Source of the DNA: Allobosea caraganae
GTDB lineage: Bacteria > Pseudomonadota > Alphaproteobacteria > Rhizobiales > Beijerinckiaceae
Direction of reading: 5' to 3'
NCBI RefSeq assembly: GCF_003351345.1
Contig: NZ_QQTO01000012.1
Span: 62,001 to 126,000 of the forward strand
DNA: 64,000 bases
Shown here: in pieces, positions 1-64,000 of the stretch
Numbering within the stretch: position 1 is the first letter of the stretch
Layout: each line of letters begins with the position of its first letter
Notes under the pieces: model-generated
The model's input: only the letters and a program-made list of their open reading frames with translations
Told to the model about the DNA's origin: nothing
The model's database searches: none
Program-made: the position numbers and the translations under genes

Positions 1-1
1 C

Positions 2-499
2 GTCAACGAGGACGAGATCGAGGGCCTGATGGCCTGGGCCCACGGGCTCGGCATGGACCTGACGCTGATCGAGGTGATGCCGCTCGGCGAGATCGAGCCC
101 GGCCGGATCGACCAGTTCCTGCCACTCTCGATCGTGCGCGCAAGGCTGATGGACAAGTACACGCTCGACGACGACCCGTACCGCACCGGCGGACCGGCGC
201 GCTATGTCCGGGTGCGCGAGACCGGCGGGCTGCTCGGCTTCATCACGCCGATGACGCATAATTTCTGCGAGAGCTGCAACCGCGTCCGCCTGACCTGCAC
301 GGGCACGCTCTACATGTGCCTGGGCCAGGAGGACGCCGCCGACCTGCGCTCGGCCGTGCGCGCCTCAAGTGACGACGCCCTGCTCTACCGCGCCATGGAC
401 GAGGCGATCTCGCGCAAGCCCAAGGGCCATGATTTCGTGATCGACCGGCGGCGCTCGCGCCCGGCCGTGGGCCGGCACATGAGCGTGACGGGCGGCTAG
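2..499 (+). CDS. moaA: GTP 3',8-cyclase MoaA, C-terminal part (5' end outside window)
   Basis: Radical-SAM enzyme that turns GTP into 3',8-cyclo-GTP, the first step of molybdenum cofactor synthesis. Only the last 166 codons are present; the frame is open from base 2. The C-terminal [4Fe-4S] motif that binds GTP is visible as [13 protein letters not shown] followed by a third cysteine in LYMCLG (C-x2-C-x13-C). The protein ends in the conserved Gly-Gly dipeptide needed by MoaA. A Mo-cofactor gene suits an organism that also carries the molybdoenzyme NasA at the other end of the window. Confidence 0.95.
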
Positions 500-533
500 T
501 CACTGCCCCCCGGCAAGTCCCACAGCGCAGCCT

Positions 534-848
534 TCACTTGCCGCGACAGGTCTCGCTCTGGCTCTTGCCTGCCCGCGCCAGCGTGGCGTCGTTCCCCTTG
601 ATCCAGAATTCCACGGCGCCGGACGCATAGCGGCCGCCATCGGCAGAAACCACTTGCGGCAGCGTGAGCTTGCCGCGCTCGCCGGCAATCGTCAGGACGA
701 CGTTTCTTGGCGTAGCGCCCGGAGCGGAAAACGCCGCGGTCAACCGCGTGCCGCCACTGCAGTCATAGCGCAGTTCGGCGGATAGGGCCGGGCCGGTCAT
801 CGCCACAACGGCGAGAAACCCGGCACATGCGACAGCTTTGGCGGCCAT
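534..848 (-). CDS. MliC-family secreted protein (C-type lysozyme inhibitor-like)
   Basis: Small exported protein of 104 residues. Residues 1-24 form a signal peptide ending ALSA. The mature part has the MliC pattern: YDCSGGTRL near the start, a central beta-rich section, an SGAVEFWIKG block and a terminal cysteine (SETCRGK) that can pair with the first. Known MliC proteins inhibit host C-type lysozymes in the periplasm or outer membrane. No lipobox cysteine is seen, so it should be soluble in the periplasm. The start at 848 was chosen over an in-frame upstream start because AGGGAGGG lies just before the ATG and the signal peptide begins there. Confidence 0.75.
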   Translation of the reverse strand: MAAKAVACAGFLAVVAMTGPALSAELRYDCSGGTRLTAAFSAPGATPRNVVLTIAGERGKLTLPQVVSADGGRYASGAVEFWIKGNDATLARAGKSQSETCRGK

Positions 849-1000
849 GTTGCCCTCCCTGGAAGCCGAACAGCCCGGATGCGAAGCGCTCATCCTGCGG
901 CCAGCGGTCTGTGAGCTAGCACACATTTTCGCCGGGTCCGAGCGGCTATGCCTCTAGCGCTTTCAAGGCGCCTTGCTCGACCACCTTCCAGGAGAGACAG

Positions 1001-1306
1001 ATGCGCAGCAGCCTTGCCCTTGCCCTCGTCACTCTTGTCACCCTCGGCCAGCAGCTCGGTGCCCAGAGCGCCGAGAGAGCCGATCATGACCGTCAGATCT
1101 CCGCCTGCAATGCCTGGCGGGAGCGGCTCTCGAACACGGTCCGCGACAGCAGCGGGACAGGATCGCTATCGCTGGAGGATGCGGCCGCCGCGAACGGGCT
1201 GATCGAGATGATCGGGAGGCGCTGCAGCGGCGACGATCCGCAGAGGATGTCCCAGCTCTTCGCCATCGTCCTCGACACGCTGAGCGACCAGAGGCAGCAG
1301 CCATGA
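1001..1306 (+). CDS. hypothetical secreted protein
   Basis: A 101-residue protein with an N-terminal signal peptide (roughly residues 1-21, ending LGAQS) and two cysteines in the mature part (ISACNAW and GRRCSGD) that could form one disulfide. I do not recognise a family. A GGAGAG ribosome site precedes the ATG. Its stop overlaps the start of the next gene (ATGA at 1303-1306), so the two are translationally coupled and possibly functionally linked. Confidence 0.6.
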   Translation: MRSSLALALVTLVTLGQQLGAQSAERADHDRQISACNAWRERLSNTVRDSSGTGSLSLEDAAAANGLIEMIGRRCSGDDPQRMSQLFAIVLDTLSDQRQQP

Positions 1307-1599
1307 TGCCGGTCGCAGCGCTGACGGACCTGATCGGCTTTCTTGCCGCCGGCATGACCCTGACGGCCTTCTGCTGCACGCAAATGATCTCGCTCCGGGC
1401 GGCTGCGATTCTGGCGAACCTGCTCTTCATCGCCTATGGCGCGCTGCTCAATCTGACCCCTGTCCTCGGACTCCATTGCATCCTGCTGCCGCTCAACCTG
1501 CTGCGCTTCGCCGGTTGCATGCGGGAGAGGCAGGTCGATCTGCCCGGCCGGGCGACTGGACCATGCCCATTGCGGCGGGCGCCGCCTCTCCATCACTGA
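1303..1599 (+). CDS. small inner-membrane protein
   Basis: A 98-residue protein with about three hydrophobic helices. The motif FIAYGALLNLTPVLGLH followed by ILLPLNLLR resembles the membrane part of small YgjV-like inner-membrane proteins and the N-terminal membrane region of some cyclic-nucleotide-binding-domain proteins; here no soluble domain follows. The start overlaps the stop of the preceding secreted-protein gene. The last 25 residues are basic and proline rich and look unconserved. Function unknown. Confidence 0.6.
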   Translation: MMPVAALTDLIGFLAAGMTLTAFCCTQMISLRAAAILANLLFIAYGALLNLTPVLGLHCILLPLNLLRFAGCMRERQVDLPGRATGPCPLRRAPPLHH

Positions 1600-1754
1600 C
1601 GCACGCGGCCAGTGCCCGCCGGTCCCCGGCGCCGACCCGGCTGGGTCGCGTTTCGACGATGGCGGGGCCCTCGTTCCCGCCTCTTTTGAGGCCCAGCCGT
1701 AAGAGCAGTCTCCCGCCTGCCCAAGCCCACCATCGCAAAGACGAGGAGGACACC

Positions 1755-3140
1755 ATGGATGCCACCACGACCGACGCCTTCATCGGAGCCATGCGCGGCC
1801 CAGTCGTGACCCGAGCGGATGCGGACTACGACTCCGTCCGCAGCCTCTATAACGGCATGATCGACAAGAGCCCGATGCTGATCGCGCGCTGCACGGACGT
1901 CGCCGACGTCGTCACCGCCGTGAAATTCGCCCGCGACAGCGGCCTGCGCGTCGCGATCCGCGGCGGCGGGCATAACGGCCCCGGCCTCGCCAGCGTCGAT
2001 GACGGGTTGATGATCGACCTCTCGCTGATGAAGGGCGTGCGCGTCGACCCCGCCAGCCGCACCGTGCGCGCCGGCCCCGGCTGCACGCAGGGCGATGTCG
2101 ACCACGCCACGCACGCCTACGGCCTGGCGGTGCCGGCCGGCATCGTCTCCAGCACGGGCATCGCCGGGCTGACGCTGGGCGGCGGCACCGGCTACCTGAC
2201 CCGCAAGCACGGGCTCACCAGCGACAACCTGATCGAGGCCGACGTCGTGCTGGCCGATGGCCGCATCGTCACGGCGAGCGCGGCGGAGAACCCGGACCTC
2301 TACTGGGGCCTGCGCGGCGGCGGCGGCAATTTCGGCATCGTCACCAGCTTCCTGTTCAAGGCGCACCCGGTCGGCATGGTCTATGCCGGGCCGGTGTTCT
2401 GGGACATCAAGGACGCGCAGCAGGTCATGAAGGCCTATCGCGACTTCCTGCCCGGCGCGCCGGAGGAGCTCGGCGCCTTCGTGGGCCTAAAGACCGTGCC
2501 GCCGGTGGAGCCCTTCCCGGCCGAGCATCGGGGCAAGAAGGCCTGCGCCGTCATCGCCTGCTATAACGGCCCGGCCGAGCAGGGCCAGGCCGCCATGGCC
2601 AAGCTCTTGAGCAAGCTGCCGGCGCCGCTGTTCAACTGGATGGGCGAGATGCCCTTCCCGGCGCTGCAGTCGATGTTCGACCCGTTCTTCCCCAAGGGGA
2701 TGCAGTGGTACTGGCGCGGCGACTTCGTGAAAGAGCTGACCGACGCTGCGATCGACGCCCATATCGTCCAGGCGCAGCAGGTTCCGAGCGCGCTCTGCCT
2801 GATGCATCTCTACCCGATCGACGGCGCGGTGCGCCGCGTCGGCCGGAACGACACGGCCTGGAACACGCGCGACGCGACCTGGTCGATGGTGATCGCCGGC
2901 ATCGACCCGAACCCGCAGAAGGCCGGCGAGATCACGCGCTGGACCAAGGGCTATTGGGAGGCGGTGCATCCCTATTCAGGCAGCGGCGGCTATGTGAACT
3001 TCATGATGGAGGATGGCGACGTCAGCCGGCTCAAGGCGACCTATGGCGACAATTACGAGCGGCTGGTCGCGCTGAAGGCGAAGTACGATCCGGAGAACTT
3101 CTTCCGCATCAACCAGAACATCAAGCCGATGCACGCCTGA
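1755..3140 (+). CDS. FAD-dependent oxidoreductase of the berberine-bridge/6-hydroxynicotine oxidase type
   Basis: A 461-residue flavoprotein oxidase. It has the PCMH FAD-binding fold at about residues 35-210, with IRGGGHN (His73, the usual covalent FAD attachment histidine), then SSTGIAGLTLGGGTGYL and GLRGGGGNFGIVTSF. The C-terminal BBE segment is present near the end (YDPENFFRINQNI). The second attachment cysteine of bicovalent BBE enzymes is replaced by Ser/Thr, so single His linkage is expected. Substrate unknown; relatives oxidise sugars, alkaloids or alcohols. An in-frame extension to 1476 exists, but GAGGAGGA just before 1755 and the family length support this start. It is convergent with the next gene. 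Confidence 0.85.
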   Translation: MDATTTDAFIGAMRGPVVTRADADYDSVRSLYNGMIDKSPMLIARCTDVADVVTAVKFARDSGLRVAIRGGGHNGPGLASVDDGLMIDLSLMKGVRVDPASRTVRAGPGCTQGDVDHATHAYGLAVPAGIVSSTGIAGLTLGGGTGYLTRKHGLTSDNLIEADVVLADGRIVTASAAENPDLYWGLRGGGGNFGIVTSFLFKAHPVGMVYAGPVFWDIKDAQQVMKAYRDFLPGAPEELGAFVGLKTVPPVEPFPAEHRGKKACAVIACYNGPAEQGQAAMAKLLSKLPAPLFNWMGEMPFPALQSMFDPFFPKGMQWYWRGDFVKELTDAAIDAHIVQAQQVPSALCLMHLYPIDGAVRRVGRNDTAWNTRDATWSMVIAGIDPNPQKAGEITRWTKGYWEAVHPYSGSGGYVNFMMEDGDVSRLKATYGDNYERLVALKAKYDPENFFRINQNIKPMHA

Positions 3141-3146
3141 AGAAGG

Positions 3147-4925
3147 CTACATCCGGTAGGCCATGCGCACGCCGCCCCAATGGCGGCCGTTGATGCGCAG
3201 CGGGGCATCGACCTCGCGCATGACATGGGTGACGCCGCCGCCCATGTCGCGGTGATAGGACTGGACCAGGAAGGGCCGCACCGACCGCGCCGCCATGATG
3301 CCGGCGCGGTCGTCGAAGATGCGGCGGTTGCGGCTGTTGGCCGTGTTCCAGACCGTCTCGCCCGGCCGCTGCTTCTGGGCGAACGGCACGTTGTGCACCG
3401 GGATGTAGCCGTTGCGGTCGATCGGCACCGCGAAGACGAGGCGCGGGTCGCTGCCGAGCATCTCGGCCAGGATCGGCGGCAGCAGCGCCTCCAACGCCGG
3501 CAGGGCACGATGCGTGAACTGCTGCGGATCGGTGCCGGCGACCGGCTGGTAGTCGATGTCGAACAGGTCGGCCTCGCTGAGCTTGCCCTGGCGCAGCGCC
3601 AGCTCGTAGAGCGCCGCAATGCGGGCGGCGAAGTGCTGGGCGCGGTCGATCAGCGGCCGGTAGGATTGCTCGATCTCGTCGAGCAGCCGGCGCAGCGGCT
3701 CGTGATCGCTGACAGCCGTCCCGTCGAAGGCGACGTGCAGGCCGAGCTCGCTCTTCGCCATCAGGCGGCAGACTAGCGGCGGCAGGTCGGCGATCGTGAT
3801 CGAGCCGGACAGGCCGGGCTGAACCTTGGGCGTGCCCTGGCCGGCCAGCAGCGCGCCGCCAAGGCCGAGGTCGACGGTCTGCGACGAGAAGCTGTCGGAG
3901 CCAAAGCGCGCCTGGACCGGGTATTCGGCGGGAAAGCGATCATGCTGGCGGCGGTCGGCGAAGGCGGTGTGGCGCAGCAGCGGCACGAAGCGGACCAGCA
4001 GCCCTTCCGACTGCCTGGCGCCGTCGGCCATGGCACCCCGCGCCTCGGCGCTGCGGGCGGCGGCCATGAGCGCCATCTCGTCGATCTCGCCGACCTGGCG
4101 CGAGACGGTGTCGATGAAGCGGGCGGTCTCGTCGGCGCTGCGCGAGAGTTCGGCCGCAGCGGCGGCCTGCTCGTGGGCTGCGCTGCCGATCGCGGCGATG
4201 ACCGGGTTGACGTCGCGCACCATCTGCAGCGCGTCGTTGACGATGCCGGCCGAGCCCTGGGCCGTCTGAGCCAGCCTGTCGACGCGGCTGCGGATATGGT
4301 CGACGGCCTCGCGCACCTCGACCGAGAGCGCCTTGACCTCCTGCGCCACGACGGCGAAGCCGCGCCCGCTCTCGCCGGCGCGCGAGGCCTCGATGGTGGC
4401 GTTGAGCGCGAGCAGGTTGGTCTGGCGGGCGATCTCGGCGATCGAATCGACGATGGAGCGAATCTCGACCGTGGCGATGGCGAGCCCGGTCATCATCTGC
4501 GTCGCCTCGCCGGCGCGCGTGGCGGCGGCCTCCAGCATGTCGCGGGCGCCGTTCATCGAGCTGCCGACCTGCTCGGCGGCGTCGGAGACCTGCTGGGTCG
4601 CGGTCGCGAGCGCGCTCGAATTCAGGCTCGCGGTCTCGGCCGCCTCGCGGAGGTCGCCGGTGCGCCTGTGGATGCCGATCGAGCCCTCCTCGGCCTGGCT
4701 CGACGTGTGCTCGGCCTGGTAGAGGCGCCCGGTCAGACGGCGCAGCGCAGCGACGACATCCTGCTCGAGCGCGCCGACCGCCTCCCGGATCGAGGCCTCG
4801 GTGTCGAGCGGATCGCTCTCGTCATAGGTGGGTGCCGCACGCATGCTTTTGGCAGGCGTGAACGGCCCTGCGGGCACAGCCCGGTTTCGGCTGTCCAACC
4901 AGCGCCGTAGCCTGTCGCGAAGCAT
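3147..4925 (-). CDS. soluble methyl-accepting chemotaxis protein with PilZ and C-terminal sensor domain
   Basis: A cytoplasmic chemoreceptor of about 592 residues with no membrane helix. Residues 85-310 form the MCP signalling coiled coil; the hairpin tip has [19 protein letters not shown] PilZ-like domain follows (about 325-410), with [12 protein letters not shown] as the RxxxR element and DLGLGG where DxSxxG is usual, so c-di-GMP binding may be weakened. The last 140 residues carry [16 protein letters not shown], a [14 protein letters not shown] block and [11 protein letters not shown], a sensor module found at the C-terminus of other alphaproteobacterial receptors. A TTG six bases upstream is a possible alternative start. 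No che genes are nearby. Confidence 0.85.
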
Positions 4926-5136
4926 CAGCAATCCCGTTCAGCAAGGAACCAGGCGTTTATCGATTCATAACGTTAACAAAGCCTGACCTTGCGTCAGATC
5001 GAGGCGCCAGCCAGCACGGCGCGGCATGGAGCCCCGCTACTAAAAGCGCTTCGCACTTCCCGAGATCATGTTTTAAAGCTCCGCTCCCATCCTGCTCTCG
5101 CTCTGAGCCCCCTGCCCCCTCTGCAAGGCCACTCTC

Positions 5137-6276
5137 ATGACGAGCCAAAGCTATGACGTGATCGTCGCCGGCGTCGGCGCCATGGGCTCGGCCGCCTGCT
5201 GGCACCTGGCGCAGCGTGGCCTCAAGGTGCTCGGGCTGGAGCGCTTCGACCTCGGCCATGCGATGGGCTCCTCGCACGGGCTGAACCGGATCATCCGCCT
5301 CGCCTATTTCGAGGGCTCGCACTACGTGCCGATCGTGCGGCGCGCGCACGAGCTCTGGGCCCAGACCGGCGCGGAAGCCGGGATGCAGCTGCTGCACGTC
5401 ACCGGCTCGGTCGACCTTGCGCCCGAAGGGGCGGGGATGGTCGAATCCTCCCTGAAATCCTGCCTCGACCACGGGCTGACGCATGAGGTGCTCGACGGCA
5501 AGGAGATCGCGCGGCGCTTTCCGGCCTTCCACCTGCCGGCCGGCCATCTCGGCCTGTGGCAGCCGGATGGCGGCTTCGTCGCCTCCGAGAAGGCGATCTA
5601 CGCCCATGTCGGGCTGGCGCAGTCGCGCGGCGCCGATATCCGCACCAACGAACCGCTGCTCGACTGGTCTCCCACCGCTGACGGCGGCGTCACCGTGCGC
5701 ACCGAGCGCGGCACCTATTCGGCCGGGCGGCTCGTCATCACCTCCGGCGGCTGGATCACTGATGCTGTGCCGGCGCTGGCGAGCAAGCTGACGACCGTGC
5801 GGCAGGCCATCGGCTGGTTCACCACGCGGCGGCCGGAGCTGTTCCGGCAAGGCGCCTTCCCGGTCTTCATCCTCACGGTCGAGGAAGGCAATTTCTACGG
5901 CTTCCCGCTCTACGAGCATCCCGGCTTCAAGCTGGGCGGGCCGCATTTCGCGCGCGAGCCGATGGACCCGCGCGATCCCGACCGCACGCCGAGCCCGCAG
6001 CAGGTCGCGATGATCAGGGAGTGCCTGGCGCGCTACCTGCCCGATGCCGCCGGCGACCCGCTGACGCTGAAGGGCTGCGTCTACACCGTCTCGCCCGACG
6101 AGGACTTCGTCATCGACACGGTGCCGGGCGTGCCGCAGGCGGTCTTCGCCTCGTGCTGCTCCGGCCACGGCTTCAAGTTCGCCAGCGCCATCGGCGAGAT
6201 CCTCGCCGACCTCTCGACCAGCGGCCGCTCGGCCTTCAACCTTTCCCCCTTCTCGCTCGGCCGCCTCGCGGCCTGA
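5137..6276 (+). CDS. solA: N-methyl-L-tryptophan oxidase / monomeric sarcosine oxidase family
   Basis: A 379-residue DAO-family flavoenzyme that oxidatively demethylates an N-methyl amino acid, giving formaldehyde, H2O2 and the free amino acid. The N-terminal dinucleotide fold (VIVAGVGAMGSAACWHLA) is followed by the MSOX/MTOX signature SSHGLNRIIRLAYFEG. Cys314 in KGCVYTVSPDEDF is where this family attaches FAD covalently, and GHGFKFASAIGEILADL closes the fold. Length matches the family. Two exporter genes follow closely on the same strand. Whether the substrate is sarcosine, N-methyltryptophan or another secondary amine cannot be told from sequence. Confidence 0.85.
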   Translation: MTSQSYDVIVAGVGAMGSAACWHLAQRGLKVLGLERFDLGHAMGSSHGLNRIIRLAYFEGSHYVPIVRRAHELWAQTGAEAGMQLLHVTGSVDLAPEGAGMVESSLKSCLDHGLTHEVLDGKEIARRFPAFHLPAGHLGLWQPDGGFVASEKAIYAHVGLAQSRGADIRTNEPLLDWSPTADGGVTVRTERGTYSAGRLVITSGGWITDAVPALASKLTTVRQAIGWFTTRRPELFRQGAFPVFILTVEEGNFYGFPLYEHPGFKLGGPHFAREPMDPRDPDRTPSPQQVAMIRECLARYLPDAAGDPLTLKGCVYTVSPDEDFVIDTVPGVPQAVFASCCSGHGFKFASAIGEILADLSTSGRSAFNLSPFSLGRLAA

Positions 6277-6303
6277 CCGGACATTCCCCGACAGGACGCC
6301 GTC

Positions 6304-7206
6304 TTGGCCAGTGCCGCCCAGAACCGCCGCGGAATCATCGCGTTGCTGATGGCGATGTCGCTCTTCGTCGGCAGCGACACGCTGATGAAGCTGGCGCGCG
6401 AGATCTATCCGGCCGGGCAGGCGCTCGCGGTGCGGGCGATCTTCGCCATCACCGCCGGCATCGTGCTGGTCTTCCTGTTCCGGGAGGGGCGCCACCTCGG
6501 GAAGCTGCTCAAGCCCTACGTCCTCCTGCGCGGGGTGATCGAGGGCACGGTCGCGCTGACCTTCATGTGGTCGCTCGGAAAGCTGCCGCTCGCCAACATC
6601 ACCGCCATCCTGATGGCCTCGCCGATCATCATCGTCGTCATGGCGGTTCTGCTGGGCATCGAGAGCGTCGGCTGGCGGCGCAGCCTGGCGGTGGTCGTCG
6701 GTTTCCTCGGCGTGCTGCTGGTGATCAGGCCGGCGCCCGAGAACTTCGACATTCCGGCGATCGTGGCGCTGATCAGCGCCATCCTGGTCGGTGCGCGCGA
6801 CCTGCTGACGCGCAAGATCGGCAGCGACATCCCGGCGACGGTGGTCACGCTGTCGACGACCGTGATCGTCGGTGCGTCCTCGCTGGGGCTCGGGCTCTTC
6901 GAGACGTGGCAACCGGCATGGCGCCTTGAGACCCTCTATCTCGCGGCCGCCGCCGTGCTGGTCACGATCGGCAGCGTGCTCACCGTGATCGCCTTCCGGA
7001 GCGGCGATATCGGCGTCATCTCCGGCTATCGCTATTCCGTCGTCGTCTTCGCGGTGCTCGTCGGCTATCTCGTCTGGGGCGACATGCCCGACGCCTGGGC
7101 GATGGCCGGCATCGCACTGATCGTCGCTAGCGGGCTCTACACGCTGCACCGGCAGCGCGTGCGCCCCGATTCCAAGCTCCAGATCGAAAGCGGGCCGACG
7201 CCATGA
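6304..7206 (+). CDS. DMT-superfamily (EamA) transporter
   Basis: A 300-residue inner-membrane protein with about ten helices arranged as two EamA repeats (roughly 15-145 and 160-285). Typical elements are GVIEGTVALTFMWSLGKLPL at the end of the first repeat and the glycine-rich helix packing. Such proteins export or import amino acids and related metabolites; SAM-uptake-type relatives are close in length. The start is TTG at 6304, chosen because AGGACG lies about 7 bases upstream and the first helix would be cut by the next ATG. The stop overlaps the next start (ATGA). Confidence 0.8.
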   Translation: MASAAQNRRGIIALLMAMSLFVGSDTLMKLAREIYPAGQALAVRAIFAITAGIVLVFLFREGRHLGKLLKPYVLLRGVIEGTVALTFMWSLGKLPLANITAILMASPIIIVVMAVLLGIESVGWRRSLAVVVGFLGVLLVIRPAPENFDIPAIVALISAILVGARDLLTRKIGSDIPATVVTLSTTVIVGASSLGLGLFETWQPAWRLETLYLAAAAVLVTIGSVLTVIAFRSGDIGVISGYRYSVVVFAVLVGYLVWGDMPDAWAMAGIALIVASGLYTLHRQRVRPDSKLQIESGPTP

Positions 7207-8393
7207 GCGCGACCGCTTTGCCAGCCAGGCCGACGCTGCTGGTGCTCGTGGCGATCTCGATGCTGCAGCCGATCGCGCTCAACCTGCTGGCGCCGGCGAC
7301 ACCGGCCCTGGCGCGCGCCTTCGGCGCCAGCTACGCCACGATCCAGCTCACGCTGACGCTGTTCCTGGTGGCGGTGGCGGTGACGCAGCTCATCATCGGC
7401 CCGCTCTCGGACCGGTTCGGCAGGCGGCCCTGCGTCGTCGCCGGGATCGCGGTCTTCGTCTCCGGCTCGGTGCTCGGCGCGCTCTCGCAATCGACCGGCG
7501 TGCTATTGAGCGCGCGGGTGCTGGAGGGCGCGGGGTCCGGCATCGCGTTTGCGCTGGCGCGCGCGATCATCCGCGACACCGCGAGCAAGGACCAGGCGGC
7601 GAGCCAGATCGCCAGCGTCACCATGGTCATGGTGGTGGCGCCGATGATCTCGCCCTATCTCGGCGGCCATATCGAGACCTGGTTCGGCTGGCGCGTGATC
7701 TTCTGGTTCATGACCGCAGTCGGCAGCGCCGTGCTGCTGCTGACCATCCTCAAGCTGCCGGAGACGGCGCCGAGCGTCGGCATCAGGACCTCGCTGCTCG
7801 GCGTGTTCCGCGCCTTCCCGGCGCTTGCGGTCGATCGCGGCTTCCTCGTCAACGTCGTGGCGCTGGCGATGACCTCGGGCGCCTTCTTCGCCTTCGTCGC
7901 GGCGGCGCCCTACATCATCGTCGAGATCATGGGCCGGGGCTCGGACACCTACGGCGCCTATTTCGTCCTGAACGCGCTCGGCTACATGATCGGCAACTTC
8001 TTCATGTCGCGCCAGGTCGTGCGGCGCGGCACCGGGCCGATGATCCGGTTCGGGCTGATCATCTCGTTCGCAGCGATGAGCGTCGCGCTGGCGCTGTCGC
8101 TGAGCCCCTGGTGGACGCCGCTCACCTTGTTCGTGCCGCTCGCCGTCAGCGCGCTCGGCAACGGCTTCACCATCCCCGGCTCGACCGCGGCCGCGCTCTC
8201 GGCCAAGCCCGAGCTCGCCGGCTCGGCAGCGGGGCTGATGGGCGCGCTCCAGCTCGGATCGAGCGCGCTCGTCACCGTGATCATCAGCTGGCTGGTGACG
8301 ATCTGGCCCCAGTCGCTGGTCGTGACGATGTGGCTGATGACCGGAATCGGCCTGTTCTGCCTGCGCTTCGGCGGCTTCAAGCCGCGCGGCTGA
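7203..8393 (+). CDS. MFS drug-resistance transporter, Bcr/CflA family
   Basis: A 396-residue major facilitator with 12 predicted helices. The loop 2-3 signature appears as GPLSDRFGRRPC; the motif-C region of helix 5 is less typical, with VMVVAPMISPYLGGHIE characteristic of Bcr/CflA proton antiporters. Its start overlaps the stop of the DMT gene, so the oxidase, the DMT transporter and this exporter form one transcription unit. The cargo could be a product or toxic analogue related to the oxidase substrate, but that is inference. Confidence 0.85.
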   Translation: MSATALPARPTLLVLVAISMLQPIALNLLAPATPALARAFGASYATIQLTLTLFLVAVAVTQLIIGPLSDRFGRRPCVVAGIAVFVSGSVLGALSQSTGVLLSARVLEGAGSGIAFALARAIIRDTASKDQAASQIASVTMVMVVAPMISPYLGGHIETWFGWRVIFWFMTAVGSAVLLLTILKLPETAPSVGIRTSLLGVFRAFPALAVDRGFLVNVVALAMTSGAFFAFVAAAPYIIVEIMGRGSDTYGAYFVLNALGYMIGNFFMSRQVVRRGTGPMIRFGLIISFAAMSVALALSLSPWWTPLTLFVPLAVSALGNGFTIPGSTAAALSAKPELAGSAAGLMGALQLGSSALVTVIISWLVTIWPQSLVVTMWLMTGIGLFCLRFGGFKPRG

Positions 8394-8410
8394 GCGAGAG
8401 CCCAGCGAAC

Positions 8411-8821
8411 TCAGCGGTAGAAGCCGCCCTCGTAGCGGTCGCGGCTGAGGTTGCCGACGCTGCCTCCGCCGACGAAGACGCCGCGGATTTCGCCCAGGCC
8501 GGTGGTGCCGCGCGCCTCGACATAGCCGAGCGCCCGCGCCGAGGAGCCGAAGGAGGAACCACGGCTGTTATAGGAGCGCTTGCCGAACTCGGCCCGGACC
8601 TGGCCGCCGGCGCGCACGCACAGCGTCGAACCCTCGACCTTGACGAAGCCCGGCCCGTATTCCGGGCAGGCGCGCGCGGCCTGCTGCTGCTTCAGGGCAG
8701 CGGGCAGTCTGGACTTGGCCAGCGCGTCGCCATGACCGGGAATGGGCTGGCCGATCGACTGCGCAGCCGCGGGCGCGGCAACGGCGAGCGCGGCGAGGAG
8801 GCACAGGGCGAAGCGCGGCAT
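8411..8821 (-). CDS. truncated porin-like secreted protein
   Basis: A 136-residue protein with a signal peptide (residues 1-21, APAAAQ). The mature part contains the N-terminal hallmark of rhizobial porins: CPEYGPGFVKV, then LCVRAGGQVRAEFG and a following ARGTTGLGEIRGVF strand. In true porins of this family a 16-strand barrel of more than 300 residues follows; here the reading frame ends after two or three strands, in EGGFYR. The gene has a good GGAGG site and a clean stop, so it may be a functional short protein rather than debris. It is convergent with the MFS gene. Confidence 0.65.
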   Translation of the reverse strand: MPRFALCLLAALAVAAPAAAQSIGQPIPGHGDALAKSRLPAALKQQQAARACPEYGPGFVKVEGSTLCVRAGGQVRAEFGKRSYNSRGSSFGSSARALGYVEARGTTGLGEIRGVFVGGGSVGNLSRDRYEGGFYR

Positions 8822-8942
8822 CAGCAAAATCCTCCAACGAAGCAGCGTTAGCACATCGGCATCATGCCGCTAAACCGCAAGCGCGGCAAAGCCATGGCGG
8901 CAAGATCGTGATCGGCAGAACTCTGGAGCCTGCTGCAATCAA

Positions 8943-9010
8943 GCGAAAACGTCTCCGCGTCATCCCGGATAAGCGGCGAAGCAGCGCCGCTCCGGGATGA
9001 CGGCGTTCGC
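8943..9010. repeat. dispersed palindromic repeat (GTCATCCCGG type)
   Basis: The arms CGTCATCCCGGA (8958-8969) and TCCGGGATGACG (8991-9002) pair perfectly around a 21-base middle. The lead-in AAAACGTCTCCGCGTCATCC also occurs at 42955-42974, where a longer member of the same family lies. Confidence 0.8.
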
Positions 9011-9043
9011 TTCTGGCAAGTCACAGCATGCTCCAGCTAAACG

Positions 9044-9068
9044 AAAAACCCCGGCCTTGCGGCCGGGG
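9044..9068 (-). terminator. Rho-independent terminator of the first TRAP gene
   Basis: GC-only 8-bp stem CCCCGGCC/GGCCGGGG with TTGC loop (9049-9068). On the minus strand the stem is followed by five T residues (9048-9044). It sits 38 bases after the stop of the minus-strand TRAP binding-protein gene. Confidence 0.85.
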
Positions 9069-9105
9069 CTCTCGAGTTGGCCGGTAACCCGGCGGGTCGC
9101 TCTCT

Positions 9106-10383
<1,278 letters not shown>

Positions 10384-10402
10384 TTAGAGCTTTCCAGTCA
10401 AG

Positions 10403-10428
10403 AAAAAGCCCGGCTTGCGCCGGGCTTT
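10403..10428 (-). terminator. Rho-independent terminator of the second TRAP gene
   Basis: Stem AGCCCGGC/GCCGGGCT (10407-10426) with a TTGC loop. The minus-strand transcript continues into a run of U from A10407-A10403; three T on the other side would also allow weak plus-strand termination. It lies 43 bases past the stop of copy 2, so the two TRAP genes are separate transcription units. Confidence 0.85.
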
Positions 10429-10470
10429 CATTTGGCTCGACCGGCGCCTGAGCGCCGATTTTCATCCGAC

Positions 10471-11854
<1,384 letters not shown>

Positions 11855-12017
11855 TTTTTCCCATGACGCATTTTCTTTACGCGAACCGGTAGCCACTTCG
11901 CTTGAAAATGCTCTAGATCGCCGTGCGTCCTATCGGACGCAATGTGGCGATCTAGGCCTTTGTTATTGCATCGGATCTTTCCGAAAATCGGATTCCACTT
12001 TTCGGTCCAATGCTCTA
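11855..12017. repeat. composite Hyphomicrobiales palindromic repeat, copy A
   Basis: Two elements in tandem. The first (about 11862-11912) is, on the minus strand, GAGCATTTTCAAGCGAAGTGG followed by an ACCGGTTCGCG core. The second (11911-12017) holds GGACCGAAAAGTGGAATCC and TTTTCGG arms plus a CGTCC/GGACG hairpin. The second element recurs in inverted orientation at 13583-13682 with about 95% identity over 100 bases, so the ureohydrolase and Lrp genes lie between facing copies. Confidence 0.85.
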
Positions 12018-12045
12018 GCACCGGCCAAAGACGAAAGGCGTAGCG

Positions 12046-13098
12046 ATGGATCAGGACAAGCTGGCGAAGCTGAGGGCGCGCTATGCCGATGCGAGCGGCG
12101 CCGACATCCATGACCCGCGCTTCGCCAAGGTCGCGGCCGACCAGTTCAAGGGCGACAAGCGGAAATGGCCCTTCGCCGACGTCGCGACCTTCATCAACGC
12201 GCCCTACCGGCCGGATGCGCTGGGCCAGCCCGGCCTCGGCGGGCTCGACGTCGCGATCATCGGCCTGCCGATGGATCTCGGCGTCACCAACCGCGCCGGC
12301 ACGCGGCTGGGGCCGCGCGCTGTCAGAGCCGTCGAGCGCATGGGACCGATGGACCATGTCAACGGCACCGCCCCCTTCGGCATGGTCAAGGCGGCCGATA
12401 TCGGCGACGTGCCGTTCCGCTCGCGCTATTCGCTGGAGAGCTGCCACGAGGATATCGAGGCGACCTTCAAGACCATCGTGAAGGCCGGCGTCTCGCCGCT
12501 CGCGGTCGGCGGCGACCATTCGATCACCTACCCGATCCTGAAGGCGGTCGGCGAGAAGCGCCCGGTCGGCATGGTGCATATCGACGCCCATTGCGACACG
12601 TCCGGCCCCTATGAGGGTTCGAAATTCCACCATGGCGGGCCGTTCCGGCAGGCGGTGCTCGACGGCGTGCTCGATCCCGAGCGCGTCATCCAGATCGGCA
12701 TCCGCGGCGGCGCCGAGTATCTCTGGGAGTTCTCCTACGAGTCCGGCATGACCGTGATCCATGCCGACGAGGTCGATCGGATGGGGTTGGATGCCGTCAT
12801 CGCCAAGGCGCTCGCCGTGATCGGCGACGGGCCGACCTATGTCTCCTTCGACGTCGACTCGCTCGACCCGGCGTTTGCGCCCGGCACCGGCACGCCGGAA
12901 GTCGGCGGCCTGACGCCGCGCGAGGCGCTCGCCATCCTGCGCGGGCTGAAGGGCCGCGACATCGTCGCCGCCGACGTGGTCGAGGTCGCGCCGCAATATG
13001 ACGCGACGACCAACACGGCCCAATGCGCGGCGCAGGTGCTGTTCACCGAGCTCTGCCTGATCGCCGAAGCGCGCGCCGCCGGTAAGGGAAGGCCGTGA
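12046..13098 (+). CDS. speB: ureohydrolase (agmatinase/arginase superfamily)
   Basis: A 350-residue binuclear-manganese hydrolase that releases urea from a guanidino compound. All metal ligands are visible: GGDHS (His158), HIDAHCDT (Asp180, His182, Asp184) and SFDVDSLDP (Asp269, Asp271). The SFDVDSLDPAFAPGTGTPE block is agmatinase-like rather than classical arginase-like. The long N-terminus (about 65 residues before GLDVAIIGLP) is common in guanidinobutyrase and guanidinopropionase relatives. Agmatine, guanidinobutyrate or arginine are all possible. It is coupled to an Lrp-type regulator by GTGA overlap and close to rocD. Confidence 0.8.
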   Translation: MDQDKLAKLRARYADASGADIHDPRFAKVAADQFKGDKRKWPFADVATFINAPYRPDALGQPGLGGLDVAIIGLPMDLGVTNRAGTRLGPRAVRAVERMGPMDHVNGTAPFGMVKAADIGDVPFRSRYSLESCHEDIEATFKTIVKAGVSPLAVGGDHSITYPILKAVGEKRPVGMVHIDAHCDTSGPYEGSKFHHGGPFRQAVLDGVLDPERVIQIGIRGGAEYLWEFSYESGMTVIHADEVDRMGLDAVIAKALAVIGDGPTYVSFDVDSLDPAFAPGTGTPEVGGLTPREALAILRGLKGRDIVAADVVEVAPQYDATTNTAQCAAQVLFTELCLIAEARAAGKGRP

Positions 13099-13580
13099 AG
13101 CGCAAGCCGCTCAGCCTCGACGCGATCGACCGCAGGATCATCGCGATCCTGCGCAACGAGGGCCGCATCACCAACCAGGCTCTGTCCGAGCGGGTCGGCC
13201 TCTCCGCCCGCCCCTGCCTGGAGCGCGTGCGCAAGCTGGAGGCGTCCGGCCTGATCCTCGGCTATGGCGCCAGGCTCGCGCCGGAGCTCGCCGGGCACGC
13301 CATCGTCGCCTTCGCCCAGATCTCGCTGCGCGACCATTCGGTCGGGCGGCGCGAGCGCGTGGAGAGGGTGCTGCGCGCCGCGCCGGATGTGGCCGAGGTC
13401 CAGGTCGTCAGCGGCGAGGCCGATTATTTGGCGCGCATCGTCGCCGGCTCGCTCGCCGAATACGAGGAGCTGACCGGCGCCTGGCTCGCCGACCCGCAGC
13501 TCGGCGTCGCCAAGATCAGCACGACCTTCGCGCTCAAGGCGCTGAAGGAGTTCGAGGGTTATCCTCTGGCGGAGGAGTAA
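13095..13580 (+). CDS. Lrp/AsnC family transcriptional regulator
   Basis: A 161-residue regulator. The N-terminal winged helix (DAIDRRIIAILRNEGRITN, then LSERVGLSARPCLERVRKLEASGLI) is followed by a RAM ligand-binding domain (about 70-150) with EVQVVSGEADYLARIV. GTG start at 13095 overlaps the ureohydrolase stop. Members of this family usually sense an amino acid and control the adjacent catabolic gene, so arginine, ornithine or a guanidino compound is the likely effector; that link is inference from position. Confidence 0.9.
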   Translation: MKRKPLSLDAIDRRIIAILRNEGRITNQALSERVGLSARPCLERVRKLEASGLILGYGARLAPELAGHAIVAFAQISLRDHSVGRRERVERVLRAAPDVAEVQVVSGEADYLARIVAGSLAEYEELTGAWLADPQLGVAKISTTFALKALKEFEGYPLAEE

Positions 13581-13582
13581 AG

Positions 13583-13682
13583 CATCGGACCGAAAAGTGG
13601 AATCCGGTTTTCGGAAAAATCCGATGCAATGACAAAAGCCTAGATCGCCACTTTGCGTCCGATAGGACGCACGGCGATCGAG
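13583..13682. repeat. composite palindromic repeat, copy B (inverted relative to copy A)
   Basis: Reads GCATCGGACCGAAAAGTGG, then ATCCGGTTTTCGG, then GATCGCCACTTTGCGTCC and GGACGCACGGCGATC. It is the near-identical reverse complement of the repeat at 11911-12017. It lies between the lrp stop and the convergent spermidine-synthase-like gene and could act as a bidirectional terminator. Confidence 0.85.
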
Positions 13683-13688
13683 CGCCGC

Positions 13689-14360
13689 TCAGCGCCGCGC
13701 CAGCCAGATCACATGCCGTGCGCCGCTGCGGCCCTTGTTCGCCCGCACCATGACTTCCTCGACCGCGAAGCCGGCCCGGCGCAGGCGCTGGGTGAAGCGG
13801 CGGTCGGGACCTTGCGACCAGACCGCGAGGATGCCGCCCGGGCGCAGCGCCGCCTTCGCCTGACCCAGGCCGCCGTCGTCGTAGAGCGCGTCATTGGCCG
13901 CGATGGTCATGGCCTCCGGGCCGTTATCGACGTCGAGCAGGACCGCGTCATAGGCGCCGGGCGCGGCCCGGATCACGCCCGCGACATCCGCCACCGTGAT
14001 GGTGACGCGCGGATCGTCCAGGCAGTCCCCGAAAACGACGGCCATCGGCCCCCGCGCCCAGGCGACGACGGCAGGCATGAGCTCGGCGATCTCGATCCGC
14101 GCGTCAGTGCCCCAGGCGGCGAGCGCGGCGCGCAAGGTGAAGCCCATGCCGAGCCCGCCGATCAGGATGCGCGGCTTCGGCCTCTCGCTGAGCCGCTCGC
14201 GGACCAGCGTCGCCAGCGCCTCCTCGGAGCCGCTGAGGCGGCTGTTCATCAGCTCGTTCGTGCCGAGCATGATCGAGAATTCGCTGCCACGCTGCTTCAG
14301 GCGCAATTCTCCGCTGCCATCCGGCAGCTTGGCGGTGTCGAGCAGCGACCACGGGATCAA
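13689..14360 (-). CDS. spermidine-synthase-like SAM-fold protein
   Basis: A 223-residue Rossmann-fold protein related to polyamine aminopropyltransferases. Visible motifs are ILIGGLGMGFTLRAAL (nucleoside-binding loop I), IEIAELMP (acidic loop after strand 2) and DAVLLDVDNGPEAM, the counterpart of the spermidine synthase catalytic loop. The N-terminal beta domain of true SpeE is reduced to about 60 residues, so the reaction could instead be a methyl transfer. The start is TTG at 14360, preceded by AGGAG at ideal spacing. It is convergent with the ureohydrolase-lrp unit; a polyamine role next to an agmatinase-like gene is tempting but unproven. Confidence 0.7.
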   Translation of the reverse strand: MIPWSLLDTAKLPDGSGELRLKQRGSEFSIMLGTNELMNSRLSGSEEALATLVRERLSERPKPRILIGGLGMGFTLRAALAAWGTDARIEIAELMPAVVAWARGPMAVVFGDCLDDPRVTITVADVAGVIRAAPGAYDAVLLDVDNGPEAMTIAANDALYDDGGLGQAKAALRPGGILAVWSQGPDRRFTQRLRRAGFAVEEVMVRANKGRSGARHVIWLARR

Positions 14361-14559
14361 CGGGCTATTCTCCTGCGAGGGGCAGCCAGCCTATAGACCG
14401 CGCGGGGCGGCGCTTCGAGTGCGCAATTTCACTGCGGAGCGGCCGACCCAGCCCAATCCTGCTGCCATGACGACAGAATCGGCCGAGCGAAGCGCGTTTC
14501 ACCGCCCTCTCCGGCTGCAGCCTCGCGCCTACCCTGCCCCCTTGCGAGGGAGAGTAGCC

Positions 14560-15780
14560 ATGAACGCCATCGAGCTCGAACGTCAGGTCTGCGCCGCCAA
14601 CTACGCGCCGCTGCCGATCATGCTCTCGCATGGCGAGGGCGTCTGGCTCACCGATGTCGCCGGCGTGAAGCGGCTGGACATGATGAGCGGCTATTCCGCC
14701 GTCAGCCTCGGCCATGGCCATCCGCGCATCCTCAAAGTGCTGAGCGAGCAGGCGCGCAAGCTCACCGTCACCAGCCGCGCCTTCCATAGCGAGCCGCTCG
14801 GACCGTTCCTGGCCAAGCTCTGCGCCGTCTCCGGCCAGGAGATGGCGCTGCCGATGAATACCGGTGCCGAAGCTGTCGAGACCGCGATCAAGGCTGCCAG
14901 GCGCTGGGGCTACCGGGTCAAGGGCATCGCAGACGGCAAGGCCGAGATCATCGTGGCAGACGGCAATTTCCACGGCCGGACCACGACGATCGTCGGCTTC
15001 TCCTCGGACGAGGGCTATCGCGACGGCTTCGGCCCATTCACGCCCGGCTTCGTCAACGTGCCCTTCGGCGATGCAGCCGCGGTCGAAGCCGCGATCACGC
15101 CGAACACGGCGGCGATCATGATCGAGCCGATTCAGGGCGAGGCCGGCATCGTCGTGCCGCCCATGGGCTATCTCAAGCGCCTGCGCGACCTCTGCGACGC
15201 CAACAACGTCCTGCTCATCCTCGACGAGGTCCAGTCCGGCCTCGGCCGCACCGGGCGCTGGTTCGCGCATGAGCATGAGGGCATCCGGCCGGATGGTCTG
15301 ATCGTCGGCAAGGCGCTCGGCGGCGGGGTCTATCCGGTCTCGGCCTTCCTCGCCTCGCGCGACGTGATGCGGCTGTTCGAGCCCGGCTCGCATGGCTCGA
15401 CCTTCGGCGGCAATGCGCTGGCGGCAGCGATCGGGCTCGAGGCCCTGAACATCATCGAGGAGGAGCGGCTGGTCGAGCGCTCGGCCGAGCACGGCGCATA
15501 CATGAAGCGCCGCCTCGCGGCGATGACGCAGGGTCTAGCGCGCGATGTCCGCGGCGCGGGCCTGTGGGTCGGCGTCGATCTCGACCCCAGCGCCGCTTCG
15601 GCAAAGACGGTCGTCAGCGCGCTGGCCGGCGCCGGCGTGCTGACTAAGGAGACGCATGAGACCGTGATCCGCTTCGCGCCGCCGCTGACGATCAGCCGGG
15701 CCGAGCTCGACTGGGGGCTCGACTGCTGCGAGGCGGTTTTCGCGAGCTTTGCCGGGCGCGCCGGAGCGGCAGCCGCCTGA
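14560..15780 (+). CDS. rocD: ornithine--oxo-acid aminotransferase
   Basis: A 406-residue class-III PLP aminotransferase that converts ornithine and 2-oxoglutarate to glutamate semialdehyde and glutamate. The order of motifs is that of RocD: SGYSAVSLGHGHP near residue 43, NTGAEAVETAIKAARRWGY at 100, NFHGRTTTIVGFSSD, IEPIQGEAGI, ILDEVQSGLGRTG and the PLP lysine Lys251 in LIVGKALGGGVYPVSA. Length matches RocD. It lies beside a ureohydrolase and before a basic-amino-acid ABC uptake operon, consistent with arginine/ornithine catabolism. Confidence 0.9.
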   Translation: MNAIELERQVCAANYAPLPIMLSHGEGVWLTDVAGVKRLDMMSGYSAVSLGHGHPRILKVLSEQARKLTVTSRAFHSEPLGPFLAKLCAVSGQEMALPMNTGAEAVETAIKAARRWGYRVKGIADGKAEIIVADGNFHGRTTTIVGFSSDEGYRDGFGPFTPGFVNVPFGDAAAVEAAITPNTAAIMIEPIQGEAGIVVPPMGYLKRLRDLCDANNVLLILDEVQSGLGRTGRWFAHEHEGIRPDGLIVGKALGGGVYPVSAFLASRDVMRLFEPGSHGSTFGGNALAAAIGLEALNIIEEERLVERSAEHGAYMKRRLAAMTQGLARDVRGAGLWVGVDLDPSAASAKTVVSALAGAGVLTKETHETVIRFAPPLTISRAELDWGLDCCEAVFASFAGRAGAAAA

Positions 15781-16001
15781 AGGCGGCACGCTCCACAGAT
15801 TCGCGCGCTCGGTTCAGAGCCCAGACCATGCGGAAATAATCAATAAAACCATAGAGTTGCACTGCCGGTTCTTTAAGCGCCCCCGCTTAGAAAAGCTGCA
15901 TGCCCCCACTTGCGGGCAAGGCACCGGATCGCCCAATCTGTGGGCACAAGCCGGACACGGGAACTCGAAACGCCCGACCGGTCGAACCTGTGGGAGGTAC
16001 C

Positions 16002-16793
16002 ATGAAAGGTTTCGTTCGTTTGATCGCCGGCGCGGCCCTGGCCGCGGCATCCTTCGCGGCGCTGGGCTCGACGGCCGCGCTCGCCCAGCAGAAGGAATGG
16101 AAGGAGATCCGGATCGGCACCGAAGGCGCCTATCCGCCCTTCAACAACCTCAACGCCAAGAAAGAGCTCGAAGGCTTCGAGATCGACTACGCCAACATGC
16201 TTTGCGAGAAGATGAAGGTGAAGTGCACCTGGGTGGTGCAGGATTGGGACGGCATCATCCCGGCGCTGCTCGCCAATAAATACGACATCATCATCGCCGG
16301 CATGAACGCCACCGACGAGCGCAAGAAGCGGGTCGACTTCACCTCGGTCTACACCAAGACGCCGATCTGGGCGATCAGCGCCAAGTCGGCCTCGACCGAC
16401 ATCTCGCCCGCCGCCCTGAAGGGCAAGGCGGTCGGCACGCAAGGCGGGACCATCCACGCCAACTTCCTCGAGAAGTACTACAAGGACTCCAACATCCGCC
16501 TCTATCCGACCCAGGAAGAGGCCAATCTCGACCTGCTCAACGGGCGCCTCGACTACATCATCGCCGACTCGCTGGCGCTGCAGGACTTCCTCGACGGCAA
16601 AGGCAAGGATTGCTGCCAGAAGGCCGGCGAAGTGACGCGCGATCCGGCGATCCACGGCCCCGGCGTCGGCGGCGCGGTGCGCAAGGAGGACACCGCCCTG
16701 AAGGAGATGTTCAGCAAGGCGATCGCCGAATCGCTGGCTGATGGCTCCTACAAGAAGATCCAGGGCAAGTGGTTCAAGATCGACTTGATGTGA
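16002..16793 (+). CDS. polar amino acid ABC transporter binding protein (lysine/arginine/ornithine type)
   Basis: Periplasmic protein of 263 residues with a signal peptide (1-28, ending ALAQ). The body follows the HisJ/ArgT pattern: IRIGTEGAYPPFN, LEGFEIDYANMLCEK, DWDGIIPALLANKYDIIIAGM, ERKKRVDFTSVY and GAVRKEDTALKEMF. Basic amino acids or opines are the usual ligands of this branch. TGGGAGG precedes the ATG. It heads an operon with two permease genes and is separated from them by a strong hairpin. Confidence 0.85.
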   Translation: MKGFVRLIAGAALAAASFAALGSTAALAQQKEWKEIRIGTEGAYPPFNNLNAKKELEGFEIDYANMLCEKMKVKCTWVVQDWDGIIPALLANKYDIIIAGMNATDERKKRVDFTSVYTKTPIWAISAKSASTDISPAALKGKAVGTQGGTIHANFLEKYYKDSNIRLYPTQEEANLDLLNGRLDYIIADSLALQDFLDGKGKDCCQKAGEVTRDPAIHGPGVGGAVRKEDTALKEMFSKAIAESLADGSYKKIQGKWFKIDLM

Positions 16794-16804
16794 CGGTCAT
16801 CCGG

Positions 16805-16833
16805 CCGGGGCGGCGCTGCGCCGCCCCGGTTTT
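16805..16833 (+). terminator. intra-operon hairpin after the binding-protein gene
   Basis: Perfect 11-bp GC stem CCGGGGCGGCG/CGCCGCCCCGG with a 3-base loop followed by TTTT. It begins 12 bases after the binding-protein stop and 56 bases before the first permease start. It probably works as a partial terminator or as an RNA-stabilising element that keeps binding-protein levels above permease levels. Confidence 0.75.
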
Positions 16834-16888
16834 CCTTCGATAATCAGCGGCGACCCAACGCCGTTCGCTCAGCACGCCAGGGGGCGGC

Positions 16889-17599
16889 ATGCTCGACAAG
16901 TTCGCATTGCTCGGCTTCGGCGACGGCGGCTGGGGCGCCGCGCTGCTCCAGGGCGCCTTCACCACCATCTCGATCGCGCTCGCGACCCTGCCCTTCGGCC
17001 TGATGCTCGGGTTGATCGTCGCGCTCGGCAAGCGCTCCGAGAACATCGTCCTGCGGGCGCTGGCGACGGCCTACACCACCGTGTTCCGCGGCGTGCCGGA
17101 GTTGCTGACGCTCTACATCATCTATTTCGGCATCCAGATTTTGGTGCAGCAGGTCTTCCACTCCTTCAGCATCCCGCCTTTCGTCGCCGGCATGGTGGCG
17201 CTGGGCGTCGTGCTCTCGGCCTTTTCCAGCGAGGTCTGGGTCGGCGCGCTGAACGCGATCCAGAAGGGCCAGCGCGAGGCCGCTTCGGCGCTCGGCCTGA
17301 GCAAGGCGCAGGCCTTCCGCCTTATCGTCTTCCCGCAATTGATGCGCGTAGCTTTGCCCGGCCTCGGCAATAACTGGATGGTGCTGCTGAAGGAGACCTC
17401 GCTGGTCTCGGTCATCACGCTGCAGGACATCATGTTCATCACCACCCGCGCCAATGTGGTGACCAAGGAGCCGTTCCTGTTCTTCGGCGCGGCGATGCTG
17501 CTCTACCTGATCTTCTCGCTGATCTCGGCCTGGGGCGTCGGCAGGCTAGAGGCCCGGGCCAACCGCGGTTACGCCGCCTTCGGCGGAGCGACGCGATGA
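16889..17599 (+). CDS. polar amino acid ABC transporter permease (HisQ-like)
   Basis: A 236-residue inner-membrane permease with about five helices. The signature after helix 1 (ALATAYTTVFRGVPELLTLY) and the EAA loop (EAASALGLSKAQAFRLIVFP) for contact with an ATPase are intact. It is paired with the next gene, whose ATG overlaps its TGA. No ATP-binding subunit follows, so one must be supplied from elsewhere. Confidence 0.9.
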   Translation: MLDKFALLGFGDGGWGAALLQGAFTTISIALATLPFGLMLGLIVALGKRSENIVLRALATAYTTVFRGVPELLTLYIIYFGIQILVQQVFHSFSIPPFVAGMVALGVVLSAFSSEVWVGALNAIQKGQREAASALGLSKAQAFRLIVFPQLMRVALPGLGNNWMVLLKETSLVSVITLQDIMFITTRANVVTKEPFLFFGAAMLLYLIFSLISAWGVGRLEARANRGYAAFGGATR

Positions 17600-18312
17600 A
17601 CTGGTGCGACTATCCCGGCTACTGGGTCGGCAGCGAGGTCCTGCAGAACTACGGCTGCCGGATGGCGGGCGGGTTGTGGATCACCTTCGAGCTCGTCGCG
17701 ATCTCGGTCGTGCTCGGCTTCGCGCTGGCGCTCGGACTTGCCGTAGCCCGGCTCTACGGGCCGAAATGGGCGCAGGCCGCGATCAACGGCTACACGACGC
17801 TGTTCCGCGGCACGCCGCTGCTGTGCCAGCTCTTCCTGGTCTATTACGGGCTCGGCCAGTTCCGCCTGTTCTGGCAGGATGTCGGCCTGTGGTGGTTCTT
17901 CCGCGAGCCGTTCTATTGCGCGCTGCTGACCTTCACGATCAACACCGCCGCCTACCAGGCCGAGATCCTGCGCGGCGCGATCCAGTCGATCCCGCGCGGG
18001 CAGTTCGAGGGCGCATTGGCGCTCGGCCTGCACCGCTGGGCGACGCTGCGCCACGTCGTCATGCCGCAAGCGATGATCCTGGCGCTGCGCCCGCTCGGCA
18101 ACGAGCTGATCGTGATGATCAAGTCGAGCGCCGTCGCCTCGCTGGTGACGCTGATCGACCTGATGGGCGCGACGAAGCTCGCCTTCTCGCGCTCCTTCGA
18201 CATCTCGATCTATCTCTACGCCGCGCTGATCTACCTCGTGCTGGTCGAGGTGATCCGGCAGGTCTGGGACAAGCTGGAGCTGCGGCTGACGCGGCACATC
18301 GCCTTGCGATAA
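17596..18312 (+). CDS. polar amino acid ABC transporter permease (HisM-like)
   Basis: A 238-residue permease partner of the preceding gene. It has NGYTTLFRGTPLLCQLFLVYYGLGQF and the EAA-type loop EGALALGLHRWATLRHVVMPQA. The start ATG overlaps the upstream stop. Downstream there is no ATPase; the next gene on the strand is an unrelated VOC protein after 117 bases. In most HisQMP-type operons the ATPase is adjacent, so this operon is either incomplete or shares an ATPase. Confidence 0.9.
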   Translation: MNWCDYPGYWVGSEVLQNYGCRMAGGLWITFELVAISVVLGFALALGLAVARLYGPKWAQAAINGYTTLFRGTPLLCQLFLVYYGLGQFRLFWQDVGLWWFFREPFYCALLTFTINTAAYQAEILRGAIQSIPRGQFEGALALGLHRWATLRHVVMPQAMILALRPLGNELIVMIKSSAVASLVTLIDLMGATKLAFSRSFDISIYLYAALIYLVLVEVIRQVWDKLELRLTRHIALR

Positions 18313-18429
18313 TGCAAACGCCACCGACGCGGCTTGCATACTAGTATGTCATATTTTTCTCAGGCGGCCAGTACCCTTGCCGTATGGGAATGCCGTATCT
18401 TCTCCCGCCGCATTGAGCGGGAGGGGTCT

Positions 18430-18786
18430 ATGCGTCTCTACGGTCAGCGGGTCTTCGTCGAAGACCTCAAATCGGCGCGGCAATTCTATCACGAGGTCCT
18501 CGGGCTCTCGATCGATTGGGAAGATGCCGATGCAATCGGCTTCGACATCGGCGCGACGCTGATCATCGAGGCCGTCGGCGACACCGACGAGGGGGACGAG
18601 GGCGGAACGCTGGTCGGCCGCTTCGTCGGCTGCTCGCTCGCGGTCAACGATATCGAGGCGAGCTATCGCAGCCTGGTCGAGAAGGGCGTCACCTTCTCGG
18701 GCCCGCCGGAGCGGCAGCATTGGGGCGGCGTGCTCGCCTATTTCCGCGATCCGTACGGGAACGTACTGACCCTGCTCGGCGAGTAG
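18430..18786 (+). CDS. VOC (glyoxalase/bleomycin-resistance) family protein
   Basis: A 118-residue protein with the two beta-alpha-beta-beta-beta repeats of the vicinal oxygen chelate fold: residues 1-55 (VFVEDLKSARQFYHEVLGL) and 65-118 (VNDIEASYRSLVEKGVTF, ending YFRDPYGNVLTLL). Candidate metal ligands include the final acidic residue of the last strand, but the first repeat lacks an obvious His. Substrate unknown. GAGGGG before the ATG at 18430 supports this start. Confidence 0.8.
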   Translation: MRLYGQRVFVEDLKSARQFYHEVLGLSIDWEDADAIGFDIGATLIIEAVGDTDEGDEGGTLVGRFVGCSLAVNDIEASYRSLVEKGVTFSGPPERQHWGGVLAYFRDPYGNVLTLLGE

Positions 18787-18908
18787 CGCCCGCACGCCCC
18801 CTTCTCCCGCAAGAGGTGAAGGATAGGCACGCGCCCGCCGTACTTCCCTCTCGCGCGCCCGCGCGCTACAGCCGCTGCGCAATTCCAAAGCCAGCAGCGG
18901 AGCGTAGC

Positions 18909-19775
18909 ATGGCCAAAGTCGCCTTCCTCGGTCTCGGCGTCATGGGTTATCCCATGGCCGGACATCTCAAGGCCAAGGGCCATGACGTCACGGTCTACAA
19001 CCGCAATCCGAGCAAGGCGCAGGCCTGGGTGGCGCAGCATGGCGGCGTCTCGTCGCCCACACCGGCCGACGCGGCCAAGGGCCAGGAGATCGTGTTCTGC
19101 TGCGTCGGCAACGACGACGACCTGCGCGCGGTGACCACGGCCGAGAACGGCGCCTTCTCCGGCATGGAGAAGGGCGCTGTGTTCGTCGACCACACCACGG
19201 CCTCGGCCAATGTCGCGCGCGAGCTCGAAGCGGCGGCGAAGGCGGCCGGCTTCGGCTTCATCGACGCGCCGGTCTCGGGCGGCCAGGCCGGCGCCGAGAA
19301 CGGCGTGCTGACCGTGATGTGCGGCGGCGAGGCCGGGACCTATGCCAAGGTCGAGCCGGTGATCGCGAGCTTCGCCCGGATGTGCAAGCTGATGGGCCCG
19401 GCCGGCTCCGGCCAGCTCACCAAGATGGTCAACCAGATCTGCATCGCCGGCACCGTCCAGGGCCTGTCCGAGGGCATCCACTTCGCCAAGCGCTCCGGGC
19501 TCGACGTCGAGGCGATGCTCGAGGTGATCTCGAAGGGCGCCGCCGGCTCCTGGCAGATGGACAACCGCGGCAAGACCATGAACATCGGCAAGTTCGACTA
19601 CGGCTTCGCCGTCGACTGGATGCGCAAGGACCTCGGCATCGTGCTCGACGAAGCCCGCCGCAACGGCGCGCAGCTGCCGGTCACGGCGCTGGTCGACCAG
19701 TTCTATGCCGAAGTGCAGAAGCTGGGCGGGCAGCGCTGGGACACGTCGAGCCTGATCGCGCGACTGGAAGAGTGA
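18909..19775 (+). CDS. 3-hydroxyisobutyrate / tartronate semialdehyde family dehydrogenase
   Basis: A 288-residue beta-hydroxyacid dehydrogenase. It has the NAD(P) loop VAFLGLGVMGYPMAGHL, the substrate motif FIDAPVSGGQAGAENG and the catalytic lysine region GQLTKMVNQICIAG, followed by the FAVDWMRKDL C-terminal segment. YNRNP after strand 2 favours NADP. Family members reduce or oxidise 3-hydroxyisobutyrate, tartronate semialdehyde or succinic semialdehyde. It stands alone; the gene before it is 122 bases away. Confidence 0.85.
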   Translation: MAKVAFLGLGVMGYPMAGHLKAKGHDVTVYNRNPSKAQAWVAQHGGVSSPTPADAAKGQEIVFCCVGNDDDLRAVTTAENGAFSGMEKGAVFVDHTTASANVARELEAAAKAAGFGFIDAPVSGGQAGAENGVLTVMCGGEAGTYAKVEPVIASFARMCKLMGPAGSGQLTKMVNQICIAGTVQGLSEGIHFAKRSGLDVEAMLEVISKGAAGSWQMDNRGKTMNIGKFDYGFAVDWMRKDLGIVLDEARRNGAQLPVTALVDQFYAEVQKLGGQRWDTSSLIARLEE

Positions 19776-19921
19776 CATTACGTCAGGCGCTATACAATCC
19801 AGCCTGAGCATTGGCCAAGTATATGCCGTTGCGATAGCCGGCTCATTAGGCCGGCGGAGTTGCGCAGCTGATGGAATGATGCGAATTCTTCTCCCGCGGG
19901 CCATTCTCGGGGGAGGAAAAC

Positions 19922-20308
19922 ATGCCATCGACAAGACTAGGGCTGGCAGCCGCACTGCTGCTGGCGGCCTCGGCTCCGGCCTCCGCACTCGACAGGACGG
20001 TCAAAAGCGGCGCCGAGCAGATGATCGGCATTCACGGCACTATCAGCAATCAAACCTGCGAGTCGGGAGGCGGGCTGCCGACGCTGACCGAGAGACCTGC
20101 TCATGGCAGCGTCGAATTCCGGTCGCAGATGTTTCGGGTCACGAATACGAGCTCCCAGTGCCATGGCCGGCCGTATCGGGGCTATGGCATCTACTATCGC
20201 TCGCATCCGGGGTTCCGCGGCATCGACCGCGCGGTGATCTCGACGTTTGTGTTCAACGGCCGCACCGATGTGAGGACCGACCACACCGTGAATATCAGGG
20301 TGCAATAG
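19922..20308 (+). CDS. hypothetical secreted protein
   Basis: A 128-residue protein with a clear signal peptide (residues 1-22, APASA). The mature part is short, basic and beta-rich, with two cysteines (NQTCESGGG and SSQCHGRPY) that may form a disulfide. The ending YRSHPGFRGIDRAVIST with a later VNIRVQ resembles the conserved tail of small periplasmic proteins in related genomes, but I cannot name a family. GGGGAGG before the ATG is a strong ribosome site. It is convergent with the uracil-DNA-glycosylase-family gene. Confidence 0.65.
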   Translation: MPSTRLGLAAALLLAASAPASALDRTVKSGAEQMIGIHGTISNQTCESGGGLPTLTERPAHGSVEFRSQMFRVTNTSSQCHGRPYRGYGIYYRSHPGFRGIDRAVISTFVFNGRTDVRTDHTVNIRVQ

Positions 20309-20316
20309 CGCTCCGC

Positions 20317-20955
20317 TCACCCCACCAGCCGCGCCACGTCCGCGCGCAGCACCGGCAGCAGTTCGGCCTCGAACCAGGGATTGCGCCGGAGCCAGGCGTT
20401 GTTGCGCCAGGAGGGGTGCGGCAGCGGCAGGATGCGCGGGCGGCGCGGCGCGGACAGGATCGCGCGCCAGTCGGCGACGGTCTCCGACAGTTTCGCGCCG
20501 GCCTTGGGGCCGAGATGCCAGGCCTGGGCATAGCGGCCGACGACAAGGATCAGCTCGATCGCCGGCAAGGCGGCGAAGACGCGCGCGTGCCAGATCGGAG
20601 CGCATTCGCGCCTGGGCGGCAGGTCGCCGCCATGGGCGTCGTAGCCGGGAAAGCAAGCGCCCATCGGCACGATCGCGACTTTGCTCTCGTCATAGAAGAC
20701 ATCCTCGCCAATGCCGAGCCAGGAGCGCAGCCTGACGCCGGAGGGGTCGGTGAAGGGCCGGCCGCTGGCATGGACCCGGATGCCCGGCGCCTGGCTGGCG
20801 ACGCAGAGCCGCGCCGTGACCGCAGCCTGGATCACCGGGCGCGGCTCATGCGGCAGCGGCGGCTGAAAACGCGGCTCGTCGCGGCAGACGCGGCAGGCGC
20901 GCAGCTCTGTCAGGACGGCGTCGAGCGTCTCGGGGCCGGCCGCGGGCGCGCTCAT
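20317..20955 (-). CDS. uracil-DNA glycosylase family protein
   Basis: A 212-residue protein of the uracil-DNA glycosylase superfamily. Near the N-terminus it has a CRVCRDEP pair of cysteines, then SQAPGIRVHASGRPFTDPSG (motif 1 region), a PMGACFPG segment and LPLPHPSWRNN (motif 3 with the active-site histidine). The superfamily removes uracil from DNA, but this branch is poorly characterised. It is the last gene of the operon; its ATG overlaps the stop of the preceding secreted-protein paralogue. Why a DNA repair-like enzyme is coupled to secreted proteins is unclear. Confidence 0.75.
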   Translation of the reverse strand: MSAPAAGPETLDAVLTELRACRVCRDEPRFQPPLPHEPRPVIQAAVTARLCVASQAPGIRVHASGRPFTDPSGVRLRSWLGIGEDVFYDESKVAIVPMGACFPGYDAHGGDLPPRRECAPIWHARVFAALPAIELILVVGRYAQAWHLGPKAGAKLSETVADWRAILSAPRRPRILPLPHPSWRNNAWLRRNPWFEAELLPVLRADVARLVG

Positions 20956-21443
20956 CGCGCAGCGAGCTGGCGGCGGCTCATCGCCGGGCCCTTGGCCGGC
21001 GCCTGCGAGATCATCCCGTCGCAGGTCCAGGGCTTGGAGCTCTGGGCAAACTTGTGCGGATCGCCGGGTTCGATCGTGGCGATGCCGTTGATGCGGCCAC
21101 TCGGGCGGCTGCGCAGGACGTAGAGGTTGCCGGAGAGGTCGACGTCGAAGCAATAGGTGCGGCGGCTTTCGGGCGGGCCGTAGTAATAGCAGACGCCGTC
21201 CGGCACCGTGATCCAGCAAGCGTCGGTGTTCGGAACATTGCGGTTATGCCCGGTCGCCCGGCCGTCGATCCCGTGATGCTCGCTGAAAGGCAGATTGTTG
21301 CCGCTATAGCGGCCGGTGACGGTGTTGCCTTCGAAGAGCTTCTGGAGTTGCGGGCCGGTCAGGCGCTCGACGGCGCCAGCGGACAGGTTCGAGCCAAACA
21401 GGAGGGCGACCGCCAGCGCGGCCATGATGGGCATCGTCTTCAT
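20952..21443 (-). CDS. secreted four-cysteine paralogue 6 of 6
   Basis: A 163-residue exported protein, most diverged of the six-member array. Signal peptide to about residue 25 (LSAGA). The shared core is present: LTGPQLQKLFEGNTVTGRY, a FSEHHGIDG block, DACWITVPDGVCYYYG, TYCFDVDLSGNLYVL, EPGDPHK, KPWTCDGMISQAP and the C-terminal SRRQLAAR. All four conserved cysteines are kept. The start at 21443 forms ATGA with the stop of paralogue 5, and its own stop overlaps the glycosylase-family start. Function unknown; the core pattern suggests a small lipocalin-like periplasmic domain. Confidence 0.75.
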   Translation of the reverse strand: MKTMPIMAALAVALLFGSNLSAGAVERLTGPQLQKLFEGNTVTGRYSGNNLPFSEHHGIDGRATGHNRNVPNTDACWITVPDGVCYYYGPPESRRTYCFDVDLSGNLYVLRSRPSGRINGIATIEPGDPHKFAQSSKPWTCDGMISQAPAKGPAMSRRQLAAR

Positions 21444-21925
21444 CGTGCTGCAAGACGCCGCGATTGCGGCACTCCCTGTTCCGGCGCCTGCGAGATCAGG
21501 CCGCCGCAATACCAAGGCTTGCCGTTGTCGGAAAGATGGCGGGGATTGCCCGGCTCGGCCGTAACGAAGGCGTCGTAGCTGCTACTCACGGTATGGTGCA
21601 GATGCAGCAGCTTGCCGATGGGCTGGACCCGGTAGCAATGCACCCGCTGCTGCTCCTGCGCGCCGTAATAGTAGCAGATCTGGTCGTCCTTGATCGTCCA
21701 GCAGGCGTCGGTGTTGGGCACGTTGCCGTTATGGCCGACCGCCTGGCCATTGGCGTCGTGGTATTCGCTGAAGAACTTGCCGTCCTTGAAGCGACCGCTG
21801 ACGGTATGGCCCTCGAAGGTCCGCCTGATATCCTCGCCGCTCATGCGGTCTTCCGCCTGGACCGGCGCTGCCAATCCATGCAGGAGCATGGCCACCACGA
21901 AGGCGATGACCCAGCCTGTCCTCAC
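21440..21925 (-). CDS. secreted four-cysteine paralogue 5 of 6
   Basis: A 161-residue member with a GTG start at 21925 that overlaps the upstream stop (GTGA). Signal peptide around residues 1-24 (VQAE). Core: MSGEDIRRTFEGHTVSGRF, FSEYHDANGQAVGHNG, DACWTIKDDQICYYYG, HCYRVQPIGKLLHL, AEPGNPRHL, KPWYCGGLISQAP, SRRLAAR. CDG becomes CGG here. It is the only copy that does not begin with ATG, so its translation probably depends on coupling to the previous gene. Confidence 0.75.
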   Translation of the reverse strand: MRTGWVIAFVVAMLLHGLAAPVQAEDRMSGEDIRRTFEGHTVSGRFKDGKFFSEYHDANGQAVGHNGNVPNTDACWTIKDDQICYYYGAQEQQRVHCYRVQPIGKLLHLHHTVSSSYDAFVTAEPGNPRHLSDNGKPWYCGGLISQAPEQGVPQSRRLAAR

Positions 21926-22401
21926 TGCGCCGCCGCCAGGCGCCGCGACATCGGCGCGCCCTGCCCCGGCGCCCTCGAGATCAGCCCGTCGCAGATCCAG
22001 GGCTTGCCATGGTCGCCGAGATTGCGCGGATTGCCGGGCTCGATGGTCACCGCGCCGGTGAGCTGCGGATCGGTGAGATGGCGCAGGACATAGAGCCGGC
22101 CGACGGCCTGCACGGTGTAGCAATGGGTGATCCGGCCGCGCAGCGGACCGTAATAGTAGCAGACATTATCGTTCCGGACGGTCCAGCAGGCGTCGGTGTT
22201 CTCGCCCCAGCCGCCATTGCCGAGCGCGCGGCCGTCCGTGGCGTGATACTCGCTGAAACGATTGCCAACGACGAAGCGGCCACTGACGGTGTTGCCGTCA
22301 AAGGCCTGGCGGATCTCGTCTCCCGTGAGGAATTGCTGCGCCATGGCCGGCGCGGCGAGGCCGAGCGCGAGAAGGGCCGCGATGGCGCGCAGCACCCTCA
22401 T
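21922..22401 (-). CDS. secreted four-cysteine paralogue 4 of 6
   Basis: A 159-residue member with signal peptide MRVLRAIAALLALGLAAP ending near AMAQ. Core: LTGDEIRQAFDGNTVSGRF, FSEYHATDGRALGNGG, DACWTVRNDNVCYYYG, HCYTVQAVGRLYVL, IEPGNPRNL, KPWICDGLISRAP, SRRLAAAQ. ATGA overlaps at both ends. The C-terminal Arg of the other copies is replaced by Ala-Gln. Confidence 0.8.
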   Translation of the reverse strand: MRVLRAIAALLALGLAAPAMAQQFLTGDEIRQAFDGNTVSGRFVVGNRFSEYHATDGRALGNGGWGENTDACWTVRNDNVCYYYGPLRGRITHCYTVQAVGRLYVLRHLTDPQLTGAVTIEPGNPRNLGDHGKPWICDGLISRAPGQGAPMSRRLAAAQ

Positions 22402-22886
22402 CGCGCCGCCAGGCGCCGCGACATCGGCGCTCCCCGCTCCGGCGCCTTCGAGATCAGGCCGTCGCAAGCCCAGGGCTTGCCGTTATCGGTGTGGTTTCGC
22501 GGGTTGCCGGGCTCGACCGTGACGATCGCGTTGATCTCGCCGTTGCTCGCGTTGCGCTGGACCTGGAGCGAACCGGTCTGCTCGACGGTGAAGCAATGCA
22601 CGGTGCGGTCGCTCGGCGGGCCGTAGTAGTAGCAGATCTGGTCTTCCTTGATGATCCAGCAGGCGTCGGCATTGGGCTCGTAGCCGTTGTTGCCGAGCGC
22701 GCGGCCGTCGAGGTCGTGATACTCGGTGAAGAAGCCGCCGCGCATATAGCGGCCGCTCACGGTGTTGCCCTGATAGGCTTGCCTGATCTGCTCGCCGGTC
22801 ATTTTCTCGGCTGCGCCGGCCGGCTGTCCAAGAGCGAGCAAGGCAAGCGCGGCGAGCGCCGCCATGGTGCGTCCCGACGTCATCAT
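22398..22886 (-). CDS. secreted four-cysteine paralogue 3 of 6
   Basis: A 162-residue member. The signal peptide ends near PAGAA (residue 26). Core: MTGEQIRQAYQGNTVSGRY, FTEYHDLDGRALGNNG, DACWIIKEDQICYYYG, HCFTVEQTGSLQVQ, VEPGNPRNHTDNGKPW, ACDGLISKAP, SRRLAAR. ATGA overlap with paralogue 2 upstream. Closest by eye to paralogue 2. Confidence 0.8.
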   Translation of the reverse strand: MMTSGRTMAALAALALLALGQPAGAAEKMTGEQIRQAYQGNTVSGRYMRGGFFTEYHDLDGRALGNNGYEPNADACWIIKEDQICYYYGPPSDRTVHCFTVEQTGSLQVQRNASNGEINAIVTVEPGNPRNHTDNGKPWACDGLISKAPERGAPMSRRLAAR

Positions 22887-23362
22887 CGCGCCGCCAGGCG
22901 CCGCGACAGCGGCGCTCCCTGCCCGGGCGCCTGCGAGATCAGCCCGTCGCAGACCCAGGGCTTGCCATTGTCGGTGTGACCGCGCGGGTTGCCGGGCTCG
23001 ACCGTCATCATGGCGTTGAGGCGCCCGCCATCGGCATCATGCTGAACATAAAGCCCGGCGGTGAGCTGCAAGGTGGAGCAATAGACCGTGCGCGCGCTCG
23101 GCGGGCCGTAATAATAGCAGATCTGGTCTTGCCTGATGGTCCAGCAGGCATCGGTATTGGTCTTCCAGCCGTTATAGCCAAGCGCCCGCCCGTCCGGGAG
23201 ATGGTATTCGGTGAAGGAGCCGCCCCAGGTATAGCGGCCGCTCACGGTGTTGCCCTCGAAGGCGCGCCTGATCTGCTCGCCGGTCAGCTTGTCCGCTGCG
23301 CCAGCCGGCTGGCTCAGCAGAGCGAGCGCGGCCATGGCCGCGAGGATGCCGATCCGCCTCAT
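22883..23362 (-). CDS. secreted four-cysteine paralogue 2 of 6
   Basis: A 159-residue member. Signal peptide to about residue 23 (PAGAA). Core: LTGEQIRRAFEGNTVSGRY, FTEYHLPDGRALGYNG, DACWTIRQDQICYYYG, YCSTLQLTAGLYVQ, VEPGNPRGHTDNGKPW, VCDGLISQAP, SRRLAAR. Overlaps the neighbouring genes by four bases at both ends. Confidence 0.8.
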   Translation of the reverse strand: MRRIGILAAMAALALLSQPAGAADKLTGEQIRRAFEGNTVSGRYTWGGSFTEYHLPDGRALGYNGWKTNTDACWTIRQDQICYYYGPPSARTVYCSTLQLTAGLYVQHDADGGRLNAMMTVEPGNPRGHTDNGKPWVCDGLISQAPGQGAPLSRRLAAR

Positions 23363-23829
23363 CGCGCCGCCAGACGCCGTGACAGCGGCGCTCCCCGTTC
23401 GGGCGCCTGCGAGATCAGCCCGTCGCAGACCCAGGGCTTGCCGCGGTCGGAATGCCCGCGCGGGTTGCCCGGCTCGACCGCGGCCAGCGCATCGACCTTG
23501 CCGTTGGCCGTGCTGCGCAACGCGTAGAGCCGGCCGGTCAACTCGATGGTGAAGCAGCTGACGACCCGCGCGCTGGGAGGACCGTAATAATAGCAGATCT
23601 CATCCGCCCTGACGGTCCAGCAGCCGTCGTCATTCTCGACGAGGCCGTTATTGCCGTAAGCCTGACCGCCGGCATCGTGATACTCGCTGAACGGATTGCC
23701 CCGGATGCCGCGGCCGCTCACGGTGTTGCCTTCGAAGGCCTGCCTGATCTGCGCGCCGGTCAGCGTCTCGACCGCCAGCGACGGCGCCGGCAGAGCGAGC
23801 AAGGCGGCGATCGCGACGGCAAGGCGCAT
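23359..23829 (-). CDS. secreted four-cysteine paralogue 1 of 6
   Basis: A 156-residue member, first of the array. Signal peptide MRLAVAIAALLALPAPSLA. Core: LTGAQIRQAFEGNTVSGRG, FSEYHDAGGQAYGNNG, DGCWTVRADEICYYYG, SCFTIELTGRLYAL, VEPGNPRGHSDRGKPW, VCDGLISQAP, SRRLAAR. Its ATG is two bases after the stop of the GST gene, so the array is read from the same transcript. Confidence 0.8.
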   Translation of the reverse strand: MRLAVAIAALLALPAPSLAVETLTGAQIRQAFEGNTVSGRGIRGNPFSEYHDAGGQAYGNNGLVENDDGCWTVRADEICYYYGPPSARVVSCFTIELTGRLYALRSTANGKVDALAAVEPGNPRGHSDRGKPWVCDGLISQAPERGAPLSRRLAAR

Positions 23830-23831
23830 GC

Positions 23832-24449
23832 TCAGGCGGCCCAGCTCGGCCGCGCCGCAAGCTCGCCGTGCCAGCGGCGGATATTGGCGAAATCCTCCGG
23901 CAGCGGGATGCGCGAGGGCCTCATGAAGTCGACGGCGATGCCGGCGGTGATGTCGGCCACAGTCATCAGCTCGCCGCACAGAAAGGGATTGGCCGCGAGC
24001 TGCAGGTCGAGGAGCAGGAGGTGGTCGTCGATCAGCTCGCGGTTGGCGTCGGCCCATTCCGGCACCTGATGCTCGAGCTCGACCATCGAGGGGTGGCTGT
24101 GGCGGAACACCGCCATGACGCTGGAGAACAGGCCGAGCTCGACGCGCCGGTTCCACATCTCGATCTGGCCCTGCTCCTTGGCGTCGCGGCCGAACAAGGC
24201 CGGCTCGGGATGCAGGCTCTCGAGATAGCGGCAGATCGCGATGGTCTCGGCCAAAGCCGTGCCGTCGTCGAGTTCGAGCACCGGCAGCCGCCGCATCGGG
24301 TTGATGCGGGTGAATTCCGGCGTGAGGTGCTCCTTCTTGGCGATGTCGACCGGGATCAGCTCGGGCAGCGCGATGCCCTTCTCGGCGAAGAAGATGCGGA
24401 CCCGCCGCGGATTGGGTGAGCGCCCGCCGTCATAGAGCCTCATCAGCAT
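23832..24449 (-). CDS. glutathione S-transferase family protein
   Basis: A 205-residue GST with an N-terminal thioredoxin-like domain (about 1-80: MRLYDGGRSPNPRRVRIFFAEKG, then the cis-proline RRLPVLELDDGTALAETIAI) and an all-helical C-terminal domain ending at the array. SPNPRR contains the serine/asparagine position used to activate glutathione in several bacterial classes. It is the first gene of the operon with six secreted paralogues. The start at 24449 follows GGGAGAAGGG; an ATG six bases further in is an equally possible start. Confidence 0.85.
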   Translation of the reverse strand: MLMRLYDGGRSPNPRRVRIFFAEKGIALPELIPVDIAKKEHLTPEFTRINPMRRLPVLELDDGTALAETIAICRYLESLHPEPALFGRDAKEQGQIEMWNRRVELGLFSSVMAVFRHSHPSMVELEHQVPEWADANRELIDDHLLLLDLQLAANPFLCGELMTVADITAGIAVDFMRPSRIPLPEDFANIRRWHGELAARPSWAA

Positions 24450-24617
24450 GTCCCTTCTCCCGCGCCGCAGCATCACGGCCGCATTCACGGTGCAGCAGGC
24501 GCGCTGTCAAGGTAAAGTCCCGACATCGCGGCGCAACCATGGCGGCCCGCCTCGCGCAGGCTGGTGACGGCTGCATGACAGGCTGAGCGCCCTATACAGC
24601 GCTGCCGCAACGTCCGT

Positions 24618-25178
24618 TCAAGACCCTCCGCGATTATGGCTCCGGCGCCAGGTTTCGGGCCGCTCGAAATTCAGCGCCCAGATGCCGCGATTGGCCGCCT
24701 TCGCCTCGGCCTCCTCGGAGCGATAGCCGCCATAGGACACGGCCTGGCCCTGGCGGACCATGGCGGCGTTGACGTCGCTCTCGCCCTGGCGGCAGCGGGC
24801 GAGCCCGCGGCCATAGCGGTCGGCCTTGCCGATCTCGCAGGTGACGAGGCCGCGCGACAGGAGATCGACCAGCGCACGGCGGGCGGCGCGGCCGCAATCG
24901 ACTTGCCCGCCGCTGCGGTCGGTGCAGCTCTGGCGATATTCCGGCGCGTCGATTCCCTCCAGCCGCAATTCCTCGCCGTTCAGCCGAAGCGAATCACCGT
25001 CGATCGCCTGGGCCGCGCCGGTGAGAGATCGCGCCGGGCCGAGCTTATATTGCAGCACCGCGCCGCCAATCGCCATAAGCCCAATGATTCCAAGGGCAAC
25101 GACGAGATCAACCGTCCGGCCGACGCGCCGCCAGCCGAAGGGTCCATAGCGGGATCGTCCGAATCCGAAGCGCGTCAT
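24618..25178 (-). CDS. membrane-anchored thermonuclease (SNase-like) family protein
   Basis: A 186-residue protein. One N-terminal helix (about 24-44) anchors it to the inner membrane, with the nuclease domain outside. Domain motifs: IDGDSLRLNGEELRLEGIDA (calcium-binding Asp and first catalytic Arg), GRAARRALVDLL, and DRYGRGLARC with the second catalytic arginine. Extra cysteines (RQSC, VDCGRAA, TCEIGK, ARC) may form disulfides typical of exported members. It is divergent from the histidine kinase gene across 87 bases. Confidence 0.85.
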   Translation of the reverse strand: MTRFGFGRSRYGPFGWRRVGRTVDLVVALGIIGLMAIGGAVLQYKLGPARSLTGAAQAIDGDSLRLNGEELRLEGIDAPEYRQSCTDRSGGQVDCGRAARRALVDLLSRGLVTCEIGKADRYGRGLARCRQGESDVNAAMVRQGQAVSYGGYRSEEAEAKAANRGIWALNFERPETWRRSHNRGGS

Positions 25179-25265
25179 CAGGAAGAGCTTAACGATTTTG
25201 AGACCATATTGACGAGCCGGGCGTGCGTGCTGCGTTGTCGGCTGAGAGGAAGTTGCGTCGCGACA

Positions 25266-26786
<1,521 letters not shown>

Positions 26787-26810
26787 CGCAGCCTTGACTC
26801 ATCGGCATTG

Positions 26811-26833
26811 GATATACATTTATCGTGTATATC
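26811..26833. promoter_or_regulatory. palindromic operator of the vapBC operon
   Basis: Perfect 8-bp inverted repeat GATATACA (26811-26818) and TGTATATC (26826-26833) with a 7-base spacer, 22 bases before vapB. A -35-like TTGACT lies at 26794-26799, so the palindrome covers the expected -10 region. This is the usual place for VapB autorepression. Confidence 0.75.
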
Positions 26834-26854
26834 CTCACCCTTGAGAGGTCAGCC

Positions 26855-27091
26855 ATGCAAGTCACCCGCTGGGGCAACAGCCTCGCCATCCGCCTCCCCG
26901 CCGCCGTGGTCGAAGCCCTCTCGCTCAAGGAAGGCGACGATATCGAGGTGCGCGTTGTCGGCGAGCGGGTCTTCGACATCGCCCGCGACCAGAGCCGCCT
27001 GCGGGCGCTCGACCGCATCCGCAGCCTGCGCAAGCCGCTCCCCGCCGGCTGGAGCTTCGACCGGGACGAGGCCAACGAGCGCTCGTCGTGA
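26855..27091 (+). CDS. vapB: antitoxin VapB (AbrB/MazE-type)
   Basis: A 78-residue antitoxin. The first 45 residues are a swapped-hairpin AbrB DNA-binding domain (VTRWGNSLAIRLPAAVVEAL, then LKEGDDIEVRVV). The C-terminal tail (LRKPLPAGWSFDRDEANE) is the segment that neutralises the toxin. GAGAGG precedes the ATG at 26855; an in-frame GTG 30 bases upstream lies inside the operator and is less likely. Coupled to vapC by GTGA overlap. Confidence 0.9.
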   Translation: MQVTRWGNSLAIRLPAAVVEALSLKEGDDIEVRVVGERVFDIARDQSRLRALDRIRSLRKPLPAGWSFDRDEANERSS

Positions 27092-27492
27092 CGAGGGCGT
27101 TCCTCGACACCAACATCCTCGTCTACGCCTTCTCCGACGACGCTCGAAACGCCGTCGCGGAGCAAATCCTCGGCAAGGGCGGCGAGATCAGCATCCAGGT
27201 CGTCAACGAGTTCTCGAATGTCGCCCGGAGGAAGCTCGGCTTCGACTGGCTGCAGATTTCGGAAGCGGTCGATGCCATCCGCACCTTGGCACGCGGAATC
27301 CACCTCCTCGATCTGGAGACCCATGCGGAGGCCATCCGATTGGCTGACCGGTATGGTTTCTCGTTCTACGACGCGTTGATCGTCGCTTCGGCGCTGCGGG
27401 CGAAATGCGACCTGCTCTACACGGAGGACATGCAGAGCGGGCTCCTGGTCGATGGCACGCTGCGGATCGAGAATCCGTTCCAGCCAGGCTGA
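27088..27492 (+). CDS. vapC: ribonuclease toxin VapC (PIN domain)
   Basis: A 134-residue PIN-domain nuclease. The acidic active site is complete: Asp7 in FLDTNILVYA, Glu41 in VVNEFSN, Asp95 in SFYDALIVASA, plus acidic residues in YTEDMQSG. VapC toxins cut specific tRNAs or rRNA when not bound by VapB. Starts with GTG at 27088 overlapping the antitoxin stop. Convergent with the ABC-F gene 12 bases downstream. Confidence 0.92.
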   Translation: MTRAFLDTNILVYAFSDDARNAVAEQILGKGGEISIQVVNEFSNVARRKLGFDWLQISEAVDAIRTLARGIHLLDLETHAEAIRLADRYGFSFYDALIVASALRAKCDLLYTEDMQSGLLVDGTLRIENPFQPG

Positions 27493-27504
27493 ATGCCTGC
27501 CGGC

Positions 27505-29123
<1,619 letters not shown>

Positions 29124-29127
<4 letters not shown>

Positions 29128-30170
29128 TGGAGCTGGCCCTTCTGCGAGACTTGGTCCTGCTTGGAGACCTGGGCCTGCTCGAAGGTCGCCATGCCTGAAT
29201 GCACGGCCGCGGCGGCCTTGACGATCGAAGCGGCCAGCGCCGCCCCACTGCCCTCGCCGAGGCGCATGTCGAGCGCCAGCAGCGGCTGCTTGCCGAGCCG
29301 GACCAGAGCCTCGGCATGGGCGCCCTCGGCGGAAAGGTGGCCGGCGAGGCAATGGTCGAGGGCCGAGGGCTCGATCGCGTGCAGGATCGCGGCGGCGGCG
29401 GTGACGACATAGCCGTCGAGGATGACCGGGATGCGCTGCAGGCGCGCCGCGATGATCGCGCCGCAGATCGCCGCCATCTCGCGCCCGCCGAAGCGGCGCA
29501 GGACCTCGAGCGGATCGTTCAGGTGCGCCGCGTGGAAGGCTAAGCCCGCCTCGACGGCGGCGATCTTGCGCTTCAGCCCCTCGTCGTCGACGCCAGTGCC
29601 GCGGCCGCACCACACCGCCGCCCCACCGCCATAGAGCGCGGCGTAGATTGCGGCGGCCGAGGTGGTGTTGGCGATGCCCATCTCGCCCAGGCAAAGCAGG
29701 TCGGCCCCGCCGGCGAGCGCCTCCATGCCGAAGGCCATGGTGGCAACGCAAGAGCGCTCATCAAGCGCGTCTTCCTTGGTGAAATCGCCGGTCGGCAGGT
29801 CGAGTGCGAGGTCGAAGACCTTGAAGCCGAGGTCGAAGGCGGCGCAGATCTGGTTGATCGCGGCGCCGCCGGCGGCAAAGTTCTCCAGCATCTGGCGCGT
29901 GACCGCCTGCGGGTAGGCCGAGACGCCCTGGGCGGCGACGCCATGATTGCCGGCGAAGACGCAGACCAGCGGCCGGTCGACGCGCGGCGGCGCCTTGCCC
30001 TGCCAGGCAGCGAGCCATTCGGCGATCTCCTCCATGCGGCCGAGGCTGCCGGCCGGCTTGGTCAATTCCTTGTCGCGGGCGCGCACGGCATTGGCCGCCT
30101 CCATGTCGGGGCCCGGCATGCTGGCGATGAGGTGGCGGATATCGTCGAAGGGCAGGCCTGAGGCGGACAT
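29124..30170 (-). CDS. cobT: nicotinate-nucleotide--dimethylbenzimidazole phosphoribosyltransferase
   Basis: A 348-residue enzyme that transfers phosphoribose from nicotinate mononucleotide to 5,6-dimethylbenzimidazole, making alpha-ribazole phosphate for the lower ligand of cobalamin. It matches the alphaproteobacterial form (called CobU in Pseudomonas denitrificans) along its length: MSASGLPFDDIRHL start, KPAGSLGRMEEIAEWLAAWQ, FAGNHGVAAQGV, CLGEMGIANTTSAAA, and RLGEGSGAALA with the catalytic glutamate. The start at 30170 follows this homology; an ATG at 30212 is possible. Divergent from cobS. Confidence 0.95.
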
Positions 30171-30280
30171 CGCTGGAATCTCGTGAAAGCTCTGGATCGG
30201 CGGCGCATGCATGGCGCGCCTCGTTGGCGCTGCTGCTATAGGCTTGGGCTGGCGAAGACAATCGAGGATACCGAAGCGGC

Positions 30281-31120
30281 ATGGCCGAGATGCAGGGCGA
30301 GAGCAGGCAGGAGGCGCCGCATTGGCCGGGCTGGCTCGCCGCCACCGCGATCTGCATCCGCTTCTATTCGCGCCTGCCGGTGCCGCGCCTGCCCGGCGAG
30401 GGCGACCTGCACGCCCTGCCCGATTTCCGGCTGGTGCCGCGCGCTCTGCCTTTGGCTGCCCTTGTGATCGCGCTTCCGGCGGCGCTGGTGCAGCTGGCCG
30501 GCGGTTTGGCCGGCGTCAATGCGTACCTCGCCGCCACGCTGGCGATCACGGCTCTGGTGCTGACGACCGGCGCCTTCCATGAAGATGGGCTCGCCGACAC
30601 TGCCGACGGACTGTTCGGCGGTACGACGCCGGAGCGGCGGCTGGAGATCATGAAGGACAGCCGCGTCGGCTCCTACGGTGCGATGGCGCTCGGGCTGTCG
30701 CTGCTGCTCCGGGTCACGGCCCTCGCGGCGATCCTTCAGGCGGCGGGGGGCTGGGCCGCGGCGGCGGCCATTCTCGCCGCCGCCCCCTGGTCGCGCAGCG
30801 AGGGCGTGCGCCTGCTCGCGGGTGAGGCGGCAGCCCGCAGCTCGGGAGCCTCCGCCGCCGTCGGCCGGCCCGCCATGGTGACGGCAGGGATCGCTTCGGC
30901 CCTGGCCCTGGCACTGGGCCTTGCCGCGACGCTCGCCGCCGGCCTGCCGCCGCTTGGCCTCGCGTTGGGGCTGGTCCTTGCCGGCCTCGCCGTCACCTGG
31001 CTGGCGCAGCTGGCGCGGCGCCTCATTGGCGGGCAGACCGGCGACATCATCGGCGCGGCACAGCAGATCTCCGAGATCGCGATCTATTGCGGCTTCGCCT
31101 TCGTGCTGGGTGCGCGATGA
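30281..31120 (+). CDS. cobS: adenosylcobinamide-GDP ribazoletransferase (cobalamin synthase)
   Basis: A 279-residue integral membrane enzyme that joins alpha-ribazole to adenosylcobinamide-GDP, the last step of cobalamin assembly. Signature motifs: GAFHEDGLADTADGLFGG (metal-binding acidic cluster), IMKDSRVGSYGAMAL, and LIGGQTGDIIGAAQQ near the C-terminus. About seven helices. It uses the product of the divergent cobT gene. The rest of the cob genes are not in the window. Its stop overlaps the DUF1289 gene start. Confidence 0.95.
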   Translation: MAEMQGESRQEAPHWPGWLAATAICIRFYSRLPVPRLPGEGDLHALPDFRLVPRALPLAALVIALPAALVQLAGGLAGVNAYLAATLAITALVLTTGAFHEDGLADTADGLFGGTTPERRLEIMKDSRVGSYGAMALGLSLLLRVTALAAILQAAGGWAAAAAILAAAPWSRSEGVRLLAGEAAARSSGASAAVGRPAMVTAGIASALALALGLAATLAAGLPPLGLALGLVLAGLAVTWLAQLARRLIGGQTGDIIGAAQQISEIAIYCGFAFVLGAR

Positions 31121-31332
31121 GCGGTGCATCCACTCCCTGCATCAATATCTGCGTGATCGATCAGGCAAGCGGCCTGTGCGAGGGCTGCGGGCGGACGCTG
31201 CAGGAAATCGCGCAGTGGGGCGCGCTCAGCGAAGCTGAGCGGCTGGCGATCATGGCGGTGCTACCCGGGCGGCAGGCAACACAGGACGAGGCGCGGGATT
31301 CCGTGTGGGGGAAAAGCAGAACGGCCGGGTGA
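31117..31332 (+). CDS. DUF1289 family protein
   Basis: A 71-residue protein with the DUF1289 four-cysteine pattern: TPCINICVIDQASGLCEGCGRT, which probably binds zinc or an Fe-S cluster, followed by IAQWGALSEAERLAIM. The start overlaps the cobS stop (ATGA). cobS and DUF1289 genes are frequently neighbours in alphaproteobacteria; a role is not established. Confidence 0.85.
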   Translation: MSGASTPCINICVIDQASGLCEGCGRTLQEIAQWGALSEAERLAIMAVLPGRQATQDEARDSVWGKSRTAG

Positions 31333-31339
31333 GCCGCCT

Positions 31340-31500
31340 TCTTTCCTTCTCCCGGATGGGAGAAGGTGCCCCGGCAGGGGCGGATGAGGGCCCGGCCCCA
31401 AACCAGCGAAACGAAAACGGAGCCACGGTCAGGTCACAGCGCAGCGTCTAACCGCAGGCCCTCACCCTGCCCTCTCCCATCCGGGAGAGGGTTCCTCGCG
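31340..31500. repeat. dispersed hairpin repeats (CTCACCCTGCCCTCTCC type)
   Basis: Two facing copies of a short hairpin repeat: TCTCCCGGATGGGAGAAGG at about 31350-31368 and CTCTCCCATCCGGGAGAG near 31472-31489. Related copies with different loops occur at 36872-36930, 45155-45195 and 45280-45330. It separates the convergent DUF1289 and GNAT genes and can act as a bidirectional terminator. Confidence 0.7.
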
Positions 31501-31502
31501 CT

Positions 31503-31979
31503 CTACGTCTCCGCGTCCGCTCCAAGCCGCGTTAGCGCCTCCCCGGTGATCCGGTAGAACACCTTCTCCGGATGAACCGCAGCCCCTAGCTCCTCGTAGA
31601 ATCTCCGCAGGCGCTGGTCGTCGCGGGCGGCGGTGAAGTCGATGCGTTGGAAGCCGCGCTCCAGCGCCAGTCGGGCAAGCTCGCGCATCAGCGCGGCCCC
31701 GATCCCGCCGCCGCGCGCGGAAGCCGCGACATAGAGCTCCTTGAGGAAGAAGCCCGGTTGCAGGCCGGGACCGGGATAGATCGGCGCGAAGGCGGCGAAG
31801 CCGAGCAGGTCGCCCTCATGCTCCGCCAGCAGAAGCTCGGCGCCCGCGGGCCGCTCCGCCAGTCCGGCGAGGACGGCGTCGGGCTCCGGACACGGCACCT
31901 GATAATGCGCCTGCATCTCGACGAAGAGCGCGGCGAGCGCGGAATGATCGGCTGAGGTGGCGAGGCGCAGAATCGGCAT
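31503..31979 (-). CDS. GNAT family N-acetyltransferase
   Basis: A 158-residue acetyltransferase. The acetyl-CoA motif A is seen as KELYVAASARGGGIGAALMRELARLA (about 83-108, R-x2-G-x-G/A type), followed by a FYEELGAAVHPEKVFYRITG motif B region. The N-terminal strand ILRLATSADHSALAALF is typical. Acceptor unknown. It lies 10 bases after the TSUP exporter gene on the same strand. Confidence 0.85.
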   Translation of the reverse strand: MPILRLATSADHSALAALFVEMQAHYQVPCPEPDAVLAGLAERPAGAELLLAEHEGDLLGFAAFAPIYPGPGLQPGFFLKELYVAASARGGGIGAALMRELARLALERGFQRIDFTAARDDQRLRRFYEELGAAVHPEKVFYRITGEALTRLGADAET

Positions 31980-31989
31980 GCGCGTTAGC

Positions 31990-32823
31990 TTAGCCGAGCA
32001 GCGACCAGGCGAAACGCCCGGCGACGCTCAGCAGGAAGATGCCGAAGACCACCTCCAGCTTGCGCTTGGAGAGCCGATGCGCCAGCCGCGCGCCGACCGG
32101 CGCCATCCAGATGCTGGTCGGGATGAACAGCAAGAAGCCGATGAAGGAGACATAGCCGAGCGAGAGCGGCGGCAGGATGTCCATCTTCGGCCAGCCGGCA
32201 TAGATGAAGCCGAGCGCGCCGGGGATCGAGATCAGCACGCCGAGGCCCGACGAGGTCGCGATCGCCTGGTGGATCGGCCGGCCGTAGAAGGTCATGAACA
32301 GGCTGGAAAGCTGGCCTCCGCCAATGCCCATCAGCGCCGAAAGCACGCCGATCAGCCCGCCATAGCCGACCATGACCGGCTTGCCCGGCAGCTCGTCGCC
32401 GAATTTCCAGCGGTCGGCGGCGAAGAGCAGGCGCAGCGCGCTGAGCACGGCAACGACGACGAAGATGATCTTGAACAGGTCGGGCGGGGCGAAACGGGCG
32501 ATATAGCTGCCGGCGAGCACGCCGAGCACGACCGGAGCGGCCCAGACCTTGAGGATGGCGAGATCGACCAGGCCCTTGGCCCGGTGCGTCAGGAAGGAGC
32601 GGATCGAGGTCGGGATGATGATCGCCAGCGAGGTGCCGACGCAGAGCGGCATGCGGACCTCCTCCGGCACGCCGATGACGCGGAAGATCTCATAGAGGAT
32701 GGGCACGATGACCGCGCCGCCGCCGACTCCAAAAAGTCCGGCCAAAACACCAGTAATTGCACCTGCAACTATTAGGGACGCGGCGAGAAGGGCGAGTTCG
32801 CCGGGTGAAATCGCAGAAAACAT
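31990..32823 (-). CDS. TSUP family transporter (TauE/SafE)
   Basis: A 277-residue inner-membrane protein with eight helices in two repeats. The repeat motif appears as GVLAGLFGVGGGAVIVPIL near residue 24 and again as GVLSALMGIGGGQLSSLFM near 158. Members export sulfite, sulfoacetate or related small organic acids, or take up sulfur compounds. The downstream GNAT gene is probably cotranscribed. No strong ribosome site is visible before the ATG at 32823. Confidence 0.85.
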   Translation of the reverse strand: MFSAISPGELALLAASLIVAGAITGVLAGLFGVGGGAVIVPILYEIFRVIGVPEEVRMPLCVGTSLAIIIPTSIRSFLTHRAKGLVDLAILKVWAAPVVLGVLAGSYIARFAPPDLFKIIFVVVAVLSALRLLFAADRWKFGDELPGKPVMVGYGGLIGVLSALMGIGGGQLSSLFMTFYGRPIHQAIATSSGLGVLISIPGALGFIYAGWPKMDILPPLSLGYVSFIGFLLFIPTSIWMAPVGARLAHRLSKRKLEVVFGIFLLSVAGRFAWSLLG

Positions 32824-33115
32824 CTAAGAGTCCGTCAGTAAAGGCGCGCTCCCTCTGCGGTATTTTGCATGCCAGGGCAAGGCGCAGGCGGCAGGGCCGC
32901 CATGTGCAGAGCGGTATGGCAGGTTGCACCGCACCATAACACGCGTTGCTGCCGCAATCTCCGGCCTGTGCTACAGAGATCGCCCGGCTGCAGCCGCACC
33001 AAGCTCCCCTGCGTCATGGCAACGCAGGGCACTCCAGGAAGGACTATCTCGCTAGCAAGGACACGGGCCGCACGACCGGGACAACGTCACAAAAGACTTA
33101 TCCAGGGAGGTATCG

Positions 33116-34333
33116 ATGACAGACCCGCATGCCGATACGCCGCTAGACAGTTCACTTTCGCGACGGACCCTGATCAGGGCGACGGGGATCGGCGTTCTCG
33201 CCGCCGCCGCAAGCCCCGCCTTCGCGCAGACGCCAGCCGCCCCGCCGACCACAGTGACCAGCCCACCCCGCGACTTCAGCCGCGGCGGCGCTCCGACCAC
33301 CTATTTCAGCGATCCCGACATCCTGACGATCGACCCGGTCTTCAACAACTACGCCCAGCCCAATGCCGCGATCCAGCGGATCTGGACCGGCGCGCTCTGG
33401 GCCGAGGGGCCGGCCTGGAATGCGCAGGGGCGCTACCTCGTCTGGAGCGACATTCCCAACAACCGGCAGATGCGCTGGATCGAGGATGACGGGCGCGTCA
33501 GCGTCTTCCGCACGCCATCGGGCAACAGCAACGGCAACAGCTTCGACTTCCAGGGCAGGCAGCTCTCCTGCGAGCACCTCAACCGCCGCGTGGTGCGCTA
33601 TGAGCTCGACGGCTCGGCGACGGTGCTGGCCGATGCGTTCGAGGGCAAGAAGCTGAACTCACCCAACGACATCGTCGCCCATACCGATGGCAGCTACTGG
33701 TTCACCGACCCGCCCTATGGCGGACAGCTCTACGAGGGCGCGCCGGATGCGGCGGGCGGGCCGAGCAATCCGAGCGGACGGATCAACCCGAAGCTCGGGC
33801 AACTCCCCGGCATCGGCACGGCCAAGCGCGAGTTGCCGACGAATTGCTACCGGATCGACCCGAGCGGCCGCATCGACCTCGTCGTCACCGAAGCGCAGGT
33901 GCCGGACCCGAACGGGCTGTGCTTCTCGCCCGACTTCAAGAAGCTCTACATCGCCTCGACCGGCAAGGGGCCGGGCGATAGCGGGCCGGGCGGCAAAGGC
34001 GACGTGCACGTCTTCGACGTCGGCACCGACAACAAGCTCTCGAACCAGAAGCTGTTCTCGGACTGCATGCTCGACGGCGTGAAATGCGGGCCGGACGGCC
34101 TGCGCTGCGATGTCGACGGCAATCTCTGGGTCTCGAGCAATGCCGGGCGCGCGGTCGGCTATAACGGTGTCTCGGTGTTCAACCCCGCGGGCAAGCTGAT
34201 CGGCCGCATCCGCCTGCCGGAGGTCTGCGGCAACATCACCTTCGGCGGGCCGAAGCGGAACCGCCTGTTCATGGCGGCGAGCCAGTCGATCTACGCGGTC
34301 TATACGGCCACGCAGGGGGCGGGGCCGGGTTAG
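33116..34333 (+). CDS. Tat-exported SMP-30/gluconolactonase-like beta-propeller protein
   Basis: A 405-residue periplasmic lactonase-like protein. The leader has a twin-arginine motif (SRRTLIRATGIGVLAAAA, cleavage after FAQ). The propeller shows SMP-30 metal ligands: WAEGPAWNAQGRYLVWSDIPNN with its Glu, LNSPNDIVAHTDGSYWFTDP with Asn, and the PDGLRCDVDGNLWVSS aspartate. Such enzymes hydrolyse aldonolactones. CAGGGAGG precedes the ATG. The 290 bases upstream, shared with the divergent TSUP gene, contain no recognisable gene. Confidence 0.88.
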   Translation: MTDPHADTPLDSSLSRRTLIRATGIGVLAAAASPAFAQTPAAPPTTVTSPPRDFSRGGAPTTYFSDPDILTIDPVFNNYAQPNAAIQRIWTGALWAEGPAWNAQGRYLVWSDIPNNRQMRWIEDDGRVSVFRTPSGNSNGNSFDFQGRQLSCEHLNRRVVRYELDGSATVLADAFEGKKLNSPNDIVAHTDGSYWFTDPPYGGQLYEGAPDAAGGPSNPSGRINPKLGQLPGIGTAKRELPTNCYRIDPSGRIDLVVTEAQVPDPNGLCFSPDFKKLYIASTGKGPGDSGPGGKGDVHVFDVGTDNKLSNQKLFSDCMLDGVKCGPDGLRCDVDGNLWVSSNAGRAVGYNGVSVFNPAGKLIGRIRLPEVCGNITFGGPKRNRLFMAASQSIYAVYTATQGAGPG

Positions 34334-34365
34334 CGGCGCCGGAACCCCGCTTCCCGCACACACTC

Positions 34366-34460
34366 CGTCATGCTCGCCCTTGTGGCGAGCATCCACGTCT
34401 TGAACGGCGCCCACGATAGGCGAAGACGTGGATGGTCGGCACAAGGCCGACCATGACGTT
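34366..34460. repeat. composite inverted repeat
   Basis: ATCCACGTCTT (34390-34400) pairs with AAGACGTGGAT further on (34423-34433), nested inside GTCATG/CATGAC outer ends. Small hairpins GCTCGCC/GGCGAGC and GGTCGG/CCGACC flank the centre. It separates the convergent SMP-30 and SRPBCC genes. Confidence 0.7.
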
Positions 34461-34477
34461 GGGGGGCGGCCCCCCCT

Positions 34478-34912
34478 CTAGGCGAACAGGCGCTCCAGCT
34501 TGTCCATGGAGCCAGTCCAGCCGCGGGTGTGGCGCGTGGCCGCGTCGGTGTCGAAGAACTGCTCGTGCAGCAGGGTCAGGATGGTGACGTCGCCATCGGG
34601 CTTGAGCGTTACGGTGACGCGCGAGACGCGTTCCGGCGTCGAGACCCAGGCCCAGTCGAAGACCAGCCGCTCGTTCTCGACGACCTCGTGATAGGTGCCG
34701 GAGACCTGATGCAGCTCGCCATCGGTGCCGAGCATCACGATGCGATAGCGGCCGCCGACACGAGGGTCGATCTCAGCCGATTGCGCCGTGACGTTCTCCG
34801 GGCCGAACCAGCGCGCCAGCAGCTCGGGCTGCGTCCAGGCGCGATAGACCTCGGCGGGCGTGGCGTTGAGCCTCCGCTTCATCGTCAGGCTCGGCGTTAC
34901 CTTCTGGTCCAT
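34478..34912 (-). CDS. SRPBCC (AHSA1-like) domain protein
   Basis: A 144-residue single-domain protein of the START/AHSA1 fold: MKRRLNATPAEVYRAWTQPE, RWFGPENVTAQSAEIDPRVGG, GTYHEVVENERLVFDWAW, and the C-terminal helix TRGWTGSMDKLERLF. It has an excellent GGAGGA site before the ATG at 34912. Proteins of this type are commonly encoded just after an ArsR-type repressor; here only a broken remnant of that repressor is upstream. Ligand unknown. Confidence 0.88.
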   Translation of the reverse strand: MDQKVTPSLTMKRRLNATPAEVYRAWTQPELLARWFGPENVTAQSAEIDPRVGGRYRIVMLGTDGELHQVSGTYHEVVENERLVFDWAWVSTPERVSRVTVTLKPDGDVTILTLLHEQFFDTDAATRHTRGWTGSMDKLERLFA

Positions 34913-34928
34913 GGCGTCCTCCTGCCGG

Positions 34929-35129
34929 TCAGGACTTAAGCTTGTCCTTGTCGACTTCGCCAGCGGGCTTGCCCGGCTCGGCGCCTTTGCGGGAACCCGT
35001 GAAGAAGGCTTCGAGCGCATCGAGCTTCTCGCGCCAGAAGCGTTCGTAGCGACGCAGCCAACCCATTGCGCCCTCCATCGATGCGGCATCGCGATGGCAG
35101 TCGGCCGCTCGGCCGCTTTATTTAACCAT
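34929..35129 (-). pseudogene. ArsR-family regulator remnant (helix-turn-helix deleted)
   Basis: In frame on the minus strand this segment reads ATG GTT AAA TAA and then, after the stop, HRDAASMEGAMGWLRRYE, RFWREKLDALEAFFTG and a lysine-rich tail ending at 34929. That is the usual C-terminal helix of ArsR regulators paired with SRPBCC genes. The start MVK also matches such regulators, but the 60 or so codons holding the helix-turn-helix are missing. The simplest reading is an internal deletion. A 49-codon frame from 35078 is still open and could be translated. Confidence 0.7.
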
Positions 35130-35196
35130 TTAGTTAATCTCAAGGAAGGGCAGCGTCAAGCGATCCTGTCATTGCGAGGGCTGATCGGGGGGCGCT

Positions 35197-35655
35197 TCAG
35201 TCCGAGACGCCGTCGCGCCCGGCGATGGTCATGCAGGTCGCGGTCATCAGCGCACAGAGCTTGGAGACGCCCTTGGCCTCCGCGAAGACCTCGGCCATGG
35301 CGAGGGTGAGCGTACGGCCGGCCTTGATCACCTTGCCCCTGGCGATGAGCCGCTCGCCCGCGGCTGGGGCGAGCAGGTTGATCTTGAACTCGGCCGTGAG
35401 GATTCCGGCGCCGCCAGGCATCGTCGTCAGCGCCGCATAGCCGCAGGCGGAATCGGCGATGCTGGAGACCGCGCCGGCATGGACGAAGCCGTGCTGCTGG
35501 CAAAGATGCGGTGAAACCGGCAATTCGATATCGACCTCGCCGGGCGCGACGCGCAGGAGCTTGGCACCAAGCGTCGCCATGAAGGCCTGCTTGCCGAAGC
35601 TCGCCCCTATGCGCGCGGCCACCTCTTGAGCGGAAAGCGAGGCGGGCGCGGTCAT
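35197..35655 (-). CDS. PaaI-type hotdog thioesterase
   Basis: A 152-residue hotdog-fold protein. The PaaI thioesterase signature is present: HGFVHAGAVSSIADSACGYAA (long hotdog helix with the catalytic Asp) and AEFKINLLAPAAGERLIARG. It should cleave an acyl-CoA thioester. Its start at 35655 is 10 bases from the dusA stop, so the two may be cotranscribed from upstream of dusA. Confidence 0.85.
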   Translation of the reverse strand: MTAPASLSAQEVAARIGASFGKQAFMATLGAKLLRVAPGEVDIELPVSPHLCQQHGFVHAGAVSSIADSACGYAALTTMPGGAGILTAEFKINLLAPAAGERLIARGKVIKAGRTLTLAMAEVFAEAKGVSKLCALMTATCMTIAGRDGVSD

Positions 35656-35665
35656 GGCAGGCTCC

Positions 35666-36664
35666 CTAGGCGGCGACGGCAGCCTGTTCGTAGCGCGAGA
35701 CATGCGCCACCGCAGCGCGCAAATCCGCAAGTCCCGCCTCGGCAGAGACGCAGTGCTCGGCGAGATGGCGGCGGAACAGGCGCGCGCCGGGACGCCCCGG
35801 GAAAAGCCCGACGAGATGGCGGGTGAAGGCATGCAGCCGCCCGCCCCGCTCCAGATGCGCCGCGATAGGCGGCTCGAGCGCCTCCAGCATGGCGAAGGCG
35901 TCGGTGACCGGCGCGGCCTCGCCGAAAAGCAGCAGATCGGCCTGAAGCAGGATCTCCGGGTTCTGATAGGCCTCGCGGCCGATCATGACTCCGTCGAGAT
36001 GGGCAAGATGCCCGGCCCATTCCGCCGGGGCGCGGATGCCGCCGTTGATCGCGACGATGAGATCGGGATTGGCCTGTTTCAGGCGATAGGCGCGCTCGTA
36101 GTCGAGCGGCGGAATCTCGCGGTTCTCCTTGGGCGAAAGGCCCTGGAGCCAGGCTTTTCGGGCATGGACGATCAGCGCATCGACACCCGCCGCACGCACG
36201 CTCGCAGTCAGCGCATCGAGCGCCGCTTCCGGGTCCTGATCGTCGACGCCGATGCGGCACTTGACCGTGACGGGGATCGCAACCGCCGCCTTCATCGCGG
36301 CGACGCAGGCGCCGACCAACTCGGGCTCGCGCATCAGGCAGGCGCCGAAGGCGCCGCCCTGGACGCGGTCGGAGGGGCAGCCGCAATTCAGGTTGATCTC
36401 GTCATAGCCGAAATCGGCGCCGATCTTCGCGGCCTCGGCCAGAAGCGCCGGATCGTTGCCGCCGAGTTGCAGGGCGACGGGGTGCTCGAAGGAGTCGAAG
36501 CCGATCAGCCGCTGGCGGTCGCCACGGATCACGGCCTGTGCCGTCACCATCTCGGTATAGAGCCGGGCGCGGCGGGACATCAGGCGATGGATGACGCGGC
36601 AATGCCGGTCGGTCCAGTCCATCATCGGCGCGACGGAGAATTTAAGCTCTTGATCTTTCAGCAT
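35666..36664 (-). CDS. dusA: tRNA-dihydrouridine(20/20a) synthase DusA
   Basis: A 332-residue FMN enzyme that reduces U20/U20a in the tRNA D-loop. Motifs: FSVAPMMDWTDRHCR at the start, LQLGGNDP, INLNCGCPSDRVQGGAFGACLM with the catalytic cysteine, VKCRIGVDD, LIVHARKAWLQGLSPKENR (DusA-type loop) and VMIGREAYQNP. Length matches DusA. Confidence 0.95.
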   Translation of the reverse strand: MLKDQELKFSVAPMMDWTDRHCRVIHRLMSRRARLYTEMVTAQAVIRGDRQRLIGFDSFEHPVALQLGGNDPALLAEAAKIGADFGYDEINLNCGCPSDRVQGGAFGACLMREPELVGACVAAMKAAVAIPVTVKCRIGVDDQDPEAALDALTASVRAAGVDALIVHARKAWLQGLSPKENREIPPLDYERAYRLKQANPDLIVAINGGIRAPAEWAGHLAHLDGVMIGREAYQNPEILLQADLLLFGEAAPVTDAFAMLEALEPPIAAHLERGGRLHAFTRHLVGLFPGRPGARLFRRHLAEHCVSAEAGLADLRAAVAHVSRYEQAAVAA

Positions 36665-36758
36665 AATCTTAGCGGCTCGGGCCGTGATCCCTGCGATGTC
36701 GCCGTGCTTTTACGCTATCGGGCGCAGTTTTTCGATATCCGCGTAGATGTGAGCGCTC

Positions 36759-36849
36759 CCGCCGTCATTGCGAGCGCAGCGAAGCAACCCAGGGGGACCG
36801 GGCGAGGGAGACCCCCTGGGTTGCTTCGCTGCGCTCGCAATGACGGCGG
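36759..36849. repeat. palindromic repeat with 38-bp perfect arms (GTCATTGCGAGCG type)
   Basis: Arms 36759-36796 and 36812-36849 are exact reverse complements over 38 bases, around a 15-base loop (36797-36811). The outer sequence includes CCGTCATTGCGAGCGCAGCG and AAGCAACCCAGGGGG. Degenerate relatives of the same unit lie at 54433-54519 and 54841-54930. The element fills most of the 263-base gap between dusA and the end of atzE. Confidence 0.95.
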
Positions 36850-36893
36850 TTAGGTCGCCGCTCAAACGTCAAACGGCCTACACCTCACCCCTG

Positions 36894-36916
36894 CCCCTCT
36901 CCTTACAGGAGAGGGG
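36894..36916 (-). terminator. hairpin downstream of atzE
   Basis: Stem CCCCTCTCCT/AGGAGAGGGG with loop TAC, 12 bases past the atzE stop. It belongs to the same dispersed hairpin family as the copies at 45162 and 45298. There is no U-tract, so it is a weak intrinsic terminator or an RNA-end stabiliser. Confidence 0.55.
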
Positions 36917-36927
36917 TTCCCCGCGCT

Positions 36928-38325
36928 CTACTTCAAAGCCCCAGGCGCCCTCGCTTCGACGCAACCCGCCTGCTCCAGCGCATAAGCCGCACGCAAACAG
37001 ATATCCTCGCGCCAGGGGGCTGCGATCAGCTGCACGCCGATCGGCATCCCCGCCCCAAAAACCGGCACGGCCGCGACCGGCAGGCCGATGCAGGAGATCG
37101 GCTGGGTGAAGAGGCCGAGATTGGGCCGCAGCGGCACGGCCTCCCCGCGCAGCTGAAGCGTGCGCTGGCCGATCTCGGGCGCGGGGCATGGCGTCGCCGG
37201 CGCGATGATCAGGTCGACCTCGTCGAAGAGCTGCATCATCCGGTCGTGGAACCAGCGCCGGGCGCGCTGCGCTTGGACATACCAGGCGGCCGGCAGCATT
37301 GCGCCGGCGAGGAAGCGGTCGCGGGTGTCGGGATCGAAATCGCCGGCGCGGGCCCGCAGCCGGTCGAGATGGAAGGTGGCGCTCTCGGCGTTGGTGATCA
37401 GGAAGGCGGCGGCGCGGGCAATCGCCGCGCCTTCGATGTCTACCACCCTATCAGCGCCCAGCGCCTCGGCGACGCGCGCTACGGCCTCGCCCGCCTCCGG
37501 CATGCCTTCGGTCGAGAAATGGCCGCCGGCAATGGCGACGCGCAGGCCGCCAACGCCCTGCGACAGGTCAGCCGAGACCGGCTCGACCGGGCTCGGCGCG
37601 CAGGATAGATCGTGCGCGTCATGGCCCTGCAGCGCGTCATAGGCGAGCGCGAGGTCGGTGACGTTGCGGGCGAAGGGGCCGAGATGGTCGAGCGAGTCGC
37701 AGAACGGGAAGCTGCGGGTGCGCGGCAGGCGGCCATAGGTGGGCTTGAGCCCGAAGATGCCGCAGAGCGAGCTCGGTACGCGGATCGAGCCGTTGGTGTC
37801 GGAGCCGAGCGAGAGCGGGGCCAAGCCCGCCGCCGTCGCAGAGCCCGAGCCCGAGGATGAGCCGCCAGCCATCCGCATCAGGTCGTGCGGATTGCGGCAG
37901 GCGCCGTCATGCGCGTTCTCGCCGGTGAAGTCATAGGCGTATTCGCCCATGTTGAGCCCGCCGAGCAGCACCGCTCCCGCCGCACTCAGCCGCTCGATAA
38001 GGACCGCATCGCGTGCAGACGGGGCGCGCTCGCGGTTGATCTTCGAGCCCGCGCGCGTCGGCAGGCCGGTGATGTCGAACAGGTTCTTGGCGGCGAAGGG
38101 CACGCCGGCAAGTGGGCCGAGTGCCTCCCCGCGCGCGCGCGCCGCATCGATGCCGCGCGCTTGGGCCAAGGCGCGGTCGGCGGTGACGTCGGTATAGGCG
38201 TTGAGCGCCGGGTTCAGCCGGGCGATCCGGTCGAGATAGGCCGAGGTCACCGCCTCGGCGCTGAGCTCGCCCTGCCTGACCCTGGCGGCGATGAGATGGG
38301 CCGGCGCAAAGGCGTCGAAGCTCAC
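36928..38325 (-). CDS. atzE: AtzE-type amidase (1-carboxybiuret hydrolase catalytic subunit / HpxY-like)
   Basis: A 465-residue amidase-signature enzyme. The Ser-cisSer-Lys triad is visible: Lys80 in FAAKNLFDITG, the AGGSSSGSGSATAAG cis-Ser region (about 157) and Ser180 in LGSDTNGSIRVPSSLCG. It matches Pseudomonas AtzE over its length, e.g. AGSKINRER, FLITNAESATFHLDRLRAR and GMPIGVQLIAAPWREDICLR. AtzE deaminates 1-carboxybiuret to 1,3-dicarboxyurea; the related HpxY acts in oxalurate breakdown. GTG start at 38325 overlaps the atzG stop. Part of an operon with atzG, a permease and a biuret-hydrolase-like gene. Confidence 0.88.
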   Translation of the reverse strand: MSFDAFAPAHLIAARVRQGELSAEAVTSAYLDRIARLNPALNAYTDVTADRALAQARGIDAARARGEALGPLAGVPFAAKNLFDITGLPTRAGSKINRERAPSARDAVLIERLSAAGAVLLGGLNMGEYAYDFTGENAHDGACRNPHDLMRMAGGSSSGSGSATAAGLAPLSLGSDTNGSIRVPSSLCGIFGLKPTYGRLPRTRSFPFCDSLDHLGPFARNVTDLALAYDALQGHDAHDLSCAPSPVEPVSADLSQGVGGLRVAIAGGHFSTEGMPEAGEAVARVAEALGADRVVDIEGAAIARAAAFLITNAESATFHLDRLRARAGDFDPDTRDRFLAGAMLPAAWYVQAQRARRWFHDRMMQLFDEVDLIIAPATPCPAPEIGQRTLQLRGEAVPLRPNLGLFTQPISCIGLPVAAVPVFGAGMPIGVQLIAAPWREDICLRAAYALEQAGCVEARAPGALK

Positions 38326-38546
38326 GCGTCGCCTCCGGAACGGCCCGGCCGGAAGGCCGGCGCCAATTCGAAGGAGCCGTCCTCGATCGGCGCCGCCTTC
38401 ACGACCTCGAACATGGCGCGCGCAGTCGAGAGGAATTGCAGCACGCCGGGCCGGTGCTCGGCCGTAACAGTCAGGCCGAGCGCGGGCGCCATCGCGTCGA
38501 GATGGCCCGCCGCATCGAAGGCAGGCGCAGGCTTGGTCTCGCTCAT
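38322..38546 (-). CDS. atzG: AtzG-type small subunit (DUF4089; HpxX-like)
   Basis: A 74-residue protein matching the DUF4089 pattern: LDAMAPALGLTVTAEHRPGVL, then LSTARAMFEVVKAAP and FELAPAFRPG. AtzG is a GatC-like helper that stabilises AtzE in a heterotetramer. The gene sits directly before atzE with a GTGA overlap, and its ATG overlaps the permease stop. This strict adjacency is what the AtzG-AtzE complex would need. Confidence 0.88.
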   Translation of the reverse strand: MSETKPAPAFDAAGHLDAMAPALGLTVTAEHRPGVLQFLSTARAMFEVVKAAPIEDGSFELAPAFRPGRSGGDA

Positions 38547-40141
38547 TCGGCCGGCTCCAGCTTGCCATGCGGTTCGGTCGTCATGGTCTTAGGCTCGACC
38601 GCGCCGACGAGCGAGCGCGAGCAGGCATAGAGCAGGGCCGCGACCATGGCATAGGCCAGGCTGATCGAGGGCGTGACGCCGAGCCCCTTGCCGATGCCTA
38701 TGGCCTCGCCATGCATCAGGCCGAAATAGGTCAGCACCGCGCCGGCCGCGGCGAAGGCCGCGGCGTTGAGGAACTGCCGCTCGATGACGAAGACGGCGAT
38801 GGCGCCGAGCACGAGGCCGGACAGGATGGCGCCGCCGCCCATCAGTTCGAGCCCGTGATAGAGCACGCCCATATTGGCCATCTTGTCGATGCCCACAGCC
38901 GCCGCGTTGGTACCGGCCGCGCCGAGCGCGCCATCGATCAGGGTCTTGGCCCAGGCGGCGAGATGCGGGGTCAGGGCCAGCACAATGGCGGGAGCATGGC
39001 TCGTCGGCGTGGTCTGGAAGGCCTGCGCGCCGATCAGCATGCCGATATAGAGCAGGATCGGCGAGATCGCGACGATCGGGATCAGCGCCAGCAAGAGCGC
39101 GATGATGCCGAACCAGCAGAGCGCGATCACCATCAGGCCGGTCGCGGCGGAATAGCCGATGCGCCCGCCCATCGCCTTCCAGCCGGGATGGCCGATATAG
39201 ACCGCGTTGATGAACGGGTTGCCCATCAGGCAGCCGATCAGCGAGACGACGCCGTCGGCGGTCAGCACCCGCGTCGTCGGATAGTGGTCGCCGGCCGCTT
39301 CCGCGCTCTCGACATTGTCCATCGCCTCGACGAGGTCGTAGATGCCGAAGGGGATCGCGGTGACTAGGATGATGCCGAGATAGCTGAAGCCGGAGAAGAC
39401 GTGGTCGACCGCCGGCAACGGCAGCGAGAAGCCGAAGGTCGAGAAGGCCGCGCCAAGCTTGGCGAGGCTGAGTCCGCCGACGTCGAGGCCGAGCAGGGCC
39501 GAGCCCCAGGCGATGACCATGCCGAAGCCGATCGCAACCAGACCCGCCGGGATGCCGCGCGGATAACGCACGCCGCCGAACCAGCTCAGCAGGATGATGG
39601 CGAGGCAGGTCAGGCCGATCGCGGGCGTCAGAAAGATCTCTAGCGCCGGCCGCATCGAGATGAAGGCGATCGAGACGCCGGCCAGCGTGCCGAGCAGGGC
39701 GGCGCGCGGCGTGACCTTGCGGATGAAGGGCGCGATGAAGCCACCCGCCATCAGGATGAAGCTCTGGAAGAAGACCCAGACGAGCCCGGCCTCCCAGCCC
39801 TTGACAGGGTCGCCGGTCATGCTGGCGATCGGCAGCATGATGACGAAGGTGACGACGAACATATGAGGCACGCTGATGCCGGAGGGCAGCGCGCAGACGT
39901 CGTCTCGCCCGGTCTTCTTCGCCAGTTGGTAGGCGAGCCAGGCGTAGTATCCGGTCGAGAGGAACATCATCAGGCCGAGCGCCGGCAGGATGCGCCCGAA
40001 GACGATATCGCTCGGCATCTTCAGCACGAATTGCAGCAGCCCGGTCAGGACCAGCAGGTTGACCAGGATGTTGGTGCCGAAGCCGAACAGGGCGTTCCAG
40101 TCGCCCGGCGTCCAGAGCAGCGGCTTGGTTTTCGGCGGCAT
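38543..40141 (-). CDS. NCS2-type nucleobase/ureide permease
   Basis: A 532-residue inner-membrane transporter with about 13 helices, related to xanthine/uracil permeases. FGFGTNILVNLLVLTGLL at the start, LPSGISVPHMFVV, a central FGIYDLVEAMDNVESAEA (the acidic region corresponding to the substrate-binding helix 8) and NPFINAVYIGHPGWKAMG. It is longer than most NCS2 proteins (about 450). Its position between biuH-like and atzG genes suggests it imports the substrate of this pathway. AAGGAGGGACC before the ATG at 40141 decides the start. Confidence 0.8.
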   Translation of the reverse strand: MPPKTKPLLWTPGDWNALFGFGTNILVNLLVLTGLLQFVLKMPSDIVFGRILPALGLMMFLSTGYYAWLAYQLAKKTGRDDVCALPSGISVPHMFVVTFVIMLPIASMTGDPVKGWEAGLVWVFFQSFILMAGGFIAPFIRKVTPRAALLGTLAGVSIAFISMRPALEIFLTPAIGLTCLAIILLSWFGGVRYPRGIPAGLVAIGFGMVIAWGSALLGLDVGGLSLAKLGAAFSTFGFSLPLPAVDHVFSGFSYLGIILVTAIPFGIYDLVEAMDNVESAEAAGDHYPTTRVLTADGVVSLIGCLMGNPFINAVYIGHPGWKAMGGRIGYSAATGLMVIALCWFGIIALLLALIPIVAISPILLYIGMLIGAQAFQTTPTSHAPAIVLALTPHLAAWAKTLIDGALGAAGTNAAAVGIDKMANMGVLYHGLELMGGGAILSGLVLGAIAVFVIERQFLNAAAFAAAGAVLTYFGLMHGEAIGIGKGLGVTPSISLAYAMVAALLYACSRSLVGAVEPKTMTTEPHGKLEPAE

Positions 40142-40164
40142 GGTCCCCTCCTTCGCTTGCTGCA

Positions 40165-40836
40165 TCATTTCGGCAAGGCGGCCAGCACCTCGTCCGTGGA
40201 CGAGACCCAGCCGAAAATGCCGCCCTGGGCCGCGATCATCCGCAGCCCGACCTCGTGGAACTCCGGAAAATACGAGCCGCAGGCATCTCCGAGCACGAGG
40301 CAGCGATAGCCCCGGTCGTTCGCCTCGCGGACGGTGGTGTGGACGCAGACCTCGGTGGTGACGCCGCAGACGAGCAGCGTCTCGATGCCGCTGTTGCGCA
40401 GCATCAGCTCGAGGTCGGTCTGGTAGAAGGCCCCCTTGCCGGGCTTGTCGATCACCGGCTCGTCCGGCAGCGGAGCGAGTTCCGGGATGATGTCGTGGCC
40501 GGCCTCGCCGCGGATCAGGATGCGCCCCATCGGGCCTTCAGCGCCGATGCGCTTGTCGGGCGCGCCGCGCGAGACCTTGGCCGGCGGGGCGTCGGAGAGA
40601 TCGGGCCGGTGGCCCTCGCGGGTGTGGATGACGAGGATGCCGGCCTCGCGCGCGCCGGCCAGGATGCGCCGGCAGGGCTCGACAGCCGCCATCAGCAGCG
40701 AGACGTCGTTGCCGAGCGCCGCGCCAAAGCCGCCGGGCTCGAGGAAGTCGCGCTGCATGTCGATGATCACCAACGCCGCGCGCGCGAAGTCGACATCGAG
40801 CGGATAGGGCTTGGCTGGGATCTCTATTCTGGCCAC
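40165..40836 (-). CDS. biuH: biuret-hydrolase-like cysteine hydrolase (isochorismatase superfamily)
   Basis: A 223-residue hydrolase with the superfamily triad Asp26 (VIIDMQRDF), Lys134 (DKPGKGAF) and Cys164 (GVTTEVCVHTT), and a cis-peptide-forming VTT. It shares with rhizobial biuret amidohydrolase the blocks HTREGHRPDL, GRILIRGEAGHDIIPEL and REANDRGYRCLVLGD. BiuH converts biuret to allophanate and ammonia, which would feed AtzF encoded just across the divergent promoter. GTG start at 40836 has GGAGCG upstream. Ureidoacrylate or other ureide amides are alternative substrates. Confidence 0.75.
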   Translation of the reverse strand: MARIEIPAKPYPLDVDFARAALVIIDMQRDFLEPGGFGAALGNDVSLLMAAVEPCRRILAGAREAGILVIHTREGHRPDLSDAPPAKVSRGAPDKRIGAEGPMGRILIRGEAGHDIIPELAPLPDEPVIDKPGKGAFYQTDLELMLRNSGIETLLVCGVTTEVCVHTTVREANDRGYRCLVLGDACGSYFPEFHEVGLRMIAAQGGIFGWVSSTDEVLAALPK

Positions 40837-41132
40837 GCAGGCGCTCCGTCGACAGCGGACGGAACGGGCTTTGCAAGGGACATGCCTGTGGAGAGGCCAG
40901 CGATCGGCAAATCGGGCAGGCTTACCGGAGCGACCCGGACAGCCGATCTAACGGATTGATGCGCAATGACAAATCGTGCCGCGGCCATGACTGGGCAACA
41001 TCATCACCAGCAAGGCGGTGACGACGGGCGCGCCATCCTGGCGGATCGTCGCTGCCCATTGCATAATCTCTGCATACAATACGAAGCAATTGCCTATTTC
41101 ATATGCATGCCCTTTCACCCGGAAAGCCCACC
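40837..41132. promoter_or_regulatory. divergent promoter region between biuH-like gene and atzF
   Basis: About 295 bases that must hold the promoters of both catabolic units. At 41058-41080 lies an imperfect inverted repeat ATTGCAT...ATACAAT, which also contains two direct GCATA units 11 bases apart (41061 and 41072). It is a plausible site for the GntR regulator encoded after atzF. No gene seen here. Confidence 0.45.
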
Positions 41133-42935
41133 GTGCCGACACTGACCAGCATCCTCTCCGCCCATCTCGACGGCAGCCGGAGCATCCCGGAGACGATCGC
41201 CGCCTGCTATGCGCGGCTGCGCGAGCATGGCGACGACGCCATCTTCATCAGCCTGAAGCCGGAGGCCGAGGCGCTGGCGGAGGCTTTGCGGCTTCAGGAC
41301 GAGGGGCCGCGCGGGCGGTCGCTCTGGGGCGTGCCAGTCGCGGTGAAGGACAATATCGACGTCGCCGGCCTGCCGACCACGGCCGCCTGCCCCGCCTTCG
41401 CCTATGAGCCGAAACGCGACGCCAGCGCGGTGGCGCGGCTGAGAGCGGCGGGCGCGATCATCATCGGCAAGACCAATCTCGACCAGTTCGCCACCGGCCT
41501 GAACGGCACGCGCTCGCCCTATGGCGTGCCGCGCAACGCGCTGCGCCCCGATCTCGTGCCGGGCGGATCGAGTTCGGGCTCGGCCAGCGCGGTCGCTGCC
41601 GGCATCGTTCCGGTGGCGCTCGGCACCGACACGGCCGGCTCCGGCCGGGTGCCGGCGGGACTGCAGAACCTCGTTGGGCTCAAGCCCAGCCTCGGCCTCG
41701 TACCCAGCGCCGGCGTGGTGCCGGCCTGCCGGACGCTCGATTGCATCTCGGTCTTCGCACTGACGGTCGAGGATGCCTGGCTCGCGCTGGAGGCGATGGC
41801 CGGGCTCGATGCCGAGGATCCCTTCTCGCGTACGCTGCCGCTCGGCCGGCTCGGCGCCGCGCCGCCGCACCTGCGCATTGGCGTGCCGCGCCCGGCCGAC
41901 CGGGATTTCGACGGCGATGCGGGCGCCGCGCGGAGCTTCGAGGTCGCGGTCGAGTGCGCCCGGACGCTCGGCGCGGAGATCGTGCCGCTCGACATGACGC
42001 CGCTCTACGAGGTGGCGCGGCTGCTCTATGACGGGCCATGGGTGGCCGAGCGCTGGCTGGCGATCCGCGAGCTGCTGGAGCGCGATCCCGAGGCGATCCT
42101 GCCGGTAACGCGGCAGATCATCGCCGGAAAGCCGCTGCCGAGCGCGGCGGATGCCTTCTCCGCCCGCTACCACCTCGCCGAGCTGGCTCTCGCAGCCAAT
42201 GCCGCGCTCAAGGGGCTGGACGCTCTGATGGTGCCGACCGCGCCGCGCGCAGTGACACTCGCCGAGATGGCGGCCGATCCGATCGGCGCCAACAGCATGC
42301 TCGGCCGCTACACCAATTTCGTGAACCTGCTCGACCTCTGCGCATTGGCGCTCCCAGTGACGCTGGCCTCCGACGGGCTCGCGGCTGGCATCACCCTGAT
42401 CGCTCCGGCCGGCCGCGACGCCGCGCTCGCCAGCATTGGCCGCGCCCTGCACGCCGCCTCCGGCCTGCCGCTGGGAGCCACAGGCTCACCGCAGCCGGCG
42501 CTGACGTCGCGGCCGGTCACGGCGCCGGTGGGCATGATCGAGGTCGCTGTGGTCGGCGCCCATCTCTCCGGCATGCCGCTCAATGGCGAGCTGACCGGCC
42601 TTGGCGGCGTGTTCCTGCGCAGCACCGCGACGACGGCGGCCTACCGGCTCTTCGCCCTGCCCGGCGGCCCGCCGGCGCGGCCGGGCCTGCTGCGCGTGCA
42701 CGAGGGCGACGGCGCGCCGATCGCGCTCGAAGTCTGGGCGCTGTCGCCGGAGGGGTTCGGCAAGCTCGTCGCCGGCATCCCCTCGCCGCTCGGCATCGCC
42801 ACCCTGGCGCTGGCCGACGGCACCCGCGTCAAGGGCTTCATCGTCGAGGCGGCCGCGGTCGCGGAGGCGCGCGACGTGACGCATTACGGCGGCTGGCGTG
42901 CGTTCTGCGCGAGCCTGAAGTCGAGCGCGGCTTAG
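41133..42935 (+). CDS. atzF: allophanate hydrolase AtzF
   Basis: A 600-residue two-domain enzyme. The N-terminal amidase domain has VPVAVKDNIDVAGLPTTAAC (catalytic Lys about 72), VPGGSSSGSASAVAAG and LGTDTAGSGRVPAGLQNLVG with the nucleophile serine. The C-terminal domain (about 455-600) has VAVVGAHLSGMPLNGELTG and ends HYGGWRAFCASLK, as in Pseudomonas AtzF (605 residues). It breaks allophanate to ammonia and CO2. GTG at 41133, with CGGAAAG upstream, is preferred; an ATG 30 bases earlier has no ribosome site. Unlike fungal urea amidolyase, no carboxylase is attached. Confidence 0.92.
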   Translation: MPTLTSILSAHLDGSRSIPETIAACYARLREHGDDAIFISLKPEAEALAEALRLQDEGPRGRSLWGVPVAVKDNIDVAGLPTTAACPAFAYEPKRDASAVARLRAAGAIIIGKTNLDQFATGLNGTRSPYGVPRNALRPDLVPGGSSSGSASAVAAGIVPVALGTDTAGSGRVPAGLQNLVGLKPSLGLVPSAGVVPACRTLDCISVFALTVEDAWLALEAMAGLDAEDPFSRTLPLGRLGAAPPHLRIGVPRPADRDFDGDAGAARSFEVAVECARTLGAEIVPLDMTPLYEVARLLYDGPWVAERWLAIRELLERDPEAILPVTRQIIAGKPLPSAADAFSARYHLAELALAANAALKGLDALMVPTAPRAVTLAEMAADPIGANSMLGRYTNFVNLLDLCALALPVTLASDGLAAGITLIAPAGRDAALASIGRALHAASGLPLGATGSPQPALTSRPVTAPVGMIEVAVVGAHLSGMPLNGELTGLGGVFLRSTATTAAYRLFALPGGPPARPGLLRVHEGDGAPIALEVWALSPEGFGKLVAGIPSPLGIATLALADGTRVKGFIVEAAAVAEARDVTHYGGWRAFCASLKSSAA

Positions 42936-42950
42936 GACCTGCAAAGGTCC

Positions 42951-43090
42951 AACGAAAACGTCTCCGCGTCATCCCGGCCGAAGCGCAGCGTAGCGCCGGG
43001 ATCCATCGTAGAGCGCGGAGCCCTACGATGGATCCCGGAGCGGCGCCGCTAAAGCGGCTTGTCCGGGATGACGTGGGAGGGAGCGAAAAC
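42951..43090. repeat. dispersed palindromic repeat (GTCATCCCGG type), long form
   Basis: Outer arms CGTCATCCCGG (42967-42977) and CCGGGATGACG (43063-43073), with an inner perfect hairpin GATCCATCGTA/TACGATGGATC (43000-43035). The left edge is identical to the shorter member at 8943-9010. It fills the space between the convergent atzF and GntR genes. Confidence 0.85.
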
Positions 43091-43093
43091 CGC

Positions 43094-43792
43094 TCAGCGC
43101 GTCTCGGCGTAGCTGTGGAAGGCGTCGCGGACGATGCCGATGTGCTTGCGCATGGCCTCGGTGGCTCCGGCCTGATCGCCGCGCATGATCGCCTGCACGA
43201 CGAGGTCATGCTCCTCATAGGAGCCGCCGAGCCGGCCCGCCGCGCGGAATTGGGCGCGGCGGAACGGCGCGACGCGGGTGCGGGTCATCAGCGTGATGTC
43301 GGCCAGGTAGCTGTTATGCGAGCCGGCATAGATCGCGGTGTGAAAGGCCTCGTTCTTCTCATGGTAGCGCACCGGGTCGCCCTCGCGCACCAGGGTGCGC
43401 AATTCCTCGTGCAGCGCCTCCAGGCTGCGCCGCTCGGCAATGGTCATGTTGCGGGCGGCCATGCCGGCGCAGAGCCCCTCCAGCTCCGCCATCGCCTCGA
43501 ACATGTCGTTGAGCTGGCGCGGCGTCGGCAGCGCCACCACGGCGCCGCGATGCGGCCTGACGCTGACCAATCCGGATGCGGAGAGCTGGCGGATCGCCTC
43601 CCTGACCGGCGTGCGCGAGACGCCGAAGCGGCCGGCCAGCTCCTGCTCGTCGAGCGGCGTGCCGGGCTCGAGCACGCCGGAGACGATCTCGTCGGCGAGT
43701 TGCAGGCGCAGCGCCTCCGTCCGCGTCCGCGGCGCGGCGAGCGGCGGCTTCGGCGCTTTCGGTGAAATCGGCTTGGCGGCGCTGCGCGGCAT
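43094..43792 (-). CDS. GntR-family regulator, FCD subgroup
   Basis: A 232-residue regulator. A proline-rich N-terminal arm precedes the winged helix (LRLQLADEIVSGVLEPGTPL, DEQELAGRFGVSRTPVREAI, LSASGLVSVRPHRGAVV). The all-helical FCD domain (about 95-225) carries the metal/ligand set: the acidic FEAMAELEG, FHTAIYAGSHN, EEHDLVVQAI and MRKHIGIVRDAF. FCD domains bind small carboxylates. Its place between atzF and atzH suggests it controls this island. Confidence 0.9.
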   Translation of the reverse strand: MPRSAAKPISPKAPKPPLAAPRTRTEALRLQLADEIVSGVLEPGTPLDEQELAGRFGVSRTPVREAIRQLSASGLVSVRPHRGAVVALPTPRQLNDMFEAMAELEGLCAGMAARNMTIAERRSLEALHEELRTLVREGDPVRYHEKNEAFHTAIYAGSHNSYLADITLMTRTRVAPFRRAQFRAAGRLGGSYEEHDLVVQAIMRGDQAGATEAMRKHIGIVRDAFHSYAETR

Positions 43793-43877
43793 GAATCAGG
43801 ATCGTCGAACGGGCAAAGGTACGGACTCGTCCATAGCAGCTGCGCGCTTCGCGGTCATGGCGCGGCGCAAGGTGCTC

Positions 43878-44258
43878 TCATTCGGCGATCAGGCTGACAT
43901 GGGCCGAGACCACGCGCCAGCCTTCGGCGAACTTCACCCAGATCTGGCTCTGCCGCCCGACCTTGCCGGGCATGCTGGCGCGGCGGAACAGCGTGTTGGC
44001 CGTGGCCATGTCCTGGCCATAGGTGGTGATCACCGTGCGATCGAGCATGCGCTCCAGCCCGACCGGGGAGCGGGCCGAGCGGAAGGCGGCGATCTCGTCA
44101 TAGCCGTAGAGGTTCTCAGCCACGCCATAGCGGATCGTCTGCGGGCTCTGCCGGAACAGCGAATCGAGCGTGACGACGTCGTTGCTGGTCAGGGCCGCCT
44201 CGTAGATGGCGAAGACCGCCTCGACTTCGGCAAGGACATTTGGATCGTTGATCGTCAT
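43878..44258 (-). CDS. atzH: AtzH/HpxZ-type SnoaL-like amidase (DUF3225)
   Basis: A 126-residue SnoaL-fold protein matching DUF3225: [61 protein letters not shown] and [20 protein letters not shown]. In the cyanuric acid pathway AtzH is reported to convert 1,3-dicarboxyurea to allophanate; a tyrosine near 20 and an arginine near 45 were linked to catalysis, and Tyr19 and Arg42 are the likely counterparts here. HpxZ of oxalurate operons is the same family. AGGGAAG precedes the ATG. Confidence 0.85.
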
Positions 44259-44335
44259 CGGCGCTTCCCTGGCGGGCGTTGGGGGAAAGGTGCCCGCTCA
44301 GCGCCGTCAAAGCAATTTCCGATCCAGCCGAGCCC

Positions 44336-45112
44336 TCAGCTCAACATGCGCGTGTCGCCGCAGACCGAGATCTCCTGGCCGGAGATCGTCTTGGCGAAGG
44401 GCGAGGCCAGGAAGGCGATCTGCCTGGCGATGTCGGCGGGGTCGACGAACTGCTTGATCGAGACGCCGGCGAAGAGGCGCTGCGTCATCTCCTCATGCGA
44501 GATGTTGAAGCTGCGCGCCTTGTTGGCGATGACGCTCTGGATGCGCGGGCCTTCGACGAGGCCGGGGCAGATCGCGTTGGCCCGGATGCCGAACTCGCCG
44601 AGCTCGGCCGAGAGCGCCTTGGTGAAGCCGATAACGCCCCATTTCGCCGCGCCATAGGGCGAGCGCAGGGGGAAGCCGTGCTTGCCGGCCTGGCTCGACA
44701 GGTTGACGATGCTGGCGTTGCCGGACTGCTTGAGGTGCTGGACCGCGAGCCTGGTGCAGTTGAACTGGCCGGTGAGATCGACCGCGAGGCAGGAATCCCA
44801 ATCGGCCGGGTCGATCTCGTCGACGCGGCCGGTCGGCCCGGCGATGCCGGCATTGTTGACGAGGCAATCGAGCCCGCCGAGTGCGGTCAGCGCCTCGTCG
44901 AACAGCGTCGCGACCGCGTTGCGGTCGGAGACGTCGCAGATTGATTGCGTGATGGCCGGGTCGCTCGCCGTCATGGCCGCGAGCGCCTCGCGGTCGACGT
45001 CGCAAATATGGACTTTTGCGCCCTCGGCCGCGAAGGCGCGGGCCGTCGCCCGGCCGATGCCGCCGGCGCCGGCCGTGACCAGAACGCGCAAGCCTTCGAT
45101 CTGCAGATCCAT
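44336..45112 (-). CDS. short-chain dehydrogenase/reductase
   Basis: A 258-residue classical SDR. Cofactor loop VTAGAGGIGRATARAFA, acidic CDVDRE after strand 2 (NAD preferred), LVNNAGIAG, the catalytic serine in IVNLSSQAG and the Tyr-x3-Lys as SPYGAAKWGVIGF. The C-terminal ISGQEISVCGDTRML is typical of 3-oxoacyl-reductase-like SDRs. It lies 77 bases upstream of atzH on the same strand and may belong to the island, but no step of ureide breakdown obviously needs it. Confidence 0.85.
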   Translation of the reverse strand: MDLQIEGLRVLVTAGAGGIGRATARAFAAEGAKVHICDVDREALAAMTASDPAITQSICDVSDRNAVATLFDEALTALGGLDCLVNNAGIAGPTGRVDEIDPADWDSCLAVDLTGQFNCTRLAVQHLKQSGNASIVNLSSQAGKHGFPLRSPYGAAKWGVIGFTKALSAELGEFGIRANAICPGLVEGPRIQSVIANKARSFNISHEEMTQRLFAGVSIKQFVDPADIARQIAFLASPFAKTISGQEISVCGDTRMLS

Positions 45113-45154
45113 GGTCGCCTCCCCTTGGTTCTTGTTTTGGCAGAAAGCCGGGCG

Positions 45155-45330
45155 CGGGGAACCCTCTCCTGTAAGGAGAGGGCAGGGTGAGGTGTCGGCC
45201 AGAACACCAGTTAAACGAACCGGGGTGGGCATCTCACAAGTTGCCAGGTGCCGGTCAGCCCACGGCAGCCGCGTCCAACGGCCTACACCTCACCCAACCC
45301 TCTCCTCCCAGGAGAGGGCTCCCGCGCTCT
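45155..45330. repeat. pair of facing hairpin repeats
   Basis: Two copies of the CACCTCACCC + hairpin unit in opposite orientation: CCCTCTCCT/AGGAGAGGG with GTA loop (45162-45182) and the same stem with CCC loop (45298-45318). They mark both ends of a 170-base gene-free stretch between the M29 peptidase and SDR genes. Confidence 0.75.
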
Positions 45331-45347
45331 CTCCTAAAGCGGCGAAG

Positions 45348-46604
45348 CTACGCCCACTCGCCTTTGCGGAACACCGGCACGCGGCGGCCATCCTCGTGCA
45401 CGCCGTCGATGTCGACCTCGCCGGAGCCGATCATCCAGTCGATATGGATGAAGCTCTTGTTGCCGCCCTGGGCCGCGACCTGCTCCGGCGTCAGGCTGGC
45501 GCCGTCGACGAAGCATTTCGAATAGCACTGGCCGAGCGCGATGTGGCAGGAGGCGTTCTCGTCGAAGAGCGTGTTGTAGAACAGGATACCGCTCTTCGAG
45601 ATCGGCGAGGAATGCGGCACCAGCGCCACCTCGCCGAGCCGGCGCGAGCCCTCGTCGGTGTCGAGCACCTTGTTCAGCACCTCCTCGCCGCGCGAGGCCT
45701 TGGCCTCGACGATGCGGCCTTCCTCGAAGCGCACCTGGATCTGGTCGATCAGCGTGCCCTGGTAGGAGAGTGGCTTGGTCGAGGAGACATGGCCCTCGAC
45801 CCGGCGCGCATGCGGCGTGGTGAAGACCTCCTCGGTCGGGATGTTCGGGTTGCAGACGATGCCGTTCTTGGCCGGCGAGGCGCCGCCCTGCCAGAGATGG
45901 CCGTCAGCCAGGCCGACCGTGAGGTCGGTGCCCGGGCCGGTGAAGTGCAGCGCGGCGAAGCGCTGGCCGTTCAGCCAGTCGTAGCGGCTGCGCAGCGTGG
46001 CGTTATGCGCGCTCCAGGCCGCGACCGCGCCGTCCTTGTCGACGCGCGAGGCCGCGAAGATCGCCTCGGCCAGCTTGGCGACGGCGACATCCTCCGGTTC
46101 GCCCGGGAAGACTTGGCGAGCCCAGGCGGCGCTGGGATAGGCGATGATGTTCCAGTTGATGTCGAAGCCGGCGATCTTCTCCAGCGCCGGCTGGTAAGCA
46201 ACGGAATTGGCCTTGCTGGCGCGCGAGACCTTGGCCGGGTCTTCGCCCGAGAGCAGCATCGGATTGTCGCCGACGATGGCGAGCCGCGCCGTGTTGCCCT
46301 CGAAGGCTTTGGCGACGCCCTCGTAGAGCCAGCTCGCCGCCTTGTCGAAGCTCGCATCCGGCGCGAAGCGATAGCGCGCCAGCGTGATCTCCTCGTCGGA
46401 GAAGAACGGCGTGATCAGCCCGGCGCCGGCCTTGTAGGCATGCTCGGCGATGCGCCGCACCAGCGGCAGCGCCGCGACCGGGGCGGTGAGGAAGAGGTCC
46501 TGCCCCGGCTGCAGGTTGAGGCCGACCTTGACCGCGACCTCGGCGAGCCGGTCGAGCTTGACGGGATCGATGGCGGCGGAGAACTCGCGCTGATGGGTGT
46601 TCAT
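45348..46604 (-). CDS. M29-family aminopeptidase (AmpS/aminopeptidase T type)
   Basis: A 418-residue metallopeptidase that removes N-terminal amino acids. The M29 metal-site segments are visible: NIPTEEVFTTPHARRVEG (glutamates), VALVPHSSPIS (His), NTLFDENASCHIALGQCYS (His) and FIHIDWMIGSGEVDIDG (His-Asp). The N-terminal domain is the family's alpha/beta unit. The start at 46604 was chosen over an in-frame TTG 15 bases upstream. It stands alone, 70 bases after the RND operon. Confidence 0.9.
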   Translation of the reverse strand: MNTHQREFSAAIDPVKLDRLAEVAVKVGLNLQPGQDLFLTAPVAALPLVRRIAEHAYKAGAGLITPFFSDEEITLARYRFAPDASFDKAASWLYEGVAKAFEGNTARLAIVGDNPMLLSGEDPAKVSRASKANSVAYQPALEKIAGFDINWNIIAYPSAAWARQVFPGEPEDVAVAKLAEAIFAASRVDKDGAVAAWSAHNATLRSRYDWLNGQRFAALHFTGPGTDLTVGLADGHLWQGGASPAKNGIVCNPNIPTEEVFTTPHARRVEGHVSSTKPLSYQGTLIDQIQVRFEEGRIVEAKASRGEEVLNKVLDTDEGSRRLGEVALVPHSSPISKSGILFYNTLFDENASCHIALGQCYSKCFVDGASLTPEQVAAQGGNKSFIHIDWMIGSGEVDIDGVHEDGRRVPVFRKGEWA

Positions 46605-46674
46605 GAGACTCAAGCCCAATAGGTTCCGAGCGCGGTGGACGCGCTCATGATCAGGGTGACTGGGGCGATCTAAC

Positions 46675-49600
46675 TCAGTTGCCGTGGCCCGCGGTAGGGG
46701 CCGGCTCGCTCAGCGGGATTGCGTCCTTCGGCTTGCCGCGCACGCGCTCGCGCATCCACTGGAACACGACATAGAGCATCGGGATCAGGAAGATGCCGAA
46801 GATCGAGGCGAAGAGCATGCCGCCAAAGACCGGCGTGCCGACAGCGCGGCGACTCAGCGCGCCGGCGCCGGTGGCGATGACCAGCGGCAGCAGGCCGAGA
46901 ATGAAGGCGAAGCTCGTCATCATCACCGGGCGGAAGCGCAGGCGGGCGCCGGAGATAGCGGAATCGACGATCGACTCGCCCTTGGCGCGCTGCTCCAGCG
47001 CGAACTCGACGATCAGGATGCCGTTCTTCGCCGCGAGCGCGATCAGCACGACCAGGCCGATCTGGGCGTAGACGCCAAGGCTGACGCCAGTGAGCGCGAT
47101 CGATGCGACGGCGCCGAGGATCGCAACCGTAACCGACAGCAGCACAGCAACCGGAACGTTCCAGCTTTCGTAGAGCGCGACGAGGAACAGATAGGCAAAC
47201 AACACGGCGAGAGCGAGCACGATCGTCGTACCACCGCTCGCCGCCTTCTCCTGCAGAGCCGTTCCGGTCCATTCGAAGCCGTAGCCGGCCGGCAGGGTTG
47301 TCGCCGAGATCCGCTCCATCGCAGCCAACGCCTCGCCGGAGCTGACGCCGGGCTTCTGCGAGCCGTTGATGATCACCGCACGGTAGCCGTTATAGCGCGT
47401 CAGCGCCTGCGGGCCGGTGACGAGCCGCGCCTGCGCCAGGGCGTTCATGGGCACCATGGTGCCGGCGCTGTTGCGGACATAGATCTTGCCGATGTCGGTG
47501 ACGGCGCGGCGGAAGGGCGTCTCGGCCTGGACGTTGACCTGCCAGGTGCGGCCGAAGACGTTGAAGTCGTTGACGTAGAAGCCGCCGAGCGTGGCCTGGA
47601 GGGCGCTGAAGATGTCGGCGATCTGGACGCCGAGCACCTGCGCCTTGTCGCGGTCGATGTCGAGATAGATCTGCGGCGTGTCGGCGGCGAAGGTGCTGAA
47701 CACCGCGGCGAGCTCTGGCGCCTGGTTGGCGGCGATGAGCAGGCCGCGCATCGTCGCGGCGATGTCGGTCGGCGACTGGCCCTGCAAGGCCTCGAGCACG
47801 TACTGGAAGCCGCCGGTGCTGCCGAGACCGATGATCGGCGGCAGGTTGAAGGGGAAGACCGTCGCCTGCTGCACGGCCGCGAGCTGCGGCGAGACCTGCC
47901 TGATGATTGCGGCGGCGCTCTGGGCCGGATCCTTGCGGTCCTCGAACGGCTTGAGCCGGACGACAAAGAAGGCCTGGTTCGAGGACGCCAGGCCGTCGAT
48001 GAAGTTGAAGCCGACGACGGAGAGCACGCCTTCGACGCCGGCGATCGGCCGGATGATGTTCTCGACCTGCTCGACGACGACCTGCGTGCGGTTCACCGAG
48101 GCGCCCTCGGGCAGGCGCATGGCGATGAAGAAGGCGCCCTGGTCCTCCTCGGGCAGGAAGCTCTGCGGCGTCGTCAGGAACAGCCCGCCGGTCGCGGCGA
48201 TGATGCCGCCCAGCACGAGCACCACGACGACGGCGACGCGGACGAGGCGCCTGACGATCGCGGCATAGCCGTCGCGGACCTTGTCGATGCCGTTCATGAC
48301 GTAGCGCATCGGGCCGCCGGTACTGTGGCCGCGCTTGATCAGGATCGAGCAGAGCGCCGGGCTCAGCGTCAGGGCGTTGACCGCCGAGATCAGCATGGCG
48401 GCCGAGACGGACACCGCGAACTGCCGGAAGAGCTGGCCGCTGATGCCGGGAATGAAGGCGACCGGCACGAAGACCGCGAGCAGCACGAAGGTGATGGCGA
48501 TGATGGGACCGGTGATCTCGGCCATCGCCTTCTTGGTCGCCTCGGCGATGGTGAGGTCAGGCTCCTCCTCGACGACGCGCTCGACGTTCTCGATGACCAC
48601 GATGGCGTCGTCGACGACGATGCCGATCGCAAGCACGAGCGCCAGCAGCGAGACCGTGTTCGCCGTGAACCCGACCAGGAGCATCACCGCGAAGGCGCCG
48701 ATGATCGAGACCGGCACCGCGATCAGCGGGATGATGGTCGTGCGCAGCTTGCCGAGGAAGAGGAAGACGACGAGGCCGACCAGCACGAAGGCCTCGAGCA
48801 GGGTGCGAATGACCTCGTCGATCGTGGCGCTGACGAAGACGGTGGTGTCGAAGAAGACACCGTAGGAGAGGTCGTCCGGGAAGCGCTTGGAGAGCTCCTC
48901 CATCGTCGCCCTGACCTTCTTGGCGACCTCGATCGCATTGGCGCCGGGCGACTGGTAGATGCCCATGGCGGCGCCGGGCGCGCCGTTGAAGCGGCTGTAG
49001 CGGTCCGAGGTGCGGGCGCCCAGCTCGACGCGGGCCACGTCCTTGATCCGGACGACCGAGCCGCCCGGATTGGTGCGCAGGATGATGTTGGCGAATTCCT
49101 CGGGCTTGGTGAGCCGGCCCTGCGTCTTCACCGTGAGCTGGTATTGCTGGTCGCTGCTGACCGGGGCCGCGCCGATGCGGCCGAGCGCGGCCTGGACGTT
49201 CTGGCCCTGGACGGCGTTGATGACGTCGTTGGGCGTCAGGCTGAGCGCGGTCAGCCGGTTCGGATCGAGCCAGACCCTGAGCGAATAGTCGAGCGGGCCG
49301 AACAGGCTGACCTGGCCGACGCCGTTGATGCGGGCGAGCGCGTCGATGATGTTGATGGTGGCGTAGTTGCTGAGATAGAGCGCATCGAAGCTGTGCTTGG
49401 GCGAGTGGACTTCGACCACCTGCAGCAGCGCCGCCGATTTCTTGCGGATGGTCAGGCCCTGGCGCGTGACTTCGGCCGGCAGCTGCGGCTCCGCCAACGA
49501 GGCGCGGTTCTGGACGTTGACGGTGTTGATGTCCGGGTTGGTGCCGAGCGCGAAGGTGACGTTGAGCGTGTAGCTGCCGTCGGCGCCGCTGGTCGACTGG

Positions 49601-49836
49601 TAGTAAATCGCGTTGTCGACGCCGTTGATCTGCTGCTCGATCGGCTGGGCGACCGTGGTCTCGACCACCTCGGCATCGGCGCCGGGATAGCTCGCGGTCA
49701 GCGTCACCTGCGGCGGCACGATGTCCGGGAACTGCGCCACCGGGATCGAGAAGATGGCGATCAGGCCCGCCAGCGTGATGACGATCGAGATGACGAAGGC
49801 GAGGCGCGGCCGGTCGACGAAGACGGAGGAGATCAC
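46675..49836 (-). CDS. RND multidrug efflux transporter, HAE1 (AcrB-like) type
   Basis: A 1053-residue inner-membrane pump with 12 helices and two large periplasmic loops. [19 protein letters not shown] opens the protein, the proton-relay aspartates are in [15 protein letters not shown] (helix 4), the lysine in [19 protein letters not shown] (helix 10), and [20 protein letters not shown] marks helix 8-9. The porter domain repeat [15 protein letters not shown] is hydrophobic-drug-type. GTG start at 49836 follows GGGAGC and lies three bases after the adaptor gene stop. No outer-membrane channel gene is present, so a shared TolC is expected. Confidence 0.93.
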
Positions 49837-49839
49837 GTC

Positions 49840-50970
49840 CTAGCTCCCGCTGGCGGGAGTGACGGGCGTGGCTGAGACGATCAGGCCCGGTCGTACCTTG
49901 AGCAGCCCGTCGACGATGATGTTCTCGCCTTCCTCGATCCCGGATTCCGCGACGATGTCGGAGCCCTGCTGCGGCCCGAGCTTGATCCGGCGCTGCTGGA
50001 CCTTGTTGTCCTTGTCGACGACCATGACGTAGCTGCCGGCCTGGTCGACCTGGATCGCCGCCTGCGGCACGACGAGCCGCGGCTGCTCCTGCCGCTCGCG
50101 CACCTCGACCGAGACGAACTCGCCGTCGATGAGCTGGCGCTCCGGGTTCGGCAGCGTGGCGCGCATGGTCAGCGTATCGGTCTGCTGGTCGACCTGCGGG
50201 TCGGTGTAGTTCCAGACGCCGGGATGGGCGTATTCCTTGCCGGTCGGCAGGCGCACGGTGATCGCGATCTTGAGCTGGCTGCCGTCCTCCTGCTTGCGCG
50301 CCTCGCGGATCTCCTCGAGCTGGCGCACGCTGACCTGGAACAGGACATACATCGGGTCCTGGCTGACGATGGTCGCCAGCGTGCCGCTGGTGGGGCCGAC
50401 GAGGTTGCCCTGGGTATAGGTCGTGCGGCCGATGCGCCCGTTGATCGGGGAGATGACGTCGGTGTAGCCGAGGTTCTCCTTGGCCTGGGTCAGCGCGGCC
50501 TGGTTCTGCAGCACCGAGGCATGGGCGATGTCGAGATTGGCGCGGTTGCTGTCGAGCGTCGCCTGCGAGACGGCCTGCGTCTTCACCAGATCCTGCGAGC
50601 GGGTGTAGGTGAGCTGGGCGTTGAGCTCCTGCGCCTTGGCGGCCGCGAGATTGGCCTGCGCCTGGTCGACCTGCGCCTGATACTGGATCTTCTCGATCTG
50701 GTAGAGCACGTCGCCGGTCTTGACGTCCTGCCCTTCGGTGAACTGCACCTTGTCGAGGAAGCCCTGCACGCGGGCCATCAGCGCGACGTTCTCGATCGCC
50801 TTGATGCGGCCGACGAAGGAATAGGTCCAGGTCACGCCCTTCTTGGCCGCGGGCTGCACGCCGACGGCGGGCGGCGGCGGGGCAGCCGGAGGCGCCGCGG
50901 CCTGCCGCTCATTGCAGGCGCCCAGAGCGAGCGCCATCGCCGCGGCCGAGACAAGCAACCGGAGCTTCAT
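49840..50970 (-). CDS. RND efflux periplasmic adaptor lipoprotein (AcrA/MexA-like)
   Basis: A 376-residue adaptor. Its signal peptide ends in a lipobox (LALGAC at about residue 19), so it is a lipoprotein. Order of domains: barrel-sandwich half ([25 protein letters not shown] type), a coiled-coil hairpin (about 90-165), [19 protein letters not shown], a beta barrel, and a membrane-proximal domain ending [15 protein letters not shown]. It links the pump encoded next to an outer-membrane channel. No regulator gene is adjacent. The start at 50970 follows GGGGGATACGG. Confidence 0.93.
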
Positions 50971-51127
50971 CCGTATCCCCCGCATGATCGATCCGAAGAT
51001 CAGCCGCGTTCAGCCATATCGTGGCAAACTTCCGTGCGCTTGCACAGTGCCTTGCTGACGCAATGCAAGGTCACCGACAGCGCAGTGCAAAGTAAGGCTC
51101 GCAACGTCACGTTCGCGTGACGGGACG

Positions 51128-52141
51128 TCAGACCGCCAGCAGGCCGAGCGCCCGCTCGATGCGCGAGCAGCCGCCGCGCTGCCGGGCCTTGTCATAGCAA
51201 GCTTTCAGCTTGCCGCTGGCATAGGAGCTGACCACGATGGCGTGGACATAGCTCTTGCGGACGACGGCCGGCGTGTTGACCAGCCGCTCCGAGATGGCGC
51301 GCATGATGTCGGCGAGCTGGCGCTTCCTGCCGGTCTCGCTGGCGGCGACGTCGCCCGCGAGCAGGAGCTCCGCGGCCGCGGCGTTGGCCGCCAGCATGCG
51401 CAGGTCCTTGCTGCTGATCGGCAGGCCGGAGACGCGGCGCAGATAGGCGTTGATCTCGCCGGCATGGACACGGGCGACTGAGCCGTCCTCGCGCCGGTAT
51501 TGCAGGAGCGCACGCCCTTTCAGGGTCATGATCCGGGTCAACGCGCGGGCCAGGGCGGCGTCATCGACGGCGCAGGCAATGTCCTTGCCGCTCTTGCCGC
51601 GAAAGGAGAGCTCGATGCGGCGACCACTCAACGCGACATGGCGCTTGAGCAGGGTCGAGGCACCGTAGCTGCCGTTCTCTTTTGCATAGGCGTCGTTGCC
51701 GACGCGGATATGGCAGCGGTCGATGATCGCGGCGGCGCAAGCGAGCGCCTTGTCGCGCGACAGCGTTCGCGCCTTGAGGTCGTGGGCGATGGCGGCCCGC
51801 AGCTTCGGCAAGGCCTCGATCAGCCGGTGCAGCCGCTTGAGCTTGCGGCGCTCGCGGACCTTGTCCCAGTCGGGGTGGTAGCGGTGCTGGATGCGCCCGG
51901 CTTCGTCGCGGCCGACCGCCTGGAGATGCGCGCGCGGATCAGCGGCGATGCGGACGTCGCGATAGGCCGGAGGAATTGCCAGCGAGCGGATGCGGGCTAG
52001 CGTCTCGTCGTCGCGGATCGGCGCGCCGGCCTCGTCGGCATAGGAAAAACCCTTGCCGCGGCGCTGGCGCTCGATCGTCAGGGCCGTGGCGCGCGTGCGA
52101 CGAAGACGGCCTGACGCTTGCCCGCTCTCGATCGAAGCCAT
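51128..52141 (-). CDS. type IB DNA topoisomerase (poxvirus/bacterial type)
   Basis: A 337-residue TopIB. The N-terminal domain has GKGFSYADEAG and IPPAYRDVRIAADPRAHLQA; then QHRYHPDWDKVRERRKLKRL. The catalytic domain carries RVGNDAYAKENGSYGASTL (active-site Arg and Lys region), a beta-hairpin Lys, a second Arg and the nucleophile Tyr in VVRKSYVHAIVV. It relaxes supercoils through a 3'-phosphotyrosine link. It stands alone between the efflux operon promoter and a GntR gene. Confidence 0.9.
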   Translation of the reverse strand: MASIESGQASGRLRRTRATALTIERQRRGKGFSYADEAGAPIRDDETLARIRSLAIPPAYRDVRIAADPRAHLQAVGRDEAGRIQHRYHPDWDKVRERRKLKRLHRLIEALPKLRAAIAHDLKARTLSRDKALACAAAIIDRCHIRVGNDAYAKENGSYGASTLLKRHVALSGRRIELSFRGKSGKDIACAVDDAALARALTRIMTLKGRALLQYRREDGSVARVHAGEINAYLRRVSGLPISSKDLRMLAANAAAAELLLAGDVAASETGRKRQLADIMRAISERLVNTPAVVRKSYVHAIVVSSYASGKLKACYDKARQRGGCSRIERALGLLAV

Positions 52142-52211
52142 CTCCCAGCCCTCCGCGCCCGATGGCTAACAAGTGGCGGCGGGGAGAGAAGGTTCCGCGA
52201 GGCGGCTCGCG

Positions 52212-52928
52212 TCAGGGGATGTGCAGCGTGCGCGTATGCTCCGGCATGATCTCGTCCTCGAACAGCTCGGGATGGTCATGGGCGATGCGCGGCAGGGCGT
52301 TGAGGATCTCGCGCAGGTGCTTGCGCATCTGCGTCTCCGCGCCGTCGGCGTCGCGCGCCTCGATCGCATCGACGATCGCGACGTGCTGGGAGATCAGGAG
52401 AGGCGCCGGCGAGGCGCCGGGCAGCGAGAGGTAGCGCACCCGGTCGGTCTGGGCCCGGGCGCCTTCGACGACGCGGCCGGCATAATCGCAGTCGACGATC
52501 TCGGCGAGGAGCTGGTGGAAATCCTCATCGAGAACGGAGAAACCGGCATGGTCGTCCAGGGCAGCCGCGTTGCGCTGCCCCTCGATCAGGGCGCGGAGCC
52601 GCGCCACCTGCGCGGGCGTGATCAGCGTCGTCGCGGCCCGCGCGATGGCGCATTCCACCGCCTCGCGGACGAAGCGGGCATTGGCGACGGCGCGCATCGA
52701 GATCTTCATGACATAGGTGCCGCGGCTGGGCAGCACCTGCACCAGCCCGGCCTCGGCGAGCTTGATGAAGGCCTCGCGCACCGGCTGGCGGCTGACGCCG
52801 AAGCGCCCCGCGATCTCCTTTTCGGAGAGCGCCTCGCCCGGCCTGAGCTCGACGGCGATGATGGCCTGGCGCAGCACCTGGACCAGTTGCGGCGCGATCG
52901 GGTCCTTCAGCCTGAGCGTGGCGTCCAT
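52212..52928 (-). CDS. GntR-family regulator, FCD subgroup (UxuR/ExuR-like)
   Basis: A 238-residue FCD regulator. Winged helix: VLRQAIIAVELRPGEALSE, KEIAGRFGVSRQPVREAF, LAEAGLVQVLPSRGTYV. The helical domain has FVREAVECAIARAA, DEDFHQLLAEI, SQHVAIVDAI and MRKHLREIL metal/ligand positions. It is divergent from uxuA across 310 bases that include a perfect palindrome near its own start, so it most likely represses uxuA in response to a hexuronate intermediate. Confidence 0.88.
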   Translation of the reverse strand: MDATLRLKDPIAPQLVQVLRQAIIAVELRPGEALSEKEIAGRFGVSRQPVREAFIKLAEAGLVQVLPSRGTYVMKISMRAVANARFVREAVECAIARAATTLITPAQVARLRALIEGQRNAAALDDHAGFSVLDEDFHQLLAEIVDCDYAGRVVEGARAQTDRVRYLSLPGASPAPLLISQHVAIVDAIEARDADGAETQMRKHLREILNALPRIAHDHPELFEDEIMPEHTRTLHIP

Positions 52929-52965
52929 GTCAAAACCCGCTTGCAGCTTCGCTCATGGCGGCTAT

Positions 52966-52977
52966 CATACCGGTATG
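52966..52977. promoter_or_regulatory. candidate GntR operator
   Basis: Perfect 12-base palindrome CATACCGGTATG, 38 bases upstream of the GntR gene start on its own strand. FCD regulators bind short palindromes of this kind. Confidence 0.5.
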
Positions 52978-53052
52978 GTGCAGAATAACCAACAAGAACA
53001 TGCTTTTGTGCCGGCTCGATTGTTGCGATCCACGAAGCGTCCGGGAACCGCA

Positions 53053-53155
53053 GCCCTCATCCTGAGGAGCGCGCAGCGCGTCTCGAAGGATGATGCAGCG
53101 CCCTCTGGAGCATCCTTCGAGACGCGATCTGCGACCGCTCCTCAGGATGAGGGCT
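53053..53155. repeat. palindromic repeat (CCTCATCCTGAGGAGC type)
   Basis: Outer arms GCCCTCATCCTGAGGAGCG and CGCTCCTCAGGATGAGGGC are perfect reverse complements (19 bases); inner arms TCTCGAAGGATG and CATCCTTCGAGA also pair. It fills a third of the GntR-uxuA gap, so the uxuA promoter probably lies downstream of it (53156-53230). Confidence 0.9.
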
Positions 53156-53238
53156 ATACGTGACCCCAACAGATTTCATTGCAACCGGCTGCCCCGAAGC
53201 GTAGCCCGTCACTGATCAAACCCCGAGGATAGTGAACG

Positions 53239-54432
53239 ATGGAACAAACCTGGCGCTGGTTCGGCCCGGACGACGTGGTGACGCTTGCCCAGGCGCGGCA
53301 GGCGGGCGCGCAGGGCATCGTCAACGCCCTGCACCAGATCCCCTACGGCGTGATCTGGAGCGTCGAGGAGATCGAGGCGCGCAAGGCGATCATCGAGCAG
53401 GACAAGAGCCTCGGGCTGCGCTGGTCGGTGGTCGAGAGCCTGCCGATCCATGAGAGCGTCAAGATCGGCGAAGGCGACCTCGGGACCATCTTCGCGAACT
53501 ACCGCCAGTCGCTGCGCAACCTCGCCGCCTGCGGCGTCGAGGTGGTCTGCTACAATTTCATGCCGGTGCTGGACTGGACCCGCACCGAGCTGGCCTATCC
53601 CCTGCCCGGCGGCGGCACGGCCCTGCGCTTCAACATCCACGAATACGTCGCCTTCGACCATTTCATGCTGCAGCGGCCCGGCGCCGACGAGGGCCATTCG
53701 GCTGAGATCATGGACCGGGCCAAGGCCTGGTTCGAGCGCTCGAGCGAGTCCGACCGCGCCAAACTGCTCGCCAACATCATGGCCGGGCTGCCCGGCGCCT
53801 ATGACCGCTACGACGTGCCCGGCCTGAAGAGCATGCTGGAGCGCTATAGCGGCATGAGCCATGACGGCTTGCGCGCCAACCTGAAGCGCTTCCTCGAAGA
53901 GGTCATCCCGACCGCGGAAGAGGTCGGCATCCGCATGTGCATCCACCCCGACGATCCGCCACGGCCGCTCTTCGGCCTGCCGCGCATCTGCTCGACCGAA
54001 GAGGACGTCGCCTACATCCTCGGCGCGGTCGACAAGCCCGCCAACGGCCTGACGCTGTGCTCGGGCTCGCTCGGCGCCAACCCGAAGAACGACGTGCCGG
54101 GGATCGCCAAGCGCTTCGCCGACCGGATCTGGTTCGCGCATCTGCGCAACGTCGCCAAGGACCCGGACGGCTCGTTCATGGAGGCCGAGCATCTCGGCGG
54201 CGACACCGACATGGTGGCGCTGGTCGAGGTGCTGCTGGCCGAGGAGCAGCGCCGCAAGGCCGCCGGCTGGAAGCACTGGCGCATCCCGATGCGGCCCGAC
54301 CATGGCCACGAACTGCTCGACGATGCCGGCAAGGGCTCTTTCCCCGGCTATCCGGCGGTCGGGCGGCTGCGCGGGCTGGCGGAACTGCGCGGCGTGATGA
54401 CGGCGGTGACGAGCCTGCGCGGCTACGCATAA
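53239..54432 (+). CDS. uxuA: mannonate dehydratase
   Basis: A 397-residue TIM-barrel enzyme converting D-mannonate to 2-keto-3-deoxygluconate in glucuronate breakdown. Family blocks: MEQTWRWFGPDDVVTL start, QGIVNALHQIPYGVIW, VVCYNFMPVLDWTRT, MCIHPDDPPRPLFGLPRI (metal-binding His), LCSGSLGANPKNDV and IPMRPDHGHELLDD. Length is typical of UxuA. Other uxu/kdg genes are not in the window. A GntR regulator is divergent. Confidence 0.95.
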   Translation: MEQTWRWFGPDDVVTLAQARQAGAQGIVNALHQIPYGVIWSVEEIEARKAIIEQDKSLGLRWSVVESLPIHESVKIGEGDLGTIFANYRQSLRNLAACGVEVVCYNFMPVLDWTRTELAYPLPGGGTALRFNIHEYVAFDHFMLQRPGADEGHSAEIMDRAKAWFERSSESDRAKLLANIMAGLPGAYDRYDVPGLKSMLERYSGMSHDGLRANLKRFLEEVIPTAEEVGIRMCIHPDDPPRPLFGLPRICSTEEDVAYILGAVDKPANGLTLCSGSLGANPKNDVPGIAKRFADRIWFAHLRNVAKDPDGSFMEAEHLGGDTDMVALVEVLLAEEQRRKAAGWKHWRIPMRPDHGHELLDDAGKGSFPGYPAVGRLRGLAELRGVMTAVTSLRGYA

Positions 54433-54519
54433 CCGTCATTGCGAGGAGCAAAGCGACGAAGCAATCTAGGGGGATTGCGCGAGACCTCCTGGACTGCTTC
54501 GCTACGCTCGCAGTGACGG
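54433..54519. repeat. palindromic repeat left of the GIY-YIG gene
   Basis: Imperfect hairpin starting CCGTCATTGCGAGGAGCAA and ending CTACGCTCGCAGTGACGG, with AAGCAATCTAGGGGG / CCTCCTGGACTGCTTCG inner arms. It is a degenerate copy of the element at 36759-36849. It begins directly after the uxuA stop. Confidence 0.9.
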
Positions 54520-54543
54520 TCTGCGCGCCACTGGCGCCATGTG

Positions 54544-54834
54544 ATGCGCGAGCCGGCTGTCTACATCATGGCCAGCCGGCGCAACGGCACGCTCTATGTC
54601 GGAGTCACCTCGAACCTGTCGCTGCGAGCTTGGCAGCACCGCGAAGCAACATTGCCAAGCTTCACCAAACAATACGGTTGCAAGATGCTCGTCTGGTACG
54701 AGTATCATGAGCGCATGGACGAAGCGATTGCCCGCGAGAAGCAGATCAAGAGCGGCTCGCGCGCGAGGAAGCTTGCACTGATTGAAGGCATGAATCCAAA
54801 CTGGCGTGACCTCTACGAAGAGCTGGCTCTATGA
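54544..54834 (+). CDS. small GIY-YIG nuclease-domain protein
   Basis: A 96-residue single-domain protein. The GIY-YIG signature is present as AVYIMASRRNGTLYVGVTSN, followed by the catalytic arginine in LSLRAWQHRE and the metal-binding glutamate in AIAREKQIKSG; the C-terminal MNPNWRDLYEEL is shared by relatives. These proteins (UPF0213-like) are widespread but of unclear role; some cut DNA. The gene lies exactly between two palindromic repeats, 24 bases after one and 6 before the other. No strong ribosome site is seen. A GTG three bases upstream is a possible start. Confidence 0.88.
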   Translation: MREPAVYIMASRRNGTLYVGVTSNLSLRAWQHREATLPSFTKQYGCKMLVWYEYHERMDEAIAREKQIKSGSRARKLALIEGMNPNWRDLYEELAL

Positions 54835-54840
54835 ATTGAG

Positions 54841-54930
54841 GTCACCCTTGCGAGGGTAAGGGAAGCAGTCCAAATTGTTGTGCGGTTGCCCCTGGATTGC
54901 TTCGTCGGCTGCGCCTCCTCGCAATGACGG
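54841..54930. repeat. palindromic repeat right of the GIY-YIG gene
   Basis: Starts GTCACCCTTGCGAGGGTAAG and ends GCGCCTCCTCGCAATGACGG, with GGAAGCAGTCCAAAT / CCCTGGATTGCTTCG inner arms. Another degenerate copy of the 36759-36849 element. It abuts the phnM stop codon at 54933. Confidence 0.88.
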
Positions 54931-54932
54931 GT

Positions 54933-56075
54933 TCAGCCAAGCAGACGCTGGTCGGCGAGCTGGACCAGCTTGCCGCCGGCGATGGTCGCGAGCACGCGCG
55001 GCTGCAGAGCATCCTCGACGATGATCAGGTCGGCGCGCCTGCCGGGCGCGATCGCGCCGCGGTCGTGCAGGCCGAGCGCTTCGGCCGGGGCCTGCGAGAC
55101 CAGCTTCCAGGCATCCGTGAAGCCCGCGGTGCCGTTGCGCGCCAGGATGAAGGGCGCGAGCAGCAGCGAGGGGTAGTAATAGTCCGAGGCCAGGATGGTG
55201 CAGAGCCTCTGCCCGACCATCTCCTCCGCGCCCGGACAGCCGGTATGCGAGCCGCCGCGCACGACGTTGGGCGCGCCGAAGACCGTCGCCTCGCCATGCG
55301 CGACAGCCTCGCGCGCCGTCTCCACATTCATCGGGAACTCGGCCACGGCGACGCCGAGCGAGCGGTACCAGCGCCGCATCGCCGGCGTCATGTCGTCATG
55401 CGAGAGAACCGGGACGCCAGCAGCCAGCGAGGCCTCGGCGAGCCGCGCGACCGAGTCGGGGATCTCATCCTTGCGAGCGTGGACGTTGTGGGCCAGCGCC
55501 ATGAAATCGGCGTGCGACAGGCCGGTGCGCTCGACCATCTTGGCGATCTTGTCGGGCCGGCCGGTGTCTTTCAGGATGCCGCCGGTATGGTCGTTGAAGG
55601 CGAGCACGCCGACCTTGCCGCCGGCGAGCCAATCGATGATCTCCGCCTCGGCGTCGAGGTTGAAGATCTCATGGCGCAAATGGAAGCGCGTGTCGGCACC
55701 GAGCGCCGGCGACAGCCGCGTGATCGCCTCGACCAGCGAGCGGGCGTTTCCGGCCCCGCGCAGGCCCGGCTCCCAGGACCAGGTCACGCCGTGGAAGGCG
55801 GTGGTGATGCCGCAGCTCAGCATGGCGCGGTCGGCGTCGCGCAGGGCGAGGTCGATGTCGAAGGAGACGCCCGGGCGCGGCATGATGTGGCGCTCGAAGG
55901 CGTCGCCATGGCAATCGACGATGCCGGGCAGGACGAGCAGGCCGGTGGCGTCGAGGCGCAGCGCGCCGGCTGGGGCTGGAGCGTCGAGGGAGGCGATCTC
56001 TCCCCCCGCCGTCACGATATCGGCGCGCACCAGTTCGTCCGCGAGAACCGTCCCGCCCGTGATGTGAAGATTCAC
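54933..56075 (-). CDS. phnM: PhnM-type amidohydrolase (alpha-D-ribose 1-methylphosphonate 5-triphosphate diphosphatase)
   Basis: A 380-residue metal-dependent amidohydrolase-fold protein. PhnM blocks: LVLPGIVDCHGDAFERHIMPRPGV (metal-binding DxH variant), CGITTAFHGVTWSWEPGLRG, FHLRHEIFN, VGVLAFNDHTGG, PVLSHDDMTP, and FGAPNVVRGGSHTG. In the C-P lyase pathway PhnM removes pyrophosphate from ribose methylphosphonate triphosphate. No other phn gene is in the window, so this may be a lone PhnM paralogue with another role. The GTG start at 56075 follows GAGGAGG at ideal spacing. Confidence 0.85.
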   Translation of the reverse strand: MNLHITGGTVLADELVRADIVTAGGEIASLDAPAPAGALRLDATGLLVLPGIVDCHGDAFERHIMPRPGVSFDIDLALRDADRAMLSCGITTAFHGVTWSWEPGLRGAGNARSLVEAITRLSPALGADTRFHLRHEIFNLDAEAEIIDWLAGGKVGVLAFNDHTGGILKDTGRPDKIAKMVERTGLSHADFMALAHNVHARKDEIPDSVARLAEASLAAGVPVLSHDDMTPAMRRWYRSLGVAVAEFPMNVETAREAVAHGEATVFGAPNVVRGGSHTGCPGAEEMVGQRLCTILASDYYYPSLLLAPFILARNGTAGFTDAWKLVSQAPAEALGLHDRGAIAPGRRADLIIVEDALQPRVLATIAGGKLVQLADQRLLG

Positions 56076-56186
56076 GCCCGCCTCCTCGATTTTGCCGGAG
56101 GCGGGCGCTTGGGCGCCGATGATGACGGCAGGATGACGAAGGCACGATTTGTCTAGACTATTTGCACCCACACGCTGCGAAGCGCC

Positions 56187-57773
56187 TCAGTAGACGTCCG
56201 CCTGATAGCGCCCGGCCTTCTTGAGCGCGGCGACATAGGCCACTGCCTCGTCGGCAGAGCGCTTGCCGTGCTCGGCGACGACATCGACCATGGCGCGCTC
56301 GACATCCTTGGCCATGCGCTTGGCGTCGCCGCAGACATAGAAATGCGCGCCCTGCTCCAGCCAGGCGAAGAGTTCGGCGCCGCGCTCGCGCATGCGGTCC
56401 TGGACGTAGATCTTGTCCTTGCCGTCGCGCGACCAGGCAAGGGTGAGGCCGTGAAGAACGCCCTCCTCCTTCAGCGCCGTCAGCTCGTCCTCGTAGAAGA
56501 AGTCGGTGGCACGGCGCTGATGCCCGAAGAAGAGCCAATTCCGGCCGGGGGCCTTCGTCGCCTTGCGATCATGCAGGAAGGCGCGGAAGGGCGCGATGCC
56601 GGTGCCGGGGCCGCACATGATCACCGGAATCTCCGGGTCCGCCGGCAGGCCGAAGCCATGGGCGCGCTGGACATAGACCGGCACCTTGTCGCCGGGAGAG
56701 ACGCGCTCGCCCAAAAAGGTCGAGGCGACGCCCCAGCGCGGGCGCGTGCCGATCTTGTAGCGCACGGTGTCGACCGTCAGCGAGATGCGGCCGGGCGTGG
56801 CGTTGCAGGAGGACGAGATCGAGTAGAGCCGTGGCTGCAGCTCGTCGAGCGCCTCGACGAAGGCCTCGGGCGAGAGCCGGGCTCCGCCGAACTTGTGCAG
56901 GGCGCCGAGCACGTCGAGCCGATCGAGATCGCCATCCGGGTCCTCGCCGGCAGCGAGGCGTTTGGCCTTCTGGCGGGTCTCGCCGCCGGTGACATAGGAG
57001 ATGAGCTGGAAGAGCGCATCCGGCGCCGGGCCGAGCCCGCGGTCGGCGAGCAAGATATCGCGCAACGTCTTGCCGCCGATAGCGGCATCGGGGCGCGCGC
57101 CCAGCAGTGCGATGACGGCATCGACGAGGCGCGGATCGTTCTGCGCAACGATGCCGAAGGCGTCGCCGACGACATAGTCGAGCCCGCTCTCGGTCAGGTC
57201 GAACTCGACATGCCAGGTCTCCTTCTCCGAGCCCTCGCCATTGAGCTTGCGGCGCGACAGAAAGGTGGCGAGCGCTGGATTCTCGCGCGAGCGGCCGGCG
57301 GGACCGGCCGGTGCGACAGATGCCGCTTCCGCGGGCACGGCAGCGGCAGGCGCGCTGCCGGCCTCCTCCGTCAGCGTCTTGAGCATGCGCAAGGTGTCCT
57401 TGCCGCCCGGCGCGCAAAGATTGAGCCTGCCTTCCTTGCCCTCGGCGATCGCGGCGGAATAGGTCTCGCAGACATAGCCGCACTGGCCGCAATCCTGCTG
57501 CGCCATCGCGGCAAAGAGCCGGCGCGGCAGCGGCTTGCCCTCGGCGAGCTTCATGCGCTCGGGCAGCTCCATGGCCGGGTCGTGCCAGGGCGCGCCATCA
57601 TCAGCCTCGCCCATCACGGCGGCGTTCTCCGCCGGCGACAGCGCAGTGACGCCGGCATTGTCGAGCGAGAGCAGGCCGGCGAAGAAGCCGTTGAGCCAGG
57701 AGCGCTGCTCCTCGCTGAAGGGCGCGGTCTCGGGCAGGACCTGGACGAGCGGGTTCGGGCTCTGGACGGTCAT
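56187..57773 (-). CDS. Fe-S/FAD/NAD(P)H reductase (CysJ-like without flavodoxin domain)
   Basis: A 528-residue reductase at the end of the nitrate operon. Residues 88-125 hold a four-cysteine [4Fe-4S] motif: QDCGQCGYVCETY (Cys95, 98, 102) and LNLCAPGG (Cys120). From about 165 comes the CysJ-type FAD-binding region with LQPRLYSISSSCN, then CGPGTGIAPFRAFLHDR, WLFFGHQRR and FYVCGDAKRMAKDVERA of the NAD(P)H domain. The flavodoxin domain of CysJ is replaced by the Fe-S module. It probably supplies electrons to NirA or NasA. Often annotated as sulfite reductase alpha subunit. Confidence 0.85.
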   Translation of the reverse strand: MTVQSPNPLVQVLPETAPFSEEQRSWLNGFFAGLLSLDNAGVTALSPAENAAVMGEADDGAPWHDPAMELPERMKLAEGKPLPRRLFAAMAQQDCGQCGYVCETYSAAIAEGKEGRLNLCAPGGKDTLRMLKTLTEEAGSAPAAAVPAEAASVAPAGPAGRSRENPALATFLSRRKLNGEGSEKETWHVEFDLTESGLDYVVGDAFGIVAQNDPRLVDAVIALLGARPDAAIGGKTLRDILLADRGLGPAPDALFQLISYVTGGETRQKAKRLAAGEDPDGDLDRLDVLGALHKFGGARLSPEAFVEALDELQPRLYSISSSCNATPGRISLTVDTVRYKIGTRPRWGVASTFLGERVSPGDKVPVYVQRAHGFGLPADPEIPVIMCGPGTGIAPFRAFLHDRKATKAPGRNWLFFGHQRRATDFFYEDELTALKEEGVLHGLTLAWSRDGKDKIYVQDRMRERGAELFAWLEQGAHFYVCGDAKRMAKDVERAMVDVVAEHGKRSADEAVAYVAALKKAGRYQADVY

Positions 57774-57814
57774 GGCCGCATGCTCCGCTTTTCATGGCGC
57801 GGGAAGCGCAACGC

Positions 57815-57945
57815 TCCTCCCTCCCCCCGCTTGCGGTGGGGAGGGCTGGGGTGGGGGGGAGAGTCGCCAGGCTTCAAAGGTGAGCTTCCTCCTGCACGCC
57901 CCCCCAACCCTAACCCTTCCCCACCGCAAGCGGGGGGAAGGGGAC
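57815..57945. repeat. inverted repeat with CCCCGCTTGCGGTGGGG core
   Basis: The arm CTCCCCCCGCTTGCGGTGGGG on the left (57822-57842) faces CCCCACCGCAAGCGGGGGGA on the right (57918-57938), each with its own hairpin. It lies in the 193-base gap between nirA and the reductase gene, inside the operon, where it could reduce read-through into the reductase. Confidence 0.8.
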
Positions 57946-57966
57946 CTGTCGCAGTGAAGAGCGCAG

Positions 57967-59763
57967 TCATGCCGCCTCTCCCATCGTATCGACCAGGGCC
58001 TTCAACTCGGCGATCTCATGACGGCGGGCGAAGGCGACGAAGCTCTCCTCCGGCGACGAGCGGTGTACCTGCCAAGTGCGCAGCACCTTCTCGACCAAAG
58101 CCGGCGCATCCTCGGCCCGGATGTTCTCCTGGAAGTCGCGCGCCATCGCGCCGTCGACGCCATAGCCGCCGCCGACCAGCAGGTGATAGCCGGGCACGGT
58201 GTCGCCCTCCTCGTTGACCGGCACCTTGGCGCCGATCAGGCCGAGATCGCCGATATAGTGCTGGGCGCAGGAATGATGGCAGCCGGTCAGGTGGATGTTG
58301 ACCGGCGTCTCCAGCGCCAGCCGCTCGTCGCAATGGGCGGCGATGGCGAGCGCGTCCTCCTTGGTATGGGCGGCGCCAAACTTGCAGCCGGTCGCGCCAG
58401 TGCAGGCGATCAGCCCGGCGCGCAGGATCGAGGTCTCGGCCGAGAGGCCGCAGGCCTTCAGATTGGCGAGGACGTCGTCGACCTTTGCGTCCGGCACGCC
58501 GGAGATCAGCAGGTTCTGCCAGACCGTGAGGCGGATATCGCCGTCGCCACACTGACTGGAGATCGCGGCGAGCACGCGCATCTGCGCGGCGGTGAGCTTG
58601 CCGACCGGCAGGGCGACGCCGACCCAGTTGAGGCCCGGCTGGATCTGCCTGTGCACGCCGATATGGGCGAGGCGGTCATAGACCGGGCGCGGCTTCACGA
58701 ACTCTCCGCCGACGCGGATCAGCCTGCGGCCAAGCTTCTCCTCGACGGCGGCCAGGAACTTGTCGAAGCCCCAGGCGTCGAGCACGTATTTCAGCCGGGC
58801 CTTGACGCGGTTGGTGCGATCGCCATTGGCGATGAAGACGCGCACGATCGCATCCGCCACGGCTACGGCATCGGAGGGCGCGGCGACGATGCCGGTGTCG
58901 CGGGCGAGGTCGTGATGGCCGGTGATGCCGCCGAGCGCGAGCCGGTACCAGATGCCAGCTTCGATGGCAGCGCCTTCGAAGCTGGCGCCCTCCCCGATCT
59001 CCACGGCCTGGAAGCCGATGTCGTTGGTGTCCTCCAAGGTCGCGATCGAGCCGGCGCCGTCGAAGGCGACGTTGAACTTGCGCGGCAGGCCGTAGAGCGA
59101 GCGGTCGTTGAGGATATGGTGGTGCCAGGCGCGGGCATGCGGCCTTGTGTCGAGCAGTTCGAGCGGGTCGATGCCCGCTGCGGCCGAGCCGGTGACGTTG
59201 CGAATGTTGTCGGCGCCGGAGCCCTTCGCGGTCAGGCCGAGATCGGCGAGGCCTTCGAGCAGGAGTGGCGCGTTCTCGGCGGAGATCTCGCGAATCTGCA
59301 GGTTGGCGCGGGTGGTGACGTGGCTGTAGCCGCCGCCTAAGCGCTCGGCGAGGTCAGCGGTGCCCTCGAACTGCCAAGCCTTCAGGATGCCGTTCGGGAT
59401 GCGCAGCCGGCACATGTAGCTGTCCTGCGCCGGGGCGACGTAGAACAGGCCGTGATAGCGCCAGCGGAAATTGTCCTCGGGCTTGGGATAGGTGCCGGCG
59501 CCGGCCTGCTGCTTGAAGCGGGCATAGGCGTCGAACGGGTGCTCGGCCTGCTTCCATTTCTCCTGGTCGACCAGCTTGCCGCCGCCGGCGACCGTGCGCC
59601 CTTGCGCCTCCGCATGCTCCTTGTCGGGGCCGGCAGGCGCGGCGCTGCCGCCGCCTCCGGCGCCGCCGAGCGGGCCCAAGCCCCGCGCGGCGCGGGCCGA
59701 CTGCATGCCGCTCATGAAGCCTTCGAGATAGCGCTTCTGATCGGGGGTGAAATCGCCGCTCAT
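57967..59763 (-). CDS. nirA: ferredoxin-type nitrite reductase
   Basis: A 598-residue siroheme/[4Fe-4S] enzyme that reduces nitrite to ammonia. Two ferredoxin-like repeats are present, and the cluster/siroheme cysteines are Cys454 and Cys460 (ACTGATGCKFG) and Cys495 and Cys499 (LTGCHHSCAQHY). YSHVTTRANLQIREI and NIRNVTGSAAAGID match assimilatory NirA. A low-complexity Gly/Ala segment (about 33-45) follows the first helix. Start at 59763 rather than an upstream in-frame start; the upstream globin gene ends at 59780. Confidence 0.93.
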   Translation of the reverse strand: MSGDFTPDQKRYLEGFMSGMQSARAARGLGPLGGAGGGGSAAPAGPDKEHAEAQGRTVAGGGKLVDQEKWKQAEHPFDAYARFKQQAGAGTYPKPEDNFRWRYHGLFYVAPAQDSYMCRLRIPNGILKAWQFEGTADLAERLGGGYSHVTTRANLQIREISAENAPLLLEGLADLGLTAKGSGADNIRNVTGSAAAGIDPLELLDTRPHARAWHHHILNDRSLYGLPRKFNVAFDGAGSIATLEDTNDIGFQAVEIGEGASFEGAAIEAGIWYRLALGGITGHHDLARDTGIVAAPSDAVAVADAIVRVFIANGDRTNRVKARLKYVLDAWGFDKFLAAVEEKLGRRLIRVGGEFVKPRPVYDRLAHIGVHRQIQPGLNWVGVALPVGKLTAAQMRVLAAISSQCGDGDIRLTVWQNLLISGVPDAKVDDVLANLKACGLSAETSILRAGLIACTGATGCKFGAAHTKEDALAIAAHCDERLALETPVNIHLTGCHHSCAQHYIGDLGLIGAKVPVNEEGDTVPGYHLLVGGGYGVDGAMARDFQENIRAEDAPALVEKVLRTWQVHRSSPEESFVAFARRHEIAELKALVDTMGEAA

Positions 59764-59779
59764 GACCTGTCCCGAAAGC

Positions 59780-60202
59780 TCAAGCGACCGGAGCCGCGGC
59801 TTCGCCCGCCGCAATCATCGCGCCGGACAAGGTGCCGTAGGCCGTGGTCCAGGCGTCCTTGACCTCGGGCGTGAAGCCTTCGCCGAGCCCCTGCTCCAGC
59901 GTCCAGAGCAAGGCTGCGCCGACCGGGACGTAGTGCGTCGCTTCCACGCCATAGCCGGCATGGCGCTCGGCCAGCCGCGTCACCGCCGGCATCAGCGCGG
60001 GCAAATCGTCGAGGCCACGCACGACGACGGCGAGCGTCGCCATCAGCTTGCGGCCCTGCTCGCTGATATCCGACTTGAACAGGGCGCGGGTCTCGGGCGC
60101 TATCTCGAAGAGCCGGCCGTAGAACAGGGCTGCGGCCTGATCGGCGATGGGCGCGACCTTGCCAAAACTGTCGCGGACGTTGGCAATCTGCTCAGGTGTC
60201 AT
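59780..60202 (-). CDS. single-domain globin
   Basis: A 140-residue haemoglobin of the flavohaemoglobin-like (Vgb) class. The proximal histidine is His81 in LAERHAGYGVEATHY; the B10 position is Tyr28 (LFYGRLF) and Gln49 is the likely E7 residue, the pair that binds O2 or NO in this class. LLWTLEQGLGEGFTPEVKDAW is strongly conserved. It lies between nrtD and nirA with short gaps (10 and 16 bases), so it is part of the nitrate operon. NO or O2 handling during nitrite reduction is a reasonable but unproven role. Confidence 0.9.
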   Translation of the reverse strand: MTPEQIANVRDSFGKVAPIADQAAALFYGRLFEIAPETRALFKSDISEQGRKLMATLAVVVRGLDDLPALMPAVTRLAERHAGYGVEATHYVPVGAALLWTLEQGLGEGFTPEVKDAWTTAYGTLSGAMIAAGEAAAPVA

Positions 60203-60212
60203 GGAAGCCCCC

Positions 60213-61004
60213 TCATGCTGCCTCGACGAAGCGGTGGCGCTCGTAGAGGAATTTCAGGACGGCCTCGCGCGCCGCGATGTAGCTGCGGTCGGAGACCAGT
60301 TCGAGGCGCTTGCGCGGGCGCGCAAGATCGACCTGCAGCACCTCGCCGATGCGGGCGGAGGGGCCGTTGGTCATCATCACGATGCGGTCGGAGAGCAGCA
60401 CGGCCTCGTCGACATCGTGGGTGATCATGATCATCGTGTTGCCGAGCGCGGCATGGATCTGCATCACCGAATCCTGCAGATGCGCGCGGGTCAGCGCGTC
60501 GAGTGCCCCGAAGGGCTCGTCGAGCAGGAGGATTTTTGGCTGCATCGACAGGCCGCGCGCGATGCCGACGCGCTGCTTCATGCCGCCGGAGATCTCGGCC
60601 GGGCGCTTGTCGCTGGCATGGCCCATCTGGACGAGGTCGAGATTGTGCATGATCCAGTCATGCCGCTCGGCCCGCGACTTGGTGCGGCCGAAGACCTTGT
60701 TCACGGCCAGCGCGACATTGTCGTAGACGCTGAGCCAGGGCAGCAGCGAGTGGTTCTGGAAGACGACGGCGCGCTCCGGGCCGGGTTCGCTGACCTCCTT
60801 GTCCTCCAGCAGCACCGCGCCTTTGCTCACCGGGGTCAGTCCGGCGATGATGTTGAGCAAGGTCGACTTGCCGCAGCCGGAATGGCCGATGATCGAGACG
60901 TACTCGCCCTTGTCGATGACGAGGTTGATGTCCTTCAGCACCTCGGTCGTGGCGGCGCCGCGCTGGAAGCTTTTGTCGACATGGTCGATCTTGAGATAGC
61001 TCAT
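60213..61004 (-). CDS. nrtD: nitrate ABC transporter ATP-binding protein
   Basis: A 263-residue ABC ATPase of the nitrate/sulfonate/taurine group. Walker A IIGHSGCGKSTLLN, signature AEISGGMKQRVGIARGL, Walker B ILLLDEPFGALDALTR, switch His in ITHDVDEAV. The C-terminal extension of NrtC (a fused binding-protein domain) is absent, so NrtD-type is correct. Paired with nrtB 11 bases upstream. Confidence 0.9.
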   Translation of the reverse strand: MSYLKIDHVDKSFQRGAATTEVLKDINLVIDKGEYVSIIGHSGCGKSTLLNIIAGLTPVSKGAVLLEDKEVSEPGPERAVVFQNHSLLPWLSVYDNVALAVNKVFGRTKSRAERHDWIMHNLDLVQMGHASDKRPAEISGGMKQRVGIARGLSMQPKILLLDEPFGALDALTRAHLQDSVMQIHAALGNTMIMITHDVDEAVLLSDRIVMMTNGPSARIGEVLQVDLARPRKRLELVSDRSYIAAREAVLKFLYERHRFVEAA

Positions 61005-61014
61005 CGCATCCTCC

Positions 61015-61959
61015 TCAGTTGACCACAGTGCCGCGGGTGACGACCGTGCCGATGAAGGCGACGAGGCGGTCGAGGATGAAGCCGACCACGCCGATGTAGA
61101 TCAGCGCCACGATGATGTCGGAGAGGCGCGAGGAGTTCCACGCGTCCCAGATGAAGAAGCCGATGCCGACGCCGCCTGTCAGCATCTCCGCTGCGACGAT
61201 GGCGAGCCAGGACAGGCCGACGCCGATGCGCAGGCCGGTGAAGATGTAGGGCGCGGCCGAGGGCACCATGATCTTGAAGAAGAACTCGACCTGGTTGAGC
61301 CGCAGCACCTGCGCGACGTTGCGGTAGTCCTGCGGGATGTTGCGGATGCCGACGGCAGTGTTGATGATCACCGGCCAGATCGCCGTGATGAAGATCACGA
61401 AGATCGCCGAGGGCTGGCTGTCGCGGAAGGCGGCGAGCGAGAGCGGCAGCCAGGCGAGCGGCGGCACGGTGCGCAGCACCTGGAAGACGGGGTCGAGCCC
61501 GCGCATCGCCCAGATCGACTGGCCGATCAGCGCGCCGACGAGCACTCCGGCGATGGCGGCGAGGCCGAAGCCAATGGCGACGCGCTGGAGCGAGACCAGG
61601 ATGCGCCAGCCAAGGCCGATGTCCTGCGTGCCGGCCCAGTAGAACGGCTCGGTGATCAGGTCCTTGGCCTCGTCCCAGATCTTGGTCGGCGGCGGCAGGG
61701 AGGATTGCGGGCCGGAGGCCGCGATCTGCCAGAAGAGCAGGATCAGCGCGACGGTGATGAGCGGCGGCACGACATTCTGCAGGATCGGCCTGAGCCACGG
61801 CAGGATGCGCGCCATCAGCGGCTTGCCCGCCGCTTGCGGCAGGCTGACGACCTGCGCCTTCGCGGCCGGCAATGCGACGATTTTCGCATCGGCCTCCTTC
61901 AAGACGGCCTGACCCATCCCGTTGCTCCTCTCGATCGCTTCGATGCTGGTGATGCTCAT
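61015..61959 (-). CDS. nrtB: nitrate ABC transporter permease
   Basis: A 314-residue permease. After a cytoplasmic N-terminus of about 55 residues come six helices, starting VVPPLITVALILLFWQI. Nitrate-permease motifs: SLPPPTKIWDEAKDLI, DPVFQVLRTVPPLAWLPLSL, the EAA loop NVAQVLRLNQVEFFFKIMVP and WLAIVAAEMLTGGVGIGFF. Its ATG at 61959 overlaps the nasA stop. A nitrate-binding NrtA gene is not in the part of the operon seen here. Confidence 0.9.
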   Translation of the reverse strand: MSITSIEAIERSNGMGQAVLKEADAKIVALPAAKAQVVSLPQAAGKPLMARILPWLRPILQNVVPPLITVALILLFWQIAASGPQSSLPPPTKIWDEAKDLITEPFYWAGTQDIGLGWRILVSLQRVAIGFGLAAIAGVLVGALIGQSIWAMRGLDPVFQVLRTVPPLAWLPLSLAAFRDSQPSAIFVIFITAIWPVIINTAVGIRNIPQDYRNVAQVLRLNQVEFFFKIMVPSAAPYIFTGLRIGVGLSWLAIVAAEMLTGGVGIGFFIWDAWNSSRLSDIIVALIYIGVVGFILDRLVAFIGTVVTRGTVVN

Positions 61960-64000
61960 GCCGCCGCCTCTCCTGCCGAGGCCCCTTGGCGCTCGCTGGC
62001 GCCGATGCGCCGGAGTTCCGGCAGGCAGGAGCCGCAATTGGTGCCGGCCTTGAGCTGGCGGCCGATATCCTCGACGCTGACCTCGTTGCCGGCTGCGAAG
62101 GCTGCACGGATGGCATTGAGGCCGACGCCGAAGCAGGCACAAACCACCGGGCCGGGATCGGCCGCGCCATCGAGCCGGCGGCCGGCCAAGAGGGCAAGCC
62201 GGTTCTGCGGCGCAAAGTCGGGGTCAGCGAAGGCGGCCTTGACCGTGTCCCAGAGCGGTGCACGCGCAGCCGGGCCGAGGAACAGGGCGGCGACGAGCTT
62301 GCCGTCGCGCGTCGCGGCGCAGCGATAGATGCCGGCCTCGCGGTCGATCATCTCGACCAGCCCGTCCTCGCCGAAGAGGCTGCGGCTATGGGCCATCAGT
62401 TCCTCGGCCGAGGCGTCGGTGGCAAAGAGCCTGCCCTGCCCGCCTTCGACGGCGACCGAGGCCCACCAGCTTCCGGCCGGCAGCGCGGCGGGATCACGCG
62501 AGAGCACGAAGCCTCTGGAGGCATAGGCGACGGGGAGGATGCGCGAGGGCGTCGCCTTCATCTCGGGTTGGCCGGAAAAGGGATCGCAAAGCGGCTGCAC
62601 GGCGGCGCCGATGCGGGCATGCGAGGCCGTCTCGGCCGACCAGTGAATCGGGGCGAAAAGCGAGCCCTGCGGGACGCCGGCATCGAGGGCGACCTTGAGC
62701 ACGACAGCGCCATGGCCGTTCTCGATGCGGGCGAAGCCGCCAGCCGTGAGGCCGTAGCGGATGGCGTCGGCCGGGTTCACATAGACCGAGGGCTCGCTGA
62801 TATGGGCGCCGAGCTTTGGGCTCAGGCCCGTGCGGGTCATCGTGTGCCACTGGTCGCGGATGCGGCCGGTGTTGAGGACCAGCGGGAACTCCTCACTCAC
62901 GGTCGCGGCGAGCGCGGGCGTAGCCAGCGGCTTCAGGCTCGCGCGGCGATCTGGCGTGTAGAAATTGCCATCGGCGAAGAGCCGGGGCGTGCCGAGCGGA
63001 CGCCCAGCCGGAACCGGCCATTGCACCGGGTTGAGCGCGTCATAGGCGCGGCGATCGAGCATCGAATGCGCGCCGATGTCGAAGTCGCGGCTGCCCTCGT
63101 TCTCGAAAGCCGAGAGCGTGGCGTGTTCGACATAGATCTCGGAAGCGTCGGGGTAGTTGAAGGCCTGGGCGAAGCCGAGCCGCCTGGCGACCTCGCAAAT
63201 GATCCACCAATCCGGCCTCGCCTCGCCCGGCAGGGCTAAGAAGGCGCGCTGGCGCGAGATGCGGCGCTCGGAATTGGTGACGGTGCCGTCCTTCTCGCCC
63301 CAGGCGGCGGCGGGCAGGATGAAGTCGGGCTCGCCGCGCAGCGTGTCGTTGGAGATGACGTTCTCGGAGACGACGAAGAGGTCGAGCCCCTTCAGTGCCG
63401 AGAGCACATGGTCGGCGCGCGGCAGCGAGACAGCCGGGTTGGTCGCCATCACCCAGAGCGCCCGGATGCGCTTTTCGGCGACGGCGTCGAGCATGGCTAC
63501 CGCCTTGAGCCCCTCGTGGCGCGCCATGTTGGGCGCGTTCCAGAAGCGGCCGACGCGGTCGATCTCGGCCGGGGTGTAGTTCATATGGGCCGCCAGCATG
63601 TTGGCGAGCCCGCCGACCTCGCGCCCGCCCATGGCGTTGGGCTGGCCGGTCAGCGAGAACGGCCCGCCGCCGGGCCGGCCGATGCGGCCGGTGGCGAGGT
63701 GGCAATGCAGGATCGCGGCGACCTTGTCGGTGCCCTGTGCCGATTGGTTGACGCCCTGGCTCCAGGCCGTGACCACGGCAGGCGTGCCGGCCCAGAGCGC
63801 GTAGAAGGCGGCGATATCGGCCAGCTTCAGCCCGGTATGGCTCGCGACCGCCGCCATATCGGGCGCGATGGCGCGGGCATTGGCCAGCGTCTCGTCGAAG
63901 CCCGCGGTGTGATTGGCGAGATAGGTCGCGTCGGTCAGGCCTTGATCAGTGAGATGGACGAGCAGGCCGGCGAAGAGCGCGCCGTCCGAACCCGGCTTCA
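61956..64000 (-). CDS. nasA: assimilatory nitrate reductase catalytic subunit (5' end outside window)
   Basis: The last 680 or so codons of a bis-MGD molybdoenzyme; the frame is open to base 64000. Visible blocks are KPGSDGALFAGLLVHL, TAWSQGVNQSAQGTDK, ATNPAVSLPRADH, FILPAAAWGEKDGTVTNSER and LNTGRIRDQWHTMTRTGLSP. The C-terminal extension has a BFD-like [2Fe-2S] site with VVCACFGVG and GTNCGSCLPEL, as in the NasA type that takes electrons from a ferredoxin or reductase partner. It opens the part of the nitrate operon seen here; MoaA at the other window end serves its cofactor. Confidence 0.95.
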   Translation of the reverse strand, partial: KPGSDGALFAGLLVHLTDQGLTDATYLANHTAGFDETLANARAIAPDMAAVASHTGLKLADIAAFYALWAGTPAVVTAWSQGVNQSAQGTDKVAAILHCHLATGRIGRPGGGPFSLTGQPNAMGGREVGGLANMLAAHMNYTPAEIDRVGRFWNAPNMARHEGLKAVAMLDAVAEKRIRALWVMATNPAVSLPRADHVLSALKGLDLFVVSENVISNDTLRGEPDFILPAAAWGEKDGTVTNSERRISRQRAFLALPGEARPDWWIICEVARRLGFAQAFNYPDASEIYVEHATLSAFENEGSRDFDIGAHSMLDRRAYDALNPVQWPVPAGRPLGTPRLFADGNFYTPDRRASLKPLATPALAATVSEEFPLVLNTGRIRDQWHTMTRTGLSPKLGAHISEPSVYVNPADAIRYGLTAGGFARIENGHGAVVLKVALDAGVPQGSLFAPIHWSAETASHARIGAAVQPLCDPFSGQPEMKATPSRILPVAYASRGFVLSRDPAALPAGSWWASVAVEGGQGRLFATDASAEELMAHSRSLFGEDGLVEMIDREAGIYRCAATRDGKLVAALFLGPAARAPLWDTVKAAFADPDFAPQNRLALLAGRRLDGAADPGPVVCACFGVGLNAIRAAFAAGNEVSVEDIGRQLKAGTNCGSCLPELRRIGASERQGASAGEAAA

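Follow-up and report, generated by a model that had tools for sequence, protein, structure and literature searches.

In the window (the 64,000-nt stretch of Allobosea caraganae DNA analysed here), we found a head-to-tail array of six intact genes of 156–163 codons on the minus strand (23829-20952). The six ORFs share four cysteines and have signal-peptide-like starts, bearing out the original prediction of a tandem array of secreted four-cysteine paralogues. These are copy 1 (23359..23829; 156 aa), copy 2 (22883..23362; 159 aa), copy 3 (22398..22886; 162 aa), copy 4 (21922..22401; 159 aa), copy 5 (21440..21925; 161 aa, with a GTG start) and copy 6 (20952..21443; 163 aa), and DNA repeats spaced 473–485 bases apart recover all six units. 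Pfam confirmed the neighbours that had been proposed, both also on the minus strand: a GST-family gene upstream (23832..24488; GST_N_2, PF13409, E = 2.1e-15) and a gene of the UDG superfamily downstream (20317..20955; PF03167, E = 1.5e-21).

All five junctions within the array (5/5) are -4 stop/start overlaps, with ATGA at the starts of copies 2, 3, 4 and 6 and GTGA at the start of copy 5. The start of the UDG gene overlaps the stop of copy 6 in the same manner (-4, ATGA), and the GST gene is separated from copy 1 by a 2-base gap, with no overlap. Judging from this gene spacing, the genes from GST to UDG are probably cotranscribed. A scan for promoters and terminators returned two terminator-like sites, against 1.9 expected, and a single promoter-like site, which lies within copy 3, against 0.4 expected; Rfam and tRNA scans returned nothing.

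Across 40 loci, the window included, -4 or -1 overlaps occurred at 48/49 junctions between family members and at 38/39 junctions between the family and UDG. In this survey the start nearest to -4 was taken, which mildly favours -4, and one locus with a split second gene (L058) was left out. The overlaps described in the original prediction are present at every array junction, but the strict coupling that it proposed does not set the array apart, since overlapping junctions are the rule at this locus across the named records. The sequence CGATGA was found at 59/72 of the -4 junctions, and it is largely because of this overlap that the conserved SRRLAAR tail ends in arginine. A separate RNA-level constraint on the tail is not supported: in first genes, synonymous variation was 0.47 there and 0.24–0.54 elsewhere, and among copies 1–5 the synonymous rate of the tail (0.24; n = 144) fell within the 0.18–0.58 of the other blocks.

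The N-termini of all six proteins, judged by eye, carry a short positive and hydrophobic stretch with an A-x-A-like site at its end, and none of the six has a lipobox cysteine. Copies 2–6 are 49–62% identical to copy 1 in a MAFFT alignment, in which 45 columns are invariant among the six, including the four cysteines, EPG.P, KPW.C.G.IS and SRR.LAA. Signal peptide aside, the difference among copies 1–5 peaks at residues 91–126 (0.60–0.67), as compared with 0.29–0.41 at residues 37–90 and 0.19–0.23 at residues 127–162. A protein search of the organism's own genome recovered the six copies and one further match at E = 0.47, which we took as chance.

For the six window proteins, no Pfam or NCBIfam model scored above its curated cut-off. 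Below threshold, copy 1 matched hemP (E = 0.013) and two NCBIfam models appeared at E = 0.19–0.24; among 38 family members, Peptidase_S29 matched four (4/38; best E = 0.0087) and five further Pfam models each matched a single member. We attribute all of these to chance. A curated lipocalin sequence model matched neither the six window proteins nor the 38 members. A sequence search of the PDB gave four chains at E = 0.23–0.54, likewise attributed to chance; two of these were uracil-DNA glycosylases, aligned over 34 residues. In the open-licence literature on Bosea tandem paralogs or lipocalins, titles and the opening lines of abstracts contained nothing on this locus.

Distribution and history of the locus

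At a threshold of E = 1e-15, the family was present in 58/67 Bosea species searched. Copy numbers, all to be read as at least the value given, were six in one species, four in one, three in nine (one of which counts a split gene), two in 42, one in five and zero in nine, such that the six genes of this genome are the highest number among the 67. A looser threshold added one distant, dispersed relative in each of two genomes (G011 and G044; E about 1e-6). In 39/40 named records, mostly from Bosea and with 1–4 copies each, the family lies between GST and UDG. Among the nine Bosea genomes that are free of the family, GST and UDG are adjacent on the same strand in seven, with 52–139 bases between the matches, and they are also adjacent in two other genera without the family (27 and 148 bases between). 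The GST-(family)n-UDG locus is a standing feature of Bosea, and the array in the window is an enlarged form of an old two-gene cassette of most Bosea, not a new kind of system.

In a tree of 54 rows trimmed to the core, copies 1–5 group with the first gene (A) of the two-gene pair with moderate support, and copy 6 groups with the second (B). The placement of copies 1–3 is weakly supported, and that of copy 1, on a long branch of the A side, is unsure. Clear orthologues of copies 4, 5 and 6 occur in Bosea sp. BK604, as its copies 2, 3 and 4, respectively (support 100/99, 100/99 and 100/96). The two-gene loci placed on the trees consist of a diverged A followed by B; a pair was also found outside Bosea (L067). 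Separate duplications took place on the A side, in the window and BK604, and on the B side, in the three-copy species.

This pattern bears on the idea that A-type and B-type barrels co-assemble, with the overlaps fixing subunit ratios and the six-gene array supplying more subunit kinds. Two genes are the commonest state (42/67 species), A and B are consistently different, the pair also exists outside Bosea, and 48/49 family-family junctions are -4 or -1. According to the accessible part of PMC10666635, subunits of heteromeric complexes are over-represented among gene pairs at a spacing of -8 to +10 bases relative to pairs with gaps above 20 bases (30.4% vs 6.8% in E. coli; 45.2% vs 5.6% in H. 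volcanii), and this enrichment also counts for co-assembly. However, a partner cannot be a strict requirement, as five Bosea species have a single copy; the overlap also links UDG, which is expected to be cytosolic and hence no subunit; and tandem duplication of an ATGA-to-ATGA unit copies the overlap without selection. We therefore regard co-assembly as unlikely. The coupled -4/-1 gene pairs in that part of PMC10666635 have the same overlap types as the array, which differs from them in comprising six overlapping, putatively coupled paralogues, the last of which overlaps an unrelated gene.

Pairwise identity among the six copies in a codon alignment is 43–67%, which, together with the BK604 orthologues, rules out an assembly artefact or a recent unequal crossing-over. 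Over the mature part, omega between copies 4, 5 and 6 and their BK604 orthologues was 0.20, 0.38 and 0.11, respectively. It was at most 0.79 in all 204 genome pairs of first or second genes (mature columns; non-independent pairs drawn from 36 loci, where "second" refers to gene order and the second gene of BK604 is an A-side copy). By these comparisons the copies are old and under purifying selection, and neither of the roles originally suggested for the expansion is supported: copies merely 43–67% identical do not point to dosage, and whole-gene mature omega values of 0.11–0.38 in the BK604 pairs, with none of the 204 pairs above 0.79, do not indicate rapid diversification under diversifying selection.

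The same data were weighed against the view that old tandem duplications persisted through drift or a slight advantage and that every copy performs the same, redundant task. Copy numbers that range from 0 to 6 between species, the separate A-side and B-side duplications and the lack of any omega above 1 would all be compatible with redundancy, whereas the six ORFs are all intact and keep every invariant residue. Copies 4, 5 and 6 each retain a BK604 orthologue at low omega and are thus maintained as distinct genes, which makes simple redundancy rather doubtful.

Predicted barrel fold and remote relatives

AlphaFold predicts for the copy 3 protein a helix (H31-38) followed by eight strands, with a mean pLDDT of 86.9 that rises to about 90 or more over residues 31–140; C141 lies within a block of mean pLDDT 59. 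The conserved cysteine positions map to strands 4, 5 and 6 and to the C-terminal extension of this predicted model. The best structural Z for the window protein was 7.2, inside the range that the tool calls unspecific (Z <8). Against agroavidin it gave a Foldseek E of 0.037 and Z 6.7 (rmsd 4.0, 92 aligned), a comparison of fold only, biotin-site residues aside.

A wider, uncurated alphaproteobacterial (Rhizobiales) family of single genes is linked to the window family with a profile-profile probability of 99.7%, and its model (pLDDT 90.2) has a helix (H26-33), eight strands and two more short helices. This model matched two bacterial lipocalin-like proteins from Bacteroides, PDB 4i95 (Z 10.8, rmsd 2.8, 94 aligned) and 4gzv (Z 10.3, rmsd 3.0, 94 aligned), which share its predicted fold at 5% sequence identity. 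The same match list contains de novo designed barrels with Z values as high as 8.7, so part of the signal reflects a common barrel arrangement. Foldseek found nothing for either model at or below E 0.001, and no viral structure matched at E 0.001. Taken together, the helix and eight strands and the Z values of 10.8 and 10.3 support, as a prediction, the lipocalin-like barrel first suggested from the sequence, and each mature protein is predicted to form an eight-stranded antiparallel barrel of calycin/lipocalin type with an N-terminal helix.

The two families have in common the eight strands after a helix and a W and C...C (the wider family being represented, for example, by L071 and L086), and a G, a W and two C residues are invariant across the superfamily in an alignment containing 26/27 wider-family rows (L078 left out). 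The wider family differs in having neither the C76/C141 pair nor the conserved extension and in occurring as scattered single genes: of 48 genomes with matches beyond the window family, four contained at least two (per-genome counts being at least the number given), none of them adjacent. The original prediction had considered that relatives might always be scattered single genes of known function; the relatives are indeed scattered singles, but the ten members scanned against Pfam and NCBIfam had only sub-threshold matches and no curated family or function. One of these ten matched Lipocalin_4 at E = 0.037, below the cut-off. DUF995 (PF06191) had no Pfam match in the window proteins, the 38 members or this genome, and one DUF995 sequence, too few for a profile, gave probabilities of 34.6% against the wider family and 3.6% against the window family; in the open-licence literature on DUF995 nothing relevant was found.

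The structural matches also include two protease inhibitors. Potempin E matched the wider family (Z 9.1, rmsd 3.3, 86 aligned), whose matches also include U-Omp19 (Z 7.7, rmsd 3.1, 90 aligned); the latter matched the window protein as well (Z 6.2, rmsd 3.5, 88 aligned). Secreted calycin-barrel inhibitors whose copies cover several proteases, like Inh/I38 or the potempins, would fit proteins that look exported and have conserved cysteines, and Inh/I38, including U-Omp19, is likewise a small eight-stranded barrel with a disulfide in the accessible part of PMC9486555. The sequences point the other way: hhalign against 19 Inh sequences of the order gave a probability of 0.8% (19/20 fetched loci, from at least 45 Inh matches, with L102 left out for its unexpected length), the wider family against Inh (PF02974) gave 2.3%, and Pfam Inh matched neither the six window proteins nor, at E 1 or better, any of the 38 members, leaving no sequence-profile relation to Inh/I38. 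Its disulfide, which according to that part of PMC9486555 links strand 2 with the loop that follows strand 3, is positioned differently in terms of the predicted model, and a protease gene is absent from the eight-gene operon. An inhibitor role appears improbable. Conversely, it counts against a ligand-binding reading that barrels of this fold can also act as protease inhibitors or have pocketless packed cores, as in U-Omp19.

Across 38/38 family members the F53/E55/H57 face does not vary (entropy of zero), and W77, Y86 and Y88 are likewise invariant in the family. Such a face of E, H, Y, Y and W could be the active site of a small enzyme, as in the calycin-type phenolic acid decarboxylases, which match the predicted structure weakly (Foldseek E 0.051; Z 5.9, rmsd 4.2, 101 aligned). 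However, a Z below 8 is unspecific, a sequence match is absent, and the wider family usually has Y at the position of H57 and can have L at that of E55, making catalysis very hard to credit.

A model for the cassette

We tentatively favour, at chances a little below even, the reading that the copies are related exported calycin-fold binding proteins made together from one overlapping cassette. One mRNA would run from GST through UDG, and at each ATGA/GTGA overlap ribosomes would terminate and reinitiate on the next gene, such that the copies would be made in linked amounts. Sec would then export them to the periplasm or the outside. From strand order and conservation, we infer how the cysteines pair and which face points inward: the disulfide common to the superfamily would join the invariant C85 and C98 (P0003 numbering), and a second pair specific to the family, C76/C141, would staple the C-terminal extension (EPGNPR...KPW.CDGLIS) onto the barrel. 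Both that extension and the second cysteine pair set the window family apart from 4i95 and 4gzv. The invariant face on strands 2–5 (F53, E55, H57, W77, Y86, Y88) may keep a common binding chemistry, and strands 6–8 with their loops, which differ most between copies, may give each copy its own preference.

A broader and distinctly speculative extension, which we consider improbable, is a graded set of exported lipocalin-like binding proteins, or else a hetero-oligomer with as many as six subunit kinds. Its ratios would be set by reinitiation at six successive overlaps, it would combine one conserved chemistry with copy-specific specificity, and its production would be linked to that of a DNA-repair protein. 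Should the copies bind different ligands, the array would be an unusual bacterial counterpart of the tandem lipocalin expansions that occur in animals.

The family is widespread in Bosea, with no curated model and no function found. With copy numbers from 0 to 6, clear orthologues and sites that lack the family, it lends itself well to testing how overlapping arrays grow by whole-unit duplication, and whether the overlap serves stoichiometry or is merely inherited. In the accessible part of PMC5994714, Rhodoplanes has a lineage-specific expansion to 434 solute-binding-protein genes; like the array, this is a family enlarged in one alphaproteobacterial lineage, and unlike it, the enlargement seen here consists of six genes in one overlapping array.

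Extent and distribution of the tandem array

The array comprises six tandem ORFs of 156-163 codons each on the minus strand (23829-20952; copies 1-6 in transcription order), all with an N-terminus that looks by eye like a signal peptide and all sharing four cysteines and 45 invariant columns in the alignment. All five internal junctions are 4-base overlaps (four ATGA, one GTGA); copy 6 likewise overlaps the uracil-DNA-glycosylase (UDG) superfamily gene by ATGA, and copy 1 begins 2 bases after the GST gene. Inspection of the junction sequences by eye revealed no Shine-Dalgarno-like AGGAG directly 5' of the internal starts. No further family copies were found elsewhere in the source genome by whole-genome search, and the six-gene array of the original prediction is real and well bounded.

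Genomes of the same genus resemble named Bosea records in both sequence and gene layout, so the genus is probably Bosea. A profile built from 38 members detected the family in 58 of 67 Bosea species (E 1e-15). Copy numbers, which are lower bounds in our genome surveys of Bosea, the taxonomic family and the order, were six in the source genome only, four in one species, three in nine, two in 42, one in five and zero in nine. At least 28 of 199 genomes sampled across the taxonomic family matched at E 1e-10 or better, with at most three copies per genome outside Bosea among the matches listed. The array is an enlarged form of a genus-wide, mostly two-gene cassette: its parts are ordinary and their arrangement is uncommon.

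The order GST, one to four family genes, UDG was found in 39 of 40 named-record loci. The exception, L067 (a Hyphomicrobiales MAG), carries two family genes with neither GST nor UDG beside them; its second gene (6462-7568, plus strand; 368 aa in total) has a long C-terminal extension with two cysteines near its end. Among the nine family-free Bosea, seven have same-strand GST and UDG matches 52-139 bases apart, a spacing that leaves no room for a family gene; of the others, G040 yielded UDG but no GST match at E 1e-30, and G028 neither. Two further genera have family-free pairs as well (spacings of 27 and 148 bases in G298 and G315), so the two genes can be neighbours whether or not the cassette is there. 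In G142 and G347, which belong to another genus, a single family gene follows GST and UDG sits on a different contig; in other genomes of the taxonomic family GST or UDG is absent, or the two lie apart.

Relatives of the SNase-family nuclease (minus strand, hydrophobic N-terminus) and divergent histidine kinase upstream of the operon (24618-26786) were present in 35 and 37 of the 40 loci, respectively, indicating that the nuclease generally stays linked to GST, the cassette and UDG. Convergent with the UDG gene lies a 128-aa secreted-looking protein (19922-20308, plus strand) with no Pfam match; relatives (38-59% identity) directly follow UDG in 4 of 40 loci (L028, L029, L035, L047).

Overlaps, duplication and selection

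In a scan of 40 loci including the window, which favours starts near -4, 48 of 49 family-family junctions had an overlap of 4 or 1 bases and 38 of 39 family-UDG junctions one of 4 bases, while all 39 GST-family junctions fell within -4 to +6. Overlapping is therefore characteristic of the locus and, because most genes end in CGATGA, where the next gene begins, whole-unit duplication copies it. Huber et al. (PMC10666635) describe overlaps of the -4/-1 type as coupling translation and overlapping pairs as enriched among subunits of heteromeric complexes. This enrichment keeps alive the idea, which we consider unlikely, that barrels encoded by the two diverged cassette members (A-type first genes and B-type second genes) assemble together, with the overlaps fixing subunit ratios.

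In a tree of 54 rows, copies 1-5 grouped with first genes (support 90/86) and copy 6 belonged with second genes (100/98). Copies 4, 5 and 6 paired with copies 2, 3 and 4 of Bosea sp. BK604 (100/99, 100/99 and 100/96), while the exact positions of copies 1, 2 and 3 were weakly supported, copy 1 being a long branch. The third gene of the three-copy species in the tree (L033, L034, L035) grouped with second genes, whereas the extra copies in the window fall on the A side, pointing to repeated duplications of different members. Pairwise identities of 43-67% and 0.40-0.52 synonymous differences per site among the window copies indicate that these duplications are not recent. In a Bosea MAG (L058, 5130-5583) two overlapping pieces stand in place of an intact second gene, as they do in G032 (C66:11012-11453), perhaps the same genome and one of the nine three-copy species; a pseudogene or an assembly error is possible.

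On the mature parts, copies 4, 5 and 6 had dN/dS values of 0.20, 0.38 and 0.11 against their BK604 orthologues; among the window copies dN/dS was 0.37-0.69. Over 204 non-independent genome pairs, first genes had a median of 0.22 and second genes one of 0.30, compared with 0.18 (GST) and 0.23 (UDG); first genes are thus about as constrained as their enzyme neighbours, and second genes somewhat less.

Predicted fold and candidate function

Family proteins gave no match above cut-off in Pfam or NCBIfam (six copies; 38 members in Pfam). An order-wide profile search returned weak relatives (E 4e-12 to 1e-3) as scattered genes in at least 48 genomes outside the taxonomic family; 27 of these align to the family over the barrel part (profile-profile probability 99.7%), and 26 members of this wider family and seven family members share, without exception, a G, a W and a C...C pair. 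Ten wider-family members matched no curated model.

The AlphaFold2 model of copy 3 (mean pLDDT 86.9) has a signal helix, one short helix and eight strands, and that of the wider-family protein L086 (pLDDT 90.2) a helix, eight strands and two further short helices. The wider-family model matched bacterial lipocalin-like proteins (Z 10.8, rmsd 2.8, and Z 10.3, rmsd 3.0; 94 aligned in each), followed at Z 9.1 by potempin E (rmsd 3.3, 86 aligned) and TP0435 (rmsd 2.5, 87 aligned), with designed barrels scoring up to Z 8.7. The copy 3 model alone reached Z 7.2 at most, and Foldseek gave no match for either model at E 0.001. A calycin/lipocalin-like fold is thus the best, though unproven, assignment.

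F53, E55 and H57 of strand 2 are invariant in 38 of 38 members (copy 3 numbering), as are W77, Y86 and Y88. Judged by strand alternation, these residues would face inward and form one conserved polar-aromatic pocket, while strands 6-8 differ from copy to copy. Signal peptide aside, residues 91-126 show the largest differences among copies 1-5 and residues 127-162 the smallest. We read the family as a plausible set of exported binding proteins with a common chemistry and copy-specific preferences. That the copies are instead secreted calycin-barrel inhibitors covering several proteases seems very improbable: the fold is shared with Inh-type inhibitors (PF02974/I38), but the family fails in Pfam match, profile comparison and disulfide position (the last as given in PMC9486555).

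The SRR.LA.R tail is conserved, in first genes at the protein and not the codon level, and falls in a stretch of the copy 3 model where mean pLDDT is below 50 (residues 151-162). Separately, the source genome contains three Inh domain matches (G000:C5:105501-106166 and 73989-74264), two of which adjoin in a single open frame of 605 aa that appears to encode an Inh protein with tandem domains and no relation to the six-gene array.
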